A DNA stretch of 24,671 nt from a virus. This document shows positions 1 through 24,671 of this stretch, one piece after another. The notes beneath the pieces were generated by a model, which saw only the letters and a list, made by a program, of their open reading frames with translations, had not been told where the DNA came from and did no database searches. The DNA is taken from IMG/VR virus record IMGVR_UViG_3300044682_000006, positions 1 to 24,671 of that record; one strand, given 5' to 3'. Position 1 is the first letter of the stretch. Each line of letters opens with the position of its first letter. The translations under genes were made by a program, and so were the position numbers.

Positions 1-50
1 AACCCAAAACGACGCCGTTTGAAGAAGATGATGGCGCGGGAGACTCATAA
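1..50 (+). CDS. 3' end of an unidentified gene (partial)
   Basis: Only the last 15 codons and a TAA (48-50) are visible, read from position 3. The tail is acidic (PKTTPFEEDDGAGDS). Acidic tails like this occur in single-stranded-DNA-binding and other replication proteins, but too little is seen to assign a function. Another frame is open from position 1 to 243 and reads as a Lys/Arg-rich sequence; I regard that as less likely because it has no typical protein composition. Confidence 0.35.
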   Translation, partial: PKTTPFEEDDGAGDS

Positions 51-68
51 GGGACTTAAGTATATAAG

Positions 69-287
69 TTGCAAAGTAAGAAGCGGTGCTACGTCATTGC
101 CGAGGGAGGAGGTGATTGCCATGTCAATACGTTGCCTAAGAAGGTCATTGTGGATGATGGTATCTCTTATGTATGTACTGTTTTCTTCACCACCGGAACA
201 ACCGGAACCACTTCACCGGGCTTCGTTCGACGGCGCTGCATAGAGCCTCGTATTGCAGGCCGCAACCAACACGGGGCGCAATACTAA
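69..287 (+). CDS. Small hypothetical protein, start uncertain
   Basis: A 72-residue reading frame with a TTG start and no obvious ribosome-binding site. It contains several cysteines (around residues 7, 17, 36 and 56) and a Gly/Thr-rich centre, and purines favour the first codon position, as in real genes of the window. I do not recognise it. A competing frame starts at an ATG at 121, behind a very strong GGGAGGAGGTGATT site, and encodes about 40 residues with a hydrophobic segment (MSIRCLRRSLWMMVSLMYVL). Both cannot be ordinary genes; codon composition favours this one, the ribosome-binding site favours the other. Confidence 0.4.
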   Translation: MQSKKRCYVIAEGGGDCHVNTLPKKVIVDDGISYVCTVFFTTGTTGTTSPGFVRRRCIEPRIAGRNQHGAQY

Positions 288-307
288 CGCGGAAGGGAGG
301 CGCGGAA

Positions 308-433
308 ATGGACAGATACAACGAATTACAAGCTCTCGAAATTCAACTTGAAAAAGAGCGCCGCGCAGGAGCTGCAGGAGGGGAAGACGCCTGCCGAAAG
401 CGCAACAAAATAACGCTTGACAGCGCAACTTAA
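308..433 (+). CDS. Small hypothetical protein, possibly frameshifted
   Basis: ATG behind a GGAAGGGAGG ribosome-binding site. The first 19 residues (MDRYNELQALEIQLEKERR) look like a charged helix or coiled coil. Beyond base 364 the +1 frame reads better: QELQEGKTPAESATK, ending at a TAA at 411-413. The composition of the two halves suggests one 35-residue protein interrupted by one extra base near 365, either a real frameshift or an assembly error. As written, the frame ends at 433. No function is recognised. Confidence 0.4.
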   Translation: MDRYNELQALEIQLEKERRAGAAGGEDACRKRNKITLDSAT

Positions 434-445
434 CTGTGAGACATT
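417..445 (+). promoter_or_regulatory. Possible promoter before the methyltransferase
   Basis: A perfect TTGACA (417-422) follows the sequence AAATAACGC. The same 15 bases (AAATAACGCTTGACA) recur at the stronger promoter near 15455-15469. The -10 expected 17 bases downstream (GACATT) is poor, so the call rests mainly on the shared upstream word and on the position just before the methyltransferase gene. Confidence 0.3.
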
Positions 446-462
446 TGCGGCATGTGGAAATC

Positions 463-1134
463 GTGAAACCTTACTATCTGGACGAAAAGGCGAGGATCGC
501 GATATTCAATTGCGACTGGCGAGAACTGGACGATGAAACGCTACGGAGCCATTTGTTATTGACAGACCCCCCGTTTGGACTACGTGAGGCGCGAGGGAAA
601 AACAAATCCCGCACCAAACTAGCCGTAGCGAAAGACTACGGCATTAGCGATTGGGACGATGAACCGCCGTCAGACTTTGATTTGATTCGCTTGAGAGACT
701 TGACCAAGTACCAGATCATCTTCGGCGGTAATTATTTCGTCCTGCCGCCGTCTAAGTGCTGGCTGGTTTGGGACAAGGTTAACTCAGGAGATTTTGCGGA
801 TGCGGAATTAGCTTGGACGAATCTCGACAAGGCAGTTCGCATTTTTCGCTACATGTGGAACGGTATGCTGAAAGAGAAGCCTGAATTTCGGATGCATCCA
901 ACGCAGAAACCTGTAAGTTTAGGCCGTTTTGCGATAATGCAATGTCCAAGCGACGTTAAGAGTTTGCTTGATCCATTCGCTGGAAGCGGCACATTTTTGG
1001 TGGCGGCAAAGGCATTAGGACTTTCAGCGATTGGATGCGAAAAGATCGAATCGTATTGCGAATCGGCAGCGATTAGGCTTCAGCAGAATGTGTTTGATTG
1101 GGAAGGAATTACCGATGTACCTACATTGCTCTAA
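463..1134 (+). CDS. DNA methyltransferase, N4-cytosine/N6-adenine type
   Basis: Probable S-adenosylmethionine-dependent DNA amino-methyltransferase that modifies adenine N6 or cytosine N4. Counting from the GTG at 463 (223 residues), the catalytic motif DPPF is at 35-38. A conserved HPTQKP lies at 145-150 and the AdoMet-binding DPFAGSGT at 170-177. Catalytic motif before AdoMet motif is the order of the beta class. The start at 463 is chosen because it gives the common family opening KPYYLDE; a GTG at 436 is also open but lacks a ribosome-binding site. No restriction endonuclease is visible nearby, so it is probably an orphan phage methyltransferase protecting the DNA from host restriction or regulating it (inference). 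Its 3' end overlaps the next gene by 20 bases. Confidence 0.9.
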   Translation: MKPYYLDEKARIAIFNCDWRELDDETLRSHLLLTDPPFGLREARGKNKSRTKLAVAKDYGISDWDDEPPSDFDLIRLRDLTKYQIIFGGNYFVLPPSKCWLVWDKVNSGDFADAELAWTNLDKAVRIFRYMWNGMLKEKPEFRMHPTQKPVSLGRFAIMQCPSDVKSLLDPFAGSGTFLVAAKALGLSAIGCEKIESYCESAAIRLQQNVFDWEGITDVPTLL

Positions 1135-1666
1135 ATGCCTCTGTGGCCGCACAGGAGACGCGCTAGGCGCTCCCTGTAGCACAGAAGGGTGCGACGGCAC
1201 CATTGAAGAGGTTCCAGCGTTCTCTACCCTCGTAGAAACGCTTCCTGAGACGTTCTGGTGCCCTCGTAGGGATGAGAGTCCTCTAGGTGCGCGTCTAGTT
1301 CCTGAAGGCGATCACTGGCAAAAGTTTAAGTCTAACGGGGACAGAGTTTGCTCTTTCTGTGGCTCTCTCCATTGGGAGGACATGCTGAGGCTGGTTTGCG
1401 TAGCCGCAACGGCTCCAGAGGACGCGGATTACAACTCCGTCCCTTTTATTGAGCCGAGCGATAAGAGTTACAAGGTCTACGTGCATCAACCCGGCGTTCG
1501 GAACGCACATGAGGGCGGAATAAAATTCTACATGCAACATGTGCCGCGTGGAGAAGACGGTAAAATAGCCGTCACGGCAGACCAACAAGCCGAGTATGCA
1601 AAGGCGGTCAAGCTATCGGGGAGACGATTTGATCGTTATCTAGCGGAGAGGTATCCGAAGAAGTAA
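1115..1666 (+). CDS. Zinc-ribbon phage protein of unknown function
   Basis: 183 residues. ATG 1115 follows GGAAGGAATT inside the end of the methyltransferase gene. The N-terminus carries clustered cysteines (CSKCLCG, then CSTEGC) that look like a metal-binding ribbon. A second motif, CSFCGSLHWEDML, sits mid-protein. This Cys-x2-Cys-Gly-Ser-hydrophobic-His arrangement recurs in uncharacterised phage proteins. The C-terminal half (KFYMQHV, then a Lys/Arg-rich end) suggests a small globular domain. Metal binding is inferred from the cysteines; no catalytic function is recognised. Confidence 0.8.
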   Translation: MYLHCSKCLCGRTGDALGAPCSTEGCDGTIEEVPAFSTLVETLPETFWCPRRDESPLGARLVPEGDHWQKFKSNGDRVCSFCGSLHWEDMLRLVCVAATAPEDADYNSVPFIEPSDKSYKVYVHQPGVRNAHEGGIKFYMQHVPRGEDGKIAVTADQQAEYAKAVKLSGRRFDRYLAERYPKK

Positions 1667-1692
1667 TCTGTCCACCGGGAGAGGGACACAGC

Positions 1693-2535
1693 ATGTATAC
1701 GAAAGTCATGACCATCACGCCACAAGAGGCGACTCTGTGGCTTGATACCAAAAACAGTAAGAATCGGCCAATTTCCGAAAACGCCGTCGCCAAGTATACA
1801 CAGGAGATGCGCGAAAACCGCTGGAAGCTGAACGGCCAGGGAATCTGCTTCAACCAAAGCCAACAGTTGGTCAATGGACAGCATCGGTTAATGGCCTGCG
1901 TTCGCTCAAACAAGCCTTTCGAGACGCTAGTGACATGGGGCGTGCCGGACGACGCTTTTGACACCATCGACGATTGCAATACCCGCTCACTCGCCGATGT
2001 GCTTCACATTAAGGGAGAGACGGGTTCAATCCTTCTTTCTGCTGGTCTGCGCTTTCTGTGGATTTACGCGACAGGAGAGATTGAGAGACGTGACTTGAGA
2101 AAAGGAAAGATCGCAACGAAACCTTTGCTCGAAGCCACGCTGGACAGGAATCCGAAGATCAGAGGATCGGTTAAGTTCTACTCTATGCTCAAGGCGCGTA
2201 ACGGTGGTTTGATGATTCCGGCTGGTATGGCAATCGGCCTCCACTATCTTTTCTCTCTCGTGGACGAAAAGAAGGCCGACGAATTCTTTACCCGGCTGCA
2301 GTCCGGTTTAGAGTTGACGGAGGATAATCCGATCTATATTCTTCGCGCTCGTTTGATTTCTGGACAGAGAGAAGCGTCTACAAAACTGACTCAACCGGCG
2401 CTCTACTATTACACCGTGATTTCGTGGAACGCCTATGCTAACGGGACGTATTTGAAGCGCCTTGTCTTTGCGCCCGATACCGCTCCGCCTGAGATTGACA
2501 ACTTGCCCAAGCGCGTGATGAAAGACTTGCTGTAG
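1693..2535 (+). CDS. ParB/Srx-like nuclease-family phage protein
   Basis: 280 residues; ATG follows GGGAGAGGGACACAGC. The N-terminal third matches the ParB/sulfiredoxin-like phage family: ITPQEATLWL near residue 8, then alternating helix and strand, then the hallmark NGQHRL at 61-66. The Gln-His-Arg of that motif corresponds to the nucleotide-binding GxxR box of ParB proteins. A conserved DTIDD...TRSLADVL segment follows. The C-terminal half is helical and unlike chromosome-partition ParB, which argues against plasmid or prophage segregation. Related phage proteins are annotated as ParB-like nucleases or as unknown. The role here is unproven. Confidence 0.8.
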   Translation: MYTKVMTITPQEATLWLDTKNSKNRPISENAVAKYTQEMRENRWKLNGQGICFNQSQQLVNGQHRLMACVRSNKPFETLVTWGVPDDAFDTIDDCNTRSLADVLHIKGETGSILLSAGLRFLWIYATGEIERRDLRKGKIATKPLLEATLDRNPKIRGSVKFYSMLKARNGGLMIPAGMAIGLHYLFSLVDEKKADEFFTRLQSGLELTEDNPIYILRARLISGQREASTKLTQPALYYYTVISWNAYANGTYLKRLVFAPDTAPPEIDNLPKRVMKDLL

Positions 2536-2558
2536 AATTCTTCCAAGAAAGGAAACCA

Positions 2559-2756
2559 ATGGCCGAGAAACAGAAATCCCGATTCACCGAAACGCGTCAG
2601 GAGCAGTTCCATCGGCTGTATCCGCATCACTACCTCGATATGCGCTCGAAAGTGATGGCTGGCGGTCAATGGGGTACAAAGGATGGGCGCAAGCGTGTAC
2701 GTGCTCTAGCGCGTCAAGAAACGCGACTCCACGTCAAACAGCTACGGACTGTCTAG
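2559..2756 (+). CDS. Small basic hypothetical protein
   Basis: 65 residues. ATG lies behind AAGAAAGGAAACCA, 23 bases after the ParB-like gene. The protein is rich in Arg, Lys, His and Gln and predicted mostly helical (FTETRQEQFHRLYPHHYL, then a basic C-terminus), so nucleic-acid binding is possible but unproven. Its TAG stop overlaps the GTG of the next gene (TAGTG), suggesting translational coupling. I do not recognise the family. Confidence 0.6.
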   Translation: MAEKQKSRFTETRQEQFHRLYPHHYLDMRSKVMAGGQWGTKDGRKRVRALARQETRLHVKQLRTV

Positions 2757-3196
2757 TGGAAAACCCTCTCCTAAGCGTTCCAGACTTCCTCAAGCGCATC
2801 ACGTACAAGCCCGGCTGGAAAATCAAAATCGTAGAGCACCACGATGCCATTGGAACCTTTGACGTGAGGGTGATCTACGACGGCTACGAGTCAAAAAATG
2901 CGGCGTTTGATCCAATTTGCTTTGAGGAGCGGCAGGTTACGAAAGCGAGAGAAGTTTGGTCGCGGTCCATTGGAAAATCTGTACGACATGAGAATAAGTT
3001 CTGCTTCCGCCGCACGTTCTGCCGTTACGATCTTGAGCACATGAGGCCAGAGGATATTATCCGATACGTCATCGGCGACACGATCAAGCAAGCCGAGATG
3101 TACGAGTTCGAGCGGTGGTTTAAGTTTGATGGCGTACCTATTTTTGAGCATCGCGAGGAATTGAAAGATGGAACAGGAACAGGAAGAAACAGTTAA
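2756..3196 (+). CDS. Hypothetical protein
   Basis: 146 residues from a GTG at 2756 that overlaps the preceding stop. An in-frame ATG at 2669 exists but lies inside the previous gene and would add an uncharacteristic Cys/Arg/Ser-rich stretch. The protein opens with a hydrophobic/basic segment (FLKRITYKPGWKIKIVEHHD), followed by strand-rich sequence and a paired-Cys stretch FCFRRTFC. The C-terminal helix is amphipathic and the extreme end is low in complexity. The layout suggests a small soluble alpha/beta protein of phage metabolism. No known family is recognised. Confidence 0.7.
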   Translation: MENPLLSVPDFLKRITYKPGWKIKIVEHHDAIGTFDVRVIYDGYESKNAAFDPICFEERQVTKAREVWSRSIGKSVRHENKFCFRRTFCRYDLEHMRPEDIIRYVIGDTIKQAEMYEFERWFKFDGVPIFEHREELKDGTGTGRNS

Positions 3197-3446
3197 TCCG
3201 CTTTGGTCCCGCACTGCCGTCTGCTCATGTACTGGCGGCGGCAAGCCTACGATGCTCCAAGGCGAGATGGTAATATTCCGTAATCCAGCCTGCCGTGTTC
3301 ATCAAGTCGTTGCGGTAGCCAACCCCTATGCAGCGGTAAGCGCGGAAGCGGTTGTTGGTAGTTTTAAGGGGAGGGAACGGAAATTCGGAGAAAGCAGCGA
3401 AAGAAGTATTTTGGCGTTTTGCGATTCGATAATGAACGCGAAATAA
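3168..3446 (+). CDS. Hypothetical protein
   Basis: 92 residues. ATG 3168 follows GAGGAATTGAAAG and overlaps the end of the previous gene by 29 bases. The opening is acidic (MEQEQEE). A Cys-x-Cys pair (CSC) and a Cys-x2-His (CRVH) could bind a metal. A hydrophobic stretch rich in Ala and Val (VVAVANPYAAVSAEAVVGSF) follows. This is the last + strand gene before a gene-poor region. No family recognised. Confidence 0.6.
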   Translation: MEQEQEETVNPLWSRTAVCSCTGGGKPTMLQGEMVIFRNPACRVHQVVAVANPYAAVSAEAVVGSFKGRERKFGESSERSILAFCDSIMNAK

Positions 3447-3465
3447 ATACACTCCACCCTATTTT

Positions 3466-3843
3466 CTAAGTTCTTAATATTTTGCTTTTGTTTGTTTTTG
3501 TACTTATAAAACCCCTATTCCCTAAACCCGGCAGGGCATAGAGCGCAGTAATTGGCATATCTGCCTCTGCGTCTCCAAAGGGAATAAGAGAAAAGTCGGG
3601 TTGATCCCGAATTCCCCACGTTGTTGGGTCTTGTGCTGCGTCACACTCGCAAATTACGCAAGCGCCCCAATGCAGCAATCTCGGCGGACCCTAGCCACGA
3701 AGTCGGCATCCCGTCACCGGCTGTTCCTTTTAAGGCGTACAGCGCAACCACTCTGCTACGTCAAATTGGTACAGCTTGGTGCCAGCAGAAAGTACACTCC
3801 CGGTGGGAATAGCACAGGTCGAATTGTTCGAGGGCGATTCCAT
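3466..3843 (-). pseudogene. Possible decayed minus-strand gene
   Basis: On the minus strand, three adjacent reading frames each give protein-like sequence. Starting from an ATG (3843-3841), the first is 37 residues, with TGSVLSAGTKLYQFDVAEWL and a stop at 3732-3730. An overlapping second frame reads VVALYALKGTAGDGMPTSWL, then SAEIAALG. A third frame (TTG near 3678 to the stop at 3466) gives 70 residues, including FSLIPFGDAEADMPITALYA. Read together they would make a protein of about 120 residues with two frame changes. This may be a decayed gene, assembly indels or chance. No clear promoter or ribosome-binding site is seen, and the function is unknown. Confidence 0.3.
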
Positions 3844-3977
3844 GTAGTATCTCTTGGCAAGATCAGACTTGCATAAATCCAACATTTGTGTCAAGGTAAA
3901 AAGTGAGGGATGAGTTCAATTCTTGATTCCATGCGATCTCCTTGGCAGGCTTTTGCATCGACTCATTCCGCGCACAG

Positions 3978-4010
3978 CGCGTCGGCTTCGGTCGGCGCGT
4001 TCGTGTTTTA
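3978..4010 (+). terminator. Hairpin with UUCG tetraloop, probable terminator
   Basis: A 9-bp stem (CGCGTCGGC / GTCGGCGCG, with two G-T wobbles) closes on a C-TTCG-G tetraloop, an exceptionally stable RNA loop. It is followed by TTCGTGTTTTA. It separates the upstream genes from the promoter at 4038, as a rho-independent terminator would. The T tract is interrupted, so efficiency is uncertain. Confidence 0.5.
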
Positions 4011-4037
4011 GACCCTCAAAATGCCTGCAAAAATTCC

Positions 4038-4070
4038 TTGACAAAGTTGCGCCTAAGCGCAGAATATCTA
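4038..4070 (+). promoter_or_regulatory. Candidate promoter for the 4087-6501 operon
   Basis: A consensus TTGACA at 4038-4043 is followed by AT-rich GAATATCTATGCAT. The best -10 candidates are GAATAT (18-base spacer) or TATCTA (21-base spacer), so the -10 is weak. An inverted repeat GCGC-CTAA-GCGC (4049-4060) lies between the elements and could be an operator. The coupled operon's first ATG is at 4087, giving a very short leader. Confidence 0.45.
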
Positions 4071-4086
4071 TGCATCGGGAGAGACT

Positions 4087-4308
4087 ATGCACGTCGATGA
4101 ACTATTCTCAATCAATATTCCTGACGGCTTTATGGAATCCGGACATAGCGTAGGGAGAATCTCAGCCTATGCTTGTGCGATCTGCGGAGCGTTCGTTGCA
4201 CGCGATTATCTCGTGGCGCATGTGGATATACACAATAAAATAGAGGACGCTGACAAGGAAATCTATACTCTGCGCTCACTGATCACCAAGGATAAAGGTG
4301 AATGGTAA
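4087..4308 (+). CDS. Small zinc-finger-like protein
   Basis: 73 residues behind a CGGGAGAGACT ribosome-binding site. A Cys-x2-Cys ... His-x3-His arrangement (CAICGAF, then HVDIH) resembles a classical C2H2 zinc finger, and the C-terminus is a charged helix. This suggests a small DNA- or protein-binding factor. It is the first gene of a chain coupled by overlapping stop and start codons (TAATG at 4306-4310). The metal ligands are seen; the target is unknown. Confidence 0.7.
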   Translation: MHVDELFSINIPDGFMESGHSVGRISAYACAICGAFVARDYLVAHVDIHNKIEDADKEIYTLRSLITKDKGEW

Positions 4309-4481
4309 TGGACATTTGGGTCATTGAAGAGAGAACTAAGGGCGGGGAGTGGAGACCAATGCAAGGGTTATCCTACCATTTTCCGCAACTCGCCGAAGCG
4401 GAAAGACTCAAGCATGTAAAGCACAACGACATTTGGTTCGACTATCGCGTGGCGAAATACACACGCGCGGAGGCAGAATGA
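4308..4481 (+). CDS. Small hypothetical protein
   Basis: 57 residues; the ATG overlaps the previous stop (TAATG). The sequence opens MDIWVIEERTKGGEWRPMQG and continues with an aromatic and basic helical segment (FDYRVAKYTRAEAE at the end). Small phage proteins that begin with WVIE...W are common, but the role is unknown to me. Its TGA overlaps the ATG of the next gene (ATGA at 4478-4481). Confidence 0.65.
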   Translation: MDIWVIEERTKGGEWRPMQGLSYHFPQLAEAERLKHVKHNDIWFDYRVAKYTRAEAE

Positions 4482-4708
4482 AAATCGGCGATCTGAGGCG
4501 CAGTTTGTTTATGAATTACGACTGTGAATGGAACAGTGTGGTACGTGATGTGACGGCTAGGAAAGAGAAGCACGATGAGGAAGTTTCTGAGTACGAAGTC
4601 ACAAGGATTCTTCTCGATCATCTAACCACGCAGGCGAAGCTGGATATAACCTTCCCATACGAAAAAGGATCGCGCATCCAGAGGCTCTTTACGGAGGACG
4701 TGGCATGA
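4478..4708 (+). CDS. Small hypothetical protein
   Basis: 76 residues. ATG 4478 overlaps the preceding TGA and has GGAGG seven bases upstream within the previous gene. Predicted mainly alpha-helical and highly charged (TARKEKHDEEVSEYEVTRIL), without cysteines, unlike its zinc-binding neighbours. The stop overlaps the next start (ATGA at 4705-4708), so expression is probably coupled. No family recognised. Confidence 0.65.
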   Translation: MKIGDLRRSLFMNYDCEWNSVVRDVTARKEKHDEEVSEYEVTRILLDHLTTQAKLDITFPYEKGSRIQRLFTEDVA

Positions 4709-5301
4709 GCGCAGTAGAACTCTACAAAGCAGACGGCACCACGGCAGGCATATTCTTTTGCTCTCAATGTCGTATCGTTCACAGGAGCCAAGAAGAAGCC
4801 GAATGGTGCCACGGTGAGAAGCTATGTTCCTGCGGCAAGAAGATCACGCAAGGGTACTACCAACGCAAGTGCAATGAATGCGACAGCAAGGAATGGAAAG
4901 AGAAAGAGCGGAAGAAGGAATCCGAACGATTCGAAGCCGCCACAAAAATCACTGAGGCTGAATATAAAGGTGAGCACGTCTACTGCGGAGATAAGTATTA
5001 CGATTCCGTTGAGGACGCCATCGACCAGTACCTTGAGGGGCAGGAACCTGAGTACGTTTGGGCCTGCATCGACAAGAGTCTTCCATCTGTTGATGTGGAA
5101 GACGTGACGAGCAACCTGTTGGATAATATGTGGGACGATGCCGACGTTAGTGACTTGTACGGTGTCGATGAGTTAGAGGCTGCGTTGAAGGCTTTCAATG
5201 AGGCCAACAAAGGAATTCAACTGTGGGAACCTGATTATAACGTTGCGATTCTCGTTGAACCTCGAACTGTTATGAAGGAAGCGGCGGAGAAAACTCAGTG
5301 A
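4705..5301 (+). CDS. Double zinc-ribbon hypothetical protein
   Basis: 198 residues. The N-terminal ~55 residues contain several metal-binding pairs: CSQC near residue 19, CHGEKLCSCG near 35-44, and CNEC near 56-59. This is consistent with a two-site zinc ribbon. A strongly charged helix (KEWKEKERKKESERFEAATK) then leads to an acidic alpha/beta domain with DVEDVTSNLLDNMWDDADVS. The basic linker beside an acidic domain suggests protein-protein or nucleic-acid contacts. It sits mid-operon, coupled at both ends. No named family. Confidence 0.75.
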   Translation: MSAVELYKADGTTAGIFFCSQCRIVHRSQEEAEWCHGEKLCSCGKKITQGYYQRKCNECDSKEWKEKERKKESERFEAATKITEAEYKGEHVYCGDKYYDSVEDAIDQYLEGQEPEYVWACIDKSLPSVDVEDVTSNLLDNMWDDADVSDLYGVDELEAALKAFNEANKGIQLWEPDYNVAILVEPRTVMKEAAEKTQ

Positions 5302-5702
5302 CCGAAGCTGAAGAAAAAGAACTCCAGCAAGCGCAGGAATATCTATCCTACTGGCAACCCCAACTCCGTCTCGACCACATCGACTTTGAATTCTTTTTAA
5401 TTGCCGAAGAAGAAAATAAGAATCATCTTGCCGATTGCAAAGTTGCTCCGGGTCGGCATAGGCAAAAGATTGGGCTGCGGCATCCGAGCGACAGGAAAAA
5501 CAGCGACAACCTCATATTCAGGCGCGACTTGGAAGTTGTAATCGTTCACGAATTACTTCACACAAAAGAGTTCCCATGGCGCGACCATCCAAGTATCGAT
5601 GCGGTTTTTGAGAAGGATAAATGGCTGGTCGAACTGCATGAAGACTCTCTGGACGCTATCGCCGAGGCTCTAGTTCGCGCTAGGAGAGGAATGAGGCGGT
5701 GA
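5298..5702 (+). CDS. Putative zinc metalloprotease-like protein (HELLH)
   Basis: 134 residues. The GTG at 5298 overlaps the previous TGA. The sequence VIVHELLHTKEF has an HExxH motif (His84, Glu85, His88) on a helix preceded by hydrophobic strand residues, as in zincin peptidases. About 25 residues later, ELHED (112-116) could provide the third zinc ligand. At this size it would be a minimal single-domain zincin, perhaps SprT- or ImmA-like in fold. The substrate is unknown; phage proteases of this type may cleave host regulators or act in virion maturation. Catalysis is inferred from the motif only. Confidence 0.65.
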   Translation: MTEAEEKELQQAQEYLSYWQPQLRLDHIDFEFFLIAEEENKNHLADCKVAPGRHRQKIGLRHPSDRKNSDNLIFRRDLEVVIVHELLHTKEFPWRDHPSIDAVFEKDKWLVELHEDSLDAIAEALVRARRGMRR

Positions 5703-5923
5703 GGAATATCGAAGAGCGCCGTGCAGCCAACAGGACCAGCCTCCAGAAGCACAGGCAGATGCTCAAGAGTTTGAAGTTGTGCCGCGATTGCGGTTCGTGG
5801 CCCCCACAAGATGGGAAAACGCTCTGTGCTGGTTGTTTGGAGGACAGGCGAAAGCGGGAGGCGGCTAGACGAGAGGCGCAAAATAAAAGGAAATTATCTT
5901 TAACTCGCGTGGAGGGAAAATGA
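5699..5923 (+). CDS. Small zinc-knuckle basic protein
   Basis: 74 residues. The GTG at 5699 overlaps the previous TGA. Two Cys-x2-Cys pairs (CRDC and CAGC, about 14 residues apart) form a likely four-cysteine zinc site. They are flanked by very basic helices (DRRKREAARREAQNKRK), a composition typical of small nucleic-acid-binding proteins. It sits in the coupled operon after the metalloprotease-like gene. The ribosome-binding site of the following gene (GGAGGG) lies in its last codons. The target is unknown. Confidence 0.7.
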   Translation: MRNIEERRAANRTSLQKHRQMLKSLKLCRDCGSWPPQDGKTLCAGCLEDRRKREAARREAQNKRKLSLTRVEGK

Positions 5924-6501
5924 AAGTTTCATCTAGTTATCAACGAGCCTTGGATATTTATTTGGAATGGGAACAGGTTCGCACTCCGGCTTCCGGTTCG
6001 TTTCAGGAAAGTCAAAAGTCTCAACCTTTAATCGGCGTAGCCGAAGACGGCTTATCGGCTGCTGAGGCTCTCTGCCTCTGGGAAAGCCAAGGGAAACCTT
6101 CGCATGTTCGCCCAGGAGCAGAGTGGGTGCTTCTTTGTCGCTATCTGAGAGGAAAAAGCCAACGCGACTGGTGGACCAAGGAGATTGGCTGGTGGAACAA
6201 AAATGCGGCCTATATGCCGGAAGAGTTCTTAGGCTTTCTGGGACCGCTGCCGTTTATCGAATTATTCGGACGCAGCCCAATTACAAGGATTGTTCGCTAT
6301 TACTTCGACAATCGATATCATCTATGGGAGTTTCGTTTGGATGTCTTTATGCAAGTCAAAGGCGAATCATGGAAAATGCTGTACTATGGGCGCGAGGATC
6401 GAGATTCGCCTCTGCAAAATGCGTGGCGTATGGTCAGGGTCAAATGGATTGATCCAGCGATCTATAGAGTGAGGTACAGATTTTCCCTCCATGGGAGTTA
6501 A
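5920..6501 (+). CDS. Hypothetical protein, end of coupled operon
   Basis: 193 residues. ATG 5920 overlaps the previous TGA and follows GGAGGGAAA. The protein is rich in Trp, Tyr and Phe, with WWTKEIGWWNKNAAYM near the middle and alternating strand and helix predicted elsewhere. There is no signal peptide, cysteine cluster or catalytic motif that I recognise. It is the last gene of the coupled chain; a promoter and a regulator gene follow. Confidence 0.7.
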   Translation: MKVSSSYQRALDIYLEWEQVRTPASGSFQESQKSQPLIGVAEDGLSAAEALCLWESQGKPSHVRPGAEWVLLCRYLRGKSQRDWWTKEIGWWNKNAAYMPEEFLGFLGPLPFIELFGRSPITRIVRYYFDNRYHLWEFRLDVFMQVKGESWKMLYYGREDRDSPLQNAWRMVRVKWIDPAIYRVRYRFSLHGS

Positions 6502-6521
6502 AGAAATAATTTCCAAAACTC

Positions 6522-6550
6522 TTGACAAGGCGCAAGGAAACGAGTAAGAA
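6522..6550 (+). promoter_or_regulatory. Candidate promoter for the HTH regulator
   Basis: CTTGACAAGG contains a consensus -35 (6522-6527). A 17-base spacer leads to TAAGAA (6545-6550), three matches to TATAAT. The word CTTGACAAGG is identical to that at the promoter near 20179. The predicted start point is about 15 bases before the ATG at 6573. Confidence 0.45.
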
Positions 6551-6572
6551 AAAGAAACGGAGATGCTTGCGA

Positions 6573-6833
6573 ATGGGTCGTCCTAGAATAGATAAAGATC
6601 AAATCGCTAAAATGAAGGCACTGGCGAAGGAGATTAAGCGTTTCCGTGCGTCTAACCTGTTGAGTCAAAAGGTTTTAGCAGACGTTATCGGCGCGTCTCG
6701 CAGGGAACTTCAGTACATTGAGGCGGCGGCGCACTATCCACAGGCGCGAGTGCTTGAAAGTTTTCGCAAACTGCAAGCAAAATATCTGAACGAGGGCAAG
6801 TCGGACGGGCGAACCCGCAAAAAGGCGGCGTAA
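6573..6833 (+). CDS. XRE-family helix-turn-helix regulator
   Basis: 86 residues from ATG 6573 (MGRPRIDKDQ). In-frame starts further upstream would overlap the -35 box and are rejected. A helix-turn-helix of the Cro/C1/XRE type spans roughly residues 17-60: helices around AKEIKRFRASNLLSQKVLAD, then VIGASRRELQYIEAA, then a C-terminal helix. The second helix ends in an ASRRELQYIE recognition-type segment. The basic C-terminus (GRTRKKAA) could add DNA contacts. The gene stands alone behind its own promoter, as expected of a phage transcription regulator. The operator is unknown. Confidence 0.8.
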   Translation: MGRPRIDKDQIAKMKALAKEIKRFRASNLLSQKVLADVIGASRRELQYIEAAAHYPQARVLESFRKLQAKYLNEGKSDGRTRKKAA

Positions 6834-6853
6834 GATAATTCAAAGGAGAAATC

Positions 6854-7324
6854 ATGGCTAACGTGACAGATTTTACCGATCCACTGAGCGGCTACGACCC
6901 AATCGAGGACGTAGTAGGCCAAATCCGAAAGTACCTGCGCATGGATTGCAGTTTGCGTAGAGAAGATGGATACAGCGGCGGGTTCAAGGGAAGGATCAAG
7001 ATCGAACTCGACTGTTATGCCGTGAGAGCGGTCCACATTGAGGTTGAGGTTCCGATCACCATTCCACCCAAAATTCAGGAAGCATTGGATGTACTGCCAC
7101 CAGATCAACTCGACAAGTTTGAAATCAATGAGACAATCGAAATTCCATTGGAGCCAAATCTCAATGCCGTGCGACAGCGGATAAAGGACAACCAACCTGA
7201 GAACCTTGAGAGCGAAGCTCCTGCGCCGGAAGACGAAGAGAATCTTGTAGCGCCACGGACGAAGCGGCAGTATCGGAAGAGGACGGCGGCTTTGACTGAA
7301 GCGGTGCCTGAGCCAGTATTCTGA
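6854..7324 (+). CDS. Hypothetical protein with acidic and basic tail
   Basis: 156 residues behind AAAGGAGAAATC. The first ~100 residues contain strand-rich sequence (FKGRIKIELDCYAVRAVHIE) and look globular. From residue ~110 the chain becomes disordered, first acidic (ESEAPAPEDEENL) and then basic (RTKRQYRKRTAA). Such tails are common in DNA-binding phage proteins, but the fold is not recognised. Neighbours are a regulator upstream and two small genes downstream. Confidence 0.65.
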   Translation: MANVTDFTDPLSGYDPIEDVVGQIRKYLRMDCSLRREDGYSGGFKGRIKIELDCYAVRAVHIEVEVPITIPPKIQEALDVLPPDQLDKFEINETIEIPLEPNLNAVRQRIKDNQPENLESEAPAPEDEENLVAPRTKRQYRKRTAALTEAVPEPVF

Positions 7325-7329
7325 CGGCT

Positions 7330-7485
7330 ATGGACTACGATCAGTGGAAGCTGGAGACTCCCGAAGAGGAGGATGAGCGGATCAACGGCGCTAACCGTCG
7401 CAGGCAAGCCCGTCTTGAATACTTAGCGGATCATGCCGATGAGTTTCTTGAACGTGAACGGGAGAGGAAGCAGAACGATGTTTGA
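7330..7485 (+). CDS. Small charged helical protein
   Basis: 51 residues starting MDYDQWKLETPEEEDERING. The rest is one long charged helix (RRRQARLEYLADHADEFLER). Proteins of this size opening MDYDxWK are frequent in phage genomes next to virion genes and remain uncharacterised. The stop at 7483-7485 overlaps the start of the next gene at 7478 by eight bases, and the next gene's GGGAGAGGAAG site lies inside this one. A separate function is not evident. Confidence 0.65.
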   Translation: MDYDQWKLETPEEEDERINGANRRRQARLEYLADHADEFLERERERKQNDV

Positions 7486-7963
7486 TTTTGGTGAGGGCCG
7501 TAAGCTCGACAAAATCTTGGCTTGTTTTGAGCAGCTTTCCTATGTCTTAGAGGAGCAGAATCGACTTCTACGCGAAATTCTTCATCGACTTCCGCATTAC
7601 GGCCACCCCATAACCGGCTTCACAGCCATTCAGGAGACTTCCATGGTTCCTCTCGCAGCAGGACAAACAGCAACATTTTCTACCACACCGATTCCATCAA
7701 CCTCAGTGCCGATAGCGTCCAGTATCGTGTGGACTTCAAGCGATACGACCAACGCCCCTGTCACTCCCAACACCGCCGATCCAACGGGTCTGTCAACGCT
7801 GGTCGTTTTCCCCTCAACCGTAGTTGCTGGCGTGACGTTCTCACTCACCGTGAGCTACACGAACGCGGATGCGACGATCGCGACAGAAACAACATCGTTC
7901 ACAACAGTTGCGCCTGCGGCGTCTGATGTGACTGGATTCACGCCGATAGTGCAGAGCGCATAA
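7478..7963 (+). CDS. Ig-like domain protein with N-terminal coiled coil
   Basis: 161 residues from ATG 7478 (MFDFGEGRKL); an ATG at 7433 is in frame but lies inside the previous gene. Residues ~8-45 form a heptad-like helix (LDKILACFEQLSYVLEEQNR). A Thr/Ser/Val-rich beta domain follows, with the pattern of bacterial Ig-like (Big) folds: SSIVWTSSDTTNAPV, then STLVVFPSTVVAGVTFSLTV. Ig-like domains in phages usually decorate heads or tails and bind carbohydrates weakly. The coiled coil may oligomerise it. The surface role is inferred from the family. Confidence 0.65.
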   Translation: MFDFGEGRKLDKILACFEQLSYVLEEQNRLLREILHRLPHYGHPITGFTAIQETSMVPLAAGQTATFSTTPIPSTSVPIASSIVWTSSDTTNAPVTPNTADPTGLSTLVVFPSTVVAGVTFSLTVSYTNADATIATETTSFTTVAPAASDVTGFTPIVQSA

Positions 7964-7976
7964 CGAGATCACCACG

Positions 7977-7992
7977 TCGGCCTTCGGGCTGA
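7977..7992 (+). other. UUCG-tetraloop hairpin after the Ig-like gene
   Basis: A 6-bp stem TCGGCC / GGCTGA (one G-T wobble) closes the stable TTCG tetraloop, 14 bases after the stop of the Ig-like gene. No T tract follows, so it is more likely an RNA-stability or processing element than a terminator. Confidence 0.4.
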
Positions 7993-8064
7993 GACTCTGT
8001 GCGGAGGGTTGTGAAAATTCGTGGCGCTGCATACGTCACGAAACAATTCAAGGGAGAGGAAATC

Positions 8065-8289
8065 ATGGGAGACAATTACATTGGTGCTCCATCGACTGAA
8101 TACGCTTTAAAGGCGCAACAGGGAGCAACGTGCGGTCAGTACATCCCGCCCACGCAACGCCAGCAGTTGAACGAGCGCAAAGCACTTCTCACCCGCGAGC
8201 TTGCGAACGTTGAAGCGGCCCTCGCCGCGCTGGACGCCCATCCAGACCTTGAGGAGTTTACAAAGGTTCTGCAGGCGGCTTTGCGGTAG
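8065..8289 (+). CDS. Small coiled-coil protein
   Basis: 74 residues. ATG 8065 follows AGGGAGAGGAAATC; a GTG at 7999 in the same frame is disfavoured because it precedes that strong site. Residues 32-60 are a leucine/alanine-rich heptad helix (RKALLTRELANVEAALAALD). It probably forms a small helical oligomer. No family recognised. The next gene begins 10 bases after its stop. Confidence 0.65.
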   Translation: MGDNYIGAPSTEYALKAQQGATCGQYIPPTQRQQLNERKALLTRELANVEAALAALDAHPDLEEFTKVLQAALR

Positions 8290-8299
8290 AAAGAAACCC

Positions 8300-9076
8300 A
8301 TGCCAGAAAAAGCAAAACGAGGATCGAATGGCGGGACCGCAAGAGCGAACAAACTCACGAAAGAAGAGCGTTCCGCCATCGCCAAACAAGCGGCCCAAAG
8401 GCGCTGGAGCAAGAAATCTGAAAATCAAGAGCCTGATCCTGGAATTCCTAGTGTTCGGCCCATCGATGTTCCCGCCTCTGTACCTGAGCCTTTCGGAGAA
8501 TCTGAAGCGGAAATAAGCCCAAAGCACTGCCCCGCCTGTCTTAACGGCGAAAGTCTTGAAGAAGGCGAAGGAACCCATATCCTTGCCACGGTAGAGCACC
8601 CTGTAACGCTCCCTGCCGGGTTTGAGGAGGCTGAGGCTACCGTAGTGGTTCCTGTCGCTCCTACCCTCCCCCAGAAGCCTACAAAGCACAAAGCCAAGCC
8701 GATGCCGAAAGAATTGAGGACGGCCAGCAGTTATGCAGAAAAACGATTGCCGCAGGCCATAAAGGAAAAGGCTGACTTGCTTGTAGAAGTAGCAAGGCGA
8801 GAGGCTGAGATTCAGGAATTGACCAGGGTGATTCAAGCTCTTGGAGGCCAATCTCCTGTTGGGATTCCAAACGGTTCCTACCAGAATCCAGCGTACAATC
8901 CGAATACGGCTCCGTACACGCCGCCCACTGCGCCTCAGTTACCGCCGATGTATCCCGAATATCAGAACCCACAGGCGACTGTTCCAGTCGTGACGCAAGT
9001 TAAGCCGATGCAGGCAGGCGGCGCAGGCGTAGCGCAAGGAATGCTATCGGTGCCAACACATTGGTACGAAGGATAA
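8300..9076 (+). CDS. Low-complexity phage protein with ARANKLTKEER motif
   Basis: 258 residues. Residues 10-35 contain GGTARANKLTKEERSAIAKQ followed by AAQRRW, a conserved short motif in many phage and bacterial proteins of unknown function. A CPAC pair lies in the next segment, then Pro/Val/Lys-rich disorder, a helical stretch (KADLLVEVARREAEIQELTR) and a Pro/Tyr/Asn-rich C-terminal tail (YNPNTAPYTPPTAPQLPP). The ribosome-binding site is weak (AGAAAGAAACCC). The architecture suggests a disordered scaffold- or tether-like protein; its function is unknown. Confidence 0.65.
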   Translation: MPEKAKRGSNGGTARANKLTKEERSAIAKQAAQRRWSKKSENQEPDPGIPSVRPIDVPASVPEPFGESEAEISPKHCPACLNGESLEEGEGTHILATVEHPVTLPAGFEEAEATVVVPVAPTLPQKPTKHKAKPMPKELRTASSYAEKRLPQAIKEKADLLVEVARREAEIQELTRVIQALGGQSPVGIPNGSYQNPAYNPNTAPYTPPTAPQLPPMYPEYQNPQATVPVVTQVKPMQAGGAGVAQGMLSVPTHWYEG

Positions 9077-9079
9077 TCT

Positions 9080-9397
9080 ATGAGCGAAGAAAACATCCCC
9101 GAAGATGATTTGCAAGAAAGGCTTGTGCTATGCTTTGAGTCACTTGCGAAATCTATTGGCGGCATCCACGATGAACTCAGAAAAGCAGGAACTCGATTCT
9201 GGCCAGAGCCAAAGCCTCAACGGGAAGCCATCCTCACAAGAACCGAAAGCGACAAGGAAAAGGAACTTCGTCAACAAGGCGCTTGGAGAAGAACCGCCGA
9301 AGAGATCACCGACCCCGAAGCCGAAGAGTTCCCAGACGAAGAAATCGGATCAAGAACAGCCGCTTGGCTCAGGGAACACCCGTCAGAAAAAAGCTAA
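9080..9397 (+). CDS. Small hypothetical phage protein
   Basis: 105 residues starting three bases after the previous stop. The first 45 residues form an acidic helix (MSEENIPEDDLQERLVLCFE). A charged region then ends with EFPDEEIGSRTAAWLREHP. Short proteins combining an initial helix, a Trp-Pro-x-Pro-Lys-Pro segment and an 'EATLTR'-like stretch (here REAILTR) occur next to terminase genes in several phages. The function is unknown. A second frame overlaps this one (open from 9105) but reads like a Lys/Ser/Pro-rich shadow. Confidence 0.65.
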   Translation: MSEENIPEDDLQERLVLCFESLAKSIGGIHDELRKAGTRFWPEPKPQREAILTRTESDKEKELRQQGAWRRTAEEITDPEAEEFPDEEIGSRTAAWLREHPSEKS

Positions 9398-9404
9398 GTC
9401 AGCG

Positions 9405-10061
9405 ATGCCGATTCCGAGCCTCCCGTCTGATATAAAGCGGACGGAGATGGCGCTGGCACGTCTCAAGGTCAAGCCTGAAATACTCGCAGCAGCCCCTCCC
9501 ATTACATCTCTGATAAAAACTACTGTCAAAGGTGGACTATCCTCTGCCCTTGAGGCGATGCGCTTTTTTACGGAAGATGCCGAAATCCGTTCATTCCTCA
9601 AGAAATATGACTCCATTGCACCTAGCGATAGGGAAAGACTATCGTGGGAGGCTGTGGCACTTTCGGCAAAGGTTAATGTGGTGTACTTGCTCGGGGCAAT
9701 TCAGTTGGCCGTGCGAACCCACTGTTGGAACAAAAGCATGTTCATTGCCGTCAGCAACCACCCAGACGTTATGGAAAAACGTGTTAAGTTCGCGAAGGTA
9801 GCGGGTGGTGAAAAAGACAGGACGGCTCTGGATGTTTCGATAGGAATGCAACCGCCGCCAAAGGGCAATACATTTATCGGTAGGCAGCAGGTAGCTATAT
9901 TCGGTGCAGGCGGGGCAGGGAACAGCAAGATAGAAGACGGAGACGGTGAGCGCATAGTGAAAACCATTGATCCATCCAGCGACATAGAAGACCGACTATT
10001 CGGTTCGGATGATCTGGAAGGCAAACTGGTAAAGATTCGCCAGAGATTATTGGAGGGGTAG
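9405..10061 (+). CDS. Probable terminase small subunit
   Basis: 218 residues from ATG 9405 (MPIPSLPSDIKR). An in-frame ATG at 9171 is rejected because it would run through the previous gene with shadow-like composition. The body is helical: ALEAMRFFTEDAEIRSFLKK, then RERLSWEAVALSAKVNVVYL, then HPDVMEKRVKFAKVAGGEKD. The C-terminus is Gly-rich and acidic. A helical protein of this kind directly before the large terminase matches the small subunit that recognises phage DNA and starts packaging. The assignment rests on position and helical pattern, not on a diagnostic motif. The last codons contain GGAGGGG, which serves the next gene. Confidence 0.65.
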   Translation: MPIPSLPSDIKRTEMALARLKVKPEILAAAPPITSLIKTTVKGGLSSALEAMRFFTEDAEIRSFLKKYDSIAPSDRERLSWEAVALSAKVNVVYLLGAIQLAVRTHCWNKSMFIAVSNHPDVMEKRVKFAKVAGGEKDRTALDVSIGMQPPPKGNTFIGRQQVAIFGAGGAGNSKIEDGDGERIVKTIDPSSDIEDRLFGSDDLEGKLVKIRQRLLEG

Positions 10062-10063
10062 CT

Positions 10064-12232
10064 ATCTACTCGACAAAGATCATCGAGCAACGCTTAGATG
10101 CCTTTGAAGCATCGGAGGCTTGGCGTCCAGTTCGCCACACCCTGGCAGAAGTTGAGGAATTTACCGCTTACATTAAATCGATCACAAAGATTACGAGCAA
10201 TTCCAAAAATTCATATATCGACGTAGTGGCCAATCTGACAGAAAAGCGGGAGAAAGAAATACGTCGTTGGGTAGACAACGAGAAAGTGTTATGCTCTTTC
10301 GACTCAAGCTATTTTGAGAATAATTATGCTTACGTGTGCGACGAGAAGGGACAGATTTTCAAGTTCCACAATCGTCTTTCGCAAAAGATTTTCGACTCTG
10401 TAATTGCCGAGTTTGACGAAAGGCAGGTATCGATAGAACTGCTGATCTTGAAGGCTCGCCAGGTGGGCGTGACCACAAAGACAGCCTTAAAGTTTATTCA
10501 TCGTATGCTTTTCATGCCACACACGCAGTCTGTGATGGCTTCTGTTGATTCAAAGAAATCAGAACTCATCGGTCGCATCCTTGATACGGCTCACGACTTC
10601 TGTCCGTTTTGGCTTGTGCCAATCAGGACGAAAGATTCTCAGCTTGCAAGGGAATACGCGAACAAGTCAATCCTTTCCATTCAGTCTGGTTCACAGGCTA
10701 CAGGCTTGGCGCAGGGGTGGACACCTACGAATATTCACGTTTCCGAGTTAGCTGATCTTAAAGACGCCAAGAAAACGATTGAAGAAGGTCTTCTAAGAGC
10801 AACACACTCTTCCCGCCATCTGTTCATGGTGCTTGAGGGCACAGGCGGAGGCAATACGGGATGGCTAGCTGATACATGGAGAACATCTAAAAAAGATTGG
10901 CCAAGTTCGAGATTGTGCCCCATTTTCATTCCATGGGCGATGGTTCCCGACCTGTATCCAGAAGAAGATTGGATACGGAAGTTCCCCATTCCTGATGACT
11001 GGCATAGAAAGATTTCAGATATAACACGCAAGCATGTAGCACGTTGCGAGTCTTACATTCGCAATACTCCTTATCTTGCCAAGGTTGTAGGTCGTGATTG
11101 GAGGATGCCAGAAGAGCAGAAATGGTTCTGGCAATTTAACTACGACGCTGCCTGCCAGAACCACACGCAAAAGATTTGGCTCGCACAGATGGCGGCTGAC
11201 GACTTTGAGGCTTTGACTGGAGTTCATGACACTGTTTTCGATCCAGAAGTCATATCGGAACTCGAAAATAATGTGTATGAGGTGGTAGGGGAAGGGATAA
11301 AAGAAGAAAGAGTTCGCAGAGAACCGCTGCAAGCCTACGCCATAACTGGGCATTCGGTTGAAGACGCATTTGAACCAGACGAATCACAGATCGATTACGA
11401 TAAGCCAATCATTACTGTCGAATGGAAATCCAATCGGGGTGAGGAATATAGTTGGGACATGATTCCACTTCTTCCGATCAACGAAGATGTGGAGAAGGAC
11501 ACATTCGATAAGCTCTTAGTCTATGAGGAACCGAAGGCTGGATACGATTATGCCTGCGGCGTGGATACCGCTGACGGGTTGGATAAGGAAGACGAAGAGC
11601 GGGCCTGTGCATCTATTTCCAAGGTAGGGACTGGATCAGGATACGACGAACAATGTTGTGAACTGACGAGCCGCAGGATGAACCCAGCACAAATGGTTCC
11701 ATTTGTAGCTTGTATGGCGACATGGTATGGGCGAAGAACCAAAGATCAGAGAGGCGTAAAGTTCGCCATCGAACAGGTAAGAGGGCCAGGAGATACGTGC
11801 CAGAACCAGTTAAAAATCATGGGGTTCAACTACCACCATGCTCCACGGCGCTACGACTCTAAGAAGATCAAGGATGAATCGAAGCACAAGCAAGGATGGT
11901 ATTCCACTTCTTGGAGTGTCCCGATGCTTATGACGAGCTTTGTAGAGGCTGTCAATGGAGGCTGGTACATACCGAAATCGAAGTGGCTGATCGAAGAATG
12001 TAAGACTCTTGAGCGCCACATAACCGGCAGTAAATCCAAGATGGAGCACAGGGAAGGACAATTCGATGATCGCGTGAGAGCGGCGGCGCAGAGCTATTTC
12101 ACGACGCATGACTTGGATGACTTTACGCAGCGGAGTCAAAAGCGGTATTCTCTTCCAAAGAGAAAGCAGAAGGACCCGAACGAGGGCCGCTGCCTAATGA
12201 ACGCCGTATCGGTTTTCGGCGATGACGATTAA
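10064..12232 (+). CDS. Terminase large subunit
   Basis: DNA-packaging ATPase and nuclease that translocates phage DNA into the prohead and cuts it. Counting from the GTG at 10226, the Walker A variant KARQVGVTTKT is at 76-86 and the Walker B-like HVSEL at 171-175. The nuclease acidic residues are in GVDTADG (445-451), FAIEQVRG (~513-520) and FDDRVRA (613-619). The frame stays open and protein-like upstream of that GTG for 54 more codons (FEASEAWRPVRHT...EEFTAYI). That stretch contains no ATG, GTG or TTG, yet a strong GGAGGGG sits five bases before an ATC at 10064. I therefore place the start there, provisionally. From the GTG it would be 668 residues, from the ATC 722. Confidence 0.9.
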   Translation: MYSTKIIEQRLDAFEASEAWRPVRHTLAEVEEFTAYIKSITKITSNSKNSYIDVVANLTEKREKEIRRWVDNEKVLCSFDSSYFENNYAYVCDEKGQIFKFHNRLSQKIFDSVIAEFDERQVSIELLILKARQVGVTTKTALKFIHRMLFMPHTQSVMASVDSKKSELIGRILDTAHDFCPFWLVPIRTKDSQLAREYANKSILSIQSGSQATGLAQGWTPTNIHVSELADLKDAKKTIEEGLLRATHSSRHLFMVLEGTGGGNTGWLADTWRTSKKDWPSSRLCPIFIPWAMVPDLYPEEDWIRKFPIPDDWHRKISDITRKHVARCESYIRNTPYLAKVVGRDWRMPEEQKWFWQFNYDAACQNHTQKIWLAQMAADDFEALTGVHDTVFDPEVISELENNVYEVVGEGIKEERVRREPLQAYAITGHSVEDAFEPDESQIDYDKPIITVEWKSNRGEEYSWDMIPLLPINEDVEKDTFDKLLVYEEPKAGYDYACGVDTADGLDKEDEERACASISKVGTGSGYDEQCCELTSRRMNPAQMVPFVACMATWYGRRTKDQRGVKFAIEQVRGPGDTCQNQLKIMGFNYHHAPRRYDSKKIKDESKHKQGWYSTSWSVPMLMTSFVEAVNGGWYIPKSKWLIEECKTLERHITGSKSKMEHREGQFDDRVRAAAQSYFTTHDLDDFTQRSQKRYSLPKRKQKDPNEGRCLMNAVSVFGDDD

Positions 12233-12244
12233 TCAGGAGCAGGA

Positions 12245-12481
12245 ATGAGTAATTTCGTACTCTCTATTCCGTATTTAGAGTCGCTCTATTCGGATGACGC
12301 TGCCAGTGAAGCGGAAGCGATAGAATCATTTACTCGTGCTCTCGGCTGGATTGATAACAAACTTGAGGAGCATCAGAAGCACTTTAACGTCCAGCACGAT
12401 CACACTACCCCATGGTCGGAAGGTTTTGCTACAGCGGTGAGTATTTGCTACAAAAATAGGCACAGACGGTTTACAGGATGA
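12245..12481 (+). CDS. Small hypothetical protein
   Basis: 78 residues; ATG behind TCAGGAGCAGGA, 12 bases after the terminase stop. The protein is acidic and helical (DDAASEAEAIESFTRALGWI), with a histidine-rich middle (HQKHFNVQHDHTT) and a basic end. There are no cysteine or membrane segments. No family recognised; the position suggests co-expression with packaging genes. Confidence 0.6.
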   Translation: MSNFVLSIPYLESLYSDDAASEAEAIESFTRALGWIDNKLEEHQKHFNVQHDHTTPWSEGFATAVSICYKNRHRRFTG

Positions 12482-12497
12482 CTAACCAGGAGGGAAA

Positions 12498-12974
12498 ATG
12501 GCATTGCAACTTACTGGCCTACAAGAAATAGACCAGATACAATCGCCTTACTACCAAGCATTTAAGCGCATGGAGGACAACAAGCCGAAAGTGTCAAAAG
12601 GAGTAATTAAATCTCTCCAAGCCCAATTTTTCAAAGAAAGAACTGACGAATTCCTTACTTGGCGAGGTTGGATGGGGGCAATTGGTGGACGGTTTTGCAT
12701 AACCAATTGGATGGCTATTCCCAACGACGTTGACCTTGACGACATAGGATATGTTGGAGTATTGAGAGGTCAGACAAGATCGAAGACGCATGTACTCTAT
12801 TGCATCCTTCCGTCAATGAATCATGGAGAAGTTTTGGCATGGTCTACAGTAGATTTGGGTTCAGAACGCATCCGCATCGGCTGGAAGCAAGAAGACTTGG
12901 ATGCGATGGTGCGGCAAGGGTACGAGATCATGATGCAGATGATTGCCGAGCGTGGGGAGTATCGGGAGGAATAA
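12498..12974 (+). CDS. Hypothetical protein
   Basis: 158 residues with a good CAGGAGGGAAA site. Residues 1-60 are charged helices. The middle has Gly/Trp-rich strands (WRGWMGAIGGRFCITNWMAI), then a strand-rich region (YVGVLRGQTRSKTHVLYCIL). The C-terminal helix contains MVRQGYEIMMQMIAERG. This could be a compact alpha/beta enzyme or structural factor, but no catalytic motif is identifiable. Its TAA overlaps the next ATG (TAATG at 12972-12976). Confidence 0.65.
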   Translation: MALQLTGLQEIDQIQSPYYQAFKRMEDNKPKVSKGVIKSLQAQFFKERTDEFLTWRGWMGAIGGRFCITNWMAIPNDVDLDDIGYVGVLRGQTRSKTHVLYCILPSMNHGEVLAWSTVDLGSERIRIGWKQEDLDAMVRQGYEIMMQMIAERGEYREE

Positions 12975-13252
12975 TGTATTCCGTGGGAATGAGATTTCAT
13001 GAACATCTTTGTTTCAACACATCTCCAGCATTTCGTTGGACAAAGATCGTGGATGTCTACTGTTCGCATTGTGGAGCAAAGGATACGCTTTATGGGTTGT
13101 GTGATGCGACGAACACCCTTCACAATCAAGTGGCATGTAATGGGTGTGGTTACATTTCAAACGTTCCGGAATTCTTTGCGGCCACGCCTGGATTTTATGG
13201 AGAACAGATTGAAGCGTTGCGACAACACGCAGCACTGGAGGCAACAGCATGA
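12974..13252 (+). CDS. Zinc-ribbon hypothetical protein
   Basis: 92 residues. ATG 12974 overlaps the previous stop and has CGGGAGGA upstream. A four-cysteine ribbon is clear: CSHC near residue 28, and CNGC about 27 residues later, each on a turn followed by Gly (CGA, CGY). The rest is aromatic-rich, with a C-terminal helix (EQIEALRQHAALEA). It is probably a zinc-stabilised binding protein; partner unknown. Its end overlaps the next ATG (ATGA). Confidence 0.65.
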   Translation: MYSVGMRFHEHLCFNTSPAFRWTKIVDVYCSHCGAKDTLYGLCDATNTLHNQVACNGCGYISNVPEFFAATPGFYGEQIEALRQHAALEATA

Positions 13253-13545
13253 ACAGGCGCTCATTCTTTAAGTTCTTAGGCATTGGCGCGGCTACTGCTG
13301 CGGTAGCTCCGAAGCTTCTGATGGATAAACAGGTTCCAAGGGACGGTCAGTATTTTGTAGACACTGAAGCAAGCAAGAAAGGTTCTGCTTGCTGGGCCGT
13401 TGTCAGGAACGGACAAATCATAGGTGTAAACATCGTCAGCGCTGGATCGGGTTACAAATTCTCGGAAACTTACGATGCTTCGCTGGAACGTGTCGTTATG
13501 ACCATCGATAAGGAACTGAGGGAGAACGCGAAACGAAATGCCTAA
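13249..13545 (+). CDS. Tat-signal small exported protein
   Basis: 98 residues. The N-terminus MNRRSFFKFLGIGAATAAVA fits a twin-arginine signal: Arg-Arg-Ser-Phe-Phe-Lys followed by a moderately hydrophobic Ala/Gly stretch. The host Tat system, which exports folded proteins, could therefore move it out of the cytoplasm. The mature part contains VSAGSGYKFSETYD, similar to the GAGYNSVPTF repeat motif of the protein at 23155. The stop-start ATGA overlap couples it to the zinc-ribbon gene upstream. Export is inferred from the signal; the role outside the cytoplasm is unknown. Confidence 0.7.
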   Translation: MNRRSFFKFLGIGAATAAVAPKLLMDKQVPRDGQYFVDTEASKKGSACWAVVRNGQIIGVNIVSAGSGYKFSETYDASLERVVMTIDKELRENAKRNA

Positions 13546-13927
13546 CGCCCAACTCAACAAGAAGATCATCTTCTACTACAACGGCACCAACGGAGAAATC
13601 CGAATGGGTCTACCGGAGAAGTGGTCTGCGCCTCATGGATTCGAAAAGATTATTTGCAATTCTGCCCATGAGGCTGAGAAGTGGTCTGAGCGTCTTCGCC
13701 AATACAATCTTTTCAAGGAGCGGCTCAAGGACGAAGAGAGAGAAATCATTGAAGGGCAGTGGCGAGATGAATTGCGTAGCCACATCCATCATCTGATGGC
13801 AAATTCCAGAAACAATTTCAACCGTGACGCCATGCGACACTTCCTCCAAAAGCATTTTGACAAGGACAAGACGAAAATGACGAGGGAAGAGTACCTTCAT
13901 AGCGAAGGACATGAGCACGGACATTAA
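13538..13927 (+). CDS. Conserved helical phage protein of unknown function
   Basis: 129 residues, overlapping the previous gene by eight bases. A strand-rich N-terminus (KIIFYYNGTNGEIRMGLPE) leads to long charged helices: AHEAEKWSERLRQYNLFKER, DELRSHIHHLMANSRNNFNR, then a His-rich end (SEGHEHGH). The central EAEKWSERLRQ and HHLMANSRNNFNRD segments are characteristic of uncharacterised phage proteins. The His-rich tail could bind metal. Cellular role unknown. Confidence 0.7.
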   Translation: MPNAQLNKKIIFYYNGTNGEIRMGLPEKWSAPHGFEKIICNSAHEAEKWSERLRQYNLFKERLKDEEREIIEGQWRDELRSHIHHLMANSRNNFNRDAMRHFLQKHFDKDKTKMTREEYLHSEGHEHGH

Positions 13928-13941
13928 TCGGGAGAGGGATA

Positions 13942-14157
13942 ATGACGATACGGATGCAATCGGCGGGGAGCGTAGTATGTCAGCACTGCCAAATCAATTT
14001 AGAGAAAATCGCAGACAAGTTCGAACCTCCCGGAACTTTTTATCATCCAATGAACTCTTGGTACGCTGATATGCGACCCACAGTAGTGCCATCAGCTACA
14101 TCTTGCCCAAACGCGGGAAAGAAATTCAGGTTCAACAATAAAGGGGAGATTTACTAA
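13942..14157 (+). CDS. Small Cys-containing hypothetical protein
   Basis: 71 residues behind TCGGGAGAGGGATA. A Cys-x2-Cys pair at ~13-16 (VCQHCQ) and another Cys at ~55 (TSCPNAGKK) suggest possible metal binding, but the pattern is incomplete. The rest is Pro/Tyr-rich. It is one of three successive genes with almost identical spacers (TAAYCGGGAGAG). No family recognised. Confidence 0.55.
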   Translation: MTIRMQSAGSVVCQHCQINLEKIADKFEPPGTFYHPMNSWYADMRPTVVPSATSCPNAGKKFRFNNKGEIY

Positions 14158-14170
14158 CCGGGAGAGGACT

Positions 14171-14479
14171 ATGACAACTGCCGTCGAAGAGGAAACCGAA
14201 CCAAAATGGTTGCGTACCTGCATCACGAGAGCCGGTTCAGTAGTAGGGCACTTTGATGCAACCTGCAATTTTTCTCCTAGCGAAGACGACACGCTAATGA
14301 TTCGAGGCGTTCGTAATGATGGACAACTATTCGTAGCCCATCTTTCTGTAGGCGATCCGAGGGCAACGCCGGAAGGGCTAAGGAAAATACTCTCCGACGA
14401 TTGCCTGCACATGCATGGAAAGATCAAGATTCCCAATCTCAATCTGCACAAAGGGCAAAACAATTGGGTAGAAGAATAA
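14171..14479 (+). CDS. Small hypothetical protein
   Basis: 102 residues behind ACCGGGAGAGGACT. Acidic N-terminus (MTTAVEEETE), then strand-rich sequence with a WLRTCITRAGSVVGHFDATC segment and a C-terminal half with KIKIPNLNLHKG. There is no recognisable domain. It lies between two genes with near-identical ribosome-binding spacers, pointing to a recently assembled cassette row. Confidence 0.55.
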   Translation: MTTAVEEETEPKWLRTCITRAGSVVGHFDATCNFSPSEDDTLMIRGVRNDGQLFVAHLSVGDPRATPEGLRKILSDDCLHMHGKIKIPNLNLHKGQNNWVEE

Positions 14480-14491
14480 TCGGGAGAGACA

Positions 14492-14908
14492 ATGAAATTC
14501 TTTTGGAACCGCATCTTTCAGGCTCTATTCGGCTGGTCATTGGTTCTACCGTCGAAAGCAGAACCCGCAAAACCGTTCGAGGGAAAAATCACATCCACAG
14601 AATCCGACGATGAGGTATGGATCGAACCATTAGAAATTGCCGAAGATTCTATTCTCAGACAAACTGACCCACTTCTCATGACGAGGAAGGAATGCCATGA
14701 GAGTACGGTGCGCTACTGGATGGAACGCAAAGGATATTCAAAAGAAGAAATTGCGAAGCCTTTGACGGATGATAGACTCAAAGAAATTGGCAGAGTAACA
14801 TTCAAAGAGCACTACCAAGCTCAGGAACGCAATCGCAGGGTTGTTAAGGCTGATCCGAGGTTTGAGGGATATGTTCTTCCAATCGCTGATGCACGGGAGG
14901 TTGAATGA
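14492..14908 (+). CDS. Paralogous phage protein A (duplicated domain)
   Basis: 138 residues. The N-terminus (MKFFWNRIFQALFGW) is hydrophobic/basic and may be a membrane-associated or signal-like segment. The core shares a clear pattern with the next gene: TDPLLM...HE.TVR.(W/F)MERKGY...EI..PLTD.R...IGR.T. The two must derive from a tandem duplication. The core is helical with an aromatic 'MERKGY' turn; no catalytic residues are evident. The stop overlaps the next ATG (ATGA at 14905-14908). Confidence 0.65.
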   Translation: MKFFWNRIFQALFGWSLVLPSKAEPAKPFEGKITSTESDDEVWIEPLEIAEDSILRQTDPLLMTRKECHESTVRYWMERKGYSKEEIAKPLTDDRLKEIGRVTFKEHYQAQERNRRVVKADPRFEGYVLPIADAREVE

Positions 14909-15450
14909 AATTCTTCACGATTGAAATGACCAGAAAAGATACTCTCAAGGGAGTTCTGCTTCGCACTCCATGGTTTACTTTCGCAATATATCCTTCAGTG
15001 CAGTCGCCAGAAGAGACGATAGCCGATAAGCCATTCCCCACGCCGCTGTGGCAAACCCCAGATGGAATAGCGAATAGGACAGACCCGCTGCTCATGGATG
15101 GGCAGCAGCGCCATGAGAATACTGTTCGCATGTTTATGGAGCGAAAGGGCTACAAGAGAAAAGAAATTGATCTGCCGCTCACGGACGAGCGGATGGGGAG
15201 AATCGGAAGAATGACTTACGGTGATTACGAGCGGTTTATCAATCGTTTAAGAGCTAATCACGCCAAAATGTATGAGAACCAAAATCCAATGGGTGCTGTA
15301 CACTCTGGGCAAACAGTGGATATTCGGTGCAAAGAGAATAAAGCAATGACCGCCGTTGCGCCTGTCCTGCTTGAGCGAACCTGTGAAGGCGGCAAGACGT
15401 ACCAAGTCTTGATGGAAGACTTTAAGGCTGGAAAGTATGCGCCAAAATAA
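14905..15450 (+). CDS. Paralogous phage protein B (duplicated domain)
   Basis: 181 residues; ATG overlaps the previous stop. It keeps the shared core of the preceding gene (TDPLLMDGQQRHENTVRMFM, then ERKGY...EIDLPLTDERM, IGRMTYGDYE) but has a different, longer C-terminus (RCKENKAMTAVAPVLLERTC...). The N-terminal strand segment (LLRTPWFTFAIYPSV) differs from the hydrophobic start of paralog A. The added C-terminus may give a separate partner. No known function; it immediately precedes the promoter of the regulator unit. Confidence 0.65.
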   Translation: MKFFTIEMTRKDTLKGVLLRTPWFTFAIYPSVQSPEETIADKPFPTPLWQTPDGIANRTDPLLMDGQQRHENTVRMFMERKGYKRKEIDLPLTDERMGRIGRMTYGDYERFINRLRANHAKMYENQNPMGAVHSGQTVDIRCKENKAMTAVAPVLLERTCEGGKTYQVLMEDFKAGKYAPK

Positions 15451-15463
15451 GCAGAAATAACGC

Positions 15464-15491
15464 TTGACAATCGCTATACAGTATCTATACA
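15464..15491 (+). promoter_or_regulatory. Promoter with direct-repeat operator for the RHH unit
   Basis: TTGACA (15464-15469), a 16-base spacer and TATACA (15486-15491) form a near-consensus sigma70 promoter. Two copies of CTATACA (15474-15480 and 15485-15491) lie 11 bp apart, one helical turn, overlapping the promoter. ATACAGTAT (15476-15484) is also palindromic. Such repeats suit a dimeric ribbon-helix-helix repressor. The start point would fall near 15498, two bases before the regulator's ATG. Confidence 0.65.
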
Positions 15492-15499
15492 TTAAAACC

Positions 15500-15661
15500 A
15501 TGCCAAGTCGAACTTCAGTTGGATATAGGCTGTCGGATGGGGCATTGAAGTTAATCATTTCCCTATCTGCTGCTATGGGCCTTTCCAAAACTGCTGTGAT
15601 CGAACTTGCGGTTAGGGAACTGGCGCGAAGAAACAAAATCACTCAATCGGATGCAGAGTGA
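15500..15661 (+). CDS. Ribbon-helix-helix (RHH) regulator
   Basis: 53 residues from ATG 15500 (MPSRTSVGYRLSDG). A longer in-frame form beginning at the TTG inside the -35 box is rejected. A short strand (TSVGYRL) is followed by helix one (SDGALKLIISLSAAMG) and helix two (SKTAVIELAVRELARRN), the Arc/MetJ-type RHH layout. Such dimers bind operators through a two-stranded sheet. The -10/ATG spacing implies a nearly leaderless transcript. No ribosome-binding site precedes the ATG, consistent with leaderless translation. It probably represses its own unit through the CTATACA repeats (inference). Confidence 0.75.
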   Translation: MPSRTSVGYRLSDGALKLIISLSAAMGLSKTAVIELAVRELARRNKITQSDAE

Positions 15662-15708
15662 TTATCCTCGGCATGGTCTTGGCAAATTCACACAAAAGAG
15701 GCGAATGT

Positions 15709-16329
15709 ATGGCTACGAAAGCGACAGCATTGTCGAATGTGTCCAACGATGCACAGTTGGACGTTGAAATTCAAACCCCGTTTATGGTTGAGGCTTCCAT
15801 TGAAGGCTCAGCGGCAATTCTTTTCCATCGCTGGTCCTGTGAGGCCGTGGCAGAGAAGGCGGCTTCAAAGAAAGGTTCTGCCGCAAAAAAGAGCGACAAC
15901 ATCGAGAGCTACATGTATCGTGACGAAAAGGGGCATGTGGCGATTCCCTCCGAATATTTCCGCATGAGCATCATCGGCGCAGCCAAGTTCAAGCAGGACC
16001 CGCGCTCACCGCGTAAATCAGCGATGGATTTGTTCAAGGCTGGTATATGCACCATTGGTGAACTGTGCTCGTTGGGTGTGAAGGAACCTGATTATCTCGA
16101 TCAGCGCCGCGTTGTGATTCAGCGCAATGGCATTACTCGCGTTCGGCCCGCGATGCTTGCTGGTTGGAAATGCAAGGTTTCGCTACAAGTTTTGTTGCCC
16201 GAATACATTGACCATCGGATGCTGCACGAAACGCTTGCTTACGCTGGCCGTATCGTTGGCGTTGGCGACTTTCGGCCTTCGTTTGGTCGCTTTCAGGTCA
16301 CGGCTTTCAATGTGATCGAATTGAAGTAA
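15709..16329 (+). CDS. Conserved phage protein of unknown function
   Basis: 206 residues from ATG 15709. A GTG at 15658 overlaps the regulator stop, but the stronger AGAGG site and the typical opening MATKATALS favour the later ATG. Recognisable segments are a glycine/hydrophobic FHRWSCEAVAEKAASKKGSA, a charged SPRKSAMDLFKAGI, and a C-terminal AGRIVGVGDFRPSFGRFQVT. The Gly/Arg/Phe-rich end with small strands is typical of compact sheet proteins of the RAMP-like kind, which is a guess. Similar proteins occur in other phages without known function. Its gene directly precedes the 5-nt GG array. Confidence 0.7.
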   Translation: MATKATALSNVSNDAQLDVEIQTPFMVEASIEGSAAILFHRWSCEAVAEKAASKKGSAAKKSDNIESYMYRDEKGHVAIPSEYFRMSIIGAAKFKQDPRSPRKSAMDLFKAGICTIGELCSLGVKEPDYLDQRRVVIQRNGITRVRPAMLAGWKCKVSLQVLLPEYIDHRMLHETLAYAGRIVGVGDFRPSFGRFQVTAFNVIELK

Positions 16330-16334
16330 CACGC

Positions 16335-16765
16335 GGCGTGTCACGGTCGGCACAGGAACGGCGCGGACAGATAAGGACTGGCAATCCACGGCGAGTTCCG
16401 GAGAGGCGGGTTGAGATATGGTCCGGCAAGACAAGAACGGGTAGGATGTGGTTCGGTCGGCAATGGTAGGGCATGGAACGGGTCATTATGACCGGCATGG
16501 TGAGTCACCGGTGCGGCGAGGGATGGAATGGGCACGTCGGGGAGTGGTTCTGCAAGGATGGCCACGGCACGGAGCGATTCGGTCGGACGGGGACAGGCAA
16601 TGCGGAGCGATGTATGGCAGGACATGGAACGGGCCGAAAGGCCGGTAAGGAGTGGTCTGCTCTGGAGAGTCCAGCAATGGCGAGCAACGGAGTGGAGAGA
16701 TTGGGTCAGGAACGGCGTGGCGGTGCATGGAAAGCAAAGGCTAGTCAAGGATCGCCAAGGCGTGG
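16335..16765 (+). repeat. Degenerate GG array with 5-nt phase
   Basis: About 430 bp of G-rich sequence in which GG steps recur every 5 or 10 bases, such as AACGG, CGCGG, CATGG. By hand count about 50 of some 63 GG runs keep one of three phases: 16335-16540, 16546-16631 and 16644-16764. The lattice slips only twice. Words recur (CATGGAACGGG and CAGGAACGGCG, twice each). Short hairpins are embedded: ACACG-CGG-CGTGT (16329-16341), GTCAT-T-ATGAC (16482-16492), GGCC-GAAA-GGCC (16632-16643) and CTGGA-GAG-TCCAG (16662-16674). A 5-nt period conflicts with triplet coding, so it is probably non-coding RNA or DNA. Function unknown. Confidence 0.75.
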
Positions 16766-16767
16766 TG

Positions 16768-16800
16768 AAATGGCAGACTTTAGGGTCTGCCATTTCCTTT
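16768..16800 (+). terminator. Rho-independent terminator after the array
   Basis: A perfect 11-bp stem AAATGGCAGAC / GTCTGCCATTT (16768-16778 and 16785-16795) encloses the loop TTTAGG and is followed by CCTTTTG. Its length and downstream T tract fit a strong terminator. It closes the unit that begins at the promoter 15464 and separates it from the portal promoter at 16805. Confidence 0.8.
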
Positions 16801-16804
16801 TGTG

Positions 16805-16833
16805 TAGACAGTTGAGAGTGTTTGTTTTAAGAT
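16805..16833 (+). promoter_or_regulatory. Promoter for the portal gene
   Basis: TAGACA (16805-16810), a 17-base spacer and TAAGAT (16828-16833) give 5/6 and 4/6 matches to sigma70 consensus, immediately after the terminator. The predicted start point is near 16840. The leader to the portal gene would be about 45 bases and carries GGGAGGAAAG as ribosome-binding site. Confidence 0.6.
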
Positions 16834-16849
16834 GCAATTCAGTTGCATC
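16831..16849 (+). promoter_or_regulatory. Inverted repeat at the portal start point
   Basis: GATGCAA-TTCAG-TTGCATC is a perfect 7-bp inverted repeat with a 5-base loop. It overlaps the end of the -10 box and the expected transcription start. It could be an operator (DNA) or a 5' hairpin (RNA). I did not notice a second copy in the window. Which protein would bind it is unknown; candidates are the XRE regulator at 6573 and the RHH regulator at 15500. Confidence 0.5.
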
Positions 16850-16887
16850 CAAGGGTGCTGCGCGAACCGGGAGGAAAGCGATGCGGT

Positions 16888-18972
16888 GTGTTTCTTGATC
16901 ATGTTGAAACGGTAAGTTGGCAAGCGCCGCCCTTCGAAGCTCCATCCAGCACAAAAATTGGCTGGATCGAGGACATGCTCAGCGAATCAGAAGGCTGGTT
17001 AAGCGGCCAAAAAAGCTATAAGAATCTTGCATCTAACCTAGCTGTTTTCAATGGTTTATTTAAAGATAAAGCAAAGTCTGTTCTGGTCACAAACGGCTTG
17101 CGGTACGCCGCCACAAAATTCGTTACGACCTTAGCAGAGGTCAGAGAAATTGCTGCGTATGGCTCCGACGTAAAAGCCTACAAACAGATGGCCGAGATGC
17201 TGACAAAGGTCTCGAAATGTGTTTATCTAGAATCCGACTTCCCAATCCAAATCTTGCGTGTTCTGCAGTACGCAACCGTTATGGGCATCGGCTATCTGTG
17301 GCCCAAGGTCCGTCCGACCGAGTATGGATATGGTCCAAGGGAGATGGTTTTTGATGCGCTAGGACTCTTAGATGTAATGCCAACTCAGATTCCGTCTAGG
17401 TCGAATGACATCCAAGATGCTTATTCCGTAACGATTTACGATTACATGCCTATCGCCGAATCCTATGGGAGATTTCCTCTCTATCAAGGAAAATTACAAA
17501 CTGTTGGCGTCAATTCTTACAAAAGTCTGATTCAGGCCAAGCGGCAGGACTTTGCTGCTTCCTATCGTTATGGCGATCTACAGGACCAAGGAAAGAGTTT
17601 CGGCAATCTATACACCGAGATAAGATACACATTCATCAGGGACTTGCGCATCAACAACACTGGTTTTGAGATGCAGTGCGGAGAACCTGGAACGTCATGG
17701 TATTACAAGGTTCCGTACATCGGGCAGGATATTTTTGGAGGAATTAGGAATGGTCAACCTTACATGCGCCCCGCAATGGCTGAGGATTGCCGCCTGTACC
17801 CTAACCTGCGGCTCATCATTTCATCGAACGGGCTGGACAGGCCAATGTACGACGGTACTGCATTCGACTGGGACCCAAACATCCCGGTAATTCAATACAC
17901 CGTAGACGATGTTCCGTGGGAGCCGGGAGGAAGATCGTTGGTTGGTGCCGTAGCGTCTATCCAGACAACCATCAGGAAATTCGAGCGTTTGATAGATCAA
18001 ACATCCTGCGCCGAAAAGGACCCTGCTCTTGGCTACAACGCTGACGAAAACGGAGGACCAAAGATTGAACACTGGGACCCGTTTGAATCAGGCACAAGGC
18101 TTGGACTATTTGGAGGCGGCAAGCCGCGAGATACTCTCCAATCGCTGCTTCCCGAAGGCGTAGCAGTAAAAAGCATAGATTTTGAATTGTTGAAGTATTA
18201 TCACGATTCCATGTTTGCCGAACTCGGATTAAACGATGTAGGCAACATTGCCAACATCAAGATCAACATGAGCGCGGACGATGCACAGAAGCAGATCGAG
18301 TCCATCGGGCCTATCGGAAAAGGCATTGCGATGCGACTGGAGAAGGCCAACAAGAAAGTAGGAGAAAGAGTTAAGTACCTTATACCTCAATGGTTTGACA
18401 CGCAAAGACTCATTGAGTACGTCGGCGAGGATCACATTGCAAGAGAAGTGTTCGACTACAATCCCGACGACATGGTTCCCAGCCATTTGCCAGACGAAAT
18501 GCTGCCTACAGGACAATTCCCCACCACGCCGTCGATGTACGACAAATTGACTAGGGCGAAGTGGCTGGTAAAGAAATTGCGGCTGATTTCTGTGCCGAGC
18601 ATGTTGCTGAAATTGACTGCGCAGGCTGAACAACTCAAATACTTGCAGCTCAAGCGTCAGCCGGATTGTCCATTGAGTTGGTCAACCTGCTTTGAGAAAT
18701 TGGACGTGCCTAACCCGAAAGAGGAAATTGAGAAATACTTTAAGGAGCAAATGCAATTGACCAAGATGAAACTCATGGCCGCTGCGATGGCCCAGAAGGA
18801 GATGCAGGAGTTAGGACTACAACCTCCAGAGGAACAAGGTGGCGGTAAGGGAGGCGGGAAGGGTGGAGGGCTGCACGCTGGTGGCAGACCGCCGAGTGGC
18901 CAACGTCCACCAAAATTGGCCCAAAAGGGCGGAGCGGGTGGCGCTGCCAGGACGGTCGTGAAAGAGTCGTAG
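16888..18972 (+). CDS. Portal protein (head-tail connector)
   Basis: Likely portal protein, the dodecameric ring through which DNA enters and leaves the head. From the GTG at 16888 it has 694 residues, in the size range of large podovirus-type portals. A long helical stem-like region includes NMSADDAQKQIESIGPIGKG. Helices follow (LTKMKLMAAAMAQKEMQELG), then a Gly/Lys/Pro-rich, probably disordered tail (GGGKGGGKGGG). The position among terminase, scaffold and capsid genes supports it. The start is uncertain: the ATG at 16881 with ideal ribosome-binding spacing is out of frame and ends after five codons. An upstream in-frame TTG at 16843 is also possible. Confidence 0.8.
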   Translation: MFLDHVETVSWQAPPFEAPSSTKIGWIEDMLSESEGWLSGQKSYKNLASNLAVFNGLFKDKAKSVLVTNGLRYAATKFVTTLAEVREIAAYGSDVKAYKQMAEMLTKVSKCVYLESDFPIQILRVLQYATVMGIGYLWPKVRPTEYGYGPREMVFDALGLLDVMPTQIPSRSNDIQDAYSVTIYDYMPIAESYGRFPLYQGKLQTVGVNSYKSLIQAKRQDFAASYRYGDLQDQGKSFGNLYTEIRYTFIRDLRINNTGFEMQCGEPGTSWYYKVPYIGQDIFGGIRNGQPYMRPAMAEDCRLYPNLRLIISSNGLDRPMYDGTAFDWDPNIPVIQYTVDDVPWEPGGRSLVGAVASIQTTIRKFERLIDQTSCAEKDPALGYNADENGGPKIEHWDPFESGTRLGLFGGGKPRDTLQSLLPEGVAVKSIDFELLKYYHDSMFAELGLNDVGNIANIKINMSADDAQKQIESIGPIGKGIAMRLEKANKKVGERVKYLIPQWFDTQRLIEYVGEDHIAREVFDYNPDDMVPSHLPDEMLPTGQFPTTPSMYDKLTRAKWLVKKLRLISVPSMLLKLTAQAEQLKYLQLKRQPDCPLSWSTCFEKLDVPNPKEEIEKYFKEQMQLTKMKLMAAAMAQKEMQELGLQPPEEQGGGKGGGKGGGLHAGGRPPSGQRPPKLAQKGGAGGAARTVVKES

Positions 18973-18995
18973 CGCTAGGAAACTAAAGGAGAAAA

Positions 18996-19235
18996 ATGGC
19001 GATCAAAATTAAGGTGCAACGGGATTACTTGCTTACTGAAGCTTCCATCGAATTGGCTGCCGACGTTTCACAGGTAGATGAAATTCTCAAGGCGAGCAAG
19101 TCGAACGGGAAAATGGTTGTGCTTTACAACCAGGGATGCATACAGGGGATCAACGTCGAGCAGAGAACAAAACTCAGTGACGTAAACGCGGAGAAGGTTC
19201 GGCAATTGTTAAAACTGGAAGATGTTGAACTATAG
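18996..19235 (+). CDS. Small hypothetical protein after the portal
   Basis: 79 residues behind AAAGGAGAAAA. Begins with alternating basic strand residues (MAIKIKVQRDYLLTEASIEL), then two helices rich in Leu, Lys and Glu. Small alpha/beta proteins directly after portal genes often serve the head, but no family is recognised here. Its stop touches the stop of the antisense HNH gene. Confidence 0.65.
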   Translation: MAIKIKVQRDYLLTEASIELAADVSQVDEILKASKSNGKMVVLYNQGCIQGINVEQRTKLSDVNAEKVRQLLKLEDVEL

Positions 19236-20042
19236 GTCGCCAAAGAGAGATGGTTGATCGGGATTAGAGTCTTTCTTCCTTTTCTGGCCTTGCATGATCG
19301 CAACAATCCTTTCTCTTTCGGCAGGATTACTCCCGTTATCCTTCCATCGATTAGCGGCCATCGACATAACCCAAACGTTCCCTTTTGTATAACCCAATTC
19401 GGGAACGATTTTGTCAACACTGGCCCAAACTCTACGATCAGGGCCATGATGGTAGTCGAGTCTAATATGCGGGAATAATGGGCAGAAGACTGGCAATTCA
19501 CACGTCGTTTTATCGAGCAGATCAGAAGCTACCATGCCGAACGGAATTCCCTTCCTATTCGCCCGTTCTTTGCACCTGCTTACAGCCTGCTTTGCCCAAT
19601 TATTTTCTTTCCATTTAGCCGTCGCTTTTGCACGTTTGTCAGGATGCTTCGCAGTAAAAGTAGCAGCCCATTTCTTGTTTAGCTCTTTGAAGTGTTCGGG
19701 ATTCTTCTTTCTGCTCTTTTTTGTCCGTTCATATCTCTTATCGTGATCAGTCGTTTCTTGAATGCACTTCTTGCACCGCGACCTGTATCCAGATTTGGTG
19801 AAGCAATCCTTACTGAAACTGCTCAGCGGTAGGTACTTTGTACATCTGGAGCATTGCTTAGTTTTGAATTCCTCATCATTTTTACGGAGCAGTTCTTCTA
19901 TGGTTTCCTCTAATTCATCACTATCGTCCGAATCGTTTTCAGCCTCATCCAATAGTGGAGCGTCAGCTTCGAATGTGAAGCGGACAATCGACCAATCATT
20001 AGGTTGGCTTTCAGGATATAATTGTGGAAATGGGGTTGGCAT
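19230..20042 (-). CDS. HNH endonuclease, homing-type
   Basis: 270 residues on the minus strand, the only convincing antisense gene in this stretch. The ATG follows GAGGAGCGCAAA. A Cys-x2-Cys pair (64/67) and a second (90/93) form a zinc-binding module. Lys/Arg-rich helices follow, and a C-terminal core reads DYHHGPDRRVWASVDKIV...YTKGNVWVMSMAANR. The ASVDKI...GYTKGNV pattern is typical of a phage HNH family that cuts DNA and spreads by homing. The gene sits inside the virion module against the transcription direction, a hallmark of a mobile insertion. The N-terminal acidic segment (ENDSDDSDELEETIEELLRK) is an unusual addition. Confidence 0.85.
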   Translation of the reverse strand: MPTPFPQLYPESQPNDWSIVRFTFEADAPLLDEAENDSDDSDELEETIEELLRKNDEEFKTKQCSRCTKYLPLSSFSKDCFTKSGYRSRCKKCIQETTDHDKRYERTKKSRKKNPEHFKELNKKWAATFTAKHPDKRAKATAKWKENNWAKQAVSRCKERANRKGIPFGMVASDLLDKTTCELPVFCPLFPHIRLDYHHGPDRRVWASVDKIVPELGYTKGNVWVMSMAANRWKDNGSNPAERERIVAIMQGQKRKKDSNPDQPSLFGDL

Positions 20043-20179
20043 TTTGCGCTCCTCGAAGCGTGAAGTGTGCAGGCGTTACTAGCGCCTACAACCCCATTGT
20101 ACCGCAAAACTCAAACGTATAAGGCGCAACTATATTAGAATCATCGCGATTTCATGGGAAAAATATTGAAAGATTTCGC

Positions 20180-20208
20180 TTGACAAGGTTTTTCGATTCA
20201 GTTATCTC
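20180..20208 (+). promoter_or_regulatory. Promoter for the capsid operon
   Basis: CTTGACAAGG contains a perfect -35 (20180-20185); 17 bases later TATCTC (20203-20208) matches three bases of TATAAT. The same word CTTGACAAGG occurs at 6521-6530. It lies just beyond the antisense HNH gene and restarts transcription toward the virion genes. The predicted start point is near 20214. Confidence 0.55.
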
Positions 20209-20251
20209 TTGAAAAGACATTAGCACGCGGCCCCCTCCTTTGGGAACAACC

Positions 20252-20304
20252 GGCGACTAGGCGAACATGGCCTAGCCGCCATTTTCGTTTGCTCTAAACA
20301 AACG
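20252..20304 (+). promoter_or_regulatory. Structured 5' leader of the capsid operon
   Basis: Two hairpins lie between the promoter and the first gene. The first pairs GGCG and TAGGC with GCCTA and CGCC around the loop GAACATG (20252-20280), with a small internal loop, and is followed by ATTTTCG. The second is CGTTTG-CTCTAAA-CAAACG (20286-20304), 19 bases before the ATG at 20324. The first plus its T-rich tail could act as an attenuator; the second may stabilise the 5' end of the message. Confidence 0.5.
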
Positions 20305-20323
20305 CAACCAAAAGGAGAACATC

Positions 20324-20428
20324 ATGGCTCGTCACAAGGTTCACGGAAAGAAGGGGCACGTCAAGAAGGCAGGTCGGAAGCGCGGTCACCGCAAGGGTGG
20401 ACACAAAAAGCTCGCAATGAAGGCCTAA
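20324..20428 (+). CDS. Tiny His/Lys/Gly-rich protein
   Basis: 34 residues behind AAAAGGAGAACATC: MARHKVHGKKGHVKKAGRKR, then GHRKGGHKKLAMKA. About two thirds of the residues are Lys, Arg, His or Gly. It is the first gene of the capsid operon, and its composition suggests binding to DNA or to acidic head proteins. Tiny basic proteins with a similar N-terminus occur again at 24493 and 24626. A packaging or DNA-condensing role is speculative. Confidence 0.65.
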   Translation: MARHKVHGKKGHVKKAGRKRGHRKGGHKKLAMKA

Positions 20429-20453
20429 TCGCAGCCACACAGGAGAACTGACA

Positions 20454-20756
20454 GTGGCTACGAACGGTATGCCTCAACCCGATCCAACGCAAGGCGGTGG
20501 GCCTCCTCCAGCGGGTGGCCCCCCCTCTCCACCACCGCAGGGTGGAGGACAGCCGCCAGCCCAAGGCGGCGGACAGGCCAGTCAACTCCAATCTTTGCTG
20601 GCCCAGTGGTATCAAGTTTCCAAGCGAGTGGCTGCATCCGATCCACGCCTAGCCTCTGGCATGGAAAAGGTTGCCCAAGGTATTCAAGAAGCGCAAGCAG
20701 CCCTCGTAACCCCTCCACAACCAACCCCCACGTCGCAGCAGCCGAGCTACGCATAA
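20454..20756 (+). CDS. Pro/Gly-rich small protein with helical core
   Basis: 100 residues from a GTG behind AGGAGAACTGACA. Residues 8-45 are low-complexity Pro/Gly/Gln (GGGPPPAGGPPSPPPQGGG), probably disordered. A helical middle (QLQSLLAQWYQVSKRVAASD, then MEKVAQGIQEAQAAL) follows, and a Thr/Pro/Gln tail. This may be an accessory head or scaffold factor, by position only. Beta-strand or catalytic motifs are absent. Confidence 0.6.
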   Translation: MATNGMPQPDPTQGGGPPPAGGPPSPPPQGGGQPPAQGGGQASQLQSLLAQWYQVSKRVAASDPRLASGMEKVAQGIQEAQAALVTPPQPTPTSQQPSYA

Positions 20757-20779
20757 CCAATCCGGGAGATTGAAGCAAC

Positions 20780-21790
20780 ATGCCGACCATAGCAGAGACA
20801 TTGAAAGCCACAGGATTTAGCGACGAGCAAATATCCGCACTCGATCCCAAGTTGATTACAGTTTTTACGGGAATCCAGACCTCTGCCGAGCAGGCAAGGG
20901 ATGAGGCCGCAAGAAAAGCATCTGAAGCCGCCTCCGCCGCAACCAAGGCCGAAGCCGACAGGCTAGCATGGGAGAAAGCAAAGGCGGACGCGGAACTCCT
21001 GCAACGGTCCAATAGCGAATTCTATGAAAATTCGATTGTTCCGGGCCTGACTTCTTGGAAAGAGGAGAGAGATCGGCTCCTAACAGAAAAAACAAATGCC
21101 GATGCATTGGCCGCATTTTTGAAAACACAAAACGACGGTGCCCGCGCCAATGGATTCATTCCAACCGATGCTCCCGCATTCACTCCTCCCGCCGCACCAC
21201 CTCCAGGAACAGTTCGCAATGCCCAAGGACAATTCGTGCCTAACGTTCCCGGTTCGACTCCAGGTTCTCCTACATTCACGATGGAGCAGATTGACCAGCG
21301 GCTTGGCAATGGAATTTCCAATGTTGGATGGGCGATGCAGGAATATCAGCGGCTTACGGGCGGTCAATACCTTCCCGATTCCTTCGATCAACTTGCCAAT
21401 GAAGCAACGCAGCAGAAATTGCCTTTCCGGGATTACGTTGCGCGTAAGTACAACTTCGCTCAAAAGCAGCAGGAAATAGTTCAGCGTCAGCAACAGGAAC
21501 AGTTTGCGAAGGAACGCGCTGATGAGCGGGCGAAGGCCGACGCCGAGTGGAAGACGAAGCTCGAAGAGCGCGAAAAGGAATTTGCTCTCAAGGAAAGACA
21601 GCACGCAGAGCGTAGCGCAACTGGTAGCCCGGTGAGCGTTGCGGTTTCGGCTAGGATTCCTGAGTTGCAGCGGCAGGTTGTGAGCAAGGAACTTCCCGAT
21701 CCGTTGATGATGAACGAAAATCAGCGCCGTGCCAACACGGCCAAGACGATTCGCGATTCGATTGCGGAAGCAAAGGGTCAAGCGGCGTAA
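20780..21790 (+). CDS. Scaffold-like coiled-coil protein
   Basis: 336 residues immediately before the capsid gene, the normal scaffold position. Residues ~35-75 and 215-280 are Ala/Glu/Lys/Arg-rich coiled coils (RDEAARKASEAASAATKAEA; DERAKADAEWKTKLEERE). They flank a Pro/Gly-rich middle (PAFTPPAAPPPGT). Scaffold proteins guide procapsid assembly and are removed during maturation. No protease domain is apparent in this protein, so removal would depend on another factor. Assigned by position and helical composition. Confidence 0.75.
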   Translation: MPTIAETLKATGFSDEQISALDPKLITVFTGIQTSAEQARDEAARKASEAASAATKAEADRLAWEKAKADAELLQRSNSEFYENSIVPGLTSWKEERDRLLTEKTNADALAAFLKTQNDGARANGFIPTDAPAFTPPAAPPPGTVRNAQGQFVPNVPGSTPGSPTFTMEQIDQRLGNGISNVGWAMQEYQRLTGGQYLPDSFDQLANEATQQKLPFRDYVARKYNFAQKQQEIVQRQQQEQFAKERADERAKADAEWKTKLEEREKEFALKERQHAERSATGSPVSVAVSARIPELQRQVVSKELPDPLMMNENQRRANTAKTIRDSIAEAKGQAA

Positions 21791-21858
21791 TAAGCGCAAC
21801 AATAAGCGCAAGGGAATTTGTGTTTTGAAGTCAGCGTAAGTGCTTACAGGAGAATAAG

Positions 21859-23106
21859 ATGGCAGATCCACTCTACGGTCAAATTGACGCTGCGGAACTC
21901 GAAGCGGTTCGCGTTGGTGTCCTCTGGAATAATTTATTCGTTGGGACACCATTCCAAGCCAAGCTACGTCGCGCAGGCGTATGGGACCCGTTCCTTGGCG
22001 GCGCTGGCATGAGAGAGAACATCCTCTACGGTCGCACACAGTACGCGGCGGTTGATTCTGGTCAGACCGTGACGGTGACGGCGCAGCAGATCAACTCTGG
22101 CATCAAGTTTCTGCCGAAGTTCTATGCGGCATGGTGGCCGATGGATGACGCGCTGTACGATGACGGTTCTGGAACGGGCGGCGTCATCAACTCTGGTCCT
22201 CCAACCATCATTGACGAGTACCAAGCCTACATGGAGAACATGGTGCTGGGCTTGAATACGGCGTTGGAAATGGATTCGTTCCGGCATGGACAGGCTTCAA
22301 GCGGAACAAGCATTACAGACAACCGTATCAAGGCCATCAACGGCTTGGACGAAGCGTTGAACAACGGCATCGATCCTTCCATCTACGGCAACATATACAA
22401 GAACTATGGTGGGCAGGTTCGTAATGGCGCTATCGGTGTTGCACTGAATTCTACCCCTCTATATCTGGGCAATGGTGGAACTCCTGGCCAGATCGATTTT
22501 GCGGCCATGACGCAGTTGAAGGCGCAATGCACAGTGACGGGTGGAAATCCAGACCTTGGCATTACCAACACTTTCGGGTACTCCGCAATCGCCATCGCAC
22601 TCGATGCGCAGCGCAGAGACGTATCGAACAAGAATCACGACATCGCATGGCGCGGGTTCAACTTCGATGGAATCGACATTTACGCTGATCCTCTGGCACC
22701 ATCGGCTGCGGCTCAGAACTACATTGCACTGGCTCCGAATGATCCTGGACAGGGCAATGCTAACCTGCAGGACGGCGTTGGGTCGAGCACCACAACCGTT
22801 TCGTTTACGACTCCGCAATTCACGAGCAACGGAGCGAACGTGGCGTTCTCTCCAACGAACTCTGGTTTGCCGTCGAACACCGTTATCCAGCCGTCAGAGT
22901 ACCTTGCGTTCTTGGAGACGAGTTCGTTCAAGGTTCGCCCGACGAACAAGAGTGGCTGGAACTACGGAATCCGCAGAGCGCCAATGCCAAACAACGTGTC
23001 AATCGACGCAATCTTTATGCGCGTGAGCACGAACCTATATCAGTGCCAGCCGAGACATTCCGCGTATGCTTTTGGATTCAACGCAGGAATCTTCAACAAC
23101 GGTTAA
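21859..23106 (+). CDS. Major capsid protein
   Basis: 415 residues behind ACAGGAGAATAAG. An Asn/Gly/Tyr-rich sequence with mixed helix and strand follows a helical opening (DAAELEAVRVGVLWNNLFVG). Strand segments such as FLPKFYAAWWPMDDALYDDG and a C-terminal FRVRP-type stretch (SSFKVRPTNKSG...GIRRAPMP) fit a HK97-like shell protein. Length, codon quality and position directly after the scaffold-like gene support it. I see no cross-linking or maturation signature, and the assignment should be read as position plus composition. Confidence 0.8.
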   Translation: MADPLYGQIDAAELEAVRVGVLWNNLFVGTPFQAKLRRAGVWDPFLGGAGMRENILYGRTQYAAVDSGQTVTVTAQQINSGIKFLPKFYAAWWPMDDALYDDGSGTGGVINSGPPTIIDEYQAYMENMVLGLNTALEMDSFRHGQASSGTSITDNRIKAINGLDEALNNGIDPSIYGNIYKNYGGQVRNGAIGVALNSTPLYLGNGGTPGQIDFAAMTQLKAQCTVTGGNPDLGITNTFGYSAIAIALDAQRRDVSNKNHDIAWRGFNFDGIDIYADPLAPSAAAQNYIALAPNDPGQGNANLQDGVGSSTTTVSFTTPQFTSNGANVAFSPTNSGLPSNTVIQPSEYLAFLETSSFKVRPTNKSGWNYGIRRAPMPNNVSIDAIFMRVSTNLYQCQPRHSAYAFGFNAGIFNNG

Positions 23107-23154
23107 TCGGTCAGTTTCACCGAACTTTAAGTTTGTGCAGAAGGAGAAGCATTC

Positions 23155-24030
23155 ATGTCCTATCAGCCAATTATCCCGATTTGGGGTGGATTAAACAACG
23201 CGAACTCCACGTCCAGCACAGGCTTGTCCGATCCCGTTACTGGCCAGCAGTACAACACTGGCGGCTTGGAAGTTGGAGACTACTTCGATCTGACGGAGAA
23301 GCAAGCCAACGATCTGTCCGTCTCGGCTACTGGAACGTGCCACGCGGGTCGTTATCGTTATGTGCAGGTTGACTCTGGCGCAACGCTCTCAAACGTGAAG
23401 ACCGGCACCATCGGTTATCTTCGCGCAGGCGGGGGAATCGGCAGGGTTAAGTCGGTTGTCATCACGAACGCCGGAACAGGAGCCACGGCAGGCACCTACA
23501 ACATTTCGGCTAACGTGGGAAGCGGAGGCGGCGCAGGCGCAACGATTCAGGTTGTGGTGGGTTCCGGTGGAACGATTACCTCAGCAATCGTCACCAATGG
23601 TGGTGCGGGTTACAACTCTGTGCCGACATTCAGCCTCACGGCAACGTCAACATCTGCTGGTGCAGTTGCGGCACAATTGGATACTTCTGCAAATGTTGTG
23701 ACGAGTTACGATCAAGCCGTAACGGTAACGCCGCTCACAGGTGTTCCAGTTCGCCCAGTAGTCTTCCTGAACGCATCAGGAGGCACCACGGCAGGCAACT
23801 ACACATTCATTCAGGAGCTTGGCGTTGCAACGGTACTTGGCCAATCTGGAGCATTCACTGACAACCCTCCGCATGTCGGCGATTGGATTGACTCCACCAC
23901 GCTCGGCGTAGTTAACGCTCGCGCGGCAACTGCCAGCCCAATTGGACAAACCATTGGACAAGCGATTGATCTCCCTGTGCAGTCTAATCTGTTCAAGGTG
24001 CTATTGACAGGACCTGTTGTTCAGGACTAA
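23155..24030 (+). CDS. Repeat-containing decoration or fibre-like protein
   Basis: 291 residues behind AGAAGGAGAAGCATTC. Very rich in Gly, Thr, Ser, Val and Ala. Two similar beta-repeats appear near residues 98-182: SVVITNAGTGATAGTYNISA...ATIQVVV and SAIVTNGGAGYNSVPTFSLT...AVAAQL. The GxGYxxxPTF motif is typical of beta-helical bead repeats in phage fibres and surface proteins. Its position directly after the capsid gene suggests a head-decoration role rather than a tail fibre. The Tat-signal gene at 13249 carries a single copy of a similar motif. Confidence 0.75.
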   Translation: MSYQPIIPIWGGLNNANSTSSTGLSDPVTGQQYNTGGLEVGDYFDLTEKQANDLSVSATGTCHAGRYRYVQVDSGATLSNVKTGTIGYLRAGGGIGRVKSVVITNAGTGATAGTYNISANVGSGGGAGATIQVVVGSGGTITSAIVTNGGAGYNSVPTFSLTATSTSAGAVAAQLDTSANVVTSYDQAVTVTPLTGVPVRPVVFLNASGGTTAGNYTFIQELGVATVLGQSGAFTDNPPHVGDWIDSTTLGVVNARAATASPIGQTIGQAIDLPVQSNLFKVLLTGPVVQD

Positions 24031-24039
24031 GGAGACGCA

Positions 24040-24366
24040 ATGATTCTCACGATGTTGAATGGGTACCCGGATTACATAGGCTATCGCCAAGCGTTTGCTG
24101 GCTATGGTTCGGGGCCTGCGTCTTACAGCCAGACGACCGGAGATGTTCTTACGCTGTCGAACAGCCGCAGGTTCATCGACGTTTGTCAAGGATGGCAGTT
24201 ATCGTCTAGCGGCAACTACTACGTGAGGCCGTATCTCGCAGTGACGGGCGAACGGCAAACATGGACATTGCTGTGGTACGTGACGGCGACAAATCTTCAG
24301 GTAGCCAACGGCGTAAACCTGTCAGCGGAGACTGTGCAGTTGGGCGGCACTTGTGGACAGTTCTAA
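24040..24366 (+). CDS. Small hypothetical structural-module protein
   Basis: 108 residues with a good AAGGAGACGCA site. Aromatic and Gly/Ser-rich (GYPDYIGYRQAFAGYGSGPA), then strand-rich sequence (NYYVRPYLAVTGERQTWTLL) and VQLGGTCGQF at the end. Composition suggests a beta-rich virion protein, consistent with its place after the decoration-like gene. No family recognised. A terminator follows. Confidence 0.6.
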   Translation: MILTMLNGYPDYIGYRQAFAGYGSGPASYSQTTGDVLTLSNSRRFIDVCQGWQLSSSGNYYVRPYLAVTGERQTWTLLWYVTATNLQVANGVNLSAETVQLGGTCGQF

Positions 24367-24420
24367 GTTTTAACGAGGTTTTACAAAGTCTGGTCCCTCT
24401 CCCGGTAAATCAGACAAGCG

Positions 24421-24457
24421 AACGCCCTCTGCGACCGATTCCCGTAGGGGGCGTTTT
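24421..24457 (+). terminator. Rho-independent terminator
   Basis: A 13-bp stem AACGCCCTCTGCG / CGTAGGGGGCGTT (two G-T wobbles) around a 9-base loop, followed by TTAG. Placed 54 bases after the stop of the preceding gene, it probably ends or attenuates transcription of the capsid operon. Confidence 0.65.
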
Positions 24458-24492
24458 AGCAAGATAAGATTTTGCGGCAAAGGAGCAACGTC

Positions 24493-24618
24493 ATGAAGAA
24501 GCACTCGAAGAAGGCACATCTGGCAATTCACGAACTTCCCAAGGGGCGTCAGTGGGCGCACAAAAAGGGCGGCAAGAAGAAGACGAAGAATCTTGCCAAG
24601 TTGACCTCGCACAAGTAG
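24493..24618 (+). CDS. Tiny basic Lys/His-rich protein
   Basis: 41 residues behind AAAGGAGCAACGTC: MKKHSKKAHLAIHELPKGRQ, then WAHKKGGKKKTKNLAKLTSHK. Strongly basic and similar in composition to the 34-residue protein at 20324. It follows the terminator at 24421, so it may be served by read-through or by a weak promoter not visible here. A DNA- or head-binding role is speculative. Confidence 0.6.
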   Translation: MKKHSKKAHLAIHELPKGRQWAHKKGGKKKTKNLAKLTSHK

Positions 24619-24625
24619 GCGCATG

Positions 24626-24671
24626 ATGGCAAAGCATCGGGTCAAGAAATCCTATAGTGGGTCACCGAGCT
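24626..24671 (+). CDS. Start of a third small basic protein (partial)
   Basis: Only the first 15 codons lie in the window, from ATG 24626 or the adjacent ATG 24623 (MAKHRVKKSYSGSPS). The opening resembles MARHKV and MKKHSKK of the two other tiny basic genes, suggesting a small related family. No clear ribosome-binding site precedes it. The rest is beyond the end. Confidence 0.45.
   Translation, partial: MAKHRVKKSYSGSPS

Follow-up and report, generated by a model that had tools for sequence, protein, structure and literature searches.

Locus organization

The window analyzed is the whole stretch of 24,671 bases of IMGVR_UViG_3300044682_000006, which is the complete IMG/VR record of a tailed phage. 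Upstream of the portal gene lies a unit whose parts follow one another in a single direction: a promoter-like sequence, a probably leaderless gene for a ribbon-helix-helix (RHH) protein, a gene for a 206-amino acid protein, a period-5 GG array and a terminator. The initial annotation had proposed this in-line arrangement, and every one of its parts is confirmed here. Elsewhere the phage encodes a terminase (10226-12232, phrog_5989), a P22-like portal in the open reading frame at 16843-18972 and a major head protein (21859-23106). Comparison with the relative L012 indicates that portal translation probably starts at the GTG at 16888 and not at the first TTG at 16843. Two other genes were recorded in passing. 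An Endonuclease VII/HNH-like gene lies on the opposite strand amid the structural genes (19230-20042, minus strand) and is possibly a homing-type insertion, and the protein encoded at 1693-2535 strongly matches phrog_5931 (E 6e-56), a family without known function.

The promoter-like sequence TTGACA-18-TACATT (15464-15493, plus strand; 10/12) precedes the RHH gene. Sites of this class number four in the region, against 4.8 expected by chance, and TTGAC is kept at the equivalent place ahead of the RHH gene in all four close relatives inspected. Its spacer and -10 element contain a CTATAC-AGTAT-CTATAC repeat, which is a possible operator; spacer repeats occur in some of the same four relatives. 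At the other end of the unit, the intrinsic terminator (16767-16806, plus strand) consists of a 13-bp perfect stem (16767-16796), a loop of 4 and a T-rich tail, with a folding z-score of -5.78. The new promoter that had been placed five bases later is a weak promoter-like sequence preceding the portal gene (16805-16833, plus strand; 9/12) and starts 8 nt past the stem instead. The relative L006 has the same order, with a terminator and then TAGACA...TAAGAT after its array.

The first gene of the unit (15500-15661, plus strand) encodes a 53-amino acid RHH-like protein with a weak PHROG match to a transcriptional regulator (E 8.7e-5) and no match in Pfam, PADLOC or NCBIfam. Leaderless translation is plausible because its ATG at 15500 lies ~7 nt past the -10 element. 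An RHH gene is found upstream in 8 of 84 loci that encode a homologue of the 206-amino acid protein, and the RHH regulator is therefore no general part of the system; it would set expression in this clade at most.

Protein homology and fold

The second gene (15709-16329, plus strand) encodes the 206-amino acid protein, referred to here as the 15709 protein. The system to which it is compared, VIPR, combines a RAMP protein, Vipr, with vrRNAs built of YNNGG repeats (PMC13142463, preprint April/June 2026). VIPR recognizes DNA through the NN pairs, with one target base skipped per unit, and is used in conflict between phages (PMC13142463). The model systems are those of phage SUSP1 and a Pseudomonas fulva prophage, of type II (PMC13142463; PDB 36pp). 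SUSP1 Vipr co-purifies with GG-repeat RNAs, and a published vrRNA has 9-16 repeats and ends in a 3' tail that is structured and conserved (PMC13142463). In the literature library searched, no other paper on VIPR was listed.

The 15709 protein matches phrog_4652, a family of unknown function, with an E-value of 1.5e-16, and has no match in Pfam, PADLOC or NCBIfam. A search of the PDB with the single sequence returns one weak match, to SUSP1 Vipr (36pp, E 6.7e-4). This match improves to 2.1e-8 when a profile of 8 homologues is used and to 5.9e-12 with a profile of 58 homologues, for which SUSP1 Vipr is the sole match. An AlphaFold2 model generated from 57 homologues has a pLDDT of 88.2 and a pTM of 0.81 and supersedes an earlier model from 8 sequences (pLDDT 66). 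All 50 matches listed by Foldseek for the model, the best with an E-value of 1.8e-6, are to chains from CRISPR effector complexes, and VIA-align superimposes it on type VII complex chain 8yhe_F with a Z of 12.7 and an rmsd of 3.8 over 164 aligned residues. The alignment of the model with Csm3/Cas7 spans residues from about 22 to 206, and the protein carries a glycine-rich loop, GVGDFRPSFGRF; G184, D187, G193 and R194 are invariant among the 57 homologues. Since the profile matches SUSP1 Vipr and the model matches Cas7/Csm3, sequence and fold searches concur. The protein is a RAMP homologue with an RRM core and G-loop, as expected of a Vipr, and by fold similarity also a RAMP backbone protein of the Class 1 CRISPR-Cas kind. 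The comparison with RNA-binding folds that had been suggested for this protein thus leads to the Cas7/RAMP fold.

Relatives of the protein also occur outside viral records. A search of genome contigs with the single sequence finds none, and the same search with an alignment finds 34, located on bacterial genome contigs (L195-L228) that belong in many cases to Phycisphaerales/Planctomycetes MAGs. In Stenomitos rutilans, two copies of a Vipr homologue share one contig.

A different account of the two genes would make them a toxin-antitoxin-like pair, with the RHH protein as antitoxin and the 206-amino acid protein as toxin; the GG array would then be a structured leader or an antisense RNA. The placement of an RHH gene ahead of a small protein and the autoregulatory look of the promoter suit this account, but the fold of the partner is RAMP/Cas7/Vipr-like and not that of a type II toxin, no RHH gene was found upstream in 76 of the 84 homologue loci, and the GG array decodes to foreign portal sites, as described below. 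It is considered very improbable.

Array analysis

The vrRNA array occupies 437 bases (16332-16768, plus strand), in which a period-5 HMM recognizes 88 consecutive units with the consensus G-G-Y-N-N. Autocorrelation of GG at lag 5 gives 27, whereas 2000 dinucleotide shuffles give 12.5 +/- 3.2 and never exceed 23. Taken alone, the longest uninterrupted run of GG (5) is unremarkable, with a null maximum of 7, since another base often takes the place of the second G. Unit weight matrices give frequencies of 0.89, 0.71 and 0.82 for G, G and Y in the close clade and 0.94, 0.84 and 0.91 in other loci, so that the close clade varies more at the second G. Tandem Repeats Finder, run over the whole phage record, does not report the GG array, since each 5-base unit is conserved only in part and falls below its threshold. 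A search of Rfam over 15400-17000 yields nothing meaningful, with one sub-threshold match to the terminator hairpin.

A period-5 GG array lies within 1.2 kb of the vipr homologue in 77 of the 84 homologue loci, a count that omits the repeated loci L003, L008, L011, L013-L015 and L038; the remaining seven have no array at the threshold used. Arrays lie upstream in 54 loci and downstream in 51, within up to 1.2 kb on each side. Adjacent RNA genes of alternating GGY and NN, which are a hallmark of VIPR, are accordingly found both here and across the homologue loci. The association of protein and array, initially proposed from adjacency with a search for co-occurrence as its check, is borne out by this count, by the Cas7/RAMP fold and by the published co-purification of SUSP1 Vipr with such RNAs (PMC13142463). 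Sequence reading also points to a possible relic of an upstream vrRNA, two to three units long, between the RHH and vipr genes (GGCAT GGTCT TGGCAA, 15670-15685, plus strand). The corresponding gap in the close relatives L001, L006 and L012 carries a further array of 13-20 repeat units.

The array is interrupted by two short hairpins, GGTCA-TTA-TGACC (16481-16493, plus strand; z -1.85 over 16470-16500) and GGCC-GAAA-GGCC (16632-16643, plus strand; z -3.12 over 16621-16650), each a candidate vrRNA tail or boundary. Hairpins alike in form but different in stem sequence (GGCC, GGCG, GGCT, GGTCA and others) recur in arrays of close relatives and suggest that the structure has a conserved role, perhaps that of a vrRNA tail or boundary. 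Across 176 arrays, 21 such hairpins are observed against 7.2 expected from shuffled units, and several of those outside the close clade may be due to chance. Guides with matched targets, as decoded below, span 8-17 units across all arrays; those of this phage have 10 units and lie within stretches of about 25-29 units delimited by hairpins, so that vrRNA boundaries here are not simply the published 9-16 repeats plus tail. Two other loci carry single short arrays of 20-21 units directly 3' of vipr (L110:366 and L111:4602), whose matches to portal genes of siblings extend over 15-17 units; they may represent the natural length of one vrRNA.

Guide decoding

For decoding, the NN pairs from all arrays are searched with 0, 1, 2 or 3 skipped bases. 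Match counts in the 3681-guide, 1.59-Mb and 2.18-Mb scans described here are not independent events, because duplicates remain; some loci also share a contig (e.g. L001/L011 and L012/L104). When 3681 ten-unit guides are compared with the collected loci, with arrays masked and some duplicate contigs included, a skip of 1 gives 30 matches of at least 19/20 and skips of 0, 2 and 3 give none. At a threshold of at least 18/20, the same scan gives 76 matches for skip 1 versus 8, 4 and 5 for skips 0, 2 and 3. The array of this phage alone, searched against 1.59 Mb, has 60 matches of at least 18/20 with skip 1; skips 0, 2 and 3 yield 1, 2 and 0, and three shuffles of its unit order have none. A second scan of all arrays, which omits L008, L011, L012, L013, L014, L015 and L038, gives 130 matches with skip 1 and 6 (skip 0), 3 (skip 2) and 7 (shuffled units) in the controls. 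Its skip-3 control is contaminated (81 matches, 20 after a GG filter, scores up to 104) because its step of 5 coincides with the period of the arrays, of which duplicates had been left unmasked. The comparison between skips therefore rests on the 3681-guide and 1.59-Mb scans, where the skip-3 control is clean.

Across all arrays, 24 guide groups have a match, and a reading frame is available for 22 of them. Of these 22, 14 have the skipped base in the third codon position (p 0.0035). The framed groups divide into 11 same-sense and 11 antisense, which fits recognition of DNA rather than of mRNA. The rule of one skipped nucleotide per unit, characteristic of VIPR, is thus recovered, and as judged by sequence matching alone the published code holds in this clade.

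These results also bear on the reading of the array as a protein-coding or low-complexity repeat with no guide function. Open frames do traverse it on both strands, but the variable dinucleotides occupy fixed positions in the units, and the decoded matches, which contradict such a repeat, are lost with other skips or when the order of units is shuffled. This reading is so improbable that it can be set aside.

Two guides of this phage were decoded. Guide C2 (16704-16753, plus strand) consists of 10 units that read CA AC GT GG AT AA AA TA AA TC and match the portal codons Q-T-V-G-M-N-N-Y-K-S of sibling phages at 20/20, with the skipped base at the wobble position. The exact gapped pattern of C2 occurs in 11 contigs among 2.9 million viral contigs, every site lying in a portal gene; for one of them, L174, the portal placement was determined apart from the other ten. 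When two bases are skipped instead of one, these letters occur in no contig of that collection. Guide B1 (16510-16560, plus strand), also of 10 units, matches the portal codons A-E-M-x-T-G-V-S-K-C of sibling phages, at 19/20 in one contig (L229) and at 18/20 in L136 and L137. Both guides have the same sense as the portal mRNA and therefore cannot act on it as antisense, while pairing with template DNA is possible. No convincing target was found in the 2.18 Mb searched for about 68 of the 88 array units; segments 16332-16479, 16561-16630 and 16644-16703 have only weak matches (at 16390, score 13, and at 16674, score 14), level with controls.

Self and sibling targets

The portal gene of this phage lies directly 3' of the unit, which raises the alternative that VIPR serves self-regulation here, with guides that delay the phage's own late genes through the portal operon and sibling matches that merely reflect homology. 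Own and sibling sites are compared across 82 portal genes or regions, namely 80 portal loci, this phage and L006, with near-identical contigs included. Among these, C2 matches 10 at 20/20 but the phage's own portal at just 15/20 (rank 42), at the homologous site at 17497-17526 (plus strand), where valine, serine and AGT serine codons break the match. B1 is more favorable to self-regulation, since it matches the own portal at 17/20 (17191-17220, plus strand). This score is shared by 42 of the 82 (the own gene and 41 others) and exceeded by two at 18; because the own gene is matched like most siblings, self-sparing is unproven for B1. In a comparison of ten guides, two of them overlapping, the best own-locus match is in each case below the foreign match shown, a result favored by picking the best among many foreign loci.

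Guides of siblings point in the opposite direction. A 15-unit guide of L104/L012 matches 27/30 at 16865-16909 (plus strand), around the likely portal start at GTG 16888, and an 11-unit guide of L006 matches the own portal at 20/22 at 16906-16938 (plus strand). C2 in turn matches L104, which is on the same contig as L012, at 20/20 and L006 at 19/20. As sibling guides match the portal start of this phage and C2 matches those same siblings, this phage and siblings L104 and L006 appear to aim guides at each other. A guide of L104 at 9799 reaches a score of at least 16 on this phage alone. With these matches against it, self-regulation is regarded as unlikely.

Guide-like matches are also found beyond the portal genes. 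In an array ~3 kb upstream of vipr (L104:5496), a 12-unit guide matches a gene of sibling L094 at 24/24 in the antisense orientation. In the arrays of L050 near 2925-3556, guide-like units that can be read on both strands match the RTRPAMKAGW codons of vipr in L024, L027, L028 and L036, and VIPR may in such cases be aimed at other VIPR systems.

Proposed mechanism

The preferred reading, which is held to be very probable, is that the unit is a VIPR locus whose guides bind the DNA of sibling portal genes and so bring about interference between phages. Homology, fold, array, skip-1 code and target sites were computed here. The 15709 gene would produce Vipr, the Cas7-like RAMP protein, and the GG array would be transcribed into vrRNAs. 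Vipr subunits would hold the G-G-Y positions in a ribonucleoprotein, leaving the N-N positions to pair with DNA, with one target base skipped per unit. At least two guides would then land on the portal gene of close relatives, and the complexes, once bound there, would keep the rival's portal operon from being transcribed, probably in the course of co-infection or superinfection. The phage's own portal would be spared or less affected owing to mismatches. The RHH protein is a candidate regulator or vap-like DNA-binding accessory; it probably represses its own promoter, although we infer this autoregulation, or else may act as an accessory specific to the clade.

A more elaborate picture, offered tentatively and given somewhat less than even chances, is that the clade represents a distinct VIPR variant engaged in a reciprocal war among siblings. 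Its long arrays would be divided by short hairpins that covary, each segment perhaps holding two guides, and would be controlled by RHH from a leaderless promoter; portal codons would be read mutually, and the phages would have escaped their own guides through amino acid or codon changes.

The analysis provides an independent check of a noncontiguous guide code in uncultivated phages far from the two model systems and demonstrates that the code can be read by computer. A concrete target, the sibling portal gene, together with a reciprocal pair of phages makes the natural purpose of VIPR testable.

Comparison with known systems

The locus is a VIPR system, a known kind, of a remote clade, and sequence matching gives good support to the view that it works by RNA-guided binding to the DNA of rival phages. 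The initial annotation had regarded it as a candidate undescribed phage system, but the kind is already published (PMC13142463). Its suggestion that the protein may act on the array RNA is right about the link; by homology, however, the protein would not merely act on this RNA but use it as a guide to DNA. Like the systems of SUSP1 and P. fulva, the locus is phage-encoded, has a Vipr homologue with adjacent GGY/NN arrays, follows a code that skips one nucleotide, often at the wobble position, and has guides aimed at competing phages. It differs from them in several respects. Its Vipr aligns only remotely with that of SUSP1 (profile E 5.9e-12), its array is longer, with 88 uninterrupted units and short internal hairpins, its second G is less constant, and an RHH gene lies upstream. 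Its targets are sibling portal genes, whereas the word 'portal' is absent from the main text of PMC13142463.

With the Cas7/Csm3 backbone of Class 1 CRISPR-Cas systems (type III-A and type VII), the protein shares the RAMP fold and a glycine-rich loop, at ~10% identity in structural alignments. A crRNA array, in which long identical repeats alternate with unique spacers, is neither reported by a tandem repeat scan of the record nor seen in the sequence of 14800-17600; the phage has an array of period 5 with two coding bases. By its match, the 15709 protein is a member of phrog_4652, an uncharacterized family without assigned function that is here tied to VIPR and thereby gains a likely function.

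Follow-up and report, generated by a model that had tools for sequence, protein, structure and literature searches.

A period-5 GG array beside a Cas7-like gene in a tailed phage is very probably a VIPR guide-RNA array directed at the portal gene of sibling phages

The approximately 430 G-rich bases that follow a 206-codon gene (15709-16329) in a tailed-phage genome fragment are very probably the vrRNA array of a VIPR system, which lies in a small cassette directly before the portal operon and includes a guide that fits the portal gene of sibling phages but mismatches the phage's own copy. The fragment, hereafter the window, is the whole 24,671-nucleotide (24.7-kb) stretch of viral DNA that was analysed. 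The region is read as guide RNA because it keeps a strict 5-nt register, is linked by strand to a Cas7-like protein, and contains a guide whose decoded target matches at 20 of 20 specified bases. VIPR was described in a 2026 preprint as a CRISPR-like, RNA-guided system in which the protein Vipr is an ancestral RAMP and the vrRNAs consist of 9-16 YNNGG repeats plus a 3′ tail (PMC13142463). According to the same source, each NN pair reads two bases of double-stranded DNA and skips one base, mostly the codon wobble; VIPR acts by repressing transcription and is aimed at competing phages and satellites; seven types and several vap accessory genes are described; and GGY or a "related consensus" is allowed as the unit (PMC13142463). 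Judged from its sequence, the lineage studied here is a VIPR member with a relaxed GGH unit, hairpin-bounded blocks, a linked ribbon-helix-helix (RHH) gene, and a predicted target in siblings.

A 5-nt GG lattice follows the vipr gene

To examine the periodicity of the region, GG autocorrelation and phase were compared with those of 2000 dinucleotide-preserving shuffles of the array region. The period-5 GG phase power was 22.8 in the array, whereas the shuffles averaged 1.0 and peaked at 8.4, and none of the 2000 equaled the observed value. GG pairs were in excess at lags 5, 10, 15, and 20 (z 4.5-6.2) and depleted at lags 2, 3, 7, 12, and 13, and no comparable signal occurred elsewhere in the window for GG or CC at periods 3 to 11. 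The 5-nt lattice claimed by the original prediction is thus real; its estimate of some 63 GG runs agreed with the 63 counted within 16335-16765, and the two phase slips that it placed near 16545 and near 16640 were both present. Its view of the array as non-coding, with a phase incompatible with codons read directly, also held.

A lattice HMM identified a single segment in the window, 16335-16766 on the plus strand, in which 52 of the approximately 87 units had GG and about 40% lacked it. When three stretches were read in fixed register, G occupied position 1 in 65 of 71 units, position 2 in 48 of 71, and position 3 in none, and positions 4 and 5 were variable. This result indicated a G-G-H-N-N unit. 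The third base was A in 31% of the window's HMM units; in many relatives the base after GG was almost always a pyrimidine, with A at only 0-7% in L004, L009, L011, L013, L112, and L219. The units retain GG, whereas their NN positions are hypervariable. Whole-array folding gave structure not above expectation (z -1.3), the array had no regular repeats, and an Rfam scan returned nothing but a chance miRNA-like match at the terminator described below. As a separate observation, an inverted repeat, TTCTTAGTGGGG..CCCCACTAAGAA, was seen by eye to cover part of the array of phage DSL-LC04 (L009:5780-5870).

Hairpins divide the array and a terminator closes it

Two internal hairpins on the plus strand, GGTCA-TTA-TGACC (16481-16493) and GGCC-GAAA-GGCC (16632-16643), divide the array into three blocks. 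The second coincides with the phase slip near 16640, and the first also disturbs the phase briefly. The first hairpin shows complementary changes in relatives and, from its sequence context, probably forms the end or the tail of a vrRNA. Hairpins in an equivalent setting were found in L001, L006, L013, and L026, where the stems differ yet remain complementary (GGCC/GGCC, GGCG/CGCC, GGCT/AGCC, and GGTCA/TGACC), and such hairpins often have GNRA-like loops. Array blocks hold 17-29 units, with the hairpins at block ends. Among all 347 arrays, 22 hairpins of this kind were observed against 7.7 expected on unit shuffling; from their number they are a feature of the window's clade, not of all arrays. 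The array is closed by a strong intrinsic terminator at 16767-16796 (+), a 13-pair stem followed by CTTTTG. Terminator-like hairpins were also seen by eye after the array in L003-L006 and L013.

The adjacent gene encodes a Vipr homologue with a predicted Cas7-like fold

The gene before the array, vipr, encodes a 206-aa Cas7-like RAMP on the plus strand. A profile built from 114 aligned homologues matched PDB 36pp chain D, "SUSP1 Vipr protein", at E 1.3e-44, and a single-sequence search against SUSP1 Vipr gave E 7e-4. The AlphaFold2 model of the protein, made without templates, had a pLDDT of 93 and a pTM of 0.85, and the predicted fold matched the backbone subunits Cas7/Csm3 from CRISPR complexes of types VII and III-A, with a best E of 4e-7. 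In PHROGs, phrog_4652, listed with function unknown, matched all 114 aligned homologues. Pfam, NCBIfam, and PADLOC yielded no family for the protein, and no cas model matched vipr or the neighbors scanned. A conserved GVGDFRPSFGRF stretch appears, by motif, to resemble the RAMP glycine-rich loop.

A probable cassette lies directly ahead of the portal operon

Gene matches in the window identify the fragment as tailed phage, with a terminase-like protein (10226-12232), the portal gene (16843-18972), and a major head protein (21859-23106); vipr sits between an upstream gene and the portal. Elsewhere in the window, a DNA N6/N4 methyltransferase is encoded at 436-1134 (PF01555, E 2e-15). In addition, a zinc-finger/HNH-looking gene lies on the opposite strand among the late structural genes (19230-20042, minus); it has a 54% identical copy in siblings such as L219 and L222 and resembles a free-standing homing-type endonuclease, a name given by eye, with no Pfam match above cut-off.

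Directly upstream of vipr, a small RHH protein of 53 aa is encoded at 15500-15661 (+). It matched the transcriptional regulator family phrog_3887 at E 9e-5 and RHH_1 at E 0.009, the latter under the Pfam cut-off. In the loci scanned, all 19 of 19 members of this RHH family, the window's included, were found directly upstream of vipr, in varied genomic contexts, and the protein is a candidate accessory (vap) protein or autoregulator. A consensus scan placed a promoter-like site, TTGACA-18-TACATT, before the RHH gene at 15464-15493 (+), scoring 10/12, and by eye L013 and L006 have TTGAC(A/G) in the same place, together with an AT-rich -10-like stretch. Inverted repeats were also noted by eye in the pre-RHH promoters of these two relatives, GTAGTGC..GCACTAC in L006 (3695-3740) and TGTATAG..CTATACA in L013 (4700-4740); such repeats would fit RHH autoregulation.

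A further promoter-like sequence, just outside the cassette at 16805-16833 (+), would serve the portal operon. In the sibling L221, where vipr was not detected, the portal promoter-like sequence follows the upstream gene directly, and by eye this looks like an empty site. We infer that a cassette of about 1.3 kb, comprising promoter, RHH gene, vipr, array, and terminator, was inserted ahead of the portal operon.

Array and vipr are linked across genomes

We then examined whether array and gene occur together elsewhere. The lattice was present in 89 of 91 viral loci fetched via the protein, including a Felixounavirus (L011) and Pseudomonas phage LESphi2 (L010), which bears out the statement in the original prediction that period-5 arrays accompany similar genes in other phages. 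Such arrays go unmentioned in the searched passages of the Felix O1 genome paper. Of the arrays within 1.5 kb of vipr, 186 of 190 lay on its strand, either up- or downstream, and in cellular genomes same-strand arrays were found in 23 of 23 loci and opposite-strand arrays in none. Conversely, viral contigs were searched with a DNA pattern of ten GG units, and 81 of the 120 loci found by the lattice alone had vipr; the GG lattice by itself therefore finds VIPR systems. Several of the remaining lattice-only loci were contigs ending at the array or lattices within open reading frames.

Long GG lattices accompanied by no detectable vipr were observed at L199:10538-10897, L092:2561-3333, L177:11109-11306, and L103:8661-8868, of which those of L092 and L177 overlap open frames. 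Such lattices may be orphan vrRNA arrays that belong to satellites, or the Vipr beside them may be more divergent. Separately, many planctomycete genomes, mostly Phycisphaerales (L350-L361), encode a close Vipr accompanied by three arrays on its strand, similarly spaced from genome to genome; these loci are perhaps prophages or host-borne systems.

One guide decodes to the portal gene of sibling phages

Guides were decoded by taking the NN pair of each unit as two specified bases of an NNx triplet, and 3.7 million positions of the gathered loci were searched on both strands. The 10 units at 16704-16753 (+), with NN pairs CA AC GT GG AT AA AA TA AA TC, matched a site in the sibling phage L013 at 20 of 20 bases with a 1-nt skip, and no other perfect match of 10 units in that search had good complexity. 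The L013 target lies in frame in the portal gene, where it encodes QTVGMNNYKS, and the skipped base is the wobble of every codon. By hand estimate, the chance of a 20/20 match is about 71 x 3.7e6 / 4^20 = 2e-4 for the lattice registers and about 1.5e-3 for all registers. A gapped-pattern scan of all viral contigs returned 11 exact matches, L013's own contig among them, all in frame in the same portal peptide, and 9 of the 10 skipped positions varied among these contigs. The 11 contigs are all homologues and thus count as one event rather than eleven independent ones; they show the reach of the guide. The portal of L006 matched at 19/20. The phage's own counterpart, QTVGVNSYKS at 17497-17526 (+), matched at only 15/20, indicating that self is mismatched at coding positions.

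The skip rule was examined by varying it. With all registers compared against relatives, 10-unit matches of at least 18/20 occurred at skip 1 only around the 16704-16753 guide; skips of 0 or 2 gave none, and a skip of 3 gave one array-to-array match only. Other skip lengths and NN offsets, used as decoding rules, gave no signal above permuted controls. Across all arrays, the 1-nt skip produced 18/18 matches for 9 of 7765 guide windows, against 0-1 for permuted guides, a count that is inflated because the windows overlap and the searched sequences include loci fetched with the window's guide patterns. The clean independent case is the upstream array of L013, in which 12 units match a site in G011 at 24/24; the complementary strand there holds a 186-codon open frame, and the skipped base is again the third of each codon. 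G011 is also among the phages matched by the window's guide.

A candidate second guide at 16649-16708 (+) resembles the portal N-terminus, the own copy, in frame at 16888, matching at 20/24. The search gave no exact target for these units, and the likeness is suggestive only, as it would be expected about 0.3 times in relatives and 0.01 times in the window (hand estimate). No target was decoded for the array upstream of 16649, where the candidates 16420-16464 and 16571-16615 matched no viral contig. We do not claim the candidate 16659-16698, which has only 16 specified bases and is compatible with chance; its 87 matches fell mostly in one isolate-prophage gene family, presumably recE-like, and one 20/20 match was in the unrelated contig L302. 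Low-complexity matches of GG-rich or out-of-register windows (L074, L100, and L151) were discarded.

Proposed mechanism and alternative explanations

By analogy with the published SUSP1 system, the array and Vipr would form a ribonucleoprotein that binds DNA, silences its target, and benefits the phage against competitors. The transcript would carry 5-nt G-G-H-N-N units, each Vipr subunit most likely gripping one GG(H) and presenting the NN pair, and a Vipr chain on about 10 units could then read double-stranded target DNA in NNx triplets. In this way the guide 16704-16753 would read the sibling portal at codon positions 1 and 2 and block portal transcription, and the phage's own copy should be spared, being mismatched at 5 of 20 bases. 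Set against this explanation, one guide only has an exact target and most of the array is undecoded; the frequent A at the third position, the units that miss GG, and blocks longer than the published 9-16 repeats also weigh against it. A more detailed proposal is put forward tentatively, and may well not hold in full: that the clade uses a looser code, with GGH units and the second G absent in about one-third of them, and that at least two adjoining anti-portal guides of 10-12 units, one for the N-terminus and one for an internal site, lie in one hairpin-ended block, so that a few codon differences outside the wobble position would distinguish siblings from self.

Alternatively, the array could be a binding scaffold for the Cas7-like protein that recognizes no target, serving autoregulation of the protein's own mRNA or as a titration sponge, with the portal match a coincidence. 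The position of the array in the likely 3′ UTR of its binder's gene and the many units lacking a decoded target would suit such a role. However, the probability of a complex, in-frame 20/20 match to a sibling portal arising by chance is about 2e-4 by hand estimate, the match arises under the published skip rule only, a second array gives 24/24, and GG is retained although the NN bases are hypervariable. We therefore consider a pure scaffold improbable.

The two functions suggested by the original prediction are far less probable still. GG tracts with 3-nt loops are compatible in principle with two-tetrad G-quadruplexes acting in RNA or single-stranded DNA, but quadruplex loop length is flexible and a strict 5-nt register over hundreds of bases would be unnecessary; moreover, the register and the decoded match run through the approximately one-third of units that have no second G, and quadruplexes leave the Cas7-like linkage and the decoding unexplained. 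The register, the linkage, and the 20/20 target thus favor guide RNA. A trap of GGA words for a CsrA-type or ribosome-type binder, to which the share of A after GG in the window would lend itself, is very hard to sustain, because the near-constant pyrimidine in many relatives means that GGA is not a conserved feature, and because CsrA sites are usually shown in hairpin loops and not on a 5-nt lattice.

Read as a guide-RNA array, the region places VIPR in a lineage of phages for which one can name the weapon as well as its likely targets, and the proposals of inter-phage conflict and wobble skipping for VIPR become directly testable.

Comparison with known systems

The system shares with Class 1 CRISPR-Cas (Cas7/Csm3 of types III and VII) the RAMP fold with its glycine-rich loop and, as proposed here, the line-up of subunits along a guide RNA with periodic unpaired bases. 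In contrast, the array, vipr, and the scanned neighbors contain neither CRISPR repeats nor cas genes, the period is 5 rather than 6, and the guide information is not contiguous. The trp RNA-binding attenuation protein (TRAP) is likewise multimeric and recognizes RNA through short G-containing triplets at a spacing of about 5 nt; however, its fold is unrelated, its 11 repeats are wrapped on a ring, and it decodes no second nucleic acid. TIGR-Tas, as far as the available text of its report describes it, is also phage-borne and combines a tandem guide-RNA array with an RNA-guided DNA-targeting protein, but that protein belongs to another family, mined from a Cas9 guide-RNA-binding domain (PMC12045711).

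The closest relatives are the published VIPR systems of Escherichia phage SUSP1 and a Pseudomonas fulva prophage. As these are presented in the available text of the preprint, the window shares with them a homologous Vipr, an array beside the gene on the same strand, 5-nt GG units with variable NN, a 1-nt skip at the wobble position, and targets in competing phages (PMC13142463). By the same text, it differs as follows: the third base is A, C, or T in the window's array and mainly a pyrimidine in the published systems; the window has a single array, whose approximately 87 units fall into three blocks bounded by hairpins, whereas the published vrRNAs are separate and have 9-16 repeats, to be compared with the 10 units of the decoded guide and the 17-29 of the blocks; and the linked gene in the window encodes a small RHH protein.
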